Positions 1-64,000 of a stretch of 64,000 nucleotides of DNA are shown piece after piece. The first letter of the stretch is position 1. Every line of letters begins with the position of its first letter. This DNA is from Methylophilus sp. 14. Its GTDB lineage: Bacteria > Pseudomonadota > Gammaproteobacteria > Burkholderiales > Methylophilaceae. The notes below the pieces were generated by a model that made no database searches, was not told where the DNA came from, and saw only the letters and a program-made list of their open reading frames with translations. The position numbers and the translations under genes are program-made. The stretch is from assembly GCF_015354345.1 (NCBI RefSeq), contig NZ_JADKYS010000001.1, positions 806,001 to 870,000 on the forward strand, read 5' to 3'.

Positions 1-1
1 G

Positions 2-601
2 GAAGAGTCCGAGGGCGATATTGCCGGTATTAAAGGCGCGTCACTCAAAGTCAGTGGCGATTATGCATTTGGTACTTTGCGTACTGAGAGCGGCGTCCAT
101 CGCTTGGTACGCAAGTCACCGTTTGATGCCAACTCCAAACGCCACACCAGTTTCGCTAGTGTGCAGATATTCCCCGAGGTGGATGATTCGATTGAAATCG
201 AAATCAACCCGGCGGATTTGCGTATTGATACCTACCGTGCCAGTGGCGCCGGTGGTCAGCATATTAACAAGACCGACTCCGCGGTGCGGATTACCCACTT
301 GCCAACGGGTGTTGTCGTGCAATGCCAGAACGACCGTTCACAGCATAGAAACAAAGAAGAAGCGATGAACATGCTGAAAGGCGCGTTGTATAACCTCGAG
401 CTGAGCAAACGTAACGAAGAAAAACAGGCGCTGGAAGATGCCAAAACCGATATTGGCTGGGGACACCAGATCCGCAGTTACGTGTTGGACCAAGGCCGGA
501 TTAAAGACCTGCGCACGGGGGTTGAGATCGGCAATACGCAAGGCGTGCTCGATGGCGACCTGGATCCATTTATTATGGAAAGCCTGAAGCAGGGGCTGTA
601 A
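2..601 (+). CDS. prfB: peptide chain release factor 2 (RF2), 3' part
   Basis: The last 199 codons of RF2, which recognises UGA and UAA stop codons in the ribosomal A site and triggers peptide release. The reading frame is open at the left edge, so the start, the usual programmed frameshift and the SPF recognition loop lie outside the window. The conserved GGQ catalytic loop is encoded at 251-259 within the motif [10 protein letters not shown], followed by the family block QCQNDRSQH and a C-terminal stretch [17 protein letters not shown]. About 55% of a normal 365-residue protein is present. A strong terminator follows directly, so no downstream gene appears to be cotranscribed. Confidence 0.97.
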
Positions 602-612
602 TTTGACCTAAT

Positions 613-642
613 AAAAAAGGCAGCGAAATCGCTGCCTTTTTT
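613..642. terminator. bidirectional intrinsic terminator between prfB and the YchJ gene
   Basis: Perfect inverted repeat: A6-GGCAGCGA at 613-626 and TCGCTGCC-T6 at 629-642. It has a U-tract on either strand, so it can end both prfB (plus) and the convergent YchJ-type gene (minus, stop at 656). Confidence 0.9.
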
Positions 643-655
643 ATTGCCGGGTCAT

Positions 656-1036
656 TCAATCAATCTGCCCGTCAATATAGAGCCATTGCCCACTTTCACG
701 GCTAAAACGGCTGTGCTCGGTTAATTGCTCTTTCTTCTGTTGGCCACTCTGGAAGGTCGCTACAAACTTCACCAACGCGTGATCCGCATCCACTTGCGTA
801 TGCGACAGCACTTGCAGCTTCAGCCATTTAATGCCCTTGAGGTCTTCTTGCGTAAGGGTGGTGGGGCGGGTGTCAGCCTGCCAGGTTTGCAAAATATAGT
901 CTGGCAACTTCAGTGCATAAGCGCTGTAACGTGAGCGCATCAGGCGTTCGGCATTGGGCGCTGCCAGTCCATGATGTAATGGCTGGCAGCAGTCGGCATA
1001 GGCTTTTCCGCTATAGCAGGGACAGGGATTTCTCAT
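656..1036 (-). CDS. YchJ-family SEC-C motif protein
   Basis: A 126-residue protein of the YchJ/UPF0225 family. The N-terminus carries a SEC-C zinc-binding motif (NPCPCYSGKAYADCC, residues about 3-17), as at the end of SecA. The rest matches the NTF2-like domain of YchJ, with the conserved block LMRSRYSAYAL. The start was placed at the ATG immediately before RNPCPC. The frame stays open upstream to 1105, but those codons do not resemble the family and would run into the toxin-antitoxin operator. The molecular role of YchJ proteins is not established. The motif is clear; the function is not. Confidence 0.85.
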   Translation of the reverse strand: MRNPCPCYSGKAYADCCQPLHHGLAAPNAERLMRSRYSAYALKLPDYILQTWQADTRPTTLTQEDLKGIKWLKLQVLSHTQVDADHALVKFVATFQSGQQKKEQLTEHSRFSRESGQWLYIDGQID

Positions 1037-1098
1037 CGTGACACCAGATTGCAAAGACGCCATTATACGCGTTGCTAAAGCGATAAATGCTTTATCTG

Positions 1099-1141
1099 CA
1101 TACACAATTATGACTATTTAAAATGGTCATAATTGTGTATG
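1099..1141. promoter_or_regulatory. perfect palindrome, probable operator of the toxin-antitoxin pair
   Basis: Two perfect 16-bp inverted arms, CATACACAATTATGAC at 1099-1114 and its exact complement at 1126-1141, separated by 11 AT-rich bases. It lies about 37 bp before the antitoxin start. Phd/YefM antitoxins are known to bind such palindromes and repress their own operon, so this is the likely autoregulatory site. It also sits upstream of the divergent YchJ-type gene. Binding is inferred. Confidence 0.7.
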
Positions 1142-1177
1142 ATGGACTGAAGTTGAAAAATGTCTGAGGAGGTTTTT

Positions 1178-1411
1178 ATGCATAATCACGTGTCGAAATC
1201 GATGCTAAAAGCTAAAGCGCTTGAGTATTTTCGCGAAGTTGAAACAACTGGCGAACCTTTGATTGTCACTGACCATGGCAAAGCTAAGCTGGAAATTAGA
1301 AGGTATCAGGACCAAGGTGAAAATCCTTTGCATGTATTAAAGGGCTCTGTGCTCAAGTATGAGGCTCCCTTTGCTTCTATTGATGAAGGTGAATGGGAAA
1401 GCCTCAAGTGA
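1178..1411 (+). CDS. Phd/YefM-type antitoxin
   Basis: A 77-residue antitoxin that should neutralise the adjacent PIN toxin and repress the operon. The N-terminal half has the Phd/YefM pattern (alanine- and lysine-rich helix, EYFREVETTGEPLIVTDHGKA, then a strand with PxAxL-like KLEIRRY). The C-terminus, rich in acidic and aromatic residues, would be the toxin-binding tail. The ATG at 1178 was chosen because AGGAGG at 1167-1172 lies five bases before it. An in-frame ATG at 1160 has no ribosome binding site. Its end overlaps the toxin start, typical of a coupled pair. The family call is good; the exact subfamily is uncertain. Confidence 0.85.
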   Translation: MHNHVSKSMLKAKALEYFREVETTGEPLIVTDHGKAKLEIRRYQDQGENPLHVLKGSVLKYEAPFASIDEGEWESLK

Positions 1412-1800
1412 TTGTATTGGATACGCATATATTGGTTTGGTGGGTCAGCAATGATGCGCAGTTAAGTCAGGCAGCAAAGAATGCGATTGAGTATGAGCTG
1501 AGTGCTGGTGAGCTTATCATCTCCAGCATTACTGCATGGGAGGTTGCCATGCTCGTACAAAAAAACAGATTAATACTTTCTATGGATGTCGATGCGTGGT
1601 TAACGGCTATCAGCCACATTAATCGCGTCCGGTTTTATCCGGTAGACAATGAGATTGCTGTGAAGTCGGCATCATTGCCAGACGAGTTTCACAAAGACCC
1701 GGCAGATAGGATGATTGTGGCAACTGCGCGAAAGCTAGGGTGCGCGCTCATTACTGCGGATGAGAAAATACGCAATTATCAGCATGTTAAAACAATCTAA
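1408..1800 (+). CDS. PIN-domain toxin (VapC-like ribonuclease)
   Basis: A small PIN-domain protein, expected to be a metal-dependent RNase whose activity is held in check by the upstream antitoxin. Four acidic residues typical of PIN nucleases are visible: Asp in LDTHILVWW near the N-terminus, Glu in ITAWEVAML, Asp in DPADRMIVATA and Asp in ITADEKI. The GTG at 1408 overlaps the antitoxin stop by four bases (GTGA), suggesting translational coupling. An in-frame ATG at 1393 is the alternative start, but its purine-rich site is only one base away. All catalytic positions are intact, so the toxin should be active. The RNA target is unknown. Confidence 0.85.
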   Translation: MIVLDTHILVWWVSNDAQLSQAAKNAIEYELSAGELIISSITAWEVAMLVQKNRLILSMDVDAWLTAISHINRVRFYPVDNEIAVKSASLPDEFHKDPADRMIVATARKLGCALITADEKIRNYQHVKTI

Positions 1801-1852
1801 ATATTAACCTGTGCCAGAAACGCAGTATCTAGATGCATGCGTTAAACCAATA

Positions 1853-2329
1853 CTAAAATAATTCTGCCTGTGCTGCAGGCGGCGCAGCCCGCAGTTGGTC
1901 GATATTAATCTCAAAAATCCCCAGCTTACCAGCGCAGGGCATCAGCGGTAACGGCGTCGCCTGCGCAAATAAAAAACCGTAATACTCCTGATGCACGCCA
2001 CCAAAATGCGCACGTTGTTCGCGACTAATGCCCGCAGGCAATTCACCAGGCTTGCTGCATAGCACTAGCCTGGCGATACCCACCACGCCACCATATTGCA
2101 GTTTGTCTTTGTCGGGAATAGGGATGCCGGTATGGGATTTGATGTATTGGTAGTATTCCTCATACAGGCCTTTGCTGGCATGTATGAGCATGGGGCCGCG
2201 ATATTGCGTGCCCCAACTGCGGTCATCCACCAGCAGGTAGCCGTTCGCGATCAGCCAGGCAAACGGTTGCTTAAACGATAAAGCCTTGATGGCACCCGAC
2301 AGGCGATCAGGTTGCGCTTGTGCTGACAT
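1853..2329 (-). CDS. ASCH-domain protein
   Basis: A 158-residue protein resembling the ASCH/PUA-like fold, a family thought to bind RNA or modified nucleotides. Supporting blocks are ALSFKQPFAWLIANG near the N-terminus, the DDRSWGTQYRGPMLIHASKG segment and GVVGIARLV in the middle. It lies 20 bases downstream of prfC on the same strand and is probably cotranscribed with it, hinting at a translation-related role, although that is only context. No signal peptide or membrane segment is seen. The start is the first ATG after the prfC stop. The substrate is unknown. Confidence 0.75.
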   Translation of the reverse strand: MSAQAQPDRLSGAIKALSFKQPFAWLIANGYLLVDDRSWGTQYRGPMLIHASKGLYEEYYQYIKSHTGIPIPDKDKLQYGGVVGIARLVLCSKPGELPAGISREQRAHFGGVHQEYYGFLFAQATPLPLMPCAGKLGIFEINIDQLRAAPPAAQAELF

Positions 2330-2349
2330 GGACTAACCGCGAATTAAGT

Positions 2350-3924
2350 TTAGGCAATTTCCCGTGTTTCCATAAACTGGATATCCGGGTAACGCTCTTG
2401 CGCCATTTGCAGGTTCACGCGGTTAGGCGCCAGGTAGACGTAGTCATCGGCGCTATCGAGGCCGACGTTAAAGCCGTATTTATCCGCAATGGCCTTCAGG
2501 TCGGCGTCTGAGCCTTTGAGCCAGCGCGCCGTGTAGCAGTCATAAGGCTCAAATACCATGTCGACGCCATATTCGTGCTCCAAACGGTGCGCCACGACGT
2601 CAAACTGCAGCATACCCACGGCGCCCAGAATCAGGTCGTTGGATAACAGCGGACGGAACAATTGTGCTGCACCTTCTTCTGATAGCTGTTTGAGGCCGAT
2701 TTGTAACTGCTTCATTTTCATCGGGTTTTTAATGCGTGCGCGGCGGAAAAATTCCGGTGCGAACGATGGGATGCCAATGAATTTAAGCGCTTCATTCTCG
2801 GTAAAAGTGTCGCCTAACTTGATGGTGCCGTGGTTAGGGATGCCGATAATGTCACCGGAATAAGCTTCGTCCATGATGGTGCGGTCTTGCGCCATAAACG
2901 TAATCGCGTTATTGACGTTGAGCATCTTGCCCGAAGCCACTTGCTTGATTTTCATGCCACGCTCAAAACGGCCAGAGCACACGCGCAAAAAGGCAATGCG
3001 GTCACGGTGTTTTGGGTCCATATTGGCCTGGATTTTGAACACAAAACCAGCGAATTTTTCTTCGTTAGCAGCCACCGCGCGGGTAGCAGTTTTGCGGGCT
3101 TGTGGTGGTGGCGATAAATCAACCACGGCATCCAGCAGGGATTGCACGCCAAAGTTATTCACCGCCGAGCCAAAAAACACTGGCGTTTGTTTGCCGCTTA
3201 AATAACGTTCTTTGTTGAACTCATTGGAGGCGCCACGTACCAGTTCAATGTCGACGCGCAACTCTTCGGCCTGGTAGCCTATCAGTTCGTCCAGGCGTGG
3301 GTTATCCAGGCCTTGAATGGTCTCAGACGTGCCTTTTTCGGCGCGCGGGTCAAAGAATAAAATGGAGTCATTGACCAGGCTATACACGCCACGGAAGGTT
3401 TTACCCATGCCGATCGGCCAGGTCATGGGTGCACATTCCATGCCCAATGTGGTTTCGATTTCATCTAGCAACTCAATCGGCGCGCGGCTTTCGCGGTCCA
3501 GCTTGTTGATAAAGGTGATAATCGGTGTGTCGCGCATGCGGCACACATTCAGCAACTTGATAGTTTGCGCTTCCACGCCATTTACCGAGTCAATCACCAT
3601 CACAGCAGAGTCCACCGCTGTTAAGGTACGATAGGTATCTTCGGAGAAGTCATCATGGCCTGGTGTGTCTAGCAGGTTGACCATGTGCTCGCGGTAAGGA
3701 AACTGCATGACGGAGGAGGTGACTGAAATACCGCGTTGCTTTTCCAGTTCCATCCAGTCCGAGGTGGCATGGCGCGCGGCTTTACGGCCACGCACTTCAC
3801 CGGCGACCTGAATCGCGCCACCAAACCACAACAGTTTTTCTGTGAGCGTGGTTTTACCCGCATCCGGGTGCGAAATAATGGCAAAGGTACGGCGGCGTTC
3901 GACTTCTTGCTGCAAACTGGACAT
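2350..3924 (-). CDS. prfC: peptide chain release factor 3 (RF3)
   Basis: A 524-residue class II release factor, the GTPase that ejects RF1/RF2 from the ribosome after termination. GTPase motifs are in order: [13 protein letters not shown] (G1, residues 18-30), [14 protein letters not shown] (G3) and NKLDRES (G4). These are followed by the RF3-specific translational domains. The N-terminus [19 protein letters not shown] aligns with other RF3 proteins, so the start is secure even though no Shine-Dalgarno sequence precedes it. Instead, a hairpin with a T-run abuts the start codon. The ASCH gene follows in the same direction, and prfB lies about 1.7 kb further on, so two release factors sit close together. 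Confidence 0.97.
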
Positions 3925-3956
3925 GAAAAAATAGCGCTTTGGAAAAAAGCGCTATT
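3925..3956 (-). terminator. terminator-like hairpin directly before the prfC start
   Basis: On the minus strand a perfect 10-bp stem (AATAGCGCTT / AAGCGCTATT, arms 3947-3956 and 3930-3939, 7-base loop) is followed by a T-run that ends one base before the prfC ATG. It could end transcripts coming from acs, act as an attenuator for prfC, or carry the prfC promoter -10 (TAGAAT, minus strand 3959-3954) in its first arm. Confidence 0.6.
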
Positions 3957-3982
3957 CTAACCTAATCAAACACTTGGCCGGA

Positions 3983-4045
3983 TTATTTTCGCATCAGGAA
4001 GATGGCCACTGCTGCGAAAATAATCAGGATGATTAAACCTTCCAT
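3983..4045 (-). CDS. possible 20-residue hydrophobic peptide
   Basis: A very short ORF between acs and prfC, on their strand. It encodes a 20-residue peptide with a near-continuous hydrophobic core (GLIILIIFAAVAIFLM) ending in RK, the pattern of a single-span membrane microprotein. No clear Shine-Dalgarno sequence precedes the ATG, which weakens the call. It lies just after the palindromic repeat that follows acs and just before the hairpin at the prfC start, so it would be at the end of an acs transcript. No function can be assigned. Confidence 0.35.
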   Translation of the reverse strand: MEGLIILIIFAAVAIFLMRK

Positions 4046-4070
4046 AGACTGTCTTTAAAAAACAATTTTT

Positions 4071-4128
4071 GCCGCCGATGAACGCGGATAAACGCGGATA
4101 GTTTCTTGGTTTTTCCGCGTTATTCGGC
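4071..4128. repeat. palindromic intergenic repeat, family A, abutting acs
   Basis: GCCGATGAACGCGGA (4074-4088), a second copy of AACGCGGATA (4091-4100), and an inverted, slightly imperfect arm TCCGCGTTATTCGGC (4114-4128). The inverted arm touches the acs stop codon. The same motif recurs at about 58.4 kb. In the acs transcript it would fold into a long hairpin, so it may serve as a 3' end or stabilising structure. Confidence 0.7.
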
Positions 4129-6105
4129 TTAGTTTACAGGTTGTTTCAGTTGGTCCAAAATCGCCGGGTTGTCCAATGTGGAAATGTCGGAAGTGATTTC
4201 CTCGCCTTTGGCCAGGCTGCGCAACAAACGGCGCATGATCTTGCCCGAGCGTGTTTTAGGCAGGTTGTCGCCAAAGCGGATTTCGTCTGGTTTGGCAATT
4301 GGGCCAATCTCTTTACCTACCCACTCGCGTAGTTCGGCAACGATCTTTTTGGCCTCTTCGCCTTCTGGTCGCTTGCCTTTGAGCACGACATAAGCCACGA
4401 CGGATTCACCTTTAATCGGGTGCGGTTTGCCGACGACGGCAGATTCGGCCACCAAATGATTGGCAACCAGTGCCGATTCGATTTCCATGGTGCCTAAGCG
4501 GTGACCAGAGACGTTGAGCACGTCGTCGATACGGCCCATGATGGTGAAGTTGCCAGTGTCGGCATCGCGTACTGCGCCGTCGCCAGCGAGGTATAAATTG
4601 CCGCCCAATTCAGCCGGGAAGTAGCTGGTTTTATAACGCTCGGGGTCGTTGTAAATAGTGCGTATCATGGAGGGCCATGGCTTTTTAATCACCAGCAAGC
4701 CGCCGCTGCCCCAGGGAATGTCTTTGCCAGTTTCATCCACCACGTCGATATCAATGCCGGGGAAGGGCAGGGTACAGGAGCCTGGTACCAGTGGTGTCGC
4801 CCCTGGCAAAGGGGTGATCACATGGCCGCCAGTCTCTGTTTGCCAGAAGGTGTCTACAATCGGGCAGCGGTTGCCGCCGACCTGTTCGTAGTACCACATC
4901 CAGGCTTCCGGGTTGATCGGTTCGCCAACCGTGCCCAGCAGGCGCAGGCTGGATAAGTCAAAGTGGTTAGGGTGAGTAGTGAAGTCAGTTTCACCGGCTT
5001 TAATCAGTGAGCGGATCGCTGTCGGCGCGGTGTAAAACACGCTGACTTTGTGGCGCTGGATCATTTCCCAGAAACGGCCTGCGTTAGGGAAGGTCGGGAT
5101 GCCTTCAAACACGATTTGTGTCGCGCCCATGGCGAGCGGCCCGTAGGTCACGTAGCTATGGCCGGTAATCCAGCCCACATCGGCCGTGCACCAGTAAATG
5201 TCATCCGGCTTAATGTCAAAAGTCCAGCGCATGGTATTCATGGCATGCAGCAAGTAACCGGCCGAGCTATGTTGTACACCTTTGGGTTTGCCGGTAGAGC
5301 CAGAGGTGTAGAGCAGGAACAGCGGATGCTCGGCATCGACCATCACCGGTTCACAGGTATCGGCCTTATCGGCAATCAGGTCATGCCACCAAACACATTT
5401 GCTATCCCAGGCCACATCCAGGCCGGTTTTTTTGAACACCACCATGTGGCGGATGCTGTCACAGCCACCCATGGCGATGCCTTCATCGACCGCTTGTTTC
5501 AGTGGCAGGGTTTTGCCACCACGATATTGGCCGTCGGACGTGATCACAGCGACCGCACCGGCATCAATAATCCGTTCATTCAGGCTTTTGGCTGAGAAAC
5601 CGCCGAATACTACGGAGTGGATAATGCCCAGGCGCGCGCAGGCCTGCATGGCGACGATGGCTTCAATGCCCATCGGCAGGTAAATAATGACACGGTCACC
5701 TTTGACCAGGTTGAGCGATTTCAAGCCGTTGGCGAACTGACACACCTGGTGATATAGCTCTTTGTAAGTGACGTTTTTTACATCGCCGTTATCTGCTTCA
5801 AAAATAATGGCGGTTTTGTTCGGGATGGTTTGCAGGTGCTTGTCCAGGCAGTTGGCAGAGGCGTTGAGCTCGCCATCTTCAAACCATTTATAGAAGGGCG
5901 CATTGTCCTGATTCAGCGTTTTTGTGAATGGCTTGTGCCAAATCAATAACTCGCGCGCCAGTTTGGCCCAAAATCCTTCGTAATCCTGCAATGCTTCTGC
6001 ATGCAGACGCTGGTATTCCTCCATGCTGCCGACTGCCGCCTGGCTGGAGAAAGCCTTGCCTGGCGCGAATACGCGGTGTTCATGAAGTACAGATTCGATA
6101 GACAT
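4129..6105 (-). CDS. acs: acetyl-coenzyme A synthetase
   Basis: A 658-residue AMP-forming acetyl-CoA synthetase that activates acetate to acetyl-CoA in two steps through acetyl-AMP. The ATP/AMP-binding signature [16 protein letters not shown] is present in the middle, [10 protein letters not shown] follows, and the C-terminal motif [11 protein letters not shown] carries the catalytic lysine that is regulated by acetylation in this family. The ATG at 6105 was chosen because GGGGGA lies just upstream. A TTG four codons earlier is in frame but falls in that binding site. It is divergent from glnE across about 120 bp. Confidence 0.97.
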
Positions 6106-6223
6106 AGCGTCCCCCAAAAATCAATGTCAAAAAATGAAAGTGTGAGCGAACCTCAGGTATTATTGTTTTGGTTCTGATTGACAAACTCTCCGAGCACACA
6201 ACTCATTACAAGAGCAAAAACTC

Positions 6224-8947
6224 ATGCAACAGCTTGCCCAAATTCTAACAGAAAAGCAGGTCGCGTCTACAGAAGCCGCCTATTTGCTGCATGCAGCAGC
6301 CTGCAGCCCATTTTTTGCCAGATTCGTTACGAAACATACAGATTTTATAACTGATTTGTTAGATAACTTATATAAGACATATAAGACTGAAAATGTTAAC
6401 GCATTGTTTTTATATGAAAAAAATATTGAAGAATCTGTTTTTTTGCAACAAATCAGGCTGATCCGGCAACGTTTAATGGCACATATGATCGTCCGCGATT
6501 TGAATGGCCTGGCAGACTTTGCCGAAGTGGCAGAAACCACCAGTGCATTGGCAGAATCTGCGATTACGGCGGCGGTGGACTTTTATCATGCGCGCCTGGC
6601 AGAAACCTATGGTGTGCCGCGTGATGCCAGCGGACAAGCGCAGCAAATGATTGTGGTCGGAATGGGCAAACTGGGTGGCCGAGAACTCAATGTGTCGTCT
6701 GACATAGACCTGATCTTTGCCTATGAGCAGCAGGGCGACACCGACGGTGCAAAATCCATCAGTAACCAGGACTTTTTTACCCGGCTAGGCAAAAAAGTCA
6801 TCGCGGCGCTGGATGATGTCACTGCCGATGGCTTTGTCTTTCGCGTGGATATGCGTTTGCGGCCATTTGGCTCTGAAGGTGCCCTGGTATGTAACCTGGA
6901 TGCGCTGGAAGATTATTACCAGAATTATGGCCGCGAGTGGGAGCGTTATGCCTGGATTAAAGGCCGCGCCGTGTGTGGGCCGGATGCCGCATTAACTAAG
7001 GTAATGAAGCCGTTTGTGTTCCGCAAATATCTGGATTTCAATGCCTATGCTTCCATGCGCGATTTAAAAGTGCAGATCCAGCGTGATGTGGTGCAACGTC
7101 GTTTGTCGGACAATATCAAGCTGGGGCGTGGCGGTATCCGTGAGGTGGAGTTTATTGCGCAAGTATTCCAGCTGATTCGCGGTGGACAAGTGCCCGATTT
7201 GCAGATCAAACCCACATTAGCCGTATTGGACTGTTTGGCAACGCGCGGCATGTTGCCCGCTGATGATGTGGCGGCCTTAAAGGAAAGTTATATTTACCTG
7301 CGCAACCTGGAACATCGCCTGATGTATATCGATGACCAGCAAACGCAGGATTTACCGGACTCTGAGACTTACCGTGGCTATTTGTTGCAGATGGTCAAGC
7401 AGCCAGATTGGGCCAGTTTTATGGTTGAGCTTAATATCCACCGTGACCGCGTGCAGCGCTTTTTTGATGACACGTTTAAAGACGAGCAAAGCAACGATTT
7501 GCAGCAGGAAACGGCCTTGTGGCAAGGCACGGTGAGTGGTAGCGAAGCCGGGCAATGGCTGCAGCAGCATGGTTACACCCGGGCTGATGATATTGTGCAC
7601 TTGTTGCAGCAAACGCGTAACAGCCAGCGCATCCAGCAATTGCCTGAGCAGAGCCGCCGTCGCCTGGACCAGCTCATGCCATTGTTGTTGCGCGAGGCCA
7701 GCCAGCAGCAAAGCACTACGCCGGATACGGCACTGATCCGTACGCTGGATTTGCTGGAAAGTATTTGTCGCCGCGCCAGCTATCTGGCGTTGCTGGCCGA
7801 GTTTCCGGATGCGCTGGCTTTGATTGTGAAACTCTGTGCCGCCAGCCAGTGGATTGCGCAATATGTGTCTGCCCACCCGATTTTGCTCGACGAATTGCTC
7901 AATAAGCAAACGCTGTTTAAACGGCTGGATGCCGCGCAATTAAAGATTGAACTCACGCGGCATATGCAGCAACTGGCAGGCGATGTGGAGGCACAAATGG
8001 ACGCCATGCGCCATTTCAAGCATGCCAATGTGCTCAAAATTGCCGCGCAGGATTTAATGACGGCTTTGCCGCTGGAAGCGATTTCAGATGATTTAAGCGC
8101 TTTGGCTGATGTGATTCTGCAAGTGAGTATGCAAGCGGTATGGCAAAACCTGTCGTTTAAGCATCTTGAGGTGCCCAAGTTTGCGGTGATCGGTTACGGT
8201 AAATTGGGCGGCAAAGAGCTCGGTTACTTATCTGATCTGGATATTATTTTCCTGTTTGAAGATGACGCCGACAGGGCGCAGGAGATTTATGCGCGCTTTG
8301 CCCAGCGGCTGAATACCTGGTTTAACACCCTAACCAATGCCGGGCTGTTATATGAAACCGACTTGCAATTGCGGCCGGATGGTAACAGTGGCTTGCTGGT
8401 GAGTACCGTGCAGGCGTTTGCCGAATACCAGCAACATAAGGCCTGGGTATGGGAGCACCAGGCCATTACGCGTGCGCGGTGTGTGGCAGGCGATGCTGCG
8501 ATTGGTGCATCGTTTGAACAGATTCGCCACCAGATTATGTGCCAGCCACGTGACACCTCTGCACTCCAACAAGAGATTGCCCAGATGCGCGAAAAAATGC
8601 GCGAAGCGCATAAGCCAAAAGCGGGGCGTTTCGACGTCAAACAGGGCGTCGGCGGTATTATTGATGTCGAGTTTATCGTGCAATACCTGGTGTTGGCGCA
8701 GTCGGCCAAGCATCCTGAGTTAACTGACAATATTGGCAATATTGCCTTATTGCAGCGTTGTGCCAAGCTGGGGTTGATTGCGTCAAGTGCGCTGGCTGAA
8801 AGCGTCGCGGATGCTTACCGTGAATATCGTACCTTGATTCACCATGCCAAACTGCAAGGTCAGGATGCCGTGGTGGCTGATGACCAGTTGCAAGCCGAGC
8901 GGGCTGCCGTCGTACAATTATGGCAGGCGTTGTTCGTTAATGACTAA
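6224..8947 (+). CDS. glnE: bifunctional glutamine synthetase adenylyltransferase / adenylyl-removing enzyme
   Basis: A 907-residue GlnE, which adenylylates and deadenylylates glutamine synthetase in response to the PII protein and so tunes nitrogen assimilation. Both nucleotidyltransferase domains are intact: GMGKLGGRELNVSSDIDLIF near residue 144 (adenylyl-removing half) and GYGKLGGKELGYLSDLDIIF near residue 655 (adenylylating half). Each is followed by a GlnD/PII-uridylyltransferase-like helical region (GGIREVEFIAQ and GGIIDVEFIVQ). The first hundred codons contain an AT-rich stretch at about 6330-6450 unlike the rest of the gene. The gene is convergent with the diguanylate cyclase, with only 18 bases between their ends. 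Confidence 0.97.
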   Translation: MQQLAQILTEKQVASTEAAYLLHAAACSPFFARFVTKHTDFITDLLDNLYKTYKTENVNALFLYEKNIEESVFLQQIRLIRQRLMAHMIVRDLNGLADFAEVAETTSALAESAITAAVDFYHARLAETYGVPRDASGQAQQMIVVGMGKLGGRELNVSSDIDLIFAYEQQGDTDGAKSISNQDFFTRLGKKVIAALDDVTADGFVFRVDMRLRPFGSEGALVCNLDALEDYYQNYGREWERYAWIKGRAVCGPDAALTKVMKPFVFRKYLDFNAYASMRDLKVQIQRDVVQRRLSDNIKLGRGGIREVEFIAQVFQLIRGGQVPDLQIKPTLAVLDCLATRGMLPADDVAALKESYIYLRNLEHRLMYIDDQQTQDLPDSETYRGYLLQMVKQPDWASFMVELNIHRDRVQRFFDDTFKDEQSNDLQQETALWQGTVSGSEAGQWLQQHGYTRADDIVHLLQQTRNSQRIQQLPEQSRRRLDQLMPLLLREASQQQSTTPDTALIRTLDLLESICRRASYLALLAEFPDALALIVKLCAASQWIAQYVSAHPILLDELLNKQTLFKRLDAAQLKIELTRHMQQLAGDVEAQMDAMRHFKHANVLKIAAQDLMTALPLEAISDDLSALADVILQVSMQAVWQNLSFKHLEVPKFAVIGYGKLGGKELGYLSDLDIIFLFEDDADRAQEIYARFAQRLNTWFNTLTNAGLLYETDLQLRPDGNSGLLVSTVQAFAEYQQHKAWVWEHQAITRARCVAGDAAIGASFEQIRHQIMCQPRDTSALQQEIAQMREKMREAHKPKAGRFDVKQGVGGIIDVEFIVQYLVLAQSAKHPELTDNIGNIALLQRCAKLGLIASSALAESVADAYREYRTLIHHAKLQGQDAVVADDQLQAERAAVVQLWQALFVND

Positions 8948-8965
8948 TGGTGCTGCGAACGCAGT

Positions 8966-10918
8966 CTAGTTGTCTGGGGTATGTTCCTGTAGCGTTGCGT
9001 TATCGTTGTAGGTGATCACCAGGTTACGGCCAGACTGCTTGGCTTCATACAGCGCCAGGTCGGCATGCTTATACAGCAGTTCATAGGCATAAATGGTCTC
9101 TGTTGCGCAAGAGATGCCGATGCTGATGGTGGTGTGGAAGCTTTGTATCCGTTGCGTGGTATAAAACGACAACTCGGCAATCCTGACGCGGATGCGTTCG
9201 GCAATCACGCGTGCTTCTTCCAGGCTGGTGTTAGGTAAAACCACGGCGAACTCCTCGCCACCCAGCCTGCCCAGCAGGTCTTTTTCACGGATGGTGTTTT
9301 CTATGGTGCGCGCGCAAGCCACCAGCACCTGATCGCCTTGTGGATGGCCATAAGTGTCGTTGATGACTTTGAAGAAATCGATATCCAGCATTAAAAAGCA
9401 CAGTGGCTCGCCAGCGTGATCTGCTTGTTGCAATAAGGCCTTGGCACGATTGTAGAAAGAGTGACGGTTGGGGATTTGCGTCAGGCTATCAATCGTGGCT
9501 TCTTTTTCGGCTTTGTCTTTTGCGCGCTGTAATTCACGCGTCCTCACTTTGACTTGGTCCTCCAAGGAATGGGTCAGGCGCTGCATGTCACTGCGGAAGT
9601 GCTGCAAACTACCAGACATGCTTTTGAACAGTTTGGCCAGCTTGCCAATCTCATTATCCAGGTGGTCGGGCAAAGGCAGTGCGTTGCTGGTGATTTTTTC
9701 GTAACGTTGCCCTTCAATGGCGCTCGATGCATCCATAAAGGTTTCCAGCGGCTGGACGACTTTTTTCATCATCACCAGATACAGCATGATGAGTTCAATC
9801 ACCAGTGCAAACAGGCTGACAATCAGGATGAATTTTGCTGCCTTGAGCGATGGCGAGGAGAGCAGCGATTTCGGGTACACGGTGACAAACCACCAGCCAG
9901 GACCATCAATTTTGGTCACTGCAAGAAACTCTTCATCGGCTTCGACAATAAAGTAATCCTTTTGTTTTTTCTGGATATGGGTATGCAGCGTTTTAAAGTA
10001 ATGCTGCAGCTGCGTGTCTTTTAGCTGTGAAATCATCAACATGCCGCGTGTGCGGTTCATTTCTTTGATTTTTTCCGGGTGCGCAATCAGGCGGCCGTCG
10101 TCCCTGAAGATAAAATTATAGGTGCCGGATAAATGGTCGTTAAACACACGGTCAAACAAGGCGTTGAGCAGGATATCGTGGCCGATATTCAGGGTGTTGG
10201 TCGGCGTGATATCAATCGGCGTTTCCAGTGACACCATCCATTCCAGCGCGGTTGGGTCGAAGTAAAGGCCGGTCCAGACACTTTTGCGTTCGGGATTATT
10301 TTGCCGCGTGGTGATATAGACCCACTCTTCACTCAGTACATTCAGTTTGCTGGTGGCGTTATCCGCCCATCTCACACCTGGCCAATACACAATATTGACG
10401 TTCTCAGGCATGGAGACGTAGAGGTTGGCAAACTGCTGGGTCCAGGCCACGCCAAAGTGGTCCACCATGGTGTAGGCGAGCAGCAGTTTCTTTCTAAACG
10501 CATTGTTTTCAATCGGCGCATTGGCGCCAATATAGGCGGTGACGTCCTTGCTCAGCAGGCCGGAGTGATTGAAATAACCATCGTAGGCTTTTTTCTGCAA
10601 ATGGATAGTATGGTCGGCCCTTCTTTCAAACACATGCCAGAAGAAGTGGTCGTTATAGAAAAAGTCCTGTTGCCAGTGGGCCAGGTAAGTCGCCCTGAAA
10701 ATCCGGTGATTTGACTCGGCCAGTTTGAAAATTCCGCTCTCGCGTTGTCCGCGCTCCTGAATATAGTGCTCCAGGCCGTCTATGGTTGAGCTCACCAGGG
10801 TTTTGTAGATGTGCCAGTAGGTTAATGCACTCACAGCGATGATGACGATGCTGACCCTGGCGGCCATCTGCAACATCACATCCATGGTCAATGATTGTTT
10901 GTAGTTCGGGAAACGCAT
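8966..10918 (-). CDS. membrane-bound GGDEF diguanylate cyclase with periplasmic sensor
   Basis: A 650-residue enzyme predicted to make cyclic di-GMP. An N-terminal membrane helix (about residues 15-35) is followed by a roughly 310-residue periplasmic region of Cache-like character, then a second helix (FILIVSLFALVIELIMLYLVM), a HAMP-like linker (KKVVQPLETFMDASS), a coiled segment and a GGDEF domain. The active-site motif is RLGGEEF, an accepted variant. REKD five residues before it is an intact RxxD product-inhibition site. The ATG at 10918 was preferred to a TTG two codons upstream. The ligand of the sensor is unknown. No partner gene is adjacent. Confidence 0.92.
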   Translation of the reverse strand: MRFPNYKQSLTMDVMLQMAARVSIVIIAVSALTYWHIYKTLVSSTIDGLEHYIQERGQRESGIFKLAESNHRIFRATYLAHWQQDFFYNDHFFWHVFERRADHTIHLQKKAYDGYFNHSGLLSKDVTAYIGANAPIENNAFRKKLLLAYTMVDHFGVAWTQQFANLYVSMPENVNIVYWPGVRWADNATSKLNVLSEEWVYITTRQNNPERKSVWTGLYFDPTALEWMVSLETPIDITPTNTLNIGHDILLNALFDRVFNDHLSGTYNFIFRDDGRLIAHPEKIKEMNRTRGMLMISQLKDTQLQHYFKTLHTHIQKKQKDYFIVEADEEFLAVTKIDGPGWWFVTVYPKSLLSSPSLKAAKFILIVSLFALVIELIMLYLVMMKKVVQPLETFMDASSAIEGQRYEKITSNALPLPDHLDNEIGKLAKLFKSMSGSLQHFRSDMQRLTHSLEDQVKVRTRELQRAKDKAEKEATIDSLTQIPNRHSFYNRAKALLQQADHAGEPLCFLMLDIDFFKVINDTYGHPQGDQVLVACARTIENTIREKDLLGRLGGEEFAVVLPNTSLEEARVIAERIRVRIAELSFYTTQRIQSFHTTISIGISCATETIYAYELLYKHADLALYEAKQSGRNLVITYNDNATLQEHTPDN

Positions 10919-11290
10919 GATCAATCCGGGAAAGCTATATTTCTAAAGGCAGTGAAAAACTTTCTCAATATGAATTCACGGAGAATGGCAGATGGTTATT
11001 GCAGACATACACGCTCAAATCTTGTATTTATGTTGTTTTGTTTTATATCAATCCGCCTGTGGCAAGGATTGTTTTGCAGCCCTGAGAATCAACATACTCC
11101 TGCGCTTGCGGTGATGCAATGCTTAAATGGAACTAATTGCATTGCGTATTGCAGATTGCAGCAATTATGCTGATTTTGTTGAAAACGGGTGGGCGCGCGC
11201 ATGGTTGACAGCCCTTATGGTTGACAGCATCGGCCTGCGTATCAACATAGGGTATCCGGCAGGCCGAGAGGCAGGGAGGTGGTAAGAGGG
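10919..11290. other. 372-bp intergenic region with direct and inverted repeats
   Basis: No convincing gene is seen. The region holds two copies of ATGGTTGACAGC (11201-11212 and 11217-11228, 16-bp period) and an inverted repeat TCGGCCTGC / GCAGGCCGA (11230-11238 and 11259-11267) that may end dhaK transcripts although it has no T-run. A GCAATGC / GCATTGC pair lies at 11116-11145. The promoter of the diguanylate cyclase should lie at the left end. Confidence 0.5.
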
Positions 11291-12289
11291 TTAGCAGCCC
11301 CAGCGCAATCCAGCCGTATGCACCGGGCTATCCCAGTGTTGCTGGATATCCTGATCCAGCAGACACACCGTGAGCGAAGCGCCAGCCATGTCGATGGCTG
11401 TGATGTAATTACCCACCAGGCTGCGCGCAATATTGAAGCCTTTTTCTTTGAGCAGCTTGGCCGCGGTGTTGTAGATTAGGTATAGCTCCATGAGCGGTGT
11501 GGCGCCCAGGCCATTGACCAGCAACAAAATGTCGCCTTGGGTCGGTAATTGTTTGGCTTCGAAGTCATGCACAATAGCGTTGACCATGTCGGCGACAATT
11601 GCATCCGCCGCACGCATGGCTTCGCGGCGACGGCCTGGTTCGCCGTGAATGCCGACCCCCATTTCAAGCTCGCTGTCGCTGATATCAAACGTGGGTCGAC
11701 CGACGGCAGGCACGGTGCAACTGGTAAGTGCTGCGCCTATGCTGGAGGTACGCAGGTTGATTTTCTCCCCCAGCGCCTTGCAGGCCGCGAGGTCTGCACC
11801 ACTTTCTGCCAAACTACCAACACATTTTTCAATAATGACTGTCCCTGCCACGCCGCGGCGGCCGGTGGTGTAGGTGCTATTGACGACAGCGCAGTCATCC
11901 GAAGTGAGCACGGTGGCGTGTTCAAATGGCAGCATTTCGGCTGCCATTTCAAAGTTCATGACATCGCCAGCATAGTTTTTAACAATGAACAGTACGCCTT
12001 TATCGGCATGTACCGCTTCGGCGGCTGCCAGCATCTGGTCCGGCGTGGGAGAGGTGAACACCTGGCCTGGGCAAGCTGCATCCAGCATGCCTTTGCCCAC
12101 ATAGCCTGCGTGTAGCGGTTCGTGGCCAGCGCCGCCGCCAGAAATAATAGCCACCTTTTGTTGTGATTTGTGTTTACGGCTGACGAACGTGGGTTCGAAT
12201 TGCACATCGACCAGATCGCTATGCGCCGAGGCAAAGCCAGTCAGGCTTTCAACCAGCATATGATCAACGTTGTTGACGAATTTTTTCAT
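11291..12289 (-). CDS. dhaK: dihydroxyacetone kinase subunit DhaK
   Basis: A 332-residue DhaK, the substrate-binding subunit of dihydroxyacetone kinase. The glycine-rich block SGGGAGHEPLHAGYVGKGMLD (about residues 50-70) and the active-site histidine that binds dihydroxyacetone covalently (His215 in MGVGIHGEPGR) are both present. It follows dhaL on the same strand, 66 bases away. No DhaM phosphotransfer subunit is found here, so the phosphate donor cannot be read from this locus. In a methylotroph, dihydroxyacetone phosphorylation could connect to C1 or glycerol metabolism, but that is inference. Confidence 0.95.
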   Translation of the reverse strand: MKKFVNNVDHMLVESLTGFASAHSDLVDVQFEPTFVSRKHKSQQKVAIISGGGAGHEPLHAGYVGKGMLDAACPGQVFTSPTPDQMLAAAEAVHADKGVLFIVKNYAGDVMNFEMAAEMLPFEHATVLTSDDCAVVNSTYTTGRRGVAGTVIIEKCVGSLAESGADLAACKALGEKINLRTSSIGAALTSCTVPAVGRPTFDISDSELEMGVGIHGEPGRRREAMRAADAIVADMVNAIVHDFEAKQLPTQGDILLLVNGLGATPLMELYLIYNTAAKLLKEKGFNIARSLVGNYITAIDMAGASLTVCLLDQDIQQHWDSPVHTAGLRWGC

Positions 12290-12355
12290 GGTGAGGCCCC
12301 TGTTCTTTGTAAAGGTGATGGTGACACGCCAGGGTGATACTGGCGTTGGCTTTAT

Positions 12356-13000
12356 TTATTGAGGTGCTAACACGAGGTCACACACCGTATGGATCATCAC
12401 CTGGCAGCTTTTGGCGCCAGCATCCAGGTGGCCGATCGCGCGCTCGCCCAAGCCTGAAGCGCGTCCTTTGGTCGCCAGCATATTACGGGTAGACTCCAGG
12501 CCGTCGCTGGCGATGGTTTTCAGTGCCGCAGCGATGTCTTTGCTGGATTGATCTTGTTCTGCCAGTTGCTTGAATGCGGTGGCAACCGGGATCAGCACGT
12601 CCAGCATGGTTTTTTCACCGGCTTGCGCTTTGCCGCGCTGCATGATCGCCTGCACCCCTGCTTCAAATGCAAGGGCAATTTGCAGTGTGCTAAAGGTGTC
12701 ACTAGGGGCATCGTTCGCTTTGAGTGATTTGCTCATGCTCATGAAAAAACTGGCAAATAAAGGGCCCGAGGCGCCGCCAATCGTGCTGAGTAATTTCATG
12801 CCGACCTTGTTCAGTGCATCGGCGCTAGATAGGGTGCTGAGCTCATCTGCCAGGCCAGTAATTGCCTCACAGCCGCGCTTCATATTGATGTAATGATCGC
12901 CATCGCCGATCTCCCGATCCAGGCATTCAATATCGGCTTCATGAGCCAAAATAGCTTCACGGATGGCTGTGGCGTAGAGGTTGATGGCAGAACTGTGCAT
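12356..13000 (-). CDS. dhaL: dihydroxyacetone kinase subunit DhaL
   Basis: A 214-residue DhaL, the nucleotide-binding subunit that transfers phosphate to dihydroxyacetone held on DhaK. The metal-nucleotide aspartates are in CLDREIGDGDHYIN (Asp28, Asp33, Asp35), followed by the family block IGGASGPLFASFFM and the C-terminal GRASGLGERAIGHLDAGA. The length is normal. It is the first gene of a two-gene unit with dhaK. Upstream lie 120 bases and then the tRNA-Arg gene on the opposite strand. The start ATG has only a weak ribosome binding site. Confidence 0.94.
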   Translation of the reverse strand: MHSSAINLYATAIREAILAHEADIECLDREIGDGDHYINMKRGCEAITGLADELSTLSSADALNKVGMKLLSTIGGASGPLFASFFMSMSKSLKANDAPSDTFSTLQIALAFEAGVQAIMQRGKAQAGEKTMLDVLIPVATAFKQLAEQDQSSKDIAAALKTIASDGLESTRNMLATKGRASGLGERAIGHLDAGAKSCQVMIHTVCDLVLAPQ

Positions 13001-13121
13001 GGTGGGCGAGCTTATGAGACTAAAAACTGCATGTTACTCACAAGCCTTGTGCGTCGGCAAGCCTGTTTTTGTTGTTTTCAGGGTAGGCGTTTTGGTCGCT
13101 TGCGTTTAAAATAGCGCCGCG

Positions 13122-13197
13122 GTCCTCGTGGTGAAACAGGATATCACCAGCCCCTCCTAAGGGCTAGTTTCAGGTTCGAGTCCTGACGGGGACGCCA
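13122..13197 (+). tRNA. tRNA-Arg (anticodon CCU)
   Basis: A complete 76-base cloverleaf. The acceptor stem is GTCCTCG / CGGGGAC with one G-U pair, the D stem GTGA/TCAC, the anticodon stem AGCCC/GGGCT with loop CTCCTAA, and the T stem TCAGG/CCTGA with loop TTCGAGT. The discriminator is G and CCA is encoded (13195-13197). Anticodon CCT at 13156-13158 reads AGG. A -10-like TAAAAT lies at 13107-13112. Confidence 0.95.
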
Positions 13198-13223
13198 GCA
13201 TTGCTGTGAATGCGGTTAAGTGC

Positions 13224-13252
13224 TTGAAAGTAATTGATTTAAGCGCTATAAT
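13224..13252 (+). promoter_or_regulatory. sigma-70 type promoter of rpsB
   Basis: TTGAAA (13224-13229), a 17-base spacer and a perfect TATAAT (13247-13252). The leader from here to the rpsB start would be about 105 bases. In other proteobacteria an rpsB leader mediates autoregulation by S2, and a CCCT/AGGG hairpin with a T-run at about 13301-13320 could play a part here. Confidence 0.75.
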
Positions 13253-13364
13253 TTTGGATTGACTTTTGTGTCAATTAACTTGCATGTAATCACATTGGGT
13301 GCCCTTTACAGGGTGTTTTTGATTGCATGTTAATGAATAACCCTTTGAATGGAAAGATAAAATC

Positions 13365-14108
13365 ATGTCCGTGACTATGCGTCAAATGTTGGAGGCCGGT
13401 GTTCACTTTGGTCACCAAACTCGTTACTGGAACCCAAAAATGGCCGAGTTCATTTTTGGTGATCGTAACAAAATTCATATCGTAAACCTGGAAAAAACAC
13501 TGCCACTGTTTGAAGAAGCACAAAAATACGTGCGCACTTTGGCAGCAAACAAGGGTCGTATTCTGTTCGTGGGCACCAAGCGTCAAGCCCGTGACATCGT
13601 TAAAGAAGAAGCGCAGCGCGCTGGTTGTGCTTACGTTAACCACCGCTGGTTGGGTGGTATGTTGACTAACTTCAAAACAGTGAAGCAGTCTATCAAGCGC
13701 CTGAACGACTTCGAAGCCATGATCGAAGATGGCAGCATCGACAAGTTCGGTAAAAAAGAAGCTTTGGGCATCAAGCGCGAAATCGAAAAGCTGGAGCGTT
13801 CTATCGGCGGTATCCAGGAAATGGGTGGCTTGCCAGATGCGATTTTCGTGATCGACGTTGGTCATGAAAGCGGCGCGATTACTGAAGCGCGCAAACTGGG
13901 TATCCCAGTGATTGGTATCGTGGATACTAACAACTCACCAGATGGCATCACTTACGTGATTCCTGGTAACGATGACTCCTCACGCGCAATTCGTTTGTAT
14001 GCACGTGGCATGGCTGATGCGGTATTGGAAGGTCGCGCAAACGCGATTTCTGAAATCGTGAAGGCTGCTCAGGAAGAAGCTGCACCAGCTGAGGCTGTTG
14101 CCGAGTAA
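13365..14108 (+). CDS. rpsB: 30S ribosomal protein S2
   Basis: Ribosomal protein S2, 247 residues, a late-assembling protein of the small subunit that is needed for S1 binding. The N-terminal [22 protein letters not shown] block and [21 protein letters not shown] are diagnostic. The C-terminal tail ends in an alanine/glutamate-rich stretch. A GGAAAG ribosome binding site precedes the ATG. The gene is followed by a strong terminator before tsf, so part of the transcription stops here and S2 can be made in excess of EF-Ts. Confidence 0.98.
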
Positions 14109-14121
14109 TCACTCGTAGCTT

Positions 14122-14146
14122 AAAAAGGGGCGATGCGCCCCTTTTT
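14122..14146 (+). terminator. intrinsic terminator after rpsB
   Basis: Perfect 11-bp stem A5-GGGGCG / CGCCCC-T5 (14122-14132 and 14136-14146) with a 3-base loop. It lies 13 bases after the rpsB stop. Confidence 0.92.
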
Positions 14147-14263
14147 CTATTGCATTTCATCATATGCCTGACACATGAATGGCATATCGTAAAAAGAATT
14201 TTTAAGATAAATCCGCAATGAGATGAATGCTCATGCAGGAATCCTAACAAAAGGAGCAAATAA

Positions 14264-15139
14264 ATGGCTGAAATTACCGCAAGCATGGTGAAAGACTTAC
14301 GTGAGCGCACCGATGCCCCAATGATGGACTGTAAAAAAGCGTTGACTGAAGCTGAAGGCGACATGACCCGCGCAGAAGAAATCCTGCGTGTACGTTTTGG
14401 TAATAAAGCCAGCAAAGCCGCTGGCCGTGTGGCTGCTGAAGGTACCGTTGGCATCAGCATTTCTGCTGATGGCAAACTGGGTACGCTGATTGAAGTCAAC
14501 TCAGAAACTGACTTCTGTGCTAAGAACGAAGAATTCCTGAAGTTCGTTGGCGAGTTGGCGCAAGTGGTTAACGAAAGCAATCCAGCTGACATCGAAGCGG
14601 TTGCTAATGCACCTATGCGTGGTGAAACTGCTGAAGCAGTGCGTGCGCAACTGGTTGGTAAAATCGGTGAAAATATCACGCCACGTCGCTTTGTGCGCAC
14701 TGAGGCTAAAGGCAAGTTGTACAGCTATGTACACGGTAGCAAAATTGGCGTGTTGGTTGACCTGGTTGGTGGTGACGAAGCGTTGGGTAAAGATATTGCC
14801 ATGCATATTGCTGCGGCTAAACCAAAATCACTGGATGCCAGCGGTGTTGATGCAGCGTTGATCGAAGCCGAGCGTCGTGTTGCGATCGAAAAAGCTAAAG
14901 AAGCTGGTAAGCCAGATGCAATGCTTGAAAAAATTGCTGAAGGTACCGTACAGAAGTTCCTGAAAGAAGTGACTTTGCTGAGCCAGACTTTTGTGAAAGA
15001 TGACAAGCTGAGTATTGAGCAGCTGCTGAAATCTAAAGGTGCTTCCGTGGCTTCATTCACTATGTACAACGTAGGTGAAGGCATTGAAAAAGCAGTGGTA
15101 GATTACGCTGCTGAAGTGGCTGCTGCTGCTAAAGTCTAA
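14264..15139 (+). CDS. tsf: translation elongation factor Ts
   Basis: EF-Ts, 291 residues, the guanine nucleotide exchange factor for EF-Tu. The N-terminal UBA-like domain shows [19 protein letters not shown], and the exchange core shows the [14 protein letters not shown] block that contacts EF-Tu. The ribosome binding site AAAGGAG sits eight bases before the ATG. The 155-base gap from rpsB contains the rpsB terminator and a small inverted repeat (ATATGCC/GGCATAT, 14162-14187), so tsf may also have its own promoter there. A terminator follows. Confidence 0.98.
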
Positions 15140-15162
15140 TTGACTTTTTCACGCTGACTCCG

Positions 15163-15194
15163 AAAAAGTGGAATCTCAGGATTCCACTTTTTTT
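15163..15194 (+). terminator. intrinsic terminator after tsf
   Basis: Perfect 13-bp stem A5-GTGGAATC / GATTCCAC-T5 (15163-15175 and 15180-15192), 4-base loop, T-run to 15194. Confidence 0.92.
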
Positions 15195-15274
15195 ATGCCT
15201 GAAACGGCCGCAAGACGCCAAAGAAAGCGCGTTTTGTGATTAAATAAGCACATTTTGAGTTTGGGAAAATTATC

Positions 15275-15991
15275 ATGGCACAACCTGCTTTCAAGCGCAT
15301 ATTACTCAAGTTGTCTGGTGAGGCGCTGATGGGCGATGATGCTTATGGCATTAACCGTGAAACAGTGACCGCTATTGTGGCGCAGGTAAAGGAAGTCGTC
15401 AGCATGGGGGTGCAAGTGGGCATCGTCATTGGTGGCGGCAATATCTTCCGTGGCGTGGCACCGGCTGCTGAGGGCATGGATCGTGCCACCGCTGACTACA
15501 TGGGCATGCTGGCCACAGTGATGAATGCCATGGCCTTGCAAGATGCCATGAAACACGCCGGTGTGGCGGCGCGTGTGCAAAGTGCGTTGAATATTGAAGC
15601 CGTGGCTGAGCCTTATATCCGTGGTAAAGCGATTCGCTACCTGGAAGAGGGTAAAGTGGTGATTTTCGGTGCGGGTACCGGTAACCCGTTCTTCACCACC
15701 GATACGGCAGCAGCTTTGCGTGGCGTAGAAATCGATGCTGAAATCGTCTTGAAAGCCACCAAGGTGGATGGGATTTATACCGCGGATCCGAAAAAAGACC
15801 CGACGGCGACGCGCTATGATATGGTCTCTTATGATGAGGCGATCAACAAAAACTTGAAAGTCATGGACGCGACGGCGTTTACACTGTGCCGTGACCAGAA
15901 AATGCCGATTGCGGTATTCAGCATCTTTAAAGAGGGTGCATTGAAACGCGTGATCCTGGGCGAAAATGAAGGAACGCGTGTCATGGCTTAA
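15275..15991 (+). CDS. pyrH: UMP kinase
   Basis: A 238-residue bacterial UMP kinase of the amino-acid kinase fold, which phosphorylates UMP to UDP using ATP and is regulated by GTP and UTP in this family. Diagnostic segments are [13 protein letters not shown] at the N-terminus, [12 protein letters not shown], the [17 protein letters not shown] loop and [19 protein letters not shown]. The length is that of the family. It is followed by frr after 27 bases, the common bacterial pyrH-frr pair, and begins the long envelope-biogenesis run. Confidence 0.98.
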
Positions 15992-16018
15992 GCCTGGCAC
16001 CGACATTGGAGAATAACG

Positions 16019-16576
16019 ATGGTTGAAGAAATTAAAAAATCTGCCGAGCAGAAAATGCATAAATCGCTGGAAGCGTTGAAAACCGATCTGGCAAAAATCC
16101 GTACAGGCCGTGCGCACACCGGTTTGCTGGACCATGTGATGGTTGAGTATTACGGTTCTATGGTGACCGTTAGCCAGGTGGCCAATATCAACCTGGGCGA
16201 TGCGCGTACACTCAACGTACAGCCGTATGAAAAGAACATGATTGCCAAAGTGGAAAAGGCGATTCGTGACTGTGACCTGGGCCTGAACCCAGCCACCAAT
16301 GGTGATTTGATCCGCGTGCCTATGCCGATGTTGACCGAAGAGCGTCGCCGCGATTTGACCAAAATCGTGCGTTCTGAAGGTGAGGGTGCCAAGGTGGCGA
16401 TTCGTAACGTGCGCCGCGATGCAAACGATGCCTTGAAAAAACTCATTAAAGATAAGGCGATTTCTGAAGATGATGAGCGCCGTGCACAAGATGAAGTGCA
16501 AAAAATGACAGACAAAGCCGTGGCTGAAGTCGATAAGATTTTGCAGCAAAAAGAAGCAGATTTGATGGCGGTTTAA
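16019..16576 (+). CDS. frr: ribosome recycling factor
   Basis: RRF, 185 residues, which with EF-G splits the post-termination ribosome. The three-helix bundle and small beta domain are readable: [19 protein letters not shown] at the N-terminus, the arginine-rich KIRTGRAH, then [35 protein letters not shown] upstream serves as the ribosome binding site. It is tightly linked to pyrH upstream and uppS downstream (26-base gap). Confidence 0.98.
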
Positions 16577-16602
16577 CCGTTATCAGGGAATTAGGTATCG
16601 AT

Positions 16603-17367
16603 TTGGGTTTATTTTCCAGTTCCACCAAGCAAGTGCCGCCTATCCAGGAGGTGCCGCAACATGTTGCGGTGATTATGGATGGCAATGGGCGTTGGGCAAA
16701 AAAACGTTTTTTACCCCGCGTGGCGGGTCATCAGCGTGGCCTGGAATCTGTGCGTGCGCTGGTGAAAGCCTGTGTGCGCCTGGACATTAAATACCTGACC
16801 CTGTTTGCTTTCAGTAGCGAAAACTGGCGCCGTCCGCCGGATGAAGTGACTTTTTTGATGGGCCTGTTTCTGGAAGCATTGGACAGGGAAGTCAGGAAGT
16901 TGCATGAAGCCAATGTGATTTTGAAGCTCATCGGCGACCGCAGTCCATTTAACCAGGCCTTGCAGCAAAAAATGCTGGAGGCTGAGCAGCAAACGGCGGC
17001 CAATACCGGTTTGACGCTGACCATTGCCGTCAACTACGGCGGCCGTTGGGATGTGGTGCATGCGGTGAACCAGTTGCTGGCAGACAAAGGCCATGTGGCT
17101 GAAATCAACGAAGCAGATCTGGCGCCTTATCTGTCCATGCCGTATGCGCCTGAGCCGGATTTGTTTATCCGTACCGGTGGCGAAACGCGCATCAGTAACT
17201 TCCTATTATGGCAGTTGGCTTATACTGAGCTTTATTTTACGCCTACCTTGTGGCCGGACTTTGACGACGCTGCTTTTGAAGCTGCCTTGGCTTCGTATCA
17301 CCAACGCGAAAGACGCTTTGGTCGCACCAGTGAGCAACTGACTACCGATAGCGGTCCCTCTAAGTAA
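16603..17367 (+). CDS. uppS: undecaprenyl diphosphate synthase (cis-prenyltransferase)
   Basis: A 254-residue enzyme that extends farnesyl diphosphate with eight isopentenyl units in cis to give the C55 carrier lipid for peptidoglycan and polysaccharide export. The magnesium-binding motif is VIMDGNGRWAK (Asp26), followed by FAFSSENWRRP and the C-terminal GGETRISNFLLWQLAYTELYF. A TTG start is used because no ATG is available upstream of the conserved core and the spacing to the DGNGR motif suits the family. AGG lies eight bases before it. The gene lies three bases before cdsA. Confidence 0.96.
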   Translation: MGLFSSSTKQVPPIQEVPQHVAVIMDGNGRWAKKRFLPRVAGHQRGLESVRALVKACVRLDIKYLTLFAFSSENWRRPPDEVTFLMGLFLEALDREVRKLHEANVILKLIGDRSPFNQALQQKMLEAEQQTAANTGLTLTIAVNYGGRWDVVHAVNQLLADKGHVAEINEADLAPYLSMPYAPEPDLFIRTGGETRISNFLLWQLAYTELYFTPTLWPDFDDAAFEAALASYHQRERRFGRTSEQLTTDSGPSK

Positions 17368-17370
17368 ACT

Positions 17371-18198
17371 ATGTTAAAAACCAGAATCATTACTGCAATT
17401 GTATTGCTGGGCTTATTTTTGCCAGCCCTGTTTTGGTTGCCACTGATGGGTTGGGCAGCGGTCATGCTGGTGCTGACACTGGTCTGTTTGCGTGAATGGG
17501 CTGGCTTCTTGCATCTGAGTGTGACACAGACGCGTGTTTACCTGGCGGTCTCTGCCGTCACTGGCGTAGGTTTGCTGTGTTTGTTGCAACAATTTGGGTT
17601 TCACTGGTTTTTTTATCGCGCGTTGCAAGTATTTGTCGCCGCTAGCCTGTTCTGGCTATGTGTGGTGCCTATCGCATTATTTTTTAATGACTTCTCCAAA
17701 CGCAAATCACTGAACCTGGTATTAGGCTGGGGGTTGATGATGTCATTATGGATGGCATTAGTCACCGCCAAGGAAGTCAATCCTTATGTGTTGCTGGTGA
17801 TTATTTCCACCATCTGGCTGGCAGACAGCGCTGCCTATTTTGCCGGTAAACAGTTTGGCCGCCACAAGCTGGCACCTGCCATCAGCCCAGGCAAAACCTG
17901 GGAGGGCGTTGCGGGCGCATTGCTGGCGGTGGCTGTGTATGCTGCCGCTTTGAAGCTCAGCGGTGCAGTGGCTACCTGGTGGGTATTGCCGGGGTTGTGG
18001 GTGGTGACCATTGCCGGTATTTATGGCGACTTATTTGAATCCTTTTTTAAACGCCGCGCCAACCTCAAAGATAGTGGCCAGTTCTTACCTGGTCATGGTG
18101 GTCTGCTAGACCGCGTCGATGGCGTGATTCCGGCCTTGCCGATTGGCATGTGTCTGCTGTTCTGGTTCCATTACTGGCAACAGACTTATTCGTTTTAA
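17371..18198 (+). CDS. cdsA: phosphatidate cytidylyltransferase (CDP-diglyceride synthase)
   Basis: A 275-residue integral membrane enzyme that makes CDP-diacylglycerol from CTP and phosphatidic acid, the branch point for all phospholipids. Several hydrophobic spans fill the N-terminal two thirds. The family signature near the C-terminus is present: SPGKTWEGVAGAL, then GDLFESFFKRRANLKDSG and LPGHGGLLDRVDG, which carry the metal-binding acids. The start codon is three bases after the uppS stop. Confidence 0.97.
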   Translation: MLKTRIITAIVLLGLFLPALFWLPLMGWAAVMLVLTLVCLREWAGFLHLSVTQTRVYLAVSAVTGVGLLCLLQQFGFHWFFYRALQVFVAASLFWLCVVPIALFFNDFSKRKSLNLVLGWGLMMSLWMALVTAKEVNPYVLLVIISTIWLADSAAYFAGKQFGRHKLAPAISPGKTWEGVAGALLAVAVYAAALKLSGAVATWWVLPGLWVVTIAGIYGDLFESFFKRRANLKDSGQFLPGHGGLLDRVDGVIPALPIGMCLLFWFHYWQQTYSF

Positions 18199-18207
18199 GA
18201 GGTTAAT

Positions 18208-19416
18208 GTGCAATACGTCACCATACTCGGCAGCACCGGCACTATCGGTCAGCAGACACTGGATGTGATTTCGCAGCATCCTGGCCGCTATGGCGTATTT
18301 GCGCTGACGGCGCACAGCAATGTGGATGCCATGTTGCAGCAATGTATGCAGTATCAGCCGCGTTATGCCGTGATGCAGGATGCCGCGTCTGCGCAATTGT
18401 TGCAGCAACGTGTGCAAGCTGAGCAGCTCAAGGTTGAGGTGTTGGCTGGTGTTGATGGGTTAACCGAAGTAGCCGCACATGCAGAAGTCAGCATTGTGAT
18501 GGCTGCCATTGTTGGTGCGGCAGGTTTGTTGCCAGCGCTGGCAGCGGCAAAAGCAGGCAAAAAGATTTTACTGGCCAATAAAGAAACCCTGGTGATGGCC
18601 GGTCAATTGTTTATGGATGCGGTCAAGCAGGGGCAAGCAACCTTGTTACCGATTGATAGCGAGCATAATGCCATTTTTCAGGTGATGCCAAGGCAAGCCT
18701 ATAGCGACTTGCGTGATGTCGGCGTTAACCAGATTATCCTCACCGCGTCTGGCGGCCCATTTCGACGTTATACCCAGGCACAATTGCAGGAAGTGACGCC
18801 CGCGTTGGCGCTCAAGCATCCTAATTGGGTGATGGGTGCCAAAATTACCATTGATTCGTCTACGCTCATGAATAAAGGGCTGGAAGTCATAGAGGCACGC
18901 TGGCTGTTTGATGCACGCCCGGAACAAATAGAAGTCGTGGTGCATCCGCAAAGTGTGATTCACTCCATGGTGTCTTATGTCGATGGCAGTATTCTGGCGC
19001 AATTGGGCAACCCTGATATGCGCACGCCGATCGCCTATGGCCTGGCGTATCCTGAGCGCATTGCTTCTGGGGTGAAACCACTGAGTCTGATTGAAGTGGC
19101 CAAACTGGAGTTTGAAGCGCCTGATACCCAGCGTTTCCCATGCTTGAGATTAGCCTATGACGCATTGGCCGCAGGTGGTACGGCATCCGCTATCCTCAAT
19201 GCGGCGAATGAAGTCGCGGTGGCAGCCTTTTTACGCGAGCAGATCCAATATCTGGACATTCCACGTTTACTGGAAATGACCTTGCAGCAATTGCCTGCTG
19301 AGCCAGTGCAGTCTATTGAGCAGTTGCTGGCAATAGATACAGAGGCCAGGGCGTTTGTGGCGCAAGCGATTGCCAATATGTCAACCGCGCCGGTACGCAA
19401 GGCCGTCAGCGTATGA
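18208..19416 (+). CDS. dxr: 1-deoxy-D-xylulose 5-phosphate reductoisomerase
   Basis: A 402-residue enzyme for the second step of the MEP isoprenoid pathway, converting DXP to MEP with NADPH. The N-terminal Rossmann motif is ILGSTGTIGQQTLD. The metal and substrate motifs IDSEHNAIFQ, LTASGGPFR and HPNWVMGAKITIDSSTLMNKGLE are all present. The start is GTG with AGAGG nearby. Its stop overlaps the rseP start (ATGA). Together with uppS it supplies precursor flow to the carrier lipid. Confidence 0.98.
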   Translation: MQYVTILGSTGTIGQQTLDVISQHPGRYGVFALTAHSNVDAMLQQCMQYQPRYAVMQDAASAQLLQQRVQAEQLKVEVLAGVDGLTEVAAHAEVSIVMAAIVGAAGLLPALAAAKAGKKILLANKETLVMAGQLFMDAVKQGQATLLPIDSEHNAIFQVMPRQAYSDLRDVGVNQIILTASGGPFRRYTQAQLQEVTPALALKHPNWVMGAKITIDSSTLMNKGLEVIEARWLFDARPEQIEVVVHPQSVIHSMVSYVDGSILAQLGNPDMRTPIAYGLAYPERIASGVKPLSLIEVAKLEFEAPDTQRFPCLRLAYDALAAGGTASAILNAANEVAVAAFLREQIQYLDIPRLLEMTLQQLPAEPVQSIEQLLAIDTEARAFVAQAIANMSTAPVRKAVSV

Positions 19417-20774
19417 CCTCAGTCTGGGCGTTTATTGTCGCCATCGGCGTCTTGGTCACCATTCATGAATTTGGCCATTACCTGGCTGCGCGTAGCTGTG
19501 GCGTGCGTGTGCTCAAGTTTTCTATTGGCTTTGGCAAGCCTATCTTCAAGTATCAAGCGCATGCACAAGCCACCGAATGGGTATTGTCGTGGATTCCATT
19601 GGGTGGCTACGTCAAAATGCTGGATAGTCGCGAGACGGATGTGGGACATGCGCCCGGCACTGACTGGTCACAGGCGTTTGATCAGCAGTCTATCGCCGCG
19701 AAAATGTGGATTGTATTCGCTGGGCCGTTGGCTAACCTGTTGCTGGCATTTGTATGCTATTGGGGCTTGATTGCGCAGGGTGAAATTGGACTTAAGCCCT
19801 ATATCGGGCCAGTAGAGCAGGGCTCGTTGGCGGCCGCCGCTAAATTACGCCAAGGCGATCTGATCGTGTCATTGGATGCTAAACCTGTCGCCACCTGGCA
19901 AGAGGCACAATGGCAATTGCTGGAAAGCTGGATGGTGCACAAGCCGGTAGCAGTCGTCACCAGAACGCCGCAAGGCGAGGTGCATCAACAGGTATTGCCG
20001 CTGAACCAATTGGCTGGCGAGCCAGATGGTGAAGTCATGCAGAAAACCGGCCTGGCTGTATTGATGCCTGTGGTCCCCGCGGTGATTGGTGACGTGATGT
20101 CAGACTCTGTGGCAGAGCAGAGTGGTTTGCAAACCGGCGATCGTATCGTCAAGGTTAACCAAAAGCCTGTGACGGATTGGCAGCAGTTTGTCAAACTGGT
20201 GCGCGCCAGCCCGGCCCAGCCGTTGAAAATTGAATATCAGCGCGGAGATCGCCTGGTGCAGGTCAAATTGCTGCCCGAGGCCATACAGCAAGGCGGGCAA
20301 AAAATCGGTCGCCTGGGTGCCGCCGTCAATATGGACGCCGTGGATTTAACGCCTTATCAGGTGGTGCGCCAGTACACTGCCTCGCAAGCGGCGCTACGCG
20401 CGCTGGATAAAATGCAGGAAACCATCGCATTTACCTTAAAAATGCTAGGCAAAATGATTACTGGCCAGGCATCGCTCAAAGCCATCAGCGGGCCGGTCAG
20501 CATCGCTGATGCCGCGGGTGAATCGGCCGGGATGGGGCTTAAGCCTTACATCGGTTTTATTGCTTTGCTGAGTATCAGTATTGCCGTCATGAATCTGCTA
20601 CCGATTCCAGTATTGGATGGCGGTCATTTGTTGTATCATATGGCGGAATTGATACGAGGAGAACCATTACCTGACAAGGTGTTGGCGATTGGGCAGCGTC
20701 TGGGTTTAGGTATTTTAGGGGCATTGATGGTGATTGCATTTTTTAATGACATCAATCGCTACCTGATAGGTTGA
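19413..20774 (+). CDS. rseP: site-2 intramembrane metalloprotease RseP
   Basis: A 453-residue zinc protease of the inner membrane that cleaves anti-sigma factors such as RseA and clears signal peptide remnants. The zinc site HEFGH is at residues 18-22 in the first membrane span, and the partner motif NLLPIPVLDGGHL lies near residue 392 in the last part. Two PDZ domains lie between, marked by the two GDLIVSLDAKPV / GDRIVKVNQKPV segments. It overlaps dxr by four bases. Its place next to bamA fits a role in envelope stress signalling. Confidence 0.97.
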   Translation: MTSVWAFIVAIGVLVTIHEFGHYLAARSCGVRVLKFSIGFGKPIFKYQAHAQATEWVLSWIPLGGYVKMLDSRETDVGHAPGTDWSQAFDQQSIAAKMWIVFAGPLANLLLAFVCYWGLIAQGEIGLKPYIGPVEQGSLAAAAKLRQGDLIVSLDAKPVATWQEAQWQLLESWMVHKPVAVVTRTPQGEVHQQVLPLNQLAGEPDGEVMQKTGLAVLMPVVPAVIGDVMSDSVAEQSGLQTGDRIVKVNQKPVTDWQQFVKLVRASPAQPLKIEYQRGDRLVQVKLLPEAIQQGGQKIGRLGAAVNMDAVDLTPYQVVRQYTASQAALRALDKMQETIAFTLKMLGKMITGQASLKAISGPVSIADAAGESAGMGLKPYIGFIALLSISIAVMNLLPIPVLDGGHLLYHMAELIRGEPLPDKVLAIGQRLGLGILGALMVIAFFNDINRYLIG

Positions 20775-20785
20775 AAGCATAGTTA

Positions 20786-23107
20786 ATGAGAATAAAGTCC
20801 AGTTCCAAATTGTGGTTATGTTTATTGGCGGGGGTCATGCACCTGAACGCTTATGCCGCAGAACCTTTTGTGATTACCGATATTCGTGTCGAAGGCCTGC
20901 AGCGTACCGAACCGGGAACCGTGTTTAATTACCTGCCGATGCAGGTAGGTGATGTGATGAGCGATGAAAAAGCGGCCCAGGCGATTAAATCCCTGTATGC
21001 GACTGGCTTTTTCAAAGACGTCCGTATTGAAAATGAAGGCGATGTACTGGTGGTGACCGTGCAGGAGCGTCCTTCTGTCACGCAGATTGACTTTAGCGGC
21101 AATAAATCCTTCCAGACAGACAAAATCAAGGATGGCCTGAAACAAATCGGTATTGCAGAAGGCCAGATTTTCGATAAATCCCAACTCGATAGAGCCGAGC
21201 AGGAAATCAAGCGCCAATACCTGTCACAAGGTAAATACAGCGCGGAAGTCAAAGCCACGGCTAGCCCGCTGGAACGTAACCGCGTGGCGATCCGTTTCGA
21301 AATTACCGAAGGCCCGGCTGCCAAGATCCGTGACATCAATATTGTCGGTAACCATTTATTCAAGACCGAAGATCTGCGCGCCAACTTTTTGCTGACGACG
21401 CCTAACTGGATGAGCTGGTGGAATAAGGATGACCAGTATTCCAAGCAAAAGCTGACTGCTGACCTTGAAGCGCTACGTTCGTTTTATATGAACCAGGGCT
21501 ATCTGGAGTTTTCGATCGATTCAACACAGGTCTCGATTTCACCAGACAAGCGTGATGTGTACATCACGATTAACCTGACCGAAGGTGAAAAATACAATAT
21601 CAGCAAGACCAAACTGGCAGGCGACATGCTGTTGCCGGAAGAGGACTTGCGCAAGCTGATCAATATCCAGGATGGTGAAGTATTTAGCCGCCAGAAGGTG
21701 ACGGATGCCAGCAAAAACATGAATGACAAACTGGGTGAAGAGGGCTATGCGTTTGCTAACGTCAATGCTGTGCCTGAAATCAACAAGCTGGAGCATACAG
21801 TTGCCTTTACATTCTTTGTTGACCCGGGCCGTAAGGTGTATGTGCGACGGATTAACGTACAAGGTAACACCCGTACGCGTGATGCTGTGGTTCGCCGTGA
21901 AATGCGTCAACTGGAGTCTGCCTGGTATGCGGGCGACAAAATCAAGCGCTCCAAAGAGCGTATCCAGCGTTTGAACTTTTTTGATACGGTTGAACTGGAA
22001 ACGCCTTCGGTACCAGGGATCAACGACCAGGTCGACATGAACGTCACCGTGGCAGAAAAGGCCACGGGTAGCGTACAGTTTGGTGCCGGTTTATCCAGTA
22101 GTGATGGCGTAGTGCTTGGCTTTAACATTAACCAGCCTAACTTTTTAGGTACCGGTAACCGTGTCGCATTGCAAGTGAATACCAGCAGCTACAACACCGT
22201 GTATTCCTTGTCTTATACTGACCCGTATTACACGCCAGATGGTATCAGCCGTGGCTTTGATATTTATCGCCGAGATGTGGATACCAGCCGCAGAAACTCC
22301 AGTACCTTAAACGTGGGTACTTATAACAGCCAGTCTTACGGTGTGGGTGTGCGTTTTGGTATGCCGATGTCCGAGATGGACTTTATCAGTGCGGGCTTAA
22401 CACTGGACTTTACCGATGTTGAGCTGTCTGCCAGCAGCCCGATCCAATACCTGAACTTCTGCGGTAATAACAATGGTTGTAGCAGTAACTCCATCGTGTT
22501 TAACGCAGGCTGGACGTATGACTCGCGTGACAATATCCTGTTCCCGCGCCGCGGTGTATTGCAGCGTCTGTCAGGCGATGTGTCTATTCCGGGGTTGGAT
22601 TTACAATATTATAAAGTCAGCTACCAACATAGCTGGTACAAAGACTTGGGTAAAGACTTTACCCTGATGCTCAACGGCGAAGCCGGTTATGCTGACAGTT
22701 ATGGTGGCAAGAACTACCCATTCTTCAAGAACTTCTATGCCGGTGGTGTCAACAGCGTACGTGGTTTCCTGAACTCCTCTTTGGGTCCGCGCCAAATCAA
22801 TCCAAGCACAGGCTCTGACTTTGCGGTGGGTGGTACCAAGCGCTTTGTAGGTAACGTTGAGTTGTTTATGCCGGTACCATTCGTGTCGCAGTCTAACCAG
22901 TTCAGGTTGAGTGCGTTTGTCGATGGTGGTGGTGTGTATGGTAAGGATGATTCGATCAACTCTGAATACTTGAGATTCTCCACCGGTGTGGGCGTGACAT
23001 GGGTGTCACCATTCGGCCCATTGAAGCTGGTGCTGGCCAAGCCGTTGAACGATAAGAGTGGTGATGATACGCAAATGTTGCAATTCCAGTTTGGACAGCA
23101 GTTCTAA
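20786..23107 (+). CDS. bamA: outer membrane protein assembly factor BamA
   Basis: A 773-residue BamA, the outer membrane insertase for beta-barrel proteins. A signal peptide ends near NAYA-AEPF. Five POTRA repeats follow (for example VEGLQRTEPGTVFNYLP) and then a C-terminal 16-stranded barrel. The VRGF motif of the Omp85 family is at residues 658-661, and the protein ends in an aromatic QFGQQF as barrel proteins do. It lies 11 bases after rseP and before skp, the usual order in proteobacteria. Confidence 0.98.
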   Translation: MRIKSSSKLWLCLLAGVMHLNAYAAEPFVITDIRVEGLQRTEPGTVFNYLPMQVGDVMSDEKAAQAIKSLYATGFFKDVRIENEGDVLVVTVQERPSVTQIDFSGNKSFQTDKIKDGLKQIGIAEGQIFDKSQLDRAEQEIKRQYLSQGKYSAEVKATASPLERNRVAIRFEITEGPAAKIRDINIVGNHLFKTEDLRANFLLTTPNWMSWWNKDDQYSKQKLTADLEALRSFYMNQGYLEFSIDSTQVSISPDKRDVYITINLTEGEKYNISKTKLAGDMLLPEEDLRKLINIQDGEVFSRQKVTDASKNMNDKLGEEGYAFANVNAVPEINKLEHTVAFTFFVDPGRKVYVRRINVQGNTRTRDAVVRREMRQLESAWYAGDKIKRSKERIQRLNFFDTVELETPSVPGINDQVDMNVTVAEKATGSVQFGAGLSSSDGVVLGFNINQPNFLGTGNRVALQVNTSSYNTVYSLSYTDPYYTPDGISRGFDIYRRDVDTSRRNSSTLNVGTYNSQSYGVGVRFGMPMSEMDFISAGLTLDFTDVELSASSPIQYLNFCGNNNGCSSNSIVFNAGWTYDSRDNILFPRRGVLQRLSGDVSIPGLDLQYYKVSYQHSWYKDLGKDFTLMLNGEAGYADSYGGKNYPFFKNFYAGGVNSVRGFLNSSLGPRQINPSTGSDFAVGGTKRFVGNVELFMPVPFVSQSNQFRLSAFVDGGGVYGKDDSINSEYLRFSTGVGVTWVSPFGPLKLVLAKPLNDKSGDDTQMLQFQFGQQF

Positions 23108-23159
23108 TGTGTGAGCTGTATCAGGTTGCAATAGCGCAGGTACGGAAGGGAGTCATGGC

Positions 23160-23657
23160 ATGAGAAGTATTCTGGTAGGGTTGCTCGGCCTCTTGCTGTG
23201 TTGTAGCCAGGTGATGGCTGCTGATTTCAAGGTTGGCTATGTGCAAGTGGACAAGCTATTGCAGGAAGCCCCGCAGACGGCTGAAACCGGTAAGAAGCTG
23301 GAGAAAGAGTTTAGCCCGCGTTCACTGGAGCTGGATAAGCTACAAAAGCAGATTCGTGACCTGGAATCACAACTGGATCATGACCGGGCCAATATTGTGG
23401 AAGCGGACCGCCGCCAAAAAGAGCGTCAGTTAAATAACCTGCGTCTTGAGTTTCAAAGCAAGCAGCGTGAGTTGCGTGAAGATATCAACCTGCGCAAGAA
23501 CGAAGAGCTGGCATTGTTGCAGGAACGTATTAACAAGGCTGTGCAAACCGTTTCCGAGAGCGAGGGCTATGACCTGGTCGCCTACAGCGGCGTGGCATAT
23601 GCCAGCAAACGTATCGATATTACGGATAAAGTCCTTAAATTGCTGGGTAAGAAATAA
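23160..23657 (+). CDS. skp: periplasmic chaperone Skp / OmpH
   Basis: A 165-residue secreted chaperone that holds unfolded outer membrane proteins for delivery to BamA. A signal peptide ends around VMA-ADFKVGYVQVDKLL. The following long, charged helical region forms the tentacles of the Skp trimer, and the C-terminus returns to a short beta part (DLVAYSGVAYASKRIDITDKVL). The purine-rich GGAAGGGAG ribosome binding site precedes the ATG at 23160. It sits between bamA and lpxD. Confidence 0.95.
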   Translation: MRSILVGLLGLLLCCSQVMAADFKVGYVQVDKLLQEAPQTAETGKKLEKEFSPRSLELDKLQKQIRDLESQLDHDRANIVEADRRQKERQLNNLRLEFQSKQRELREDINLRKNEELALLQERINKAVQTVSESEGYDLVAYSGVAYASKRIDITDKVLKLLGKK

Positions 23658-23702
23658 CCAGCGACCACCGTTCTCAAGTTATTCTCAAGGGTAGTACTTC
23701 AT

Positions 23703-24761
23703 ATGGCGCAACACTTCACATTACAAGAGATTGTTGCGTCTCTGGGTGGGCAGCTAGACATTGGCACACAGGCCGGTGCAGCAGCGCTCAAGGTGGCTCG
23801 CATGGCATCGCTGGCGCAAGCGCAACCTGATGCCATTGCCTTTTTTAATGACACCAAATACACACAGTCATTGCAGGCCACGCAAGCCGCGGCAGTGATC
23901 CTGCGGCCAGAGCACCGTCATTTGTCAGCGTTGCCCTGTATCCTGACGGATAATCCGTATGCTTATTTTGCCAAGCTGTCGGCGTTGATGAATCCACCCA
24001 AGCAGTATGTGAATCATGTGCATGCCAGTGCTGCAATTGGTTTTGATACACATTTGCCTGCAGAGTTGACGGTAGATGCCATGGTGAGCATCGGTGATCG
24101 AGTGAAGTTGGGCCGTGACGTGCGCATAGGCGCGGGTTGCGTGATTGAAGATGATGTGACGATAGGCGCACATACCGTGTTAGAGCCACGTGTTGTGGTC
24201 AAGCATGGTACGGTCATCGGTAGCCATTGCCATTTGTTTTCTGGTTGCGTGATTGGAAATGATGGTTTTGGCTATGCAGAAGAACAAGGCCAATGGGTTA
24301 AAATACCGCAAATTGGCCGCGTGGTGATTGGCGATCATGTCGATATCGGTGCCAATACGACGGTAGATCGCGGTGCACTGGATGATACCGTAATCGCGGA
24401 CGGCGTGAAGTTGGACAATTTGATACAGGTCGCCCATAATGTTCGTATTGGCGCGCATACGGTGATTGCGGGCTGCGTTGGTATTGCGGGTAGCGCCGTG
24501 ATCGGCGCGCATTGCAAGATTGGTGGGGCGGCCATGATACTGGGTCACTTGCACATCGTTGATGGTGTCACCATCTCACCAGGCTCCATGATTATGCGCT
24601 CCATCCAACAAGCGGGTACTTATACGGCGGTGATGCCATTTCAGAAGCACGAAGACTGGCTACGGACGGCCGCAAACATCCGTCATTTGGAACAACATAA
24701 CCTCAAGCTCAAGCGGCTTGAGCAAGCAATAAGCAACATACAAAAACATTTGGAAGATTGA
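23703..24761 (+). CDS. lpxD: UDP-3-O-(3-hydroxyacyl)glucosamine N-acyltransferase
   Basis: A 352-residue LpxD, the third enzyme of lipid A synthesis, which adds a second hydroxyacyl chain to UDP-3-O-acylglucosamine. An N-terminal uridine-binding domain is followed by a long left-handed beta-helix of hexapeptide repeats ([21 protein letters not shown] and many more) and a C-terminal helix. The catalytic histidine region [12 protein letters not shown] and [11 protein letters not shown] is present. Its stop codon lies within the spacer before fabZ. Confidence 0.97.
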
Positions 24762-24769
24762 GAGATTTT

Positions 24770-25234
24770 ATGGCTGAAAACACAATGAATAGCATGGATA
24801 TTCATGAGATTTTGGAACACTTGCCGCACCGCTATCCATTTGTGCTGGTTGACCGTGTATTGTCCATGGAGTTGGGTAAAGAGATTACTGCCGTGAAAAA
24901 CGTCTCAGTCAATGAGCCTTATTTTCCTGGCCACTTCCCATACCATCCAGTGATGCCTGGTGTACTGATTGTTGAAGCCATGGCGCAAGCAGCGGCTTTG
25001 CTGTCTTTTAAAACCATGGGTACCAAGCCGACCAATGACTCGGTGTATTACTTTGCCGGCATTGATAACGTACGCTTTAAAAAGCCGGTCTCGCCTGGTG
25101 ACCAGATTATTCTGCACGTGAAGATTGACCGCATCCTCAAAGGGATCTGGAAGTACATTGCCGTGGCCAAAGTGGGCGACGAAGTGGTGGCAGAAGCCAA
25201 TATGATGTGTATCCTCAAAGCCATTGAAAAATAA
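24770..25234 (+). CDS. fabZ: 3-hydroxyacyl-ACP dehydratase FabZ
   Basis: A 154-residue hot-dog fold dehydratase of fatty acid elongation that removes water from 3-hydroxyacyl-ACP. The active-site block [13 protein letters not shown] and the catalytic histidine in [21 protein letters not shown] are intact. The ATG at 24770 was chosen. A TTG overlapping the lpxD stop is in frame but would add residues foreign to the family. Placement between lpxD and lpxA is classic, as both pathways compete for hydroxyacyl-ACP. Confidence 0.97.
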
Positions 25235-25276
25235 CCATAGATGCGCCTGCCTTAAAGGCTGGCTGTACAAGTAAAC

Positions 25277-26056
25277 ATGCAAAGCCTGATTCATCCTACC
25301 GCACTCATTGACCCTAAAGCTGAGCTGGATAGCTCGGTAGAAGTAGGGCCCTATACCACCATTGGTGCGGGTGTCCGCATTGATGCAGGCACCAAGATTG
25401 CCGGACATGTGGTGATCGAAGGGCCAACCACCATAGGCAAGCATAACGAAATCTTCCAGTTTTCTTCCTTGGGCGCCAAGCCGCAAGACAAGAAATTCAA
25501 AGATGAGCCAACGCTGCTGGAAATCGGTGATCACAATACCATCCGTGAGTTCTGTACCTTTAACCGGGGCACCGTGCAGGATAAAGGCACCACCAAAATC
25601 GGCAACCATAACTGGATCATGGCTTATGTGCATATCGCGCATGATTGCATCGTTGGTAACCACACCATTATGGCCAACAACTCGTCGCTGGCCGGACATG
25701 TGACTATTTACGATCACGCGATTCTGGGCGGCTTTACGCTCATTCACCAGTTCTGCCAGATCGGCGAACATATTATTACTGCCGTGGGGTCTGTCGTATT
25801 CAAAGACATTCCGCCTTATGTCACCGCGGCTGGTTATGATGCAGCGCCGCATGGCATTAATTCAGAAGGCCTCAAACGCCGTGGGTTTAGTGCCGAGACT
25901 ATCCAGCAGATCAAGCGCGCTTATAAGGTGTTGTACCGCCAGGGCTTGTCCTTGGAAGAGGCTAAAACGGCCTTGGCTGACATGGAAAAATCCTGCCCAG
26001 AAATTGGCTTGATGACCCGTTTTCTTGCGCAAACAACGCGCGGCATTGTACGTTAA
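25277..26056 (+). CDS. lpxA: UDP-N-acetylglucosamine acyltransferase
   Basis: A 259-residue LpxA, first enzyme of lipid A synthesis, moving a hydroxyacyl chain from ACP to the 3-OH of UDP-GlcNAc. Hexapeptide repeats fill the first two thirds (IHPTALIDPKAELDSSVEVGP onwards). The catalytic histidine lies in MAYVHIAHDCIVG, and the C-terminal helical domain contains SAETIQQIKRAYKVLYR. The length is standard. Next to fabZ and lpxB. Confidence 0.97.
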   Translation: MQSLIHPTALIDPKAELDSSVEVGPYTTIGAGVRIDAGTKIAGHVVIEGPTTIGKHNEIFQFSSLGAKPQDKKFKDEPTLLEIGDHNTIREFCTFNRGTVQDKGTTKIGNHNWIMAYVHIAHDCIVGNHTIMANNSSLAGHVTIYDHAILGGFTLIHQFCQIGEHIITAVGSVVFKDIPPYVTAAGYDAAPHGINSEGLKRRGFSAETIQQIKRAYKVLYRQGLSLEEAKTALADMEKSCPEIGLMTRFLAQTTRGIVR

Positions 26057-26068
26057 TTCAAAGAGACT

Positions 26069-27232
26069 ATGGCTAAGATTGCAATGGTGGCGGGAGAGGC
26101 CTCCGGAGACTTGCTGGGCTATCATCTCATTCAGGAACTGAAGTCGTTACAGCCTGAGGTCGAGATTTTCGGCATCGCGGGCCCCAAAATGATGAGTTTG
26201 GGGGCTAAGTCCTTATTTCCAATAGAACGCCTGTCTGTGCGCGGTTACCTTGAGGTGCTGCGTCACTTGTGGGGGTTATTGAAACTGCGCAAGCAGCTGT
26301 ATAAACATATCCTCAAAGAAAAGCCTGATGTCTTTATTGGCATAGATGCACCTGACTTTAACTTCTGGTTAGAGCGCAAGCTCAAAGCCAAAGGCATTGC
26401 GACCATTCATTATGTGAGCCCTTCGATCTGGGCCTGGCGGCAAAAGCGCATCCACAAAATCAAACGCGCCGTCTCCCATATGCTGGCGCTGTTTCCGTTT
26501 GAGCCGGCGTTGTATCAGCAGGTTGGCGTGCCTGTCACTTATATCGGCCATCCTCTGGCGGATGCCTTGCCCATGGAGCCCGATGTTGGTCTGGCCAGGG
26601 AAAAACTCAAATTGAAGAAAAACCAGGTGGTGATTGCCATGCTACCCGGCAGTCGCCAGTCTGAGGTCGCGTTCCACGCGGATTTATTGTTGGAAACCGC
26701 GATCGTCTTCGATCGCCTGATGCGCGAGAATGGTCAAAGCGTGCAGTTTCTGGTGCCATTGGTCACGCGCGAAACACGCGATATTTTTACCAGTGCCTGG
26801 CATCAGTTGCTCACGCAAAAGCCTGATACCGCCATAGACCTGCAAATCATGTTTGGTCATGCGCACGACGCCATGACGGCCGCCGATGCAGTGCTGGTGG
26901 CCTCTGGCACCGCGACGCTGGAAGCTGCCTTGCTGAAAAAACCTATGGTAATTACTTACAAGATGTCCAACATGAGCTGGCAGTTGCTGAAACGCATGCG
27001 CTTGCAGCCTTATGTTGGCCTGCCGAATATTCTGGCCGGTGAGTTTATTGTGCCGGAGTTATTGCAAAAAGAAGCGACACCAGAGCGTGTGGCACAAACG
27101 CTATACAATCTGTTGGCGGATAAAACCGGCCTGGCAAGCTTGCAGGAGAAATATCGCCACATTCATGCGCAGCTCAAGCAAAATAGCGCGCAAAAAGCCG
27201 CCGCAGTGGTTAAGCAGTTTTTACATGTCTGA
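26069..27232 (+). CDS. lpxB: lipid-A-disaccharide synthase
   Basis: A 387-residue GT-B type glycosyltransferase that joins lipid X with UDP-2,3-diacylglucosamine to make the lipid A disaccharide, at the inner membrane. Supporting segments are the N-terminal [15 protein letters not shown], the [15 protein letters not shown] and [18 protein letters not shown] blocks, and the nucleotide-binding LPGSRQSEV and [21 protein letters not shown]. It lies 12 bases after lpxA. Confidence 0.97.
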
Positions 27233-27237
27233 TCTAT

Positions 27238-27813
27238 ATGCAACAATTATGTGGCATTGATGAAGCGGGCAGGGGGCCATTGGCAGGGGCGGTCTATGCT
27301 GCTGCCGTGATCCTGAATCCGGCGCGACCGATTGCTGGTTTGGCCGATTCCAAAAAACTATCAGAAGCCAAACGCGATGCGCTGGCGATTGAAATCAAGG
27401 CGCATGCGCTGGCCTGGGGCATTGCCAGCGTCAGTGCGCAGGAAATCGACGAAATCAACATTCTGCAAGCCAGCCTGCTGGCCATGCAGCGCGCTTACCA
27501 GGCCATGGTGGATCAGTTTGGCGTGCATGCAACACTGATTCAGGTCGACGGCAATCGGACTCCTAAATTTGAATTACCTTGTGAGGCGATTGTAAAAGGT
27601 GACAGTAAAGTCGCTGAAATTTCTGCTGCTTCTATTCTTGCTAAAACTGCCAGGGATGCTTCATTGCTGGTGCTGGATGCGCAGTATCCACAATATGGTT
27701 TCGCGCAGCATAAAGGCTATCCAACGGCGTTACATCTGGAGCGTTTGGCACAATTTGGCATCACGCCTGAGCATAGACGCAGTTATGGGCCAGTGAAAAA
27801 GCTATTAGGCTAA
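27238..27813 (+). CDS. rnhB: ribonuclease HII
   Basis: A 191-residue RNase HII, which nicks RNA in RNA-DNA hybrids and removes misincorporated ribonucleotides. The catalytic motif [14 protein letters not shown] (Asp8, Glu9) is present, followed by [11 protein letters not shown] and [21 protein letters not shown]. It lies five bases after lpxB, at the end of the envelope-biogenesis operon, a conserved position. A short hairpin follows at 27814-27828 and another at 27849-27869. Confidence 0.97.
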
Positions 27814-27848
27814 CGGGCTTGATGCCCGAGAAATTCCCTGCTCTTATC

Positions 27849-27869
27849 AATGCGCTTGTCAGGCGCATT
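27849..27869 (+). terminator. weak terminator-like hairpin after rnhB
   Basis: AATGCGC / GCGCATT (7-bp arms, 7-base loop) followed by a short T-stretch. It is the best candidate for the 3' end of the long operon, but the T-run is poor. Confidence 0.35.
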
Positions 27870-28054
27870 TCCAACTCCTCTCTTTTCTGCTTGTCATCCC
27901 ACTTTCGTGATGATCGTGATGGTTACCAGGTTACTCACATGCACTCATTTAAACTTTAAATGTTAATTAAAGTTAACAATATTGTGTTATTGTATTTATT
28001 TACATCCTATTTTTAGTGCAGATATGTAAGCTTTAAGCTGATTGAGAGAGCCTG

Positions 28055-28273
28055 ATGATGCATAACAATCCATTGACCCCGGCGCTATCTGATTTAATGA
28101 AAGCCTGCCAGAAATTTAAAACCACAGAGTCCAAAGTGTTGGCCGCCCATTTAAACAAATCACCGGCGACGGTGCGCACCGAGTTTCAGCGCGCGATGGC
28201 GCTGATGAATGTAAATTCACGCTATGCAGCATTAAAAACGGCTGAGGAAAATGGTTGGCTGGAAGTGTCGTAA
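28055..28273 (+). CDS. small HTH protein resembling a LuxR-type DNA-binding domain
   Basis: A 72-residue protein made almost only of a helix-turn-helix like that of LuxR/GerE regulators. TTESKVLAAHLNKSPATVRTEF matches the scanning helices, and ALMNVNSRYAALKTAEENGWL matches the last helix. No receiver or ligand domain is attached. The upstream 95 bases are markedly AT-rich, and GAGAG lies before the two adjacent ATG codons. It is followed after 137 bases by a large protein of unknown function on the same strand and may regulate it. That link rests only on adjacency. The HTH call is moderately secure. Confidence 0.6.
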   Translation: MMHNNPLTPALSDLMKACQKFKTTESKVLAAHLNKSPATVRTEFQRAMALMNVNSRYAALKTAEENGWLEVS

Positions 28274-28410
28274 AAACGGTATTAAATAGCATTAATTGCA
28301 TCTATTTTCTTATAAAATGTATGCAATTGCAGTATGGCTATCTTTCGTCAAGTTGCGTAACTTGAATGCCTCAAACGGATTCAATCACAACATGACTGAG
28401 GATAAGTGCC

Positions 28411-30519
28411 ATGCAAAAACAAACTTTTAAACGGCAAAACATCTCTGCTGAGTTAAGCAAGTTACGGAGCAATTTTCAAACCCTGATTGCAGGGAATGCA
28501 AATTACTTTGGACACTTATCAGGCGCCACTTTGCCCAAGGCAGTACAAAAAATTCAAGGTAATACTCACTATGAGAGCCTGGGTTGCCTGGGATTGCAGC
28601 CGCAATTTAATTTGCTCAAAGCCGTGGTCTATATTAACCAGGACAGTGGTTATGCTGGCAGTTTGTGTTCAGCGGGCTCGCAAGAATATGTGCGGTTTTA
28701 TTTATCCTTTGACGATGGGGTAAGCTGGGTCGATCAGGGGCTGACCAGTTTAAATGTCCACGACGTGAAACATGACGGCCGCTTGGAATATGCGGTAGAG
28801 ATGCCGGTGGATATCAAGCGCTACTCCTGCAAAAAACCGAATCAACTTTTAGCGCGCGCGATCTTGTCCTGGGGCGTGGCGCCGCCAGCCAATACGCCTC
28901 ATTATATTCCTGTTTGGGGGAATGCGGTCAGCGCCCATATTCTGGCACAACCAGCGCAACACCTGCTACTTAAAGACTTGATTGATATTTCAATTTTGAA
29001 AGAGGTGAGCGCGCTGGTGGACCTGGATTTGAAGGTGCCTACCACCGTTTTGCCAGTGAATTATGTGGCCCTCGAAAAAAGTTATAGCGAGGCACAACTG
29101 GCACCCCACCGTTTGGCTTACCCGTTAGTGCATGCCTTGATGGCGCAGCCTGCCAAACTCAGTGCATTGCAAGCACAGGGAGCACATGCGTTTGGCCCGC
29201 TGAAATTTGATTGGCCTAAAGTCATAGACAGTATCGCCAATACAGATGGCAATATTGATTTTGAAGAGCTCAATTGTATTGGTTTGCAACCAAAAGCTAC
29301 GCTGGACCATTTGGTTGGCGTGTTGAAGATCAAGAAGTCACAGGGGTATGCGGGTGGCCTATGTACAAAAGGCAGTCAGGAGTATGTGCGTTTTTATCTG
29401 GACTTTGGCGCAGGCTGGCAAGATATGGGGCTGACTTCGGTGCAGGTGCACGATATTGCTAGTATGCCCAAAGATGGCTTCAATTATGCGGTGTTTTTAC
29501 CGGTTGATTTGAGCCAATATAAAAAGCCCTGCAAGCAGGGGCCTGTGTATGCAAAAATGCGCGCCATTCTCTCGTGGAGTTCACCGCCGCCAGCTAACAC
29601 GCCCGATTATCAGCCGGTATGGGGCAATACTGAAAATACCACCGTGATGTTAACGCCGGGCATGGCTAATCAGGGCGGTAAGCCTGCACCTATCATTACC
29701 GCGGTTTGCGGGCAAAGTATTGCCGATATTCACCCGACGACAGGCACATTGACCAACGCTGCCTTCAGTGATGCGCCATTTGGCAATAGTCTTTGGATTA
29801 GCGGCCATATTGGCAATGCGCCAGATGCCAGCAGTGGCATAAGCAAGCTCAAATACCGTTTGAACTACAGCACGGACGGCATACACTTTAACCCTGTGAC
29901 TAATCCTTTCAAACTGGCCTTAGAGCAGTTAAGTGGCGGTAGCTGGACGTTCCCGGCACCTGTCACGCAAACACCGCTGGCAGATGGTTATATTGAATAT
30001 CAGGAAGACTTGATCGCGCCGGTACAAACATTTGTCAATCTGGATATTCTGGGTGTCTTGCACACGGTAGGCGATAGCAGCCCTTATCGCTGGTTGCAGG
30101 TGGAGGTTGTTGATGCTTTAAACCCAGCAATTTCTTATGTATCTAATACAATTAAAGTGCGGGTGGATAACACGGCGCCAACAGCAAGCATCACTATGGA
30201 TCAAGGCCCTTGTTCTGATATTAAGGTAGGGGATGCGATTACGGGTAGCTATAGCGCGTCAGATGATTTCCTGGGTGGCGTCTCTATTGCTATTCTTGGT
30301 AATCCAGGAGGCGTACTCAGCAAAACCCCAGCGGTCAGCACCTCTAGCAATGAGTCGGGCACCTGGCGTTTAGAAACAACAGGCATGACCAAGTGTGGTT
30401 ATGTGGTGCAATTGACCTGTTCTGATCGTGCATTAATAGGCTATGCCAGTGGCACCGCCTATTACACGGGTGGTGGACATCAGTTTCAGCCTGCGGCCAT
30501 CGGTTTCTGTTTGAGGTAG
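28411..30519 (+). CDS. unknown 702-residue protein with a duplicated domain
   Basis: I do not recognise this protein. It contains two copies of a domain of about 120 residues, at about 55-176 and 285-408. Shared blocks are GLQP, GYAG-LC, GSQEYVRFYL, GLTS-VHD, RAILSW and PPANTP-Y-PVWGN. Each copy keeps three cysteines (59, 86, 140 and 289, 318, 374). Residues 430-702 look like beta-sandwich material, with an Ig-like segment around VDNTAPTASITMD and four more cysteines after 600. No signal peptide, lipobox or membrane helix is visible, which is odd for such a cysteine-bearing, beta-rich protein. It stands alone between rnhB and the ferredoxin, with the HTH gene upstream and a terminator downstream. 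Confidence 0.85.
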   Translation: MQKQTFKRQNISAELSKLRSNFQTLIAGNANYFGHLSGATLPKAVQKIQGNTHYESLGCLGLQPQFNLLKAVVYINQDSGYAGSLCSAGSQEYVRFYLSFDDGVSWVDQGLTSLNVHDVKHDGRLEYAVEMPVDIKRYSCKKPNQLLARAILSWGVAPPANTPHYIPVWGNAVSAHILAQPAQHLLLKDLIDISILKEVSALVDLDLKVPTTVLPVNYVALEKSYSEAQLAPHRLAYPLVHALMAQPAKLSALQAQGAHAFGPLKFDWPKVIDSIANTDGNIDFEELNCIGLQPKATLDHLVGVLKIKKSQGYAGGLCTKGSQEYVRFYLDFGAGWQDMGLTSVQVHDIASMPKDGFNYAVFLPVDLSQYKKPCKQGPVYAKMRAILSWSSPPPANTPDYQPVWGNTENTTVMLTPGMANQGGKPAPIITAVCGQSIADIHPTTGTLTNAAFSDAPFGNSLWISGHIGNAPDASSGISKLKYRLNYSTDGIHFNPVTNPFKLALEQLSGGSWTFPAPVTQTPLADGYIEYQEDLIAPVQTFVNLDILGVLHTVGDSSPYRWLQVEVVDALNPAISYVSNTIKVRVDNTAPTASITMDQGPCSDIKVGDAITGSYSASDDFLGGVSIAILGNPGGVLSKTPAVSTSSNESGTWRLETTGMTKCGYVVQLTCSDRALIGYASGTAYYTGGGHQFQPAAIGFCLR

Positions 30520-30544
30520 CGGTGGATGGTCGGCATGTAAATGT

Positions 30545-30571
30545 AAAAAGCCGCTCATTGAGCGGCTTTTT
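30545..30571. terminator. bidirectional intrinsic terminator
   Basis: Perfect 11-bp stem A5-GCCGCT / AGCGGC-T5 with a 5-base loop, between the 702-residue gene (plus) and the ferredoxin gene (minus). It works on both strands. Confidence 0.92.
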
Positions 30572-30594
30572 ACGTTCGGCTAGGGGCAGACTGA

Positions 30595-30918
30595 TTATTC
30601 AATCAATTGTGCGGTTTTGCCTGCTTTGCCGTTCATGGCATCTGCATCTGGCAGCGGCTCTTTACGTGCGGTGATGGTTGGCCAAACGGTCGATAAGCGC
30701 GCGTTGAGGGCGATAAAGTGTTGTTGATCAGCCGGCACATCATCTTCAGAGAAAATGGCTTCTGCCGGGCACTCAGCAACGCACAGTGTGCAGTCAATAC
30801 ACTCATCCGGGTTGATTGCCAGGAAGTTAGGGCCTTCAACAAAGCAATCTACCGGGCATACATCGACGCAGTCGGTATATTTGCACTGAATACAATTCTC
30901 GGTTACTACATAAGTCAT
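30595..30918 (-). CDS. fdxA: 7Fe (3Fe-4S / 4Fe-4S) ferredoxin
   Basis: A 107-residue seven-iron ferredoxin of the Azotobacter FdI / FdxA type, a low-potential one-electron carrier. All nine cysteines of that type are present at 9, 12, 17, 21, 25, 40, 43, 46 and 50, in [17 protein letters not shown] and [12 protein letters not shown]. These serve one 3Fe-4S and one 4Fe-4S cluster. The C-terminal tail with [10 protein letters not shown] and VWPTIT also matches. It lies 86 bases downstream of cysN on the same strand and may carry electrons to the sulfite reductase of that cluster. AAGGA precedes the ATG. Confidence 0.95.
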
Positions 30919-31004
30919 GTTTTAAATCCTTTGCAGGCTATGTCAGCCAAAACGATATTTTATTGCAATTTAGACAAATTGACGATGTATTGCTTTGTTT
31001 CTGA

Positions 31005-32279
31005 TCAAACAATCATGCCAGCGCCAACAGTGTTGTTGCTGCTTTCGTCAATGACAATAAAGGCACCGGTGGCGCGGTTCTTGTCGTAGCTGTCGACCAT
31101 CAGTGGTTGCGCCAGTTTGAAGCTGACACGCGCGATGTCATTCATCTTGAGGTCGGCTGTGGCTTGTTGCTCCAGCGTATTCACATCCACTTTGTATTGA
31201 ATGCTGCCAATTTTGGCTTTGGATTCACGCGTGGTGTGACGCACGATGTAAGTACGGGCAGGGGAGAGCGGTGTCTCCGACAACCAGCACACATGTGCCT
31301 CAATTTGTTTGACTGCTTCAGGTGCTTCACTGGTTTTAACGATCATGTCGCCACGTGAGGTGTCGATTTCATCTTCCAGCAACAGCGTAATGCTTTGTTC
31401 GGTTTGCGCAGTTTGCAGTTGCTCGTTGCCCACTTGGATGGCTTTGACCTTAGACTGGTAGCCATTTGGCAACACGGTCACCGCATCACCGACAGCGATT
31501 GAGCCAGATTCCACACGGCCCATAAAGCCACGGAAGTCGTGCAGCTCTGGGTTGGCAGAGTCGTGCGGGCGGCAGACAAACTGCACCGGGAAGCGGAACG
31601 CTTCTGCTTGTTCACTGTGGGCTGCTGGCGCTGCTTCAAGGATGTCCAGCAAGGTTTCGCCCTGGTACCAGTCCATATTGTCCAGACGGTCTACCAGCAT
31701 GTCACCGTTGAGGGCTGACATTGGGATAAACTTGATGTCACGTGCCTGTGCCAGACCAATTTCAGTCGCAAAAGCAATGTAGTCAGCTTTGATCTTTTCA
31801 TAAGTGGCTTGGTCATAGTCCACCAGGTCCATCTTGTTCACAGCCACGACGATATGCGGAATACCCACCAGGTGCGCCAGGTAGCTGTGACGGCGTGTTT
31901 GCGTCAGCACGCCTTTGCGCGCATCAATCAAAATGATCGCCAGGTTGGCAGTGGATGCCGCAGTGACCATGTTGCGTGTGTACTGCTCATGGCCAGGGGC
32001 GTCAGCAATGATGTATTTACGGGTGCCGGTGCTGAAGTAGCGGTAGGCGACGTCAATCGTAATGCCTTGTTCGCGCTCGGCTTGCAGGCCGTCTGTCAGC
32101 AATGACAGGTCAACCGCTTCCATGCCGCGCTTTTGCGAGGTGCGTGCAATATTGTTCAGCGTATCGGCCAAAATGGTTTTGGTGTCGTACAGCAAGCGGC
32201 CAATCAAGGTACTTTTGCCATCATCCACGCTGCCGCAGGTCATAAAGCGCAGCAAAGAGTCGTTATGTTGTGTCGTCAT
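31005..32279 (-). CDS. cysN: sulfate adenylyltransferase large subunit (GTPase)
   Basis: A 424-residue CysN, the GTPase subunit whose GTP hydrolysis drives CysD to form APS from sulfate and ATP. G motifs: CGSVDDGKSTLIGRLL (residues 15-30), DAPGHEQYTRNM and VNKMDLVD. EF-Tu-like domains 2 and 3 follow. It is CysN alone and carries no fused APS kinase, as expected when an APS reductase is used. The ATG at 32279, two bases after the cysD stop, was chosen. The frame is open further upstream, but only within cysD coding sequence. Confidence 0.96.
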   Translation of the reverse strand: MTTQHNDSLLRFMTCGSVDDGKSTLIGRLLYDTKTILADTLNNIARTSQKRGMEAVDLSLLTDGLQAEREQGITIDVAYRYFSTGTRKYIIADAPGHEQYTRNMVTAASTANLAIILIDARKGVLTQTRRHSYLAHLVGIPHIVVAVNKMDLVDYDQATYEKIKADYIAFATEIGLAQARDIKFIPMSALNGDMLVDRLDNMDWYQGETLLDILEAAPAAHSEQAEAFRFPVQFVCRPHDSANPELHDFRGFMGRVESGSIAVGDAVTVLPNGYQSKVKAIQVGNEQLQTAQTEQSITLLLEDEIDTSRGDMIVKTSEAPEAVKQIEAHVCWLSETPLSPARTYIVRHTTRESKAKIGSIQYKVDVNTLEQQATADLKMNDIARVSFKLAQPLMVDSYDKNRATGAFIVIDESSNNTVGAGMIV

Positions 32280-32280
32280 A

Positions 32281-33210
32281 TTAGAAATAACCTTCTTTCT
32301 TGCGCTGCTCCATGGAAGCATCGGACGTTTGATCGTCCAGGCGAGTCGCGCCGCGCTCGGTAATGGTGGTGGTGGCCGTTTCTACCACAATCTTGCTCAC
32401 ATCATCGGCATCGGAAATCACCGGGGCGGTACAAGTCACATCGCCTACAGTACGGAAGCGTACCTGCATATTGATGATTTCTTCCCCTGCTTTTGGCTGG
32501 TTAATCAGCTCGCCGGAGGCCAAAGGCACATTCACCGGAAAGATAGCACCGTGACGCATGACGATGTCACGCTGGTGGGCAAAGTAAATGCTAGGCAGTT
32601 CGAGTTTTTCGCGCTCGATATACTGCCAAACGTCCATTTCAGTCCAGTTGGATATCGGGAAGGCACGAATGTTTTCGCCTTTGTGCACACGGGCGTTATA
32701 CAGGTTCCACAGCTCAGGACGCTGGTTTTTCGGGTCCCACTGGCCAAATTCATCACGGAAACTCATGATGCGCTCTTTGGCACGGGCTTTTTCTTCGTCA
32801 CGGCGCGCACCGCCGATGCAGCAATCAAAGCCAAACTCTTCAATGGCTTCAAGCAAAGTCACGGACTGGTGCTTGTTGCGTGGTTCATCTGGTGTTTTCA
32901 ATACCACGGTGCCGCGCTTCATGGAGTCTTCTACCGAGCGCACAATCAGGCGCTCGCCGAGCTCAGCCGCACGCTGGTCACGGAAGTTAATCACTTCCTG
33001 ATAGTTGTGGCCGGTATCGATATGCATGAGCGGGAAGGGGAAGCGGCCAGGGCGGAATGCTTTTTCTGCCAGGCGCAAAATGCACAGGGAATCTTTCCCG
33101 CCCGAAAACAGCAATACCGGGTTGGCGCATTGGCCTGCCACTTCACGCAGAATATGGATGGCTTCAGCTTCCAGCCAGTCCAAATGACTTAAAGGTTGTT
33201 TTGTAGACAT
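32281..33210 (-). CDS. cysD: sulfate adenylyltransferase small subunit
   Basis: A 309-residue CysD, an ATP pyrophosphatase-type enzyme that forms adenosine 5'-phosphosulfate. The PP-loop SGGKDS is at residues 36-41, with HIDTGHNYQEVINFRD and GGARRDEEKARAKER further on. The ATG at 33210 gives the family N-terminus STKQPLSHLDWLEAEAI. The frame remains open for 74 more codons upstream, but those are cysH coding sequence read in another frame. Confidence 0.97.
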   Translation of the reverse strand: MSTKQPLSHLDWLEAEAIHILREVAGQCANPVLLFSGGKDSLCILRLAEKAFRPGRFPFPLMHIDTGHNYQEVINFRDQRAAELGERLIVRSVEDSMKRGTVVLKTPDEPRNKHQSVTLLEAIEEFGFDCCIGGARRDEEKARAKERIMSFRDEFGQWDPKNQRPELWNLYNARVHKGENIRAFPISNWTEMDVWQYIEREKLELPSIYFAHQRDIVMRHGAIFPVNVPLASGELINQPKAGEEIINMQVRFRTVGDVTCTAPVISDADDVSKIVVETATTTITERGATRLDDQTSDASMEQRKKEGYF

Positions 33211-33232
33211 GATTATTTCAATCGTTACGAAT

Positions 33233-33991
33233 TTATTTTTTGACGTGCAAGCCGCACTCTTTGCTGTCAGGGTTTTCCCACCACCAACGGCCAGCGCGGA
33301 TATCTTCCCCCATCGCGACTGAGCGCGTACAAGGGGCGCAGCCAATGCTAGGGTAGAACTGGTCGTGCAGGCCGTTGTAAGGCACTTCAAACAGGCGGAT
33401 GTAGGCCCAGACTTCTTTCTCTGTCCAGTCACTCAGCGGGTTGAATTTTTCCAGTTGGTTGCCTGCGTCGTATTCGCGGGTTGGCAAATGGCTACGCGTC
33501 GCGGCTTGCTCGGCACGCATGCCGGTAATCCAGGCTTGCTTGCCAGCCAGCGCGCGTTGCAATGGCTCCACTTTACGCATATGGCAGCAGGCTTTACGCA
33601 GGTCTATGCTCTCGTAGAAGGCATTGATGCCTTGTGTACGCACATAACTTTCTACTGCCTCGTGTTTAGGGAAAAACACCAGCGGTTTAATGACGTAGGT
33701 TTGCTCAACATCAGCCATCAGCGTGTAGGTTTCCGCAGGCAGGCGACCAGTATCCAGCGAGAAAATCTCGATCGCCAGTTTTTCTTTGGCAATGAGGTCA
33801 GTCAGCACCATATCCTCTGCGCCATAACTGTTGGCGAAGGTGATGGCCGGGAACTCAGCCGCAGCGACTTGCAGCAAGGCCAGCACTTGCGCACGTTTGG
33901 CGTGTACGCTGGCAACCAGAGCGTCTGTCAGTTCTGGACGCGTGGCCGGGTTGCTGGCCGCTGGTTTGAGCATGCTGACGCCGAAACTCAT
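33233..33991 (-). CDS. cysH: assimilatory adenylylsulfate (APS) reductase
   Basis: A 252-residue reductase that converts APS to sulfite using thioredoxin or similar thiols. The cysteine pairs CC at 135-136 and CAPC at 218-221 bind a 4Fe-4S cluster, which marks the APS-using rather than PAPS-using type. The catalytic cysteine is in the C-terminal ECGLH (Cys246). The ATG at 33991 overlaps the DUF934 stop (ATGA) and is preferred to an upstream GTG at 34012. The absence of cysC in the cluster agrees with direct use of APS. Confidence 0.95.
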   Translation of the reverse strand: MSFGVSMLKPAASNPATRPELTDALVASVHAKRAQVLALLQVAAAEFPAITFANSYGAEDMVLTDLIAKEKLAIEIFSLDTGRLPAETYTLMADVEQTYVIKPLVFFPKHEAVESYVRTQGINAFYESIDLRKACCHMRKVEPLQRALAGKQAWITGMRAEQAATRSHLPTREYDAGNQLEKFNPLSDWTEKEVWAYIRLFEVPYNGLHDQFYPSIGCAPCTRSVAMGEDIRAGRWWWENPDSKECGLHVKK

Positions 33992-34605
33992 GCGCGGTTC
34001 ACTCTGCGCCACACAGGCACGTCTGCCACGCCACCCTGGTAAGGCTGGCTGAAATCATTCAGGCTGGCCAGTGCGTCTTCAGCGGAGCGGTCGGCACGGA
34101 TTAAAAAGCTATTGAAACCAGCGCGCTTGTGGAAGAACAATTGGTCACGTAATACGTCACCAATCGCACGCAATTCATTTTTAAAGCCGAAGCGTGTGCG
34201 CAACCAGTTGCCCAGGGTGAAGATACGGCCATCGGCAAAACGCTCTACAAACACCGCAATCAGTGGCAGTGTGTTGAGGTCAGTAAACTCTGCCTGCAAG
34301 GCTTCGGCGGTTTCGTTGGTGGCCAGGACGATGCCCAGTTCACCAGCCGCCAGGCGTGATTGCAGCTCAGCTTTACGTGCTTGCCAGATGGTCAGCGGGA
34401 CCAGAATCTTGCCTGTGGCAGGGATCTCGGTATTGGCAATTTGTTCTGCCGTATAGGTTTGTTCGCCTGTGAGTTTGAACAGGACGACTTTACCAGCCTG
34501 TTTACGCACAGACTCTTCACCGGCAGCCGGTGGGACCACGCGGATCCACGCATCTGCGACAATGCTAGCTTGGCCATTGGCGGCCAATTGAATCAGTTGG
34601 CTCAT
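33988..34605 (-). CDS. DUF934 protein of the sulfate assimilation cluster
   Basis: A 205-residue DUF934 protein, a family found with cysI and cysH in betaproteobacteria. The C-terminal half holds the conserved ADGRIFTLGNWLRTRFGFKNELRAIGDVLRDQLFFHKRAGFNSFLIR region. It overlaps cysI by one base (TAATG) and cysH by four, so the three are translated together. Family members are assumed to assist sulfite reduction, but no biochemical activity is known to me. No cysteines for cofactors are evident. Confidence 0.88.
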   Translation of the reverse strand: MSQLIQLAANGQASIVADAWIRVVPPAAGEESVRKQAGKVVLFKLTGEQTYTAEQIANTEIPATGKILVPLTIWQARKAELQSRLAAGELGIVLATNETAEALQAEFTDLNTLPLIAVFVERFADGRIFTLGNWLRTRFGFKNELRAIGDVLRDQLFFHKRAGFNSFLIRADRSAEDALASLNDFSQPYQGGVADVPVWRRVNRA

Positions 34606-36269
34606 TATGCAGTTTCCTTTTCAGCGTAAACGTGGGCTTTGAACGGCGCGACGCCTAAACGACGCACGGTATCAATAAAGCGCTCTTCGTCTTGGCGCTC
34701 ACGCACGTAGACTTCGATCAGGCGCTGGACCACGCCCGGCATTTCTTCTGCCGAGAATGAGGGGCCAATCACAGCACCGATGCTGGCGTCATTGCCTTGT
34801 TTACCACCAACGGTGACCTGATACCATTCGGAACCATCTTTATCCACGCCCAAAATGCCGATATGACCGACGTGGTGGTGACCGCAAGCATTCATGCAGC
34901 CGGAGATGTTGAGTTCAAGGTCACCAATCTCATACAGGTAATCCAGGTTGTCGAATTGCATTTGAATCGCTTCGGCAATCGGGATGGACTTGGCGTTAGC
35001 CAGGCTGCAGAAATCGCCGCCCGGGCAGCAGATAATGTCAGTCAGCAAGCCAATGTTCGGTGTTGCCAAACCAGCCTCGCGGGCTTTTTCCCATACGGCA
35101 AACAGGTCAGAAACTTGTACATCTGCCAGAATCAGGTTTTGCTCATGTGAAGAACGCAACTCGCCAAAACTGTAAGCATCGGCCAGGTCTGCCACCACGT
35201 GCATTTGCTCGCTGGTGATGTCACCAGGCGCTTTGCCGTGTGGCTTGAGTGACAGCGTCACGGCACGGTAGCCAGGCACGCGGTGCGGTTGTACGCAACG
35301 TTTGACCCAAGCGGCAAAGGCCGGGTTGCTGGCCACGGCAGCGTCAAAAGACGCATCATGCGCAGGCAGGGTTTTGTATGGCATAGGCTCAAAGTACTTG
35401 GCCACGCGATCCAGTTCGTTTTGTGTGATGGTCAATGGGCCATCTTTCAAATGCGCCCATTCTTCTTCTACCTGGCGTTTGAATTCTTCAATGCCCAGGG
35501 CTTTCACCAGAATCTTGATACGCGCTTTGTAAGCGTTGTCGCGACGACCGTGGATGTTATAGACACGGATCACGGCTTCGCAGTAAGACAATACATGTTG
35601 CCATTCCAGGTGTTCGCGAATCACGGTACCCAAGATAGGCGTACGGCCCAGGCCGCCACCGACCCAGACTTTAATCGCCATCTGGCCTTGTACATCCTTG
35701 TAGAACTCGAGGCCGATATCGTGCGCTTGCACAATGGCGCGGTCTTTTTCTGTACCTGACACGGCGATTTTGAATTTACGTGGCAGCAGGGCGAACTCAG
35801 GGTGGAAGGTGCTCCACTGGCGCATGATTTCTGCAATCGCACGTGGGTCTATGATTTCGTCTGGTGCAATACCGGCAAACTGGTCAGTCGTAATGTTACG
35901 AATGCAGTTGCCTGAAGTTTGAATGGCGTGCATTTCAACCGTTGCCAGTTCGGCCAGAATCTCTGGGGTGTCTTCCAGTTTGGGCCAGTTCAATTGCAGG
36001 TTCTGGCGCGTACTGAAGTGACCGTAGCCACGGTCATATTTTTGGGCAATATCGCCGAGCTTGCGCAATTGTTTGCTGGATATCAGGCCGTAAGGCACAG
36101 CGATACGCAACATGGGCGCATGGCGTTGAATATACAGGCCGTTTTGCAAACGCAGTGGGCGGTATTCTTCATCAGTTAACTCGCCTGCGAGGTAGCGGCG
36201 GGTTTGGTCGCGGTATTGGGCGACACGTTCATTGACAATCTGTTGGTCTATAGGGTCGTATTTATACAT
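34605..36269 (-). CDS. cysI: sulfite reductase hemoprotein (siroheme, 4Fe-4S)
   Basis: A 554-residue sulfite reductase that reduces sulfite to sulfide with six electrons. The two halves of the siroheme-4Fe-4S ligand set are CPGGDFC (near residue 413) and CMNAC (near residue 458, in NISGCMNACGHHH). The N-terminal part has the ferredoxin-like half domain block GLYIQRHAPMLRIAVPYG and RQNLQLNW. No flavoprotein partner (CysJ) is encoded nearby, so the donor is probably a ferredoxin. It is the first gene of the cysI-DUF934-cysH-cysD-cysN unit. Confidence 0.94.
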   Translation of the reverse strand: MYKYDPIDQQIVNERVAQYRDQTRRYLAGELTDEEYRPLRLQNGLYIQRHAPMLRIAVPYGLISSKQLRKLGDIAQKYDRGYGHFSTRQNLQLNWPKLEDTPEILAELATVEMHAIQTSGNCIRNITTDQFAGIAPDEIIDPRAIAEIMRQWSTFHPEFALLPRKFKIAVSGTEKDRAIVQAHDIGLEFYKDVQGQMAIKVWVGGGLGRTPILGTVIREHLEWQHVLSYCEAVIRVYNIHGRRDNAYKARIKILVKALGIEEFKRQVEEEWAHLKDGPLTITQNELDRVAKYFEPMPYKTLPAHDASFDAAVASNPAFAAWVKRCVQPHRVPGYRAVTLSLKPHGKAPGDITSEQMHVVADLADAYSFGELRSSHEQNLILADVQVSDLFAVWEKAREAGLATPNIGLLTDIICCPGGDFCSLANAKSIPIAEAIQMQFDNLDYLYEIGDLELNISGCMNACGHHHVGHIGILGVDKDGSEWYQVTVGGKQGNDASIGAVIGPSFSAEEMPGVVQRLIEVYVRERQDEERFIDTVRRLGVAPFKAHVYAEKETA

Positions 36270-36310
36270 GCTTGAGTCACTTTGTTCGCAAAAAGCGAAG
36301 AGGCAATATT

Positions 36311-37081
36311 TTAATGGAAAACTAGCTTAAAGCCTACAAAAATCAATATCATAGCCAGTGCAATGCGTACCCAGTGCTCGGCCACGCGTGAACTCATGTG
36401 GCTGCCAAGATAGATGCCTGGAATGGAGCCTATCAGTAAGGTCCCCAATAATTGATAGTCTATGGTGCCCAAAGAAGCGTGTCCCAAACCAGCCACCAGT
36501 GTGAGGGGCACGGCGTGGGCAATATCACTCCCGACGATGGTGGTGATTTTTTCTTTGGGGTAGAGCAGAATCAAGGCCGTTACACCCAGTGCACCTGCGC
36601 CCACTGAAGTCAGTGTGACCAGGGCACCTAGCACGATACCTAGTACCACGGTTGCACCGGGCACATAGCGTGCTGGAATCCACTCCTCTTTTGCCACTAA
36701 AGACATCAGTTTGTTGCGCAATAGCACGGCGACGGACGTCACAATCAGTGCAATCCCCAACCAAAACTTGATGGTAGAGACCACGTTGCCTGATTGCAGA
36801 TCCATACTGTGCAGTGCCCACAGTGTGAGCATAGAGGCGGGCACACTGCCGACGGCCAGGCGCTTGACGATGGTCCAGTCAATGTTGCCCAGTTTGCCGT
36901 GTGCAAAAATGCCTACAGATTTAGTCACCGAGGCGTACAGTAAATCTGTGCCTACGGCGACTGCCGGTTTAATGTTGTAGAGTAATAAGAGGATGGGCGT
37001 CATTAAGGAGCCGCCACCAACGCCTGTTAACCCTACCAAAAAGCCAACCACAAATCCTGCCAGTATGTATCCGAATTCCAT
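36311..37081 (-). CDS. TSUP-family (TauE/SafE) membrane permease
   Basis: A 256-residue polytopic membrane protein of the sulfite exporter TauE/SafE family. The first repeat starts with GYILAGFVVGFLVGLTGVGGGSLMTPILLLL and the second with GATVVLGIVLGALVTLTSVGAGALG, the characteristic inverted-repeat glycine motifs. It lies 41 bases upstream of cysI on the same strand and divergent from the CysB-type regulator, so transport of sulfate, sulfite or another sulfur compound is likely. The substrate is inferred from context. Confidence 0.9.
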   Translation of the reverse strand: MEFGYILAGFVVGFLVGLTGVGGGSLMTPILLLLYNIKPAVAVGTDLLYASVTKSVGIFAHGKLGNIDWTIVKRLAVGSVPASMLTLWALHSMDLQSGNVVSTIKFWLGIALIVTSVAVLLRNKLMSLVAKEEWIPARYVPGATVVLGIVLGALVTLTSVGAGALGVTALILLYPKEKITTIVGSDIAHAVPLTLVAGLGHASLGTIDYQLLGTLLIGSIPGIYLGSHMSSRVAEHWVRIALAMILIFVGFKLVFH

Positions 37082-37131
37082 GAGGAGTATCTTGAGAAAT
37101 ATAACCGCGGGATAATATCAGTCTTTTAATG

Positions 37132-37149
37132 ATTGATTTAATAATCAAT
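37132..37149. promoter_or_regulatory. palindrome in the divergent TSUP/cysB intergenic region
   Basis: ATTGATT TAAT AATCAAT, perfect 7-bp arms around a 4-base centre, midway between two divergent genes. LysR regulators bind such dyads, so this is a candidate operator of the CysB-type protein or an overlapping promoter. Confidence 0.5.
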
Positions 37150-37187
37150 TGTTCTATGATATAGCATTTGGTTATATGGGGTTGGCA

Positions 37188-38114
37188 ATGAAGTTTCACC
37201 AGTTACGCTATGTGCATGAGGTTGTTCGGCAACAATTAAATATCTCTGCGGCGTCTGAAGTATTGCATACATCGCAACCCGGCGTCAGCAAGCAGATCCA
37301 GTTACTCGAAGAAGAACTGGGGTTGCAGATTTTTCAGCGTAACGGTAAACGTTTGATAGGCGTGACTGAGCCCGGCCGCAAAATTGTCGAATTATCAGCA
37401 CGTGTCATGCTGGATATGCAAAATATCAAGCGCGTGGGCGACGAATATAGCCGTGAGGACACGGGCGAGTTGACCATCGCGACCACACATACGCAGGCGC
37501 GCTACCGCTTGCCCTCGGCGGTCAAGCAGTTTATTGCCCAATACCCCAATGTCAAACTGACTATCCATCAGGGCAACCCGGCGCAAGTAACCGAACTGGT
37601 CGCTTCCGGCGAGGCTGATGTCGGTATCGCGACAGAAAGTATCAGCAATGATGAGCGTTTATCTTGCCTGGCCTGCTATGAGTGGAACCGCTGTCTGGTG
37701 GTGCCGCCAGAACATGCGCTGTTAAAAGCAAGCAAGCTGACCTTAAACGATTTGGCCAGCTATCCTTTGATTACCTATGATTTTGCGTTTACTGGCGGCA
37801 CGCTGGTGTCCAAGGTGTTTCATGACGCTGGTTTGCAACCCAATGTCGTGTTTACCGCGATTGATGCCGACGTGATTAAAACCTATGTCAATCTGGGCCT
37901 AGGCATCGGCCTGATTGCGAATATGGCGTATGAGGAAACCCGTGATGCGCCGCTCAAAAGCCTGGATTGCAGCCATTTGTTCCCCGATAGTACGACTTAT
38001 TTGGGGGTGCGCCGCGATGCGTTCCTGCGCGACTACATGTTGAATTTTATTACCATGCTGTCACCACAATACGATAAACGCACCGTGCAGCGTGCGTTGC
38101 ACCAGGACTTGTGA
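37188..38114 (+). CDS. cysB: CysB-type LysR transcriptional regulator
   Basis: A 308-residue LysR regulator most like CysB. The winged HTH covers MKFHQLRYVHEVVRQ through SQPGVSKQIQLLEEELG. The C-terminal effector domain shows TTHTQARYRLP and DADVIKTYVNLGLGIGLI, typical of CysB/Cbl, which sense N-acetylserine or sulfate/APS. It is divergent from the TSUP permease and the whole cys unit and so is the likely activator. The ATG at 37188 was chosen. An earlier in-frame ATG would read the operator region. Confidence 0.92.
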   Translation: MKFHQLRYVHEVVRQQLNISAASEVLHTSQPGVSKQIQLLEEELGLQIFQRNGKRLIGVTEPGRKIVELSARVMLDMQNIKRVGDEYSREDTGELTIATTHTQARYRLPSAVKQFIAQYPNVKLTIHQGNPAQVTELVASGEADVGIATESISNDERLSCLACYEWNRCLVVPPEHALLKASKLTLNDLASYPLITYDFAFTGGTLVSKVFHDAGLQPNVVFTAIDADVIKTYVNLGLGIGLIANMAYEETRDAPLKSLDCSHLFPDSTTYLGVRRDAFLRDYMLNFITMLSPQYDKRTVQRALHQDL

Positions 38115-38186
38115 TGTCAGTCACACGGCAGTGATGGGCAACATGCTGTAATGCATGGGTCTGTGTGGAAGATGAAGAGGGTTGTC

Positions 38187-38729
38187 ATGCGCTTATATCT
38201 GTTGAGAATGCTGGGTTGTCTGGGTTTGATCATGAGCATGCAGGCGTGCGCGGCCCCGGCGCATGTGCGCGTTATAGGCCATGGCATGCCCGACGTAGAC
38301 CTGGATAATGCCATTTATGAGGTGCCGGTCAAAGACGGCGTGACTTATCAGGACTTAGTTGATAGCCTGAAATCCATCTCGGAAGGCATGAATTTCGTCA
38401 ATCCGGCCAATTTCCCGATTGGCGACCATATGAAGCTGCGCGGCCAGGATCCGCAAGGCGTGAAAGAAGTGCGCACCTTTTGTAATTTAAGCATGGGCAC
38501 CGAGATTATTCTCGATCACCCCGAGTTTCTGGTATTTGCGCCTTGCCGTCTGGCCATTTACGAAAAACCGGATGCCAGCGGCAAACGCCAACTATACCTT
38601 GGCCTGGACCGGCCCACGCATGATTTGAAGAATATCAAACATCCCACCGCCAGGGCGCAAGCCTCGGCACAGCAACTTGAAGATGCATTGATCGAGTTGA
38701 TGGAAAAGGCGCGGCGCGGCGATTTTTAA
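38187..38729 (+). CDS. DUF302 lipoprotein
   Basis: A 180-residue protein with a DUF302 domain. A signal sequence ends at a plausible lipobox (SMQAC), so the mature protein would be lipid-anchored. The domain spans about residues 40-135 (YEVPVKDGVTYQDLVDSLK, GMNFVNPANFPIGDHMK, LDHPEFLVFAPCRLAIYE). A charged helix ends the protein. The ATG at 38187 has AGAGGG upstream at a good distance. Two earlier in-frame ATGs are less well placed. The function of DUF302 is unsettled. Confidence 0.82.
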   Translation: MRLYLLRMLGCLGLIMSMQACAAPAHVRVIGHGMPDVDLDNAIYEVPVKDGVTYQDLVDSLKSISEGMNFVNPANFPIGDHMKLRGQDPQGVKEVRTFCNLSMGTEIILDHPEFLVFAPCRLAIYEKPDASGKRQLYLGLDRPTHDLKNIKHPTARAQASAQQLEDALIELMEKARRGDF

Positions 38730-38746
38730 TATTCATTACAAAGACA

Positions 38747-38875
38747 TTCTTTAAGCCACAGAGAGCACAGAGGCCACAGAGACGATCTCTGCAAAATACA
38801 ATTTCTGATGTGTTCATAGCCGTAGTGCACACCTATGGTTTTTCTCTGTGCGCTCTGTATCCTCTGTGGCTAAAA
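38747..38875. repeat. inverted pair of CACAGAG-type repeats, family B
   Basis: TTAAGCCACAGAGAGCACAG and its continuation (38751-38783) face an inverted partner at 38841-38875 (CTCTGTGCGCTCTGTATCC, then TCTGTGGCTAAA). The arms are about 33 bp and roughly 80% alike, with a 57-bp centre. An inverted copy recurs near 58.55 kb. Similar CACAGAG units are scattered in many bacterial genomes. The whole could form a long hairpin after the DUF302 gene. Confidence 0.75.
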
Positions 38876-38974
38876 TTTTTAATATCATTTCGCCCTTCCG
38901 GCAAAACAACAATCTTCCTCTTTTATCAGCCATCGCCTATACTCAACTTAACTTTAATTGTTTGAGTACACGCC

Positions 38975-40468
38975 ATGGTTCAACCTATGCTTATCGCAAA
39001 AAATAATGATGTCGACAGCGTGATGCTGCCCAAAATGGCCAACCGCCATGGCCTGATTGCGGGCGCCACCGGCACGGGTAAAACCGTGACCTTGCAAAGC
39101 CTGGCCGAGCAATTTTCACGTATTGGCGTGCCAGTGTTTCTGGCTGACGTGAAAGGTGATTTATCCGGCATGAGCCAAGTGGGTGGTGGGAATGCCAAGG
39201 TTGAAGCGCGGGTGCAGCAATTGGGGCTGACTGATTATGCCAATAAAGCTTATCCGGTGATGTTCTGGGATATGTTTGGCGAAAAAGGCCATCCGGTACG
39301 TACCACGCTCAGTGAAATGGGGCCGCTATTGTTGGCGCGCATGCTTAACCTGAATGACGTGCAGGCCGGTGTGTTAAATGCAATTTTCAAGATTGCCGAT
39401 GACAATGGCATGCTGTTGCTGGATATGAAAGACCTGCGTGCCATGGCGCAGCATTGTGCTGAAAATTCAGCCACTTACCAAACCCAGTATGGCAATATTT
39501 CCACCGCTAGCGTGGGTGCGATTCAGCGTGCTTTGCTGCAACTGGAAACCGAAGGCGGCGATATTCTGTTTGGTGAGCCCGCACTCAATCTGGACGATAT
39601 GATGCAAACCGATGCCAAAGGATTGGGGTTTATCAATATTCTGGCGGCGGACAAATTACTCAATTCGCCACGCGTATACGCGACCTTGTTGTTATGGATT
39701 TTGTCCGAACTGTTTGAAAAACTGCCGGAAGTCGGCGATATGGAAAAGCCCAAGCTGGTGTTTTTCTTTGACGAGGCGCACTTGTTGTTCAATGATGCGC
39801 CCGCGATCCTTATGCAAAAAATTGAGCAGGTAGTACGCCTGGTACGCTCCAAAGGTGTCGGTGTGTATTTCGTCTCACAAAACCCGCTGGATATCCCGGA
39901 TGTGGTGCTGGGTCAATTAGGTAACCGCGTACAGCATGCCTTGCGTGCATTTACCCCGCGTGACCAAAAAGCGGTGCAGGTGGCGGCCCAAACGTTCCGT
40001 GCTAATCCTAAGTTAAATGTGGCAACCGCGATTACTGAGTTGGGCGTGGGTGAGGCGCTAGTCTCGTTTTTAGATGAAAAGGGCGCGCCGACGCCGGTTG
40101 AGCGTGTGTTTGTTTGCCCGCCGGAAAGCCGGGTTGGCCCGGCAACCGATGCCGAGCGCAAGCAGGTGATGACGCAGTCGCTGGTTGCCGGTGTTTACGA
40201 CAAATTGGTTGATCGTGAATCAGCCTACGAGATTCTCAAGCATCGGGCAGACCAGGCGGCCTCGGCCACACAGGCACAAACGCAAAAAGAGGAAGAGGGC
40301 TCAGGCTTTGATTTAGGCGGCATTCTGGGAGGCAAAACCAGCCGTTCAGATTCTGTGCTAGAGTCTGCGGCCAAATCTGCGGCGCGTGCCATCGGCTCGC
40401 AACTGGGGCGCGCCATTATTCGCGGTGTGCTGGGCTCGATTCTCGGGGGCAGCAAGACCAAGCGCTAA
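38975..40468 (+). CDS. HerA-like ATPase (DUF853)
   Basis: A 497-residue P-loop ATPase of the HerA/FtsK type, bacterial DUF853 branch, expected in DNA translocation or processing but uncharacterised. Walker A is GATGTGKT (residues 30-37), and Walker B lies in [12 protein letters not shown]. An [19 protein letters not shown] segment and a C-terminal arginine-bearing region follow. A low-complexity acidic linker precedes a C-terminal tail rich in alanine, serine and glycine. A 7-bp dyad TACTCAA/TTGAGTA lies just upstream. Confidence 0.88.
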
Positions 40469-40503
40469 TCGTTTACCTACGTCAGCCCAATCAGGACATC
40501 TGC

Positions 40504-42147
40504 ATGTTAAGTGATATCGACATCGCCCAGGCCGCCACGCTACAACCTATTGTAGAGATTGCTGCCAAAGTCGGTCTGTCGTCACATGACTTGCATGCCT
40601 ATGGTCAGCATATGGCCAAATTGACGCAGGCAACTGTGAACCGGCTGCATGCACAGCCAGCCAAAGCCAAGCTGATTTTGGTCACGGCAATCAATCCGAC
40701 ACCGGCCGGAGAAGGTAAAACCACCACCACTGTTGGTCTCACCGATGCCTTGAATCAGGCCGGTTATCATGCGATCGCTTGCTTGCGTGAACCTTCGTTG
40801 GGGCCAGTGTTTGGCATGAAGGGTGGCGCTACGGGCGGCGGTTATGCGCAAGTGGTGCCGATAGAAAATATCAACCTGCATTTTACTGGCGACTTTCATG
40901 CGATTAGTGCGGCCAATAATCTGCTCGCAGCCCTCATTGATAATCATATTTATTATGGCAATGCATTGCAGTTTGATACCGTGAGCTGGCGCCGTTGCAT
41001 GGATATGAACGACCGTGCCTTGCGGCGCATCACGCTAGATAATGATGTGCATACTGGCTTTGATATTACGGTGGCTAGCGAAGTGATGGCGATTTTCTGC
41101 CTGGCAACCGATCTGGCGGATTTAACACACAGGTTGGGGCAGATTCAGGTGGGATTGAATCAACAAGGAACTCCCATTCTGGCCAGCGACTTACAGGCCG
41201 AAGGCGCCATGACCGCCTTATTGAAGGATGCTTTTCAGCCTAACCTGGTACAAACGCTGGAAGGCTCACCAGCGTTGTTGCATGGCGGCCCCTTTGCCAA
41301 TATCGCGCATGGCTGTAACTCGCTGGTGGCGACTAAAACGGCGTTGCGCCTGGCCGACTATGTGGTGACTGAGGCCGGGTTTGGCGCTGACCTGGGCGCG
41401 GAAAAATTTATGGATATCAAATGCCGCCAGTCAGGCTTGCGGCCGGATGTGGCGGTGATTGTGGCCACTGTGCGCGCCCTGAAATATAACGGTGGCGTGG
41501 AAGTCGTTGATTTGAATACGGAAAGCCTGTCAGCATTAGCCATTGGTGTTGCCAATCTGGAAAAACATATTACAAACTTGCGTCAGCATTTTGACTTGCC
41601 GGTGGTTGTTGCGCTGAATCACTTTACTGCCGACACTGAGGCTGAAGTGGCGTTGGTGCAGGCTGCCGTGGAGTCGCTAGGGGCCAGTCTGCATGTATGC
41701 AGGCACTGGGCGCAAGGCGGGGCGGGGGCATTGAGCTTGGCGCATGCGGTGGCTGGCCAGGCGCAACAAGGGGCAGCGCCACGCTTGCTGTATGCAGATG
41801 ATTTACCATTGACAGAAAAGCTGGCCACCATTGCGCAGGCCATTTATGGCGCCAGTGGTGTGACTTATAGTGAGTTAGCCCAGCAGCAATTAACGCAGAT
41901 GGCAGAGGCGAGCCAGGGCTTGCCGGTGTGTGTGGCGAAAACGCAATACTCGCTCTCTTGCGATGCCAAGTTGCGCAATGTGCCAGAACATCATGTGTTG
42001 CATGTGCGCGAGTTGCGCCTGTCGCGCGGTGCTGGCTTTGTGGTGGCAATTTGTGGTGACATCATGACCATGCCCGGCCTGCCTAAGCAGCCTGCCAGTG
42101 CACGCATCGGTGTCGATGCCAATGGTAGAATAAGCGGCCTTTCCTGA
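40504..42147 (+). CDS. fhs: formate-tetrahydrofolate ligase
   Basis: A 547-residue enzyme that forms 10-formyltetrahydrofolate from formate, THF and ATP, feeding C1 units to purine and serine synthesis. The P-loop [11 protein letters not shown] is at residues 66-76. Further diagnostic blocks are [41 protein letters not shown] and [19 protein letters not shown]. The length is close to the usual 555. In a methylotroph it would link formate to biosynthesis. It is followed by the YigZ gene after 10 bases. Confidence 0.97.
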
Positions 42148-42157
42148 AGTATGTGTC

Positions 42158-42718
42158 ATGCTCACTTTTAGTCAACTCGGCCAGGCCGATCACACCATTA
42201 ACAAATCCCGTTTTATTGCGCGTGCCATGCGCTGTGAAAATGAGCGTGAACTCGCCTTGTTTTTGCGCCAGTTTGCCAGCGAGCACCAAACAGCAGGCCA
42301 TCTGGCCTATGCGTTTAGAATGAAGACGGCAGAAGGCATCGTTGCGCGATTTTCGGACGCGGGTGAGCCTGCGGGCACTGCGGGTAAGCCGATTATGCAA
42401 ATGCTGGACGGGCAGAATTATGTCAATTGCTGCGTGGCGGTTGTGCGTTATTATGGTGGCATTAACCTGGGCACCGGTGGCTTGGTGCGCGCTTATGGTG
42501 GCACCGCCAAGCAGGCCATGGAGCAGGCGGGAAGTATGCCTTTTGTGGAAATGGTGCAATTGAAAATTTCTACCACTTATAAGCGAGTGGATGAGCTCAC
42601 GCGAGAAGTGCAGAAGCTGCATGGTGAAGTGCTGGACAAGCAGTTTGGCGAAAGTGTCCAGTTTCTGCTCAAGTTGCCGCTGGATGCCGCCAGGCAATTG
42701 CAAGCCAGATTTGAGTGA
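42158..42718 (+). CDS. YigZ/IMPACT-family protein
   Basis: A 186-residue member of the UPF0029/IMPACT family (YigZ). The N-terminal ribosomal-S5-like domain shows NKSRFIARAMRCENEREL, the diagnostic GEPAGTAGKPIMQML, and VAVVRYYGGINLGTGGLVRAYGG. The C-terminal half is the small ferredoxin-like domain. IMPACT proteins are linked to translation control in eukaryotes, but the bacterial role is unclear. Encoded 10 bases after fhs and 27 before a permease. Confidence 0.9.
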   Translation: MLTFSQLGQADHTINKSRFIARAMRCENERELALFLRQFASEHQTAGHLAYAFRMKTAEGIVARFSDAGEPAGTAGKPIMQMLDGQNYVNCCVAVVRYYGGINLGTGGLVRAYGGTAKQAMEQAGSMPFVEMVQLKISTTYKRVDELTREVQKLHGEVLDKQFGESVQFLLKLPLDAARQLQARFE

Positions 42719-42745
42719 TAGATCCAATAAAAGACCGGAGCCTGT

Positions 42746-43750
42746 GTGACCCAAACCCAACGATTTGAAATCGCCACCTATATTCTGATGGCAGTGTTGA
42801 TGTGGCTGGTATTGCAGGTGCAATTGCTACCTGCCTTGCTGGCTGGCTTGCTGGTGTTTGAGTTAATTCACGTCATTTCGCCGTTAATTGCGCGTAAGTT
42901 GCCGGGAAAATACGCCAAGTGGCTGGCTGTGGTGTTGATCGCTACCTTGGTGATCGGCTTGCTGGTCGCGTTGGGCATGGGGATTATTACCTTGATCCGT
43001 AGTGATGCCGGTGGCCTGGCCGTGTTGTTTGACCAATTAGCCAAAATTATTGAAGATTCGCGCAAGGTATTGCCGCCCTGGCTGAATGAGCGCCTGCCGG
43101 ACGATGCGATTACCTTGCAACAAACAGTCATCGATTGGTTGCGTGCGCATTCGGCTGATTGGCAATTGCTGGGCAAAGAAGCCGGGCATCATTTAGCGCA
43201 TATCCTCATCGGCATGGTGATAGGTGCGATGATTGCTTTGCATGATGTGCAAACCAAGGTCAACCACAAGCCATTTGCGCAAAGCCTGTTGCAGCGCATC
43301 ACCTTGTTTGCACAAGCCTTTAAAAATATTGTGTTTGCGCAGGTGAAAATTTCTGCGGTCAATGCGGCGCTCACTGGTATTTACTTAGCCGTGATCTTGC
43401 CTTTATGTGGCGTGCATTTGCCGTTTACCAAAACCATGATTGCCATTACCTTCCTGGTTGGCTTGTTGCCGGTGATCGGTAACCTGATTTCCAATACCGT
43501 GATTGTGATTGTCAGTACCAGTCATTCATTTATGGTGGCCATGGGTTCGCTGGCATTTTTAATCGTGATCCATAAGTTCGAATACTTCCTCAATGCGCGC
43601 ATCGTCGGCGGCCAGATTCGCGCCTATGCCTGGGAGCTATTGCTGGCCATGTTGCTGATGGAGGCGACGTTCGGCTTGCCGGGCATTGTTGCCGCGCCTG
43701 TCTATTATGCCTATATCAAAAGTGAGTGCCGTGAACGCGGCTGGGTATAA
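42746..43750 (+). CDS. AI-2E family transporter (PerM-like permease)
   Basis: A 334-residue membrane protein of the AI-2E transporter superfamily. Hydrophobic spans occur near the N-terminus (ILMAVLMWLVLQVQLLPALLAGLLVFELI), before residue 90, and in the C-terminal part, where the conserved LVGLLPVIGNLISNTVIVIVS and ATFGLPGIVAAPVYYAYIK appear. The GTG start has GGAG six bases upstream. The substrate is not predictable. Known members export autoinducer-2 or exchange ions. A strong terminator follows. Confidence 0.88.
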   Translation: MTQTQRFEIATYILMAVLMWLVLQVQLLPALLAGLLVFELIHVISPLIARKLPGKYAKWLAVVLIATLVIGLLVALGMGIITLIRSDAGGLAVLFDQLAKIIEDSRKVLPPWLNERLPDDAITLQQTVIDWLRAHSADWQLLGKEAGHHLAHILIGMVIGAMIALHDVQTKVNHKPFAQSLLQRITLFAQAFKNIVFAQVKISAVNAALTGIYLAVILPLCGVHLPFTKTMIAITFLVGLLPVIGNLISNTVIVIVSTSHSFMVAMGSLAFLIVIHKFEYFLNARIVGGQIRAYAWELLLAMLLMEATFGLPGIVAAPVYYAYIKSECRERGWV

Positions 43751-43762
43751 ACGGCATGTTTA

Positions 43763-43798
43763 AATAAATAAGGCTCGCCACGGCGAGCCTTATTTATT
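43763..43798. terminator. bidirectional intrinsic terminator
   Basis: Perfect 17-bp arms centred on GGCTCGCC-AC-GGCGAGCC with flanking AATAAATA-type tracts (43763-43779 and 43782-43798). It ends the permease gene and the convergent M48 gene. Confidence 0.9.
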
Positions 43799-43807
43799 GG
43801 CTGGGAG

Positions 43808-44713
43808 CTATTTCAATTTAACCAAACGGTTTTCCAGTGTTTTGCCACCACTGATCTTATCCATCTGGTCACCGCTGACCAGACTCAGTTGCGCCAGCCT
43901 GTCGTCCGGGTGCGGGTGGGTCTGGAACAGCAAGGCCACGCTGCCATCGTTATTATTGATGGTTTCCATGTCCTGAAGTACTTCGGCCAGGCCATAAGCT
44001 TCGTAACCTGCGCGGGCCGCAAGTACGGTGCCCATGCTGTCGGCTTCAAATTCGGCGCTTTTGTCCAGGTTGCGTGCGCTGATTTCTGCGCCGGTAGACA
44101 CGGCACGTTGTGTCAGTTTGTTTTTACTGATTTTGTCTTTCAAAAAAGAGGTGCCTGCATCCAGCAGCGCCTGTTTTTGCATGACTTTCAGGTGGTGTTT
44201 TTGCACCACGTGCGCGATTTCATGCCCCAGTACACCTGCCAGTTGTGCCTCACTGGTCAGGCGCAAGTACAGGCCTTTGGTGATCAGCACATAGCCGCCA
44301 GGCGCGGCAAAGGCGTTGACATCATTGCTATCAATCACGCCAAAATGCCAAGGTAAATCGGCACGTTCGGATTGGCTGGCGACCCAGCGGCCAATCTTGT
44401 TCACATATTGCTGTAGTTGCGCGTCATTCACCAGTGGCGCAGCCCCGAGTATGGTGCCGGTGACATTGCGGCCGACCGCAATTTCGTCTTCGCGGCTAGG
44501 GTTTTTCCAGTTAATGTTGGCCAGCTTGTCTTGTGCTGAGGCGTTACTCTGTGTGTCATTATTTGCAGGGGTAGGTTCTGTTTTGCTGCCAGTACCCAGT
44601 TGTTCGTTGACTGCATCTTTGAGCACGCCTTTGAGGTCCAGCGCAGAAGCGGTGCCCCATGCCAAGCTGCTGCACAACGCAAGCGCGATGGCCTGTTTTA
44701 AGGTCTTGTTCAT
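43808..44713 (-). CDS. exported M48-family zinc metalloprotease
   Basis: A 301-residue peptidase of the M48 family with a signal peptide (cleavage near ASA-LDLKG). Zinc ligands: HEIAH at residues 164-168 and the glutamate of EFEAD at 221-225. THPHPDDRLAQL near residue 265 completes the family pattern. A disordered stretch (about 45-65) follows the signal. It should act in the periplasm on misfolded or outer-membrane proteins, as BepA/LoiP-type relatives do, but the target is unknown. It overlaps the SH3 gene by four bases and is last in a coupled CHASE2-SH3-M48 unit. Confidence 0.92.
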   Translation of the reverse strand: MNKTLKQAIALALCSSLAWGTASALDLKGVLKDAVNEQLGTGSKTEPTPANNDTQSNASAQDKLANINWKNPSREDEIAVGRNVTGTILGAAPLVNDAQLQQYVNKIGRWVASQSERADLPWHFGVIDSNDVNAFAAPGGYVLITKGLYLRLTSEAQLAGVLGHEIAHVVQKHHLKVMQKQALLDAGTSFLKDKISKNKLTQRAVSTGAEISARNLDKSAEFEADSMGTVLAARAGYEAYGLAEVLQDMETINNNDGSVALLFQTHPHPDDRLAQLSLVSGDQMDKISGGKTLENRLVKLK

Positions 44714-45201
44714 TGTGCGCTCCCGGTAAAGTAAGGATAGCTGCGGCTACTGAGTCCACCGTTGCTGGCAAACTGTTTGGCATCGTCCGCATTGACGGTA
44801 TAGCTTTCCAGTTTTTTGGTTTCTGCTTCGTTAAATTGCGCGGTTTTGAGGTCTTCTGCACTCAGGCCTCGGATACCGGTCGTCGACACGACTTTGCCCG
44901 TGCCACTACGGCCGGTGGCCACGCCTACCACACCGGCTACATTATTGCCGCCTGTGTTATTGCGTTTCACGGTGAGCAATCGCACCCAGCCGGTTTTGCC
45001 TGCCGATTTAATCTGCAGCCAGGCACCTTTTTTATTGAGGATTTCGACGGCATCGTTTTTATTGACGCTGCCGACCACTTTTGCGTCACTAAAGGTATCT
45101 GCCCGTAACTGGTCTGCTTTAAGTGCGACCCCGGTCTCCGCAGCGGCTGCCTGACTGCATGCAAATGCTGTCAGTAGCCACAGGATATGTTTTTTGATCA
45201 T
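44710..45201 (-). CDS. periplasmic bacterial SH3-domain protein
   Basis: A 163-residue secreted protein: signal peptide (ending ...AAAA-ETG), then an SH3b domain (LRADTFSDAKVVGSVNKNDAVEILNKKGAWLQIKS through WVRLLTV, residues 30-80), then a glycine-rich linker and a tail with GIRGLSAEDLKTAQFNEAETKKLESY. SH3b domains often bind cell-wall peptides. It overlaps both neighbours by four bases, so it is made with the M48 protease and CHASE2 protein and may present substrate or peptidoglycan to them. This partnership is inferred. Confidence 0.88.
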   Translation of the reverse strand: MIKKHILWLLTAFACSQAAAAETGVALKADQLRADTFSDAKVVGSVNKNDAVEILNKKGAWLQIKSAGKTGWVRLLTVKRNNTGGNNVAGVVGVATGRSGTGKVVSTTGIRGLSAEDLKTAQFNEAETKKLESYTVNADDAKQFASNGGLSSRSYPYFTGSAQ

Positions 45202-46922
45202 GCCTTATTCTCCTGTTGGTTGTGATGTGCACTGGTTGTTGAATCTGCTAAAGCACTCATTTCCAGTTGTATCATGGCTTGCGCAAACAATATACGCCAC
45301 TGTGCGGCTAGTTGTGACGCCTGGTTGGCAATCTTGCCCTGATGTGTGCTGTAACGCACGACAGGCGCGCCAGGTAGACTCAATTGGTTGAGTAATATTT
45401 GCAGTTGGGCAGACAGTTGTTGTGCATCCTGTTGCGCCGCCTCACGGTAGGTGGTTTCGGGCGCATATTGCCAGCTGACCATGACCATATCGCCAAACAA
45501 ACCCCAGATGCCGCTTTGGGTGCCGGTTAAAATATCAATCTGCGTCGGCGCACGGCAGGCTTGTTCAATTTCGCGACGAATGCGTTTCATGGCGGCATCG
45601 CCCAATGCTTCCGGGCTTTCAATCGCAATTGGCATCAGCAGCACTTCCAGCTCTGCGCTGTTTGAGGTGAGGCCAAACGCCAGCCAGCGTTGCAAGGCAC
45701 GGTCGGTGGCCAGTGCGTAGATTTTAGCCACGCCAAAATATGCCACCGCCCAAAAAATAGGCGCGGCCAAATCCAGATAAGTATGAAACAGGTTGATAGC
45801 CAGGTAAGACAACACCAGCAAACCAATCTGGCTACCGGTAAACACGCCGTTAAAGCGGTCACGGTCTACCTTGAAGTAAAACGCCAATGTGGTGAGCCAC
45901 ACGAGTAAAAAACTCAGCAGGATATAAGGCAGTTTGCCGCGCCAGACCTTGAGGTAATCCTGATGTAGGCTGTTATCCAGTGCCGTGGCCAGAATCTCCA
46001 CGCCAGGAAACTGTTTGTCCATAGCGGTCGGTTTAATATCGAACAGGGCTGGGGCGGTAGAGCCGATGATGACAATTTTGCCTTTAAATTCATCTTTTGC
46101 ACGTGTCGGCTTGGCGCTGGTGAGGTCGCGATACACATCGCTAAAACTCACATAGTGGTAGGTAAACGGTTTGCCGCGCCAGTTGAGCAACATTTCATCC
46201 GGGGTATTGCGGCTGATCTCTGCCTGGGCTTCGGCAACCACCAATGGCAGGGCAGGTAAAGTCCAGCCACGGTCCTGGTGGCGCATGCGATATTGGCGCA
46301 CCACGCCATCGTTATCCGGGTATACATTGTGTGTGCCCAGGCGGCCCGGTTTCCAGGCGCCTTTAAAATAAGGCGGGATTGCGGCAAACGTGGCTTGCTT
46401 GTCTGCATCGGCAGCCGCAACCAGGCCGGTAATTTGCGCATACTGGAGCTGGCTCTGGTCATCCTGGCTGGCGTCGAGGCGCAGCAATGGAAAGAAGCAA
46501 TGCTGGCATTCGGTGATGACATCGTTGAAGTAGCTGTCGCTGTCCGGGTTGTAGACGTCTGCATCGGAAAACACAATATCAAACACGATGGCTTTGGGTT
46601 GCTGTTGCTGGATATTTTCGACCAGCTCGCCAATCACCTGGCGCGGCCACGGCCAGCGACCATATTCCTTGGCCATGGCATCCAGGCTGGCTTCATTGAT
46701 ATCAACGATGACGATAGACGGGTCAACTGCCGGTTTGAGAATGCGGTTTTTCACCATCAGGTCAAACGCTTTATCGCGCATGTTTTGCCCGACATGAAAC
46801 ACGGCGGCGTCGAGCAAAATCACCACGCTGAATAACAGGGCCAGATACAGGTAAAAGTTATTCTTTAATTTTCGGGTCAGGCTGGCCAGCCAAAAGCCTA
46901 GTATCAATTTGAGTTTTAACAT
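45198..46922 (-). CDS. CHASE2-domain membrane protein without a known output domain
   Basis: A 574-residue sensor-like protein. A first membrane helix (residues 23-42) is followed by a periplasmic CHASE2 domain (about 50-320: VIVDINEASLDAMAKEYGRWPWPR, VFDIVFSDADV, GKIVIIGSTAPALFD, FPGVEILATALDNSL) and three closely spaced helices (331-350, 364-383, 387-404). The remaining 170 residues are cytoplasmic and do not look like a kinase, cyclase or GGDEF domain. Strong AAGGAG binding site. It leads the coupled operon with SH3 and M48 genes. CHASE2 normally feeds a signalling domain, so the output here is unclear. Confidence 0.88.
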   Translation of the reverse strand: MLKLKLILGFWLASLTRKLKNNFYLYLALLFSVVILLDAAVFHVGQNMRDKAFDLMVKNRILKPAVDPSIVIVDINEASLDAMAKEYGRWPWPRQVIGELVENIQQQQPKAIVFDIVFSDADVYNPDSDSYFNDVITECQHCFFPLLRLDASQDDQSQLQYAQITGLVAAADADKQATFAAIPPYFKGAWKPGRLGTHNVYPDNDGVVRQYRMRHQDRGWTLPALPLVVAEAQAEISRNTPDEMLLNWRGKPFTYHYVSFSDVYRDLTSAKPTRAKDEFKGKIVIIGSTAPALFDIKPTAMDKQFPGVEILATALDNSLHQDYLKVWRGKLPYILLSFLLVWLTTLAFYFKVDRDRFNGVFTGSQIGLLVLSYLAINLFHTYLDLAAPIFWAVAYFGVAKIYALATDRALQRWLAFGLTSNSAELEVLLMPIAIESPEALGDAAMKRIRREIEQACRAPTQIDILTGTQSGIWGLFGDMVMVSWQYAPETTYREAAQQDAQQLSAQLQILLNQLSLPGAPVVRYSTHQGKIANQASQLAAQWRILFAQAMIQLEMSALADSTTSAHHNQQENKA

Positions 46923-47062
46923 ATCGCTCCTTTGTTATTGTTTGCCTGTTCCTGGCTTTGCTTATTCCTGATCTTGCTTGCGATTGACGCCGGATGACCC
47001 GAACGGGTCATTGTGACCACCAGGTATCGTCAGTATTCTAGCAACATCACAAGGACGCAGCG

Positions 47063-47146
47063 ATGATCACCCGCTTAAATCTGAACATTTTGTTATTCGG
47101 ATTTTTGCTTTTGTTCATCATCGGCATCGTGGATGCTTTTGTGTGA
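47063..47146 (+). CDS. 27-residue membrane microprotein
   Basis: A short ORF encoding 27 residues with one hydrophobic span (NILLFGFLLLFIIGIV) flanked by TRLNL and DAFV. Three things make it a likely gene: a good AAGGA ribosome binding site seven bases before the ATG, an intrinsic terminator 38 bases after the stop, and a position of its own between the divergent CHASE2 operon and the PEP-CTERM gene. Its role is unknown. It may partner a membrane complex. Confidence 0.55.
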   Translation: MITRLNLNILLFGFLLLFIIGIVDAFV

Positions 47147-47183
47147 TTGTGGCGTGTTTTTCAAGTTTAAAGTCTCTTTATAG

Positions 47184-47205
47184 CCCCGCCAGTGCGGGGT
47201 TTTTT
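47184..47205 (+). terminator. intrinsic terminator after the microprotein
   Basis: CCCCGC / GCGGGG (47184-47189 and 47194-47199, 4-base loop) followed by a six-base T-run. No other plus-strand gene ends nearby, so it supports a short transcript for the 27-residue ORF. Confidence 0.85.
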
Positions 47206-47256
47206 CTTTTCTAAGCCTCTCACTCTTTTATATTTTCGCTAGCGGCGTAGTCAGGC

Positions 47257-47296
47257 CCGTCATATAAGCTTCATGCCAGTGAAAACTTTCTGACAT
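47257..47296 (+). promoter_or_regulatory. Pho-box-like array upstream of the PEP-CTERM/phoA genes
   Basis: CCGTCAT ATAA GCTTCAT (47257-47274) fits the PhoB site layout of two 7-bp direct repeats split by an AT-rich 4-bp spacer. A further CTGACAT sits at 47290-47296, exactly 22 bp (two 11-bp steps) from the second unit. A possible -10, AAGAAT, lies 10 bp on at 47307-47312. It suggests induction at low phosphate. Matches are partial. Confidence 0.45.
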
Positions 47297-47393
47297 ACAG
47301 TTTTTCAAGAATGCTCATGGTGACACCGCGTCGAGACGGCGAGGTGGCAAACGATATGTATATTAATCATCGCATTCAGAGAGGATGTTCGGA

Positions 47394-48137
47394 ATGAAGC
47401 TAAAACCATGGTTGTTGGCTGGTTTGCTCGGCGCAGCAGCACTGTCTCAGGCGCAGGCAGCAGAGTTGATTCAAAACGGTGGGTTCGAGGTGCAGGGCGT
47501 AGATAGCTACGACATCTCTGGCTGGCAAGTAGGCGAGCAAGGCTTTTTAGGTGGCGTGTTGTCACAATCCGGTACAGTGTCAGAAGTGACTGGCAACACA
47601 ACGGTTGGCGCTTATCAAGGCAGCTACTATGGCTTGCTGGATAACTATGGCCTCGCAGCTAGCGTGTTGTACCAGTCATTTACCACCACGGCGGTGAGCC
47701 AGGCGACCTTGTCATTCCAGATGTTTGTGAATAACCAGAATGCGACGACAGAGATCGATGCCGCAGGCCTGGATTACAGCGTCGATGCGACTGACCATGC
47801 TAACCAGCACGTGCGTGTAGATGTGCTCAAGGCAGGTAGCGATCCACTCTCTACCAATAGCGCGGATATCCTGCAAACACTGTATGTCGGGGGCGCCAAT
47901 GGCAACCTGGCAGCGAACGATTACCTCAACTACCAGTTTGATCTTTCATCTAGCCTGGCGGCCGGTGGTAGCTATGTGTTGCGTTTTGCCACGGTGGCTA
48001 ACCAGAGTTCATTGCAGTTGGGCCTGGACAACGTGAGCTTGCAAACTGTGTCTGCTGTGCCAGAGGCGGATACCAATGCCTTGATGCTGACTGGCCTCGG
48101 TCTGATGGTAGCAGTGATGCGTCGTCGCTACTCATAA
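47394..48137 (+). CDS. PEP-CTERM sorting domain protein
   Basis: A 247-residue exported protein. A signal peptide (ending AQA-AELIQNGGFE) is followed by a beta-sandwich domain of the kind that begins with NGGFE...GWQV, and a C-terminal PEP-CTERM tail: VPEADTNALMLTGLGLMVAVMRRR. PEP-CTERM proteins are recognised and cut by an exosortase (XrtA/B type) and usually go to the surface or biofilm matrix. The sorting enzyme is not in this window. AGAGG sits nine bases before the ATG at 47394. phoA follows after 34 bases, so the two are probably cotranscribed. Confidence 0.88.
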   Translation: MKLKPWLLAGLLGAAALSQAQAAELIQNGGFEVQGVDSYDISGWQVGEQGFLGGVLSQSGTVSEVTGNTTVGAYQGSYYGLLDNYGLAASVLYQSFTTTAVSQATLSFQMFVNNQNATTEIDAAGLDYSVDATDHANQHVRVDVLKAGSDPLSTNSADILQTLYVGGANGNLAANDYLNYQFDLSSSLAAGGSYVLRFATVANQSSLQLGLDNVSLQTVSAVPEADTNALMLTGLGLMVAVMRRRYS

Positions 48138-48171
48138 ATTACAATATTAAAACCTGATAAAGGAAATGATC

Positions 48172-49710
48172 ATGCAATTGTTAAATGTAAAACGCACTGC
48201 CATGGTAGCGATGCTGCTGGGCTCACAACTGCTGTCTCATGCAGCGATGGCTGAAGATGCACAATTTTGGCTGAATGATGGTGCAGCTAGCCTGAATGAC
48301 AGCAAAAAACTGGTCCCAAACGCTAGAAAAGCCAAAAACGTGATTTTGTTTGTCGGTGACGGCATGGGTATCTCTACCGTGACTGGCGCACGCATTTTTG
48401 AAGGTCAACTCAAGGGCATCGACGGTGAGCGTCATAAACTGTCTTTTGAAGAGTTTCCTTATGTTGCGCTGTCTAAAACATATTCTACCAACCAGCAAAC
48501 GGCTGACTCTGCACCAACCATGACCGCTATGATCTCCGGCGTGAAAACCAATGACGGTATCATTTCCCTGAACCAGTCTGTCGCCCGCAATGAGCCTAGC
48601 CCAGCTGTATTAAACGCTAACAAAGTGACTACTTTGCTGGAGCAGGCTGAGCAAGCAGGTAAAGCCACCGGTGTGGTGTCTACTGCACGTATCACCCACG
48701 CGACACCAGCCGCGACTTATGCGCATATCTCTAACCGTGACTGGGAAGCTAACGCGAACCTGTCCGCCGCCGCTGCCAGCAATGGTGTGAAAGATATTGC
48801 TGCACAACTGATCGACAACTTTGGCACTGGCAAAATCGGTGACGGTGTGGATGTGGTGTTTGGTGGTGGCCGCAGCTACTTCCTGCCAAATAGCATTACC
48901 GATATCGAAGGCACCAAAGGCCGCCGTACTGATGGCCGTAACCTGACACAAGAATACGTGAGCAAGTTTGGTGGCGTGTATATCGAAAACCAGACGGCAT
49001 TCAATGCGCTGAACCCGGCAACGACTACCAAAGTATTGGGCCTGTTCAATCCATCACATATGGAATACGAGCAAGACCGTCCTAACGATATCGCTGGCGA
49101 ACCTTCACTGGCTGAGATGACCGGTAAGGCCGTGGATATCCTGAAGAAAAACCAGAACGGTTACTTCCTGATGGTAGAAGGCGGCCGTATCGACCACGCG
49201 TCTCACGCGGGTAACGCTTACCGTACGTTTAAAGATGCGGTGGCATTGTCTGATGCGGTACGTGAGGCGGTGTCTAAAGTGAACCTGAACGACACCCTGA
49301 TCATTGTGACGGCTGACCATAGCCACACCTTGACCATTGGCGGTTATCCAAAACGCGGCAACCCGATTTTGGGCAAAGTGGTTGAACCAGGCAAAACGAC
49401 GCCAACCTTGGCAGCAGATGGCAAGCCTTACACCACAGTGAGCTTTGCTAACGGCCCAGGCTACCATGTGAACTCCCCAGGCGATGCCGTGTACAACGAG
49501 TCTATCGCTGCTGGTCGTGTGGTGGATATGTCTGGTGTGGATACTGAAGATCCTGACTTCCACCAGGAAGCGTTGGTACCATTGAGCTCAGAAACCCATG
49601 CTGGTGAAGAGGTTGTGATTTACGCGATTGGCCCTAAAGCCTACCTGGTACACGGTGTGCAAGAGCAGAGCTATATCTACCAAGTGATGAAAGATGCGTT
49701 TGGCTTCTAA
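48172..49710 (+). CDS. phoA: secreted alkaline phosphatase
   Basis: A 512-residue PhoA-family alkaline phosphatase that releases phosphate from organic esters outside the cytoplasm. Signal peptide near the start (AAMA-EDAQ). The metal and catalytic sites are intact: VGDGMG (Asp63), nucleophile Ser113 in TADSAPTMTAM, EGGRIDHASHAG, TADHSHT and SETHAGEEV. The start codon is seven bases after AAAGGA. Upstream lies the PEP-CTERM gene and a Pho-box-like site; downstream is a hairpin and an exported protein of unknown role. Confidence 0.95.
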   Translation: MQLLNVKRTAMVAMLLGSQLLSHAAMAEDAQFWLNDGAASLNDSKKLVPNARKAKNVILFVGDGMGISTVTGARIFEGQLKGIDGERHKLSFEEFPYVALSKTYSTNQQTADSAPTMTAMISGVKTNDGIISLNQSVARNEPSPAVLNANKVTTLLEQAEQAGKATGVVSTARITHATPAATYAHISNRDWEANANLSAAAASNGVKDIAAQLIDNFGTGKIGDGVDVVFGGGRSYFLPNSITDIEGTKGRRTDGRNLTQEYVSKFGGVYIENQTAFNALNPATTTKVLGLFNPSHMEYEQDRPNDIAGEPSLAEMTGKAVDILKKNQNGYFLMVEGGRIDHASHAGNAYRTFKDAVALSDAVREAVSKVNLNDTLIIVTADHSHTLTIGGYPKRGNPILGKVVEPGKTTPTLAADGKPYTTVSFANGPGYHVNSPGDAVYNESIAAGRVVDMSGVDTEDPDFHQEALVPLSSETHAGEEVVIYAIGPKAYLVHGVQEQSYIYQVMKDAFGF

Positions 49711-49751
49711 ATTGCAGTATGCTTGTGAATATTGAGTATAGCAAGTAATGG

Positions 49752-49774
49752 CAGGGCAGCTTGAGGCTGCCCTG
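49752..49774 (+). terminator. hairpin between phoA and the next gene
   Basis: Perfect 9-bp stem CAGGGCAGC / GCTGCCCTG with a 5-base loop. The following bases are only moderately T-rich, so it may reduce rather than stop read-through, lowering expression of the downstream gene relative to phoA. Confidence 0.55.
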
Positions 49775-49799
49775 ATCCCTTTGGTTGGAATGGAAAAAC

Positions 49800-50543
49800 A
49801 TGATATTGAAAAAATCCGCTGGATGTCTGGCACTGTTATTCATGAGTGCTGTTGCCATGGCAGATGACCTAGTGAATGCGCGTTATGAAACGGTGCAATG
49901 CGCACAACCATGCAAAGCAGAAGAGGCCAAACATGTGCAGTGGTGGCTGATGCGTGACACCAATCAGGTCGAGATACGCAATCTGCATCAAAACGGTGAG
50001 CCTGCACATCACAGCAGCCTGTGGCTGAAAAAACCAGCCGGGCAAATGAATTATGTGTATTTGATGCACGACGAACGTCGCGCCATTGATTATGCCGATG
50101 TCGATTTGAAGCTGTTGTCCATCAAAACCGACGAACAGTTCTGGCAACTGAAATCACAATTGGTGACGGATAGCGAGCTGGCCAGTCTGCAAAAAGTGAC
50201 TGCAGAGACCAGCACGCAGTATGGTTATCCGGTAGAAAAATACGTGGGCACATTAGGCGATGGCATCCGCAGCGAAGTCTGGTGGATTCCCGCTTTAAAA
50301 TTACCTTTTAAAGTGGCGTATACCTACCCCCAGCACACGGTGAGTATTCAGTTGCAGGCACTGCAACCAGCCGCCAAAGGAGATCAGCCAGTAGAGATTG
50401 CGCCTGCCACGTCGTTGACGGCGCTGAGCAACTACCAGCACGTGGATTATGCTGACCTCGGCGATATGGAGCACAATCCTTCTGAAATGCAGTGGCTGGC
50501 CAAAGCGCACGGTGCGCCTGGCTTACAGGCGCACAGTCACTAA
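49800..50543 (+). CDS. exported protein of unknown function
   Basis: A 247-residue protein with a clear signal peptide (MILKKSAGCLALLFMSAVAMA-DDL). I do not recognise the mature domain. It starts with a short cysteine pair (CAQPC), is rich in tryptophan, histidine and glutamine, and has a central beta-rich stretch. The last residues are APGLQAHSH. The codons for that tail are the first of four tandem 33-bp repeats. It lies 90 bases after phoA on the same strand and may belong to the same phosphate-related unit. The ATG was chosen over an upstream TTG because it gives a normal signal sequence. Confidence 0.8.
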   Translation: MILKKSAGCLALLFMSAVAMADDLVNARYETVQCAQPCKAEEAKHVQWWLMRDTNQVEIRNLHQNGEPAHHSSLWLKKPAGQMNYVYLMHDERRAIDYADVDLKLLSIKTDEQFWQLKSQLVTDSELASLQKVTAETSTQYGYPVEKYVGTLGDGIRSEVWWIPALKLPFKVAYTYPQHTVSIQLQALQPAAKGDQPVEIAPATSLTALSNYQHVDYADLGDMEHNPSEMQWLAKAHGAPGLQAHSH

Positions 50544-50646
50544 GTTTCGCCTGGTTTGCAGGCGCACAGTCATTAAGTTTCGCCCGGCTTGCAGGCGCAC
50601 AGTCATTAAGTTTCGCCCGGCTTGCAGGCGCACAGTCACTAAATTA
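50515..50646 (+). repeat. four tandem 33-bp repeats, each with an in-frame stop codon
   Basis: Units at 50515-50547, 50548-50580, 50581-50613 and 50614-50646, about 90% alike. Each reads (V-S)-P-G-L-Q-A-H-S-H-stop in the frame of the upstream gene, so the repeat duplicates the gene's 3' end together with its stop codon. Each also contains CGCCTG/CAGGCG-type arms around a 5-base loop (one mismatch in units 3 and 4), giving a row of small hairpins. Confidence 0.95.
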
Positions 50647-50718
50647 CGCGCTTAATCTTTCACCCGCATCGACGCAGCGAATTTGTGCTACGTCGATGTG
50701 GCGTACACGGTCATCGGC

Positions 50719-50724
50719 TATAAT
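50719..50724 (+). promoter_or_regulatory. -10 element of rmuC, probable leaderless start
   Basis: Perfect TATAAT whose expected transcription start, about seven bases on, coincides with the A of the rmuC ATG (50731). No Shine-Dalgarno sequence is present and no good -35 is seen. Confidence 0.55.
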
Positions 50725-50730
50725 GCCGCC

Positions 50731-52086
50731 ATGACGCTTGAAATTATTCAGTTACTCCTGTTGCTGCTAGTGATCGCCATGCTGGTCTGGCAGTGGCGTA
50801 CGCAACAACACGCTGCACAGCAGGCCTTGTCGCAGTTACTTTCCCAACAGCTAGAAGAAAAACATCGTTTGATGATGAGCGAGATGCATCAATCGCTTAA
50901 TCAGCTAGCTGACAGATTACAAAGCCTGAATACTGATCAACAAGACCGCTTGCGTGCGCAGTTATCGCAAGAACTCACCGCGACCCGCGAAGCCATGCAG
51001 GCCTTGCAAGTAGCCCAGCGTGACCATTTAAGTCAAAGCAGCGAGCAACTCAGCCTGAGTTTGCGTAACGGTTTGTCCGAGCAGGGCATGTTGCAGCAAA
51101 ACCTGCTCAAAACCGCCTTGCAAACCACCACGCAAAGCCTGACGCAAAGCATAGAATCATTAACCAAGATTGTAGATACGCGCCTGGAAGAAATGAGCGG
51201 CAAAGTCTCTATTCGCCTGGAAGAAGGCTTTAAGAAGACCAATGAGACTTTTGTCAGCGTCATGGAGCGTCTGGCTACCATTGATGAAGCGCAAAAGAAA
51301 ATTGATGGCTTGAGCGTGAATGTGGTGAGCTTGCAAGAGCTGCTGGGTGATAAGCGCAGCCGTGGCGCGTATGGTGAAGTGCAGTTAGAGGGTTTGGTGC
51401 GTAATGTGTTGCCTGCCAACAGTTTTGCCATGCAGCATACGTTGAGCAATGGTGCGCGTGTGGATTGCGCCTTGTTTTTACCTGAGCCGACTGGCACCGT
51501 GGCAGTAGATAGTAAATTCCCGCTGGAAAATTATCACCGCATGATTGATAGCAGCCTGGGTGAGCTAGGTCAGGCGCAGGCGGCCAAACAATTTAAAGCG
51601 GATGTTAAAAAGCATATCGACGATATCAGCAATAAATATATTATTGCCAATGAGACCTCGGACGGTGCAGTGATGTTTATCCCGGCCGAAGCGGTGTTTG
51701 CCGAGATTCATGCCTACCACGGCGATGTGGTCGATTACGCCATGCAAAAACGCGTCTGGCTGGTGTCACCCACCACCTTGATGGCGGTGCTCAATACGGC
51801 GCGTGCGGTGCTCAAAGATGTGGAGATGCGCAAGCAGGTGCATATTATTAAAGATGAGTTGGGCAAACTGAGTAAAGATTTTGACCGCTTTGATACCCGT
51901 ATGAAGAAACTGGCCGATAATATCCGCCAGGCACATGAAAACGCACAGGATGTGCATATCAGCAGTCAGAAGATTTCGCGCCGCTTTGCACAGATTGAAA
52001 AGGTTGAACTGGCGCAGACGACAGGCCTGGATACACTGGAATTGCTGGATGAATTAGACGAGGCTGGAAAGAACACCCCAACATGA
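50731..52086 (+). CDS. rmuC: RmuC-family DNA recombination protein
   Basis: A 451-residue RmuC. An N-terminal membrane helix (LEIIQLLLLLLVIAMLVW) is followed by a long coiled coil rich in glutamine and leucine, then the RmuC nuclease-like domain: LLGDKRSRGAYGEVQLEGLVRNVLP, VAVDSKFPLENYHRM, VMFIPAEAVFAEIHAY. RmuC limits inversions between short repeats in E. coli. The ATG right after TATAATGCCGCC was chosen. Upstream in-frame codons lie in the promoter. It overlaps moaD by four bases. Confidence 0.93.
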   Translation: MTLEIIQLLLLLLVIAMLVWQWRTQQHAAQQALSQLLSQQLEEKHRLMMSEMHQSLNQLADRLQSLNTDQQDRLRAQLSQELTATREAMQALQVAQRDHLSQSSEQLSLSLRNGLSEQGMLQQNLLKTALQTTTQSLTQSIESLTKIVDTRLEEMSGKVSIRLEEGFKKTNETFVSVMERLATIDEAQKKIDGLSVNVVSLQELLGDKRSRGAYGEVQLEGLVRNVLPANSFAMQHTLSNGARVDCALFLPEPTGTVAVDSKFPLENYHRMIDSSLGELGQAQAAKQFKADVKKHIDDISNKYIIANETSDGAVMFIPAEAVFAEIHAYHGDVVDYAMQKRVWLVSPTTLMAVLNTARAVLKDVEMRKQVHIIKDELGKLSKDFDRFDTRMKKLADNIRQAHENAQDVHISSQKISRRFAQIEKVELAQTTGLDTLELLDELDEAGKNTPT

Positions 52087-52340
52087 ATATCACCATTTTA
52101 TATTTCGCACGTATCAAAGAGGTCGTCAATTACTCATCTGAAGATGTGTCGTTGCCAGACGGCGTAGAAACCATTGTTGCGCTCAAGTCCTGGCTATCGG
52201 GCCGCGGCGATACCTGGCAAAAATTGTTTAGTGGCGGCGGAGTGGTGCGCGCCGCCATCAACCATGAGCTGGTGGATGATATGGCCACGTTTGATGACGG
52301 CGATGAAGTGGCATTTTTTCCACCGGTGACCGGGGGCTAG
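52083..52340 (+). CDS. moaD: molybdopterin synthase small subunit (sulfur carrier)
   Basis: An 85-residue ubiquitin-fold MoaD that donates sulfur to precursor Z in molybdopterin synthesis. The C-terminal Gly-Gly (PPVTGG), needed for thiocarboxylation, is intact. The N-terminus starts ITILYFARIKEV, typical of the family. The start overlaps the rmuC stop (ATGA). moaE follows directly. Other moa genes are not in the window. Confidence 0.94.
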   Translation: MNITILYFARIKEVVNYSSEDVSLPDGVETIVALKSWLSGRGDTWQKLFSGGGVVRAAINHELVDDMATFDDGDEVAFFPPVTGG

Positions 52341-52341
52341 G

Positions 52342-52833
52342 TTGAGCGCACTCATTGACCTCAATGTGTCTGTGCAGGCTGACGATTTTGATGTTGGCCT
52401 GGAGTTGCAGCGGCTCAGGGCCGCGACGCCACAAGCTGGTGCGCTGGTGAATTTTGTCGGCTTGGTGCGCGAGCTGTCTGCGGCTGGCCAGTTAAGCGAA
52501 ATGGTCATTGAGCATTATCCTGGCATGACCGAAAAAGCCTTGCAGCAGATTGCCCTGCAAGCCGCACAGCGCTGGCCATTGCTAGGGGTGCGTATGATTC
52601 ATCGCGTTGGGAGGCTGCCCGCGCAGGCGCAGATTGTGCTGGTGGCTGCCACCAGTTTGCACCGGCAAGCGGCGTTTGAAGCCAGTGCCTTTATGATGGA
52701 TTATTTAAAAACCGAGGCGCCTTTCTGGAAAAAAGAAGTCGGTGATTTTGGCCAGCACTGGGTAGAAGCCCGTGCATCCGATGAACAAGCAAAACAACAG
52801 TGGCAAAAGAATAGTGGAAAGTCTCCTAAATGA
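52342..52833 (+). CDS. moaE: molybdopterin synthase catalytic subunit
   Basis: A 163-residue MoaE that, with thiocarboxylated MoaD, converts precursor Z to molybdopterin. Family blocks: GALVNFVGLVRE, EHYPGMTEKALQQIA, IHRVGRLPAQAQIVLVAA, HRQAAFEASAFMMDYLKTEAPFWKKE. The invariant lysines of the active site are in the last one. TTG start with GGGGG just upstream, one base after the moaD stop. A short charged tail makes it slightly longer than usual. It overlaps the next gene by four bases. Confidence 0.94.
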   Translation: MSALIDLNVSVQADDFDVGLELQRLRAATPQAGALVNFVGLVRELSAAGQLSEMVIEHYPGMTEKALQQIALQAAQRWPLLGVRMIHRVGRLPAQAQIVLVAATSLHRQAAFEASAFMMDYLKTEAPFWKKEVGDFGQHWVEARASDEQAKQQWQKNSGKSPK

Positions 52834-54995
52834 TGCAAGTACTCAGTCCTAATGAAATGACCGTTTCCTACAAACTGTCGCCCATGTCGTTTGAATCTAC
52901 CGAAGCGTTACTGGATGCGGCCGACTTGGGATTAACGGACTATGGCTGGAAATTACAGCCGGAAGCGCAGAAAACCCTGATGCTGGGGCTGTCCTTGCAG
53001 CAGGCCGGGAGTAATGTGCTGGTACTGGGTACACCAGGTTCTGGCCGGGCGGCGTTAACCATGGCGGCCATGAAGGCCGCTGCCGTCACGGGCATTGATA
53101 GTTCGCTGACAGATCTGGTAGCCCTGTATGACTTTAGCCAGCAGGCGTGCGTCAACTACATCAAATTGCCAGCAGGCCTGGGTGCGCAATTACGCACGGT
53201 GATGGACTCCTTTATCAAGGCCTTGGTCGCTGAAATGCAACAGTGGGTGGATGCTAGCGGGCAGGTGAATCTGCCGCAGGCTGAAACCTGGCTGGAAGAG
53301 CGCGTGGATAGCTTGCGCTCGCAGTTAAGCAGTGCCAAGTTGTCACCATTCTTTAATATCATTAAGCCGGAAGTACTGGCCTATTTGCAAGCCTGGCAGC
53401 AAGTGGGTGGCGAGGGCGAAAGCGGCTCTGACAGCATTATCAACGATGGCTTCTTGTCCCGCTTCCGCGTCAATTTACTGGTCGATCAGCGTGCCAATCT
53501 CACGGCTGGTGTGAAACAACCGGTGGTTGAAGAGAAAGACCCGGGGTTTGCGGCGTTGTTCGGCATGCTGGAAACAGCCGCTGGTGAGTCTGCGCAATGG
53601 CCGGAATTTTTACGCCTGCGTGCCGGTAGCCTGCATCAGGCCGATGGCGGCATGCTGTTGTTGCATCTGCGTGATTTAATGCAGGACGAAGGTAATGGCA
53701 GCGCATTGCTCGAAAAGCTGTATCGTTTTATGCGCAACTGCGAGGTGCAGATCGAGGATTGGGCCAACCACGCGCAGCAGGGCGCAGGCGGCAACCGCCA
53801 TGGCGCACTGCCAGTGCATGTGAAAATGGTCATGATTGCCAGCCGCGAAGATTATTACGATTGCCTGGAAGCGCAACCGGATTTCTTTGACTTCTTCCCG
53901 ATTAAAGTCGAATTTGAAGACCGTGTGCCAGCCACGCTGGAAAACTATGCCTGGGTGTCAGGCTATATTGCCCGCAAATGTCAGCAGCAAGTGTTGCCTC
54001 ATTTTAGCGGCGCAGCCGTCAATGTGATGTTGCAGTTTATGCATCGCGTCGAGGAGGACCAAGGCCGTATCAGTACGCGTTTTGCGCATCTGGACCAGTT
54101 AATGTACGAAAGTGTGGCGGTGGCAGCAGATGCACGCCTGGTAACCGATGTGCATGTGAAACAGGCGCTCTCGGCTCGTTTGCTACGTCAGCAGTTTTTT
54201 GAAACGCAGATTCGTGACTCCATTATCGATAACGAGTTGCTGATCCAAGTGCATGGCAATGTAGTGGGGCAGGTCAATGGTTTGACGCATATTGAGTTGG
54301 GCGATGCCAGTTTCGGCTCGCCCATCCGGATTACTGCGCGTTGTTATCCTGGCCGCAGTGGCGTCATTAATATTGACCGTGAAGTCAATATGAGCGGTCC
54401 TACACACGACAAGGGGATTTATATTCTGCAAAACTGGCTCAGTGCCAGTTTTTGGGCGCTGGCACCGCTGAGCCTGAATGCCTCGCTGGTATTTGAGCAG
54501 GAATATACCGGTGTGGAGGGTGACTCTGCCTCGTGTGCCGAGTTGTTCGCGCTGCTTTCTGCGTTGACTGGCCTACCAATCAAGCAAGGCATGGCAGTCA
54601 CCGGCGCGCTCAACCAGTTTGGCGAAGTGATGCCGATTGGCGGCATCAACGAGAAGATTGAAGGGTATTTCCGTGTCTGCGAAGCCTTGGGTTTGAATGG
54701 CGAGCAGGGCGTGATTATCCCCAAACGTAACCAGCGCCACCTGGTGCTGGATGAGAGTGTGGTGACGGCGGTGAGTAATGGCATGTTCAAGATTATTGCT
54801 ATCGACCACGTGTTGGAAGGGATTGCGCATTTAACTGAATGTGAGGCCGGCACGCAGGAAGCTGACGGCACGTATGCAGGGAATACCCTGATGGCGCGTG
54901 CGCAAGGCGCCTTGGCCAGTTACCGCCATACGCTGGAACGCAACCAGGCGCGCATGGCTTATATCCAGCAGCATCCAGATCAATTGGATCTCTAA
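52830..54995 (+). CDS. Lon-like (S16) protease with degenerate AAA motifs
   Basis: A 721-residue protein of the Lon-like group (AAA_32-type module plus C-terminal S16 peptidase, as in YcbZ/LonC-type proteins). The serine-lysine dyad is intact: Ser566 in EGDSAS and Lys609 in GGINEKIEG, 43 residues apart as in classical Lon. The nucleotide-binding part is unusual: the P-loop reads GTPGSGRAAL with Arg73 where lysine is expected, and the Walker B region GGMLLLHLRDLM has no aspartate pair. Its ATP use is therefore doubtful. It starts inside the moaE stop and is followed by hslR after one base. Confidence 0.85.
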   Translation: MMQVLSPNEMTVSYKLSPMSFESTEALLDAADLGLTDYGWKLQPEAQKTLMLGLSLQQAGSNVLVLGTPGSGRAALTMAAMKAAAVTGIDSSLTDLVALYDFSQQACVNYIKLPAGLGAQLRTVMDSFIKALVAEMQQWVDASGQVNLPQAETWLEERVDSLRSQLSSAKLSPFFNIIKPEVLAYLQAWQQVGGEGESGSDSIINDGFLSRFRVNLLVDQRANLTAGVKQPVVEEKDPGFAALFGMLETAAGESAQWPEFLRLRAGSLHQADGGMLLLHLRDLMQDEGNGSALLEKLYRFMRNCEVQIEDWANHAQQGAGGNRHGALPVHVKMVMIASREDYYDCLEAQPDFFDFFPIKVEFEDRVPATLENYAWVSGYIARKCQQQVLPHFSGAAVNVMLQFMHRVEEDQGRISTRFAHLDQLMYESVAVAADARLVTDVHVKQALSARLLRQQFFETQIRDSIIDNELLIQVHGNVVGQVNGLTHIELGDASFGSPIRITARCYPGRSGVINIDREVNMSGPTHDKGIYILQNWLSASFWALAPLSLNASLVFEQEYTGVEGDSASCAELFALLSALTGLPIKQGMAVTGALNQFGEVMPIGGINEKIEGYFRVCEALGLNGEQGVIIPKRNQRHLVLDESVVTAVSNGMFKIIAIDHVLEGIAHLTECEAGTQEADGTYAGNTLMARAQGALASYRHTLERNQARMAYIQQHPDQLDL

Positions 54996-54996
54996 T

Positions 54997-55422
54997 ATGC
55001 CACGCACGCATCATCGTAAGCAGGAAGCGCCCCCGGAAAAAGACGACGGTTGCCGCCTGGACAAATGGTTATGGGCTGCACGCTTTTTTAAAACACGCAG
55101 TTTGGCGGCAGAAGCGGTAGATGGCGGTAAAGTGCGTATCGATGGCGACCGTGCTAAAAACGCACGTGAAATGAAGCCGGGCATGCGTGTCAGCATCAAA
55201 AACAAGGATATGCAGATTGAGGTCGAAGTGCTGGCCTTAAGCAATGTGCGGCGCGGTGCGCCTGAGGCCGCGTTGCTCTACCGTGAAACGGATGAAAGCC
55301 AGCGTCTACGCCAGCAGGCACAAGAGACGGGTGCTGATCAGTATGCTGAGCGTGACCGTGGCCTCGGGCGACCCACCAAGCGGCAAATGCGCGAGATTCA
55401 GCGCTTTACCGGGCGGGGCTAG
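54997..55422 (+). CDS. hslR: heat shock protein 15 (S4-domain RNA-binding protein)
   Basis: A 141-residue Hsp15, which binds free 50S subunits carrying stalled peptidyl-tRNA. The S4 domain is at residues 20-75: CRLDKWLWAARFFKTRSLAAEAVDGGKVRIDG. The C-terminal basic region ends in GRPTKRQMREIQRFTGRG. The ATG one base after the preceding stop was chosen. The longer in-frame ORF reads into the Lon-like gene. Its company, a Lon-like protease, fits protein quality control. Confidence 0.92.
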   Translation: MPRTHHRKQEAPPEKDDGCRLDKWLWAARFFKTRSLAAEAVDGGKVRIDGDRAKNAREMKPGMRVSIKNKDMQIEVEVLALSNVRRGAPEAALLYRETDESQRLRQQAQETGADQYAERDRGLGRPTKRQMREIQRFTGRG

Positions 55423-55430
55423 CTGCTGGA

Positions 55431-56210
55431 TTAGCTCGGGCGGCGTACACCTGCAGGCATCCCTGTTTTAGCCACGGCTTGTGCCCGGCAAGACACATCC
55501 AGCTTCTGGAAAATGCGTTTGAGGTGGTTTTTAACGGTATTGGCGCTGATATTCAGGATCATGCCGATTTCGAGGTTGGTCTTGCCGCTACGCACCCAGT
55601 GCAGAATCTCCTGCTCACGGTCAGACAAGCCGCCTTGCGCCATGCTATCCAGCAAGTCTTCATCTTTAATCACCGGGGTCAGGTGGCCGATACGGCGGAT
55701 AGCAGCATCCAGGTGCGGCATAATCATGCCCAGCATCTGGTCTGGCACCGTAAACTCTTTGGTGCGGTCAAAAAAGACATAAATGCAGTCCGCTTTGCCA
55801 CGCGTATCGCGCACGCCATACACCATTAATGAATGCATTTTAATCAGTTGCTGGGTGAATGGATTTGGGGATTGTGCATGAATGCCGCTGGCATCAAAGC
55901 GGTTGATCACATACCATTTGTCATCGTTTTCCACCCAGCGCTTGTATAAGTTGCACATCAGGTAGTTCACAATAGCCGAGTCTTCAAGCAGGCGCTGTGT
56001 GGATAATTCAGGAAAGGACGACGACACATCAAAATGCAGTTCACCACTGCTAAAGTCGCCCCAGGCCGCCAATAGTACATCGTGCCGCATCAGCGGATGA
56101 ATGTCTTGTTTTAGCCAGTTAAAGAATTCAATATGGCGTTTAATCGCATATGAGTTCTGGATGGCCTGCAAGATGCCTTCCCAATGGGTTTGTTTTTTTT
56201 GTACCAGCAT
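55431..56210 (-). CDS. LuxR-type regulator resembling EpsA (exopolysaccharide / PEP-CTERM associated)
   Basis: A 259-residue LuxR-family regulator. The N-terminal 185 residues form a sensor-like region without a recognised ligand pocket. The C-terminal HTH is clear: GGLSDREQEILHWVRSGKTNLEIGMILNISANTVKNHLKRIFQKLDV. The overall layout resembles the EpsA regulators that go with exosortase/PEP-CTERM exopolysaccharide loci in methylotrophs. No such locus is adjacent, though a PEP-CTERM gene lies 8 kb away. GAGG precedes the ATG. It is convergent with hslR, eight bases apart. Confidence 0.75.
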   Translation of the reverse strand: MLVQKKQTHWEGILQAIQNSYAIKRHIEFFNWLKQDIHPLMRHDVLLAAWGDFSSGELHFDVSSSFPELSTQRLLEDSAIVNYLMCNLYKRWVENDDKWYVINRFDASGIHAQSPNPFTQQLIKMHSLMVYGVRDTRGKADCIYVFFDRTKEFTVPDQMLGMIMPHLDAAIRRIGHLTPVIKDEDLLDSMAQGGLSDREQEILHWVRSGKTNLEIGMILNISANTVKNHLKRIFQKLDVSCRAQAVAKTGMPAGVRRPS

Positions 56211-56454
56211 GCAGTTACCTCAAGTTATTCTACGCAGGACGGACTTAGCCCGCTGTATCTTCATGGTCTCAAGGTCTTTACGGCGCAATTCTATACTTCT
56301 TTAATAGGGATAGTCTGTGGCTCAGACAGAAATCTCGGTTGATACAAGTCAAAGATTCCACTTTTTTGGATTTTTCATTTCAAAACAAAGGGATACTTGC
56401 GTTAAAATAAGAAGTAAAGAATCGTAATGCATCAGCAGGTATGAGTGGACAGCG

Positions 56455-56787
56455 ATGAGTAGACTAAATAAGTTGCCGAATGGCGTGCGATATCCCAGTC
56501 ATAAAGAATGGCAGTTGCTGAAAAAACTGCCCAAATGGTGGTTGTTGGGCACGCTGGTATTTGTGGCGCCGCTAGCGTATGCCTGGTGGCAGAACGGCGA
56601 TTTGTTGACGCGTGATATCGAGCGCACGGCCATGTTTCTGGGCTTGCTGTTTACCTTCTGGTTTTTTATTGGCGCCATGATGATAGGGCTGATCGTCATC
56701 ATTATCATGAAAGGGCCGGGTTATGTGTCTGATCCTTATTACCTGCCAAAAGAGGATAAGGCGCTAGAGAATCCGCCAAAAAAGTAA
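56455..56787 (+). CDS. small two-span membrane protein of unknown function
   Basis: A 110-residue protein with two hydrophobic helices (about residues 29-46 and 60-85: MFLGLLFTFWFFIGAMMIGLIVIIIM) and hydrophilic ends. The C-terminus is charged and proline-rich (KEDKALENPPKK). GTGGA precedes the ATG. It stands alone between the EpsA-like regulator, which is divergent across 244 bp, and the rpsF operon. I cannot assign a family. Confidence 0.75.
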   Translation: MSRLNKLPNGVRYPSHKEWQLLKKLPKWWLLGTLVFVAPLAYAWWQNGDLLTRDIERTAMFLGLLFTFWFFIGAMMIGLIVIIIMKGPGYVSDPYYLPKEDKALENPPKK

Positions 56788-56794
56788 TAAGTCC

Positions 56795-56823
56795 TTGTTG
56801 TAGCATGAAATCCGGTTTATAAT
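56795..56823 (+). promoter_or_regulatory. sigma-70 type promoter of the rpsF operon
   Basis: TTGTTG (56795-56800), a 17-base spacer and perfect TATAAT (56818-56823). The leader to rpsF is about 95 bases and contains small inverted repeats (ATGCC/GGCAT and GTGG/CCAC). In other bacteria an S6:S18-binding leader regulates this operon; whether it occurs here is untested. Confidence 0.7.
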
Positions 56824-56926
56824 CGCGTGCTTTGCAACCTTGCCACACTTTGTTCGCAACCACTGTATGCCCCATGGCATGTGCGTGATTGGATCTGGAG
56901 GTGGCTATTAACCACAAGGAAATCTC

Positions 56927-57301
56927 ATGCGACACTATGAAATCGTGTTTATTGTTCACCCTGACCAGAGTGAACAAGTGCCAGCAATGATCGAGCGTTA
57001 CCGCGCTCAAATCACTGGCAATGGCGGCAACATCCACCGTCTGGAAGACTGGGGCCGTCGTCAACTTGCCTATCCAATTCAAAAAGTACACAAAGCACAC
57101 TACGTGTTGATGAACATCGAAGTGAGCCAAGAAGTGCTGGAAGAAATGGAACACGGCTTCAAATTTAACGATGCTGTATTACGTCACCTGACAATCGCGA
57201 CGAAAACAGCCGTGACAGCACCAAGCCCAATGATGAAAGAGGAAAAATCCAAAACCATCGTTGGTGACGCACCTGCTGCGACCACTGAGGCAACTGCTTA
57301 A
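56927..57301 (+). CDS. rpsF: 30S ribosomal protein S6
   Basis: Ribosomal protein S6, 124 residues, which pairs with S18 on the platform of the small subunit. [25 protein letters not shown] and the [18 protein letters not shown] block are diagnostic. A lysine- and alanine-rich tail extends the C-terminus. AAGGAAA precedes the ATG. First gene of rpsF-priB-rpsR-rplI. Confidence 0.98.
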
Positions 57302-57309
57302 GTCGTGTT

Positions 57310-57600
57310 GTGAATACGCTGGTGATTGCGGCAAGGATTCACTCTGTTGAAGCGTTGCGTTACACACCGGCAGGCTTACCCTTGTTGCGATTGCAATTGC
57401 AACATGATTCAGAGCAGCAAGAAGCTGGGATGAATCGCAAAGTGCAGTGTCAGTTACCCGCAGTGTTGATTGGCGAAAAAGCCAATCTGCCATTGCAAAG
57501 CGGCGATCACATCAAAGTCAAAGGGTTCTTGGCGCAGCGCAGTGCAAAAAGCACACAAGTGGTACTGCATATACAAGAATTACAGCGAATACAGTATTAA
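57310..57600 (+). CDS. priB: primosomal replication protein N
   Basis: A 96-residue single-stranded DNA-binding (OB-fold) protein that works with PriA and DnaT in replication restart. Its place between rpsF and rpsR is diagnostic in beta- and gammaproteobacteria, and the sequence fits: [49 protein letters not shown]. The start is GTG, eight bases after rpsF. Confidence 0.92.
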
Positions 57601-57619
57601 AGAATTTAAGGAGTTTCAA

Positions 57620-57853
57620 ATGGCAAGAGATATGTACAAACGTCGCCGTTACTGCCGTTTTAGCGCAGAAGGCATCAAAGAAGTTGACTACAAAGACGTA
57701 GATCTGTTGAAAGATTTCGTTTCTGAAAACTTCAAAATCATCCCAGCCCGTATGACTGGTACCAAGGCTAAATACCAACGTCAACTGACAACCGCGGTAA
57801 AACGCGCACGTTTCCTGGCGCTGATGCCTTACACAGACAAACACCCAGGTTAA
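57620..57853 (+). CDS. rpsR: 30S ribosomal protein S18
   Basis: Ribosomal protein S18, 77 residues. [23 protein letters not shown] and [28 protein letters not shown] are characteristic. The ATG at 57620 follows AAGGAG by eight bases. The open frame extends upstream through priB, but those codons are out of the priB frame and not part of S18. Confidence 0.98.
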
Positions 57854-57874
57854 TTGGCGGCTTAGGAGAACAAC

Positions 57875-58324
57875 ATGCAAGTAATTTTATTGGAAAAAGT
57901 AGCAAACCTGGGCTCACTGGGCGACGTGGTTAAAGTGAAAGACGGTTACGGCCGTAACTTCCTGATTCCACAAGGTAAAGCTAAACGTGCAACAGAAGCA
58001 AACAAAGCTGTTTTTGCAGCACAGCGCGCTGAGTTGGAAAAACAACAAGCTGACTTGTTGGCCGTTGCACAAGCACGCGGCGAAAAACTGGCTGGTTTCA
58101 GCCTGACAGTAGCTCAAAAAGCAGGTGTGGATGGTCGTCTGTTCGGTTCCGTGACTAACATGGACATCGCTGAAGGCTTGCAAGCACAAGGTCACGAAGT
58201 GAAAAAATCTGACGTGCGCCTGCCAAACGGCCCACTGAAGAACATCGGTGACTTCGCTGTGAGCGTTGCACTGCACCACGACGTGGTTGTAGACATCACT
58301 GTAACAGTGACACCAGAAGCTTAA
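57875..58324 (+). CDS. rplI: 50S ribosomal protein L9
   Basis: Ribosomal protein L9, 149 residues. The N-terminal domain [32 protein letters not shown] is followed by the long connecting helix and the C-terminal rRNA-binding domain. AGGAG lies before the ATG. Last gene of the operon, with a terminator 21 bases on. Confidence 0.98.
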
Positions 58325-58345
58325 TCAAGCCTCTGTATGCAGTAT

Positions 58346-58371
58346 AAAAAGGCTACTTCGGTAGCCTTTTT
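58346..58371 (+). terminator. intrinsic terminator after rplI
   Basis: A5-GGCTAC-TTCG-GTAGCC-T5: perfect 11-bp stem closed by a very stable C(UUCG)G tetraloop and followed by a T-rich tail. Confidence 0.95.
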
Positions 58372-58404
58372 GCTTTTTATGGCCAGGATAAGAATAAACT
58401 TTTG

Positions 58405-58590
58405 TCCGCCGATGAACGCAGATAAACGCCGATATTAAGTCCTGTATTTTAAAGTTGTTTACAGGGCATTGTTACAAAGCTTCTCTGATTGATTGTCTGA
58501 ATTTTGGCTTTTATCGGCGTGCATCTGCGGTAAATTAAATTCATTTTTCTCTGTGTACTCCGTGCCCTCTGTGGCTAAATTATTTTTAAT
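58405..58590. repeat. composite of dispersed repeats A and B between rplI and dnaB
   Basis: A family-A unit (CCGATGAACGCAGATAAACG at 58409-58428, running to 58434), an inverted A-type unit (TTATCGGCGTGCATCTGCGG, 58511-58530) and an inverted family-B unit (TTTTCTCTGTGTACTCCGTG and CCCTCTGTGGCTAAA, 58545-58579). The A pair can form an interrupted hairpin. It fills most of the 322-bp gap; nothing gene-like is seen in it. Confidence 0.75.
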
Positions 58591-58634
58591 CTTTCATCCC
58601 TGCCAAAACCCCAAAATGCGTGACGGCTTTTCGG

Positions 58635-58640
58635 TATAAT
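58635..58640 (+). promoter_or_regulatory. -10 element of dnaB, probable leaderless start
   Basis: TATAAT in the context CGGTATAATCGCCAG, with the expected transcription start at the A of the dnaB ATG (58647). There is no ribosome binding site. The arrangement mirrors that of rmuC. Confidence 0.55.
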
Positions 58641-58646
58641 CGCCAG

Positions 58647-60029
58647 ATGGCTGATGAACAACTCGAATTCTTAAAACTCCCTCCACATTCCATTGAAGCT
58701 GAGCAATCGGTCCTCGGTGGGCTGTTGCTCGACAATGAAGCGCTGGACAAGATCGCCGATATCCTCGCGCCGCAAGATTTTTACCAGCACGACCACAAGC
58801 TGATTTATGAGCATATTGCGCGCCTGATTGAACGCAACCAGCCTGCTGATATTGTGACCGTGGCTGAATCGCTGGAAAACAGCAATGAGCTGACAACGGT
58901 AGGCGGCGTGGCTTATCTTGGCGCACTGGCGCAGAACACGCCGACGGCGGCCAATATCCGCCGCTACGCGGAAATTGTGCATGAGCGCTTTGTCATGCGC
59001 CAACTGGTTGCGGTGGGCACCGATATTGCCGAAAGTGCTTACCAGCCTAATGGCCGTGATGCACAACAGTTATTGGATGAGGCTGAAGCCAAGATTTTCC
59101 AGATTGCTGAAGGTGGTAACCGTAAAAGCCAGGGCTTTTTGGGCATGCAAGTGCTGTTGCCGCAAGTGGCTGACCGTATCGACTACCTGTATTCCCGTGA
59201 AAACCATTCTGATGTGACCGGGATCCCGACCGGGTTTACTGACCTCGACTCCATGACCTCAGGCCTGCAAGGGGGCGACATGGTGATTATTGCCGGTCGT
59301 CCTTCCATGGGTAAAACGGCATTTGCCATTAACATCGCCGAAAACGTCGCGCTGGACACCAATAAAGCCGTGGCGATTTTCTCAATGGAGATGGGCGCGA
59401 CACAGTTGACAACGCGTATGATCGGCTCGATTGGCCGCCTCGACCAGCACAAAATGCGTAACGGTAACCTTGAAGATGAGGACTGGGAAAAGCTGACAAC
59501 AGCGCTGGGCAAACTGAACGAAGCGCCGATTTATATTGATGAAGGCGCAGGCCTGAGCAGCTTTGACGTGCGTGCGCGTGCGCGCCGCTTACACCGCCAG
59601 ACCGGCGAGCTGGGCCTGATTGTGATCGACTATTTGCAGTTGATGACCTCGCCTGCGGGGCGTGCCGGTGAGAACCGCGCGACGGAGATTTCAGAAATTT
59701 CACGTTCGTTGAAAGCGTTGGCCAAAGAGTTGAACGTGCCGTTAATTGCGATTTCTCAGCTCAACCGTAGTGTGGACCAGCGGCCTGACAAACGTCCGGT
59801 GATGAGTGACTTGCGTGAGTCGGGCGCGATTGAGCAGGATGCTGACTTGATCATGTTCGTGTACCGTGACGAATACTACAACCCGGATAGTGCCGAAAAA
59901 GGCACGGCCGAGATTATTATCGCCAAGCAACGTAATGGCCCGATTGGCCGCGTGCGCCTGACGTTTATGGGCGCGCATACTCGCTTTATGGACTACGCCA
60001 ACGCGGCATATATGCCTGACGAGTATTAA
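58647..60029 (+). CDS. dnaB: replicative DNA helicase
   Basis: A 460-residue DnaB, the hexameric 5'-3' helicase at the replication fork. The N-terminal collar domain (LPPHSIEAEQSVLGGLLLDNEALDKI) and RecA-like ATPase are present. Walker A is AGRPSMGKTA (Lys223), and VIDYLQLM is Walker B. DLRESGAIEQDADLI and FMGAHTRF complete the family signature. No intein. The ATG directly follows the promoter region. alr follows after 16 bases. Confidence 0.97.
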   Translation: MADEQLEFLKLPPHSIEAEQSVLGGLLLDNEALDKIADILAPQDFYQHDHKLIYEHIARLIERNQPADIVTVAESLENSNELTTVGGVAYLGALAQNTPTAANIRRYAEIVHERFVMRQLVAVGTDIAESAYQPNGRDAQQLLDEAEAKIFQIAEGGNRKSQGFLGMQVLLPQVADRIDYLYSRENHSDVTGIPTGFTDLDSMTSGLQGGDMVIIAGRPSMGKTAFAINIAENVALDTNKAVAIFSMEMGATQLTTRMIGSIGRLDQHKMRNGNLEDEDWEKLTTALGKLNEAPIYIDEGAGLSSFDVRARARRLHRQTGELGLIVIDYLQLMTSPAGRAGENRATEISEISRSLKALAKELNVPLIAISQLNRSVDQRPDKRPVMSDLRESGAIEQDADLIMFVYRDEYYNPDSAEKGTAEIIIAKQRNGPIGRVRLTFMGAHTRFMDYANAAYMPDEY

Positions 60030-60045
60030 TTGGCAGGCATGACTG

Positions 60046-61110
60046 ATGCGTCCTATTGTTGCCCATATTTCAGAAGCTGCGCTGGCGCATAACCTCGCGC
60101 AAGTCAGGCGCTATGCGCCGCAATCCAAAGTGATTTCTGTCGTCAAGGCCAATGCCTATGGGCATGGCCTACTCAATGCTGCGCGCGGATTAAAAGATAC
60201 CGATGCGTTTGCTGTCCTTAATATCAGCGAGGCGATTGCCTTGCGCGACGCCGGTTACCAGCACCCGATTCTGTTGCTGGAAGGGGTGTTTTCAGCGGAT
60301 GAAATGACGCTGGTGGATCGCTATCAGTTGGATACGGTGGTCTCTCATCAGGCCCAGTTGGCATGGGTGCTTGAAAGTGCGCCCAATATTCCGCTGCGGA
60401 TTTACCTCAAGCTGGATAGCGGTATGCACCGCCTGGGTTTTCAGCCGCAGGCATACGCGCATGCTTTGCAGCAGTTGGCCAGTTCAGCGAATGTGCGTGA
60501 GCTGATCCTGATGACGCATTTCGCCAACGCCGATGTGGCGGACGGCACAGCTGCTGCCATGCAAGTGGTGGCGCAAATGATGCCAGCGTCCTATGCACGC
60601 TCGCTGGCCAACTCCGCGGCTATTGTGCAGCAGTCACACACGCATGCAGACTGGGTGCGCCCAGGCATTATGCTGTATGGTGCCACGCCCGTAGCTGAAA
60701 AATCTGCCAGCAGTTTGGGGCTGAAGCCGGTGATGACCTTGCAGTCTGGCTTGATTGCGGTGCAGGAAATTACTGCCGGTGAGAGCGTAGGCTATGGCAG
60801 CCGCTTTACCGCAGACAAACTTACGCGCGTAGGCATTGTCGCTTGCGGGTATGCTGACGGTTATCCACGGCATGCACCGACCGGCACGCCAATTGCCGTC
60901 GCTGGTCATGTAACCCGCACATTAGGGCGGGTTTCCATGGATATGCTAGCCGCCGATATTAGCGATATTCCACAAGCCGCCATTGGCAGTGCAGTGGAGT
61001 TGTGGGGGGAACAGGTGCCGGTGGACGCGGTGGCGCAAGCAGCCGGTACCATAGGCTACGAATTATTATGTGCCGTCACGGCCAGGGTGCCTTTTAAAAT
61101 TCATGGCTAA
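60046..61110 (+). CDS. alr: alanine racemase
   Basis: A 354-residue PLP enzyme converting L- to D-alanine for peptidoglycan. The cofactor lysine is Lys34 in VVKANAYGHG. Further motifs are LKLDSGMHRLGF, the catalytic tyrosine region GESVGYGSRF, and CGYADGYPR. It lies between dnaB and radA, a common arrangement in betaproteobacteria, and overlaps radA by eight bases. Confidence 0.96.
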   Translation: MRPIVAHISEAALAHNLAQVRRYAPQSKVISVVKANAYGHGLLNAARGLKDTDAFAVLNISEAIALRDAGYQHPILLLEGVFSADEMTLVDRYQLDTVVSHQAQLAWVLESAPNIPLRIYLKLDSGMHRLGFQPQAYAHALQQLASSANVRELILMTHFANADVADGTAAAMQVVAQMMPASYARSLANSAAIVQQSHTHADWVRPGIMLYGATPVAEKSASSLGLKPVMTLQSGLIAVQEITAGESVGYGSRFTADKLTRVGIVACGYADGYPRHAPTGTPIAVAGHVTRTLGRVSMDMLAADISDIPQAAIGSAVELWGEQVPVDAVAQAAGTIGYELLCAVTARVPFKIHG

Positions 61111-62458
61111 AGCAAAAACACAATATACCTGTACCGAATGTGGTGCGTCTGAGCCTAAATGGCAAGGCCAGTGCCCGAGCTGCCAAGCCTGGAATACCTT
61201 GGTTGAAACCGTGCCCGAGGTAGCAACGCAAAGCCGGTTTGCCAGCCTGGCACCGACGGCGCAACTGCAAAAGCTGGCCGATGTCGAGGCGCAGGATGTG
61301 TCGCGACAGGCCACCGGCATTGCCGAGTTTGATCGTGTGCTGGGCGGCGGGCTGGTAGCCGGAGGCGTGGTGCTGATTGGTGGTGACCCCGGTATCGGTA
61401 AATCTACGCTCTTGCTGCAAACCGTGTGCAAGGTGTCGCAGAGCCTAAAGTCTTTTTATATCAGCGGTGAAGAGTCTGCGCAGCAGATTGCCATGCGCGC
61501 ACAACGCCTGGGGCTGGATGCCAGCCAGGTCGATGTGCTGGCCGAAATTAACCTGGAAAAAATCAGCCAGGTATTGCAACAGCATAAACCCGATGTGGTG
61601 GTGATTGATTCGATTCAAACCGTGTATTCCGAGGCGTTGCAATCAGCGCCTGGTTCTGTCGCGCAAGTGCGTGAATGCAGTGCGCAACTGACACGTATTG
61701 CCAAGCAGTTGGGCATCAGCATGATACTGGTCGGTCACGTGACCAAAGAAGGCTCGCTGGCCGGGCCGCGTGTGCTGGAGCATATTGTTGATAGTGTGCT
61801 CTATTTCGAAGGTGACCAGAATTCGAGTTTCCGCTTGATCCGCGCCTTTAAAAACCGTTTCGGTGCGGTCAATGAGTTGGGCGTGTTTGCCATGACTGAA
61901 AAAGGCCTGCGCGAAGTCAGCAATCCTTCGGCTTTATTTTTATCGCATCACGAGTCGCCGGTGCCTGGTTCCTGCATCACCGTCACCCAGGAGGGCACGC
62001 GGCCTTTGCTGGTTGAGATTCAGGCGCTGGTGGATACCGCGCATGCCCCGAATCCCAAGCGCTTGTGTGTTGGCCTAGAACAAAACCGGCTGGCCATGTT
62101 GCTGGCCGTGCTGCATAGGCACGCTGGTGTGGCCTGCTTTGATCAGGATGTGTTTATCAACGCTGTCGGCGGCGTTAAAATCAGTGAGCCTGCGGTTGAT
62201 TTGGCCGTGTTGCTGGCTATTGTGTCGTCATTGAAAAACAGACCACTGGCCAATAAGCTGATTGTATTTGGTGAGGTTGGTTTGGCTGGAGAAGTACGGC
62301 CAGTACAGCGCGGCCAGGAACGCTTGAAAGAGGCGGCCAAGCTGGGCTTCACACATGCGATTATCCCCAAAGCTAATGCTCCTAAAGGCGGTGTGGCTGG
62401 CTTGCATATTGATGCGGTGGATCGGCTGGAGCAGGCGATAGACGTGCTGCGCGCATAA
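61103..62458 (+). CDS. radA: DNA repair protein RadA
   Basis: A 451-residue RadA (Sms), a RecA-like helicase that promotes branch migration. Domains in order: zinc finger CTECGASEPKWQGQCPSC, RecA-like core with Walker A GGDPGIGKST, the diagnostic KNRFG motif (RAFKNRFGAVNELGVF), and the Lon-like C-terminal domain lacking the catalytic serine. The ATG at 61103 lies inside the last codons of alr. Upstream extension of the frame is alr sequence. Confidence 0.97.
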   Translation: MAKAKTQYTCTECGASEPKWQGQCPSCQAWNTLVETVPEVATQSRFASLAPTAQLQKLADVEAQDVSRQATGIAEFDRVLGGGLVAGGVVLIGGDPGIGKSTLLLQTVCKVSQSLKSFYISGEESAQQIAMRAQRLGLDASQVDVLAEINLEKISQVLQQHKPDVVVIDSIQTVYSEALQSAPGSVAQVRECSAQLTRIAKQLGISMILVGHVTKEGSLAGPRVLEHIVDSVLYFEGDQNSSFRLIRAFKNRFGAVNELGVFAMTEKGLREVSNPSALFLSHHESPVPGSCITVTQEGTRPLLVEIQALVDTAHAPNPKRLCVGLEQNRLAMLLAVLHRHAGVACFDQDVFINAVGGVKISEPAVDLAVLLAIVSSLKNRPLANKLIVFGEVGLAGEVRPVQRGQERLKEAAKLGFTHAIIPKANAPKGGVAGLHIDAVDRLEQAIDVLRA

Positions 62459-62496
62459 AAAAGTGGCAACGACTGCTGGGAGTGCAATCGTTGCCA
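62457..62496 (-). terminator. intrinsic terminator for the minus-strand small gene
   Basis: TGGCAACGA / TCGTTGCCA (9-bp arms, 62464-62472 and 62488-62496). On the minus strand it is followed closely by a run of six Ts, so it ends transcripts of the 94-residue gene. Confidence 0.7.
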
Positions 62497-62570
62497 GAGA
62501 GTGAGGCTGCCCAGAAGAGGGAGGACAGCCGCAGGGAAGCGGTTGTGCGCCTGGGTGCAGGCTAAATCAT

Positions 62571-62855
62571 TTAAAAAAATTCGGTTTGTTTCGGGTTGTC
62601 AGTCTTCAAGTTCTGGGTATTCTTAGCTGTTTTATCTGCTGTATTAACTTCTGTACGGGTGACTAGCGGCTGACAGGCGCGTAGCGTCTGCTCGTCACCA
62701 GCCAATCTGATACATTCCACCTGTTTATTCAGCTGCTTGATCATGCGTTGCTTGTTTTTCATCAACTCGGCATAGGGTTCCGTGGACGACATGTCTGATG
62801 CGAAGATAGAGATATTCACCAACAGTCCCGTGGTCATCACAGTTGCGTATTTCAT
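62571..62855 (-). CDS. small exported protein of unknown function
   Basis: A 94-residue protein with a probable signal peptide (MKYATVMTTGLLVNISIFA-SDMSS). The mature part is a charged helical segment with two cysteines (CIRLAGDEQTLRAC) that could form one disulfide, then a threonine/asparagine/lysine-rich tail. No family is recognised. It stands alone, convergent with radA, with its own terminator. Confidence 0.6.
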   Translation of the reverse strand: MKYATVMTTGLLVNISIFASDMSSTEPYAELMKNKQRMIKQLNKQVECIRLAGDEQTLRACQPLVTRTEVNTADKTAKNTQNLKTDNPKQTEFF

Positions 62856-63115
62856 GGGCTTGCCTTTCTGCGATTGACGATGGATGCAGTATAAAAAACC
62901 GCTGCGGCATTGTCAGTTACAAACCGGTTGGCTTTTGTAGCAATTTGTAGCGACTTCGATACAGAAGGGGGTCCGTCGGCCACGACGATGGCATTTAGTC
63001 ACAAAAACTTCATGCAACTATTCGCAATAAGCACTTGCCCAAAATGGGTGTCACTTATCACTTGGGTGTGACAATAAGATGACATTCAATAAAAAATACA
63101 TCAGGAGCAACAATA

Positions 63116-63400
63116 ATGAAAAAAATCATTTTTCTTTTACCTCTGATGATGTCGGCTTGTGCCAGCGTGACGCCGCATCAATATACGACGCAACAAGGCA
63201 GGATGGGTTATACATTGACGTGCAGCGAGTTCAATACGACATGGGAGCAGTGCCAGTCCAAAGCTGGTGAGTTGTGTTCACAGGGATATGAAGTAGACAA
63301 ACAGTTGTCGTTTAAAGAGACTTTCCCTGATAGTGGCGATGGTATTTACCGGCCAGCCAACAACCATCTGGCGGTTGTGTGTAAAGACTCAGCGGGCTAA
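63116..63400 (+). CDS. small lipoprotein of unknown function
   Basis: A 94-residue protein with a short signal and a lipobox (LMMSAC), so probably an outer-membrane or periplasmic lipoprotein. Mature residues hold four cysteines (in TCSEF, EQCQSK, ELCSQG and VVCKDS), suggesting two disulfides. AGGAG lies eight bases before the ATG. The 260 bases upstream hold no other gene. Its 3' end overlaps the convergent HpnE-like gene by 12 bases. Function unknown. Confidence 0.75.
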   Translation: MKKIIFLLPLMMSACASVTPHQYTTQQGRMGYTLTCSEFNTTWEQCQSKAGELCSQGYEVDKQLSFKETFPDSGDGIYRPANNHLAVVCKDSAG

Positions 63401-64000
63401 GTGTGCGCCGTCTATGATGGCCTGCGCGGCGGCAAAGCCACTGCTGACCGCACCTTCAATAGTGGCCGGGTAGGGGCCGGCGATATAGTCGCCCGCCAGG
63501 TAGATATGCGGATCGACGGTATGCGTGGCAGGTCGCTGTAGCGATGGCGTGCAACTGAAGGTGGCGCGCTTTTCGGTGATGATTTGCGACCACAGTGGTT
63601 GTGCTGGTAGCGAGCAATGGTAGGTGGATAAAGCTAGATTGATTTCGGCGATACATTGTGCCACCAGAGCGGTTTTATCAGCGATCAGCGGCGGATGCGC
63701 GCTGATGACCACGGCAAGTAGGCCTGCCTGGTCGCAACATTGTCCGCGGTCAAATACCCATTGAGCGAAGCCGTGACATAAGCCCATGATGGGGTGTGGT
63801 AAACGCGTCTCAGCGCTGTATTGCAGGTAAACCGTGGTGATTGGTTGATAGTCGAATGCCGGGATGGCCGCCACACCGGTCATGGTTTTAAGTTGATGCG
63901 GGCCCGCGGCAATAATGACATCGTCAAATATGTCTATATCTGTCGCAGTAGATATTTCACAACCGGCATCTGTGGTTTTGATCGCTGTCACCGGGCAGCG
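63389..64000 (-). CDS. hpnE: FAD-dependent desaturase of squalene metabolism (HpnE-like), 3' part
   Basis: The C-terminal 203 codons of an amine-oxidase-type flavoprotein. The frame is open to the right edge. Blocks such as FDDVIIAAGPHQL, YQPITTVYLQY, GFAQWVFDR, ITEKRATFSC and LAGDYIAGPYPATIEGAVSSG fit hydroxysqualene dehydroxylase, the last enzyme of the HpnCDE route to squalene for hopanoids. The final block is the FAD-binding end of the domain. The N-terminal FAD site is outside the window. A related phytoene desaturase is less likely. Confidence 0.8.
   Translation of the reverse strand, partial: RCPVTAIKTTDAGCEISTATDIDIFDDVIIAAGPHQLKTMTGVAAIPAFDYQPITTVYLQYSAETRLPHPIMGLCHGFAQWVFDRGQCCDQAGLLAVVISAHPPLIADKTALVAQCIAEINLALSTYHCSLPAQPLWSQIITEKRATFSCTPSLQRPATHTVDPHIYLAGDYIAGPYPATIEGAVSSGFAAAQAIIDGAHLAR

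Follow-up and report, generated by a model that had tools for sequence, protein, structure and literature searches.

The locus studied here raises the question of whether two genes that lie side by side between rnhB and a ferredoxin gene (fdx) in Methylophilus sp. 14, one for a lone helix-turn-helix (HTH) protein and one for a much larger protein, form an undescribed system, as a sequence-only reading of the window (the whole 64,000-nucleotide stretch of DNA that was analysed) had proposed. Both open reading frames (28055-28273, 72 aa, and 28411-30519, 702 aa) are present as that reading described them, and the unit is free of internal stop codons in all three strains of the genus found to carry it, which are methanol-consuming bacteria. 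The source genome of the window has 3,015,369 bases in 15 contigs; for this strain PMC8399692 gives 3.02 Mb in 15 scaffolds and an ANI of 91.46% to strain QUAN. The locus is laid out as follows.

27804..30543, no strand: insertion, approximate extent, from blastn against the empty rnhB-fdx junction of locus L065
28055..28273, forward strand: stand-alone NarL/LuxR-like HTH protein, 72 aa, with the probable true start at 28058
28411..30519, forward strand: 702-aa protein without signal peptide, in which two repeat domains precede a beta-rich C-terminal half
30545..30571, no strand: hairpin and T-run 3' of the large gene; similar hairpins stand at empty junctions

We considered the large protein first, whose parts are these.

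28570..28923, forward strand: repeat domain 1, aa 54-171, with cysteines 59, 86 and 140
29260..29628, forward strand: repeat domain 2, aa 284-406, GEVED-related at the profile level, with cysteines 289, 318 and 374
29671..30516, forward strand: C-terminal half, aa 421-702, in which cysteines 601, 662 and 700 are conserved

The doubled domain of about 120 residues with three matching cysteines was borne out, since the repeats share 68 identities over 127 residues (54%; E = 3e-41 in a single comparison) and C59/C86/C140 correspond to C289/C318/C374. The blocks GSQEYVRFYL and PPANTP-Y-PVWGN were confirmed in the repeats, a profile comparison of one repeat with the other scored 244.5, and on these alignments the two are plainly homologous. 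The window protein had no meaningful match in Pfam, NCBIfam, PHROG or PDB families, a search of solved structures by sequence returned none that was significant, and the one hint that the C-terminal half is Ig-like is a weak match in Pfam over aa 625-672 (E = 0.022). Prediction of the full-length structure was unusable (mean pLDDT 28), and repeat 2 was modelled with six strands (pLDDT 64, pTM 0.61). Foldseek with the repeat-domain model had no hit at E <= 0.001 in either PDB or BFVD. The best structural match of the repeat-2 model, in a VIA list of GH2 enzyme and factor XIII sandwiches, reached Z 7.9 over 100 residues (rmsd 3.2, 7% identity), a Z under 8 not being specific, and the list indicates no single family; we take the matched domains to be Ig-like or fibronectin-type beta-sandwiches.

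The domain had also been called unrecognised, which holds in so far as it scores below the Pfam cut-off and gives way in so far as profile comparison reveals a distant recognisable relative, GEVED (PF20009). The window protein itself does not match Pfam GEVED at E <= 10. Its relatives do, 7 of the 12 full-length members at E <= 0.1 and all from residue 333 in repeat 2, the best (E = 2.2e-4, 22.4 bits) falling short of the gathering cut-off of 24.4 bits. When a 12-row profile of repeat 2 was compared by hhalign with flanked GEVED sequences, a small set of 14 domains for which 4 of 114 class genomes were the source, one of them supplying 10, the probability was 92.6% (E = 4.5e-7 in one comparison) and the score 44.3 over 96 columns. 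The scores of 200 column shuffles did not exceed 22.3, and three other stretches of the large protein, the linker and two from its C-terminal part, scored 9.1-10.9. The choice of alignment rows matters to this result. The 12-row profile of repeat 1 gave 5.5%; a 21-row profile mixing both repeats gave 33% and a score of 28.6 with the flanked set (100 shuffles at most 22.3, reversed 10.3) and 9% with GEVED cores without flanks; and the three Methylophilus rows alone gave 1.9% and a score of 17.7, which is inside the shuffle range. The 12-row alignment (A2) is without the single-domain proteins and without G801, in which contig ends interrupt the gene; the 21-row alignment (A6) excludes the QUAN strain, G800, G801 and G804. 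We conclude from these profiles that the repeat shares distant ancestry with GEVED, as distinct from membership of that family.

Relatives outside the genus are sparse. A search with the repeat profile found matches in 10 of the 369 genomes of the class sample, the own genome included (9 of 368 others), and in the phylum sample of 398 genomes it matched the own genome and none of the 397 others; in the order of G337, 5 of 8 genomes have a match, G337 and G229 being already in the class sample. Seven of the nine other class genomes hold a two-domain protein of about 700 residues and two (G272 and G409) a single-domain form, as does G057. The non-genus full-length proteins are 33-41% identical to the window protein, the alignment extending from an NPNYFGN block in the N-terminal part as far as the last cysteine. 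Other Gammaproteobacteria have homologues over the full length, with no signal peptide evident in them. No relative was found in plasmids, phages or viral contigs. Two single-domain relatives of different lineages (L036 4704-5426 and L004 1321-1977) are 55% mutually identical and have hydrophobic N-termini; one adjoins what is presumably a peroxiredoxin-like gene, and the other lies between genes that we take to be pirin-like.

It is the surroundings of these relatives that speak to the proposed system. Neighbours differ across nine loci, with one shared family at E <= 1e-6, found in L033 and L035 (distances to the large gene of about 1 kb and 6.5 kb) and presumably a VOC-family protein; since neighbours are otherwise not shared, the large protein probably acts alone. 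A search did not locate the HTH at any of 12 non-genus loci, nine two-domain and three single-domain (best tblastn E = 0.19; the flank at L041 and L043 among them, and at L004, is about 1.5 kb only). We therefore abandoned the proposal that the pair is one undescribed and conserved system, on the strength of tblastn at the twelve loci, the neighbour lists of the nine and the class-sample search with the HTH (see below): a match to a known family and homologues without the HTH gene, the two outcomes that would count against it, were both found at least in part. Accordingly, the HTH does not define the family and appears to be a local addition in Methylophilus, and the large protein, HTH and palindrome (see below) are probably not a new kind of system. 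PADLOC gave no match at E <= 1 to four proteins, both window proteins included, and a defence system was rejected. On a link to methanotrophs PF02461 is uninformative, as it was found in 0 of 12 genomes and also in 0 of 14 controls.

The claim that the large protein lacks a signal peptide stands: the open frame has 707 codons against 702 used, which leaves no room for one, and in the window protein the highest mean hydropathy among 12-residue windows starting at residues 1-48 is 0.52. With the starts chosen by us, a strongly hydrophobic N-terminus is missing from all 12 full-length sequences (means over 12 residues of 0.22-1.24); the starts of the non-genus genes were set at ATGs matching other members, a longer frame is possible at several loci, and at L030 the longer frame has a hydrophobic stretch. 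Such an N-terminus is present, however, in two of three single-domain relatives (L036 2.98, L004 1.97), and in the third (L038) the value is 1.65 and the stretch lies further in. As to the cysteines, nine are invariant in the 12 full-length members, and in the 21-row domain alignment the first repeat cysteine is present in all 21 rows; the second and third occur as a pair in 18 and are jointly missing from 3, two of which are close relatives. The simplest reading of this co-occurrence is that the second and third would form a disulphide.

We tentatively favour, at somewhat less than even confidence, a lone adhesin-type binding protein that takes a route free of a Sec signal and is under local control by the HTH and a palindrome. 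The large protein would be a self-contained accessory protein, in which a conserved N-terminal segment precedes two beta-rich domains related to GEVED and a C-terminal half that is likewise beta-rich. It would act alone as a binding or surface-type (adhesin-like) beta-sandwich protein; paired cysteines would stabilise the domains, and the protein would reach its place by a route without a Sec signal. The main objection to this is the missing signal peptide, and the three conserved cysteines per domain, an odd number, are a further point against it. The main rival reading is a cytosolic role: a binding, redox or metal protein of the cytoplasm, whose cysteines would serve as ligands or redox pairs and which would descend from a secreted GEVED-like ancestor and have lost the signal peptide. 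This we hold to be unlikely, though to be taken seriously: the invariance of all nine cysteines fits it, as does the uniform lack of a strongly hydrophobic N-terminus in the 12 sequences, with our starts, when set against the values of 1.97 and 2.98 in the secreted-looking relatives, whereas the co-lost cysteine pair looks like a disulphide and no cytosolic family matched the window protein.

Within the genus, the large gene occurs in 3 of 22 genomes (G000, G009 and G013, the 22 being part of a 61-genome sample) and the HTH gene in the same three. Besides the window strain, the carriers are Methylophilus sp. 42 (89% identical over residues 1-702 of the large protein) and sp. QUAN (88%). We located fdx in 21 of the 22 genomes; three of these loci have the unit, 11 have an empty rnhB-fdx junction, in which rnhB and fdx are direct neighbours whose stops lie 71-102 bp apart, and seven are without rnhB in the fetched 1.5 kb or so. 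The idea of an acquired, lineage-specific unit is supported. AAAAAGC stands at both insert ends (27795-27815 and 30540-30551), possibly as microhomology and possibly by chance. In a tree of fdx and cysN from 21 strains the order among five strains, the three carriers included, is not settled, so one gain followed by losses is not separated from two gains.

Between the window and QUAN, identity in 250-bp slices averages 0.962 to the left (18 slices) and 0.948 to the right (20 slices) of a block at 26750-30749, inside which the mean is 0.818 (16 slices, range 0.72-0.88), so that rnhB and part of lpxB were exchanged along with the unit. Between sp. 42 and QUAN the values are 0.893 to the left, 0.890 inside and 0.857 to the right; QUAN is thus nearer to sp. 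42 inside the block and nearer to the window strain outside it. In agreement with this, the fdx and cysN tree pairs the window strain with QUAN (support 99/97), whereas the rnhB tree pairs sp. 42 with QUAN (100/99). The block including the unit has been exchanged between strains by homologous recombination, the recipient being either QUAN or the window strain, and the data support an acquired, lineage-specific and exchanged accessory gene set in Methylophilus. Both genes are under purifying selection, with dN/dS among the three strains at 0.047-0.051 in the large gene and at 0.031-0.082 in the HTH gene; repeat 2 (aa 280-406) is the most constrained segment at 0.011-0.021. The patchy presence in 3 of 22 genomes might suggest acquired DNA that is neutral or decaying; this is very improbable, as dN/dS stays at 0.011-0.135 over all segments and strain pairs tested and internal stops are absent from the three carriers. 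The HTH gene (28058-28270) has a dS of 0.37-0.58 against the other two strains, compared with 1.18-1.39 for the large gene in the same block, and either extra constraint on the DNA or a separate exchange would account for the lower value.

We then considered the HTH protein and the DNA around it, where two features concern us.

27961..27999, forward strand: AT-rich block 5' of the HTH gene, a possible promoter or regulatory region, kept in three strains
28294..28328, no strand: imperfect palindrome of 35 bp, a candidate operator of the 702-aa gene, centred about 101 bp before its start codon

The HTH start is probably the second ATG (28058), as the first is missing in one of two orthologues read. 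That the protein has no sensory part was confirmed: it has 72 aa, scores 15.3 bits (E = 0.016) against Pfam GerE (PF00196), below the cut-off of 23.5 bits, and over residues 4-69 aligns weakly (E = 0.47) with residues 139-202 of the DesR effector domain (PDB 4ldz). In the class sample of 369 genomes it was found in the own genome and elsewhere matched only one 207-aa response regulator (L086, 33% identity, E = 4.4e-5), and in PHROG it has a weak match to a sigma-factor family (E = 0.033). By these likenesses we take it to be, most likely, a DNA-binding domain of NarL type that lacks a receiver. The leader ahead of it is AT-rich as claimed, with a G+C of 0.386 over 27814-28054, as low as in 1.3% of 241-bp window slices; the block at 27961-27999 is conserved in the three strains and the remaining leader has diverged. 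No sigma-70-like promoter was called within this block, which holds a GTTAA/TTAAC dyad.

The suggestion of an operator in the spacer between the two genes gained a concrete candidate in the palindrome, which all three strains have kept although the spacer around it has diverged in places. Allowing up to 3 mismatches, its 31-bp core was found once per carrier genome and nowhere in the 19 other genus genomes; the reversed sequence gave no match and 100 window shuffles gave none, and no comparable palindrome was found in the 320 bp before 10 non-genus genes. One site per genome suggests local control, and on our preferred reading the receiver-less HTH would bind the palindrome and set expression of the large gene in the three Methylophilus strains. 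The spacer also folds as RNA better than all 200 shuffles (z = -3.2), so the palindrome may fold as RNA. This, together with the HTH's absence from the 12 non-genus loci, is what one would expect if the HTH and large gene were unrelated passengers of one recombining block and the palindrome an RNA hairpin or relic; we consider that rather unlikely, because every one of the 3 carriers has the HTH, the large gene and the palindrome and the 19 other genus genomes have none of them, and because the palindrome is kept where parts of the spacer change.

An adhesin-type protein with local HTH control remains our tentative reading, with binding function, location, disulphides and the contact between HTH and palindrome all predicted. 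A broader history can be drawn, in which a GEVED fold gave rise to a sparse two-domain, signal-less family exported by an undescribed route, Methylophilus gained a regulator and a single-site operator, and the cassette was swapped by homologous recombination; as a whole this is quite improbable. The locus nevertheless links an unannotated family of several gammaproteobacterial lineages to the adhesin GEVED domain, and the two-domain form without a signal peptide poses a testable puzzle on the site of action. The Methylophilus unit is a compact set of regulator, candidate operator and target with one site per genome and is directly testable.

Compared with known systems, the closest likeness of the large protein is to GEVED, which was defined in CshA-type fibrillar adhesins; according to PMC10952558 the domain was defined in fibrillar adhesins, for which it is stated to be unclear whether adhesion stems solely from GEVED and its partner domain. 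In the profile alignment the YV-F-DF strand of repeat 2 falls on the L-WID-N strand of GEVED, its LPVD strand on VPA, RAILSW on the RFR strand and the final WGN block on GEVEDY. However, the GEVED motif near the domain end is absent, its aligned place reading WGNTENT in the window protein and WGNREET in most relatives, and the repeat has conserved cysteines and scores below the Pfam cut-off. In addition, GEVED adhesins are secreted and anchored, with a signal peptide, whereas the two-domain family, with the starts chosen here, is without a signal-peptide-like N-terminus in 12 of 12 full-length members. The repeat-2 model also aligns with Ig-like and fibronectin-type sandwiches, within the limits of a Z under 8, 7% identity and a model pLDDT of 64. 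Similarly, NarL-type response regulators have an N-terminal receiver, while the 72-aa protein is an HTH only, without a sensory domain; it agrees with NarL/LuxR-type regulators near its end, where EENGWL in the window protein corresponds to KEKGWF in DesR and RENGWL in the L086 regulator.
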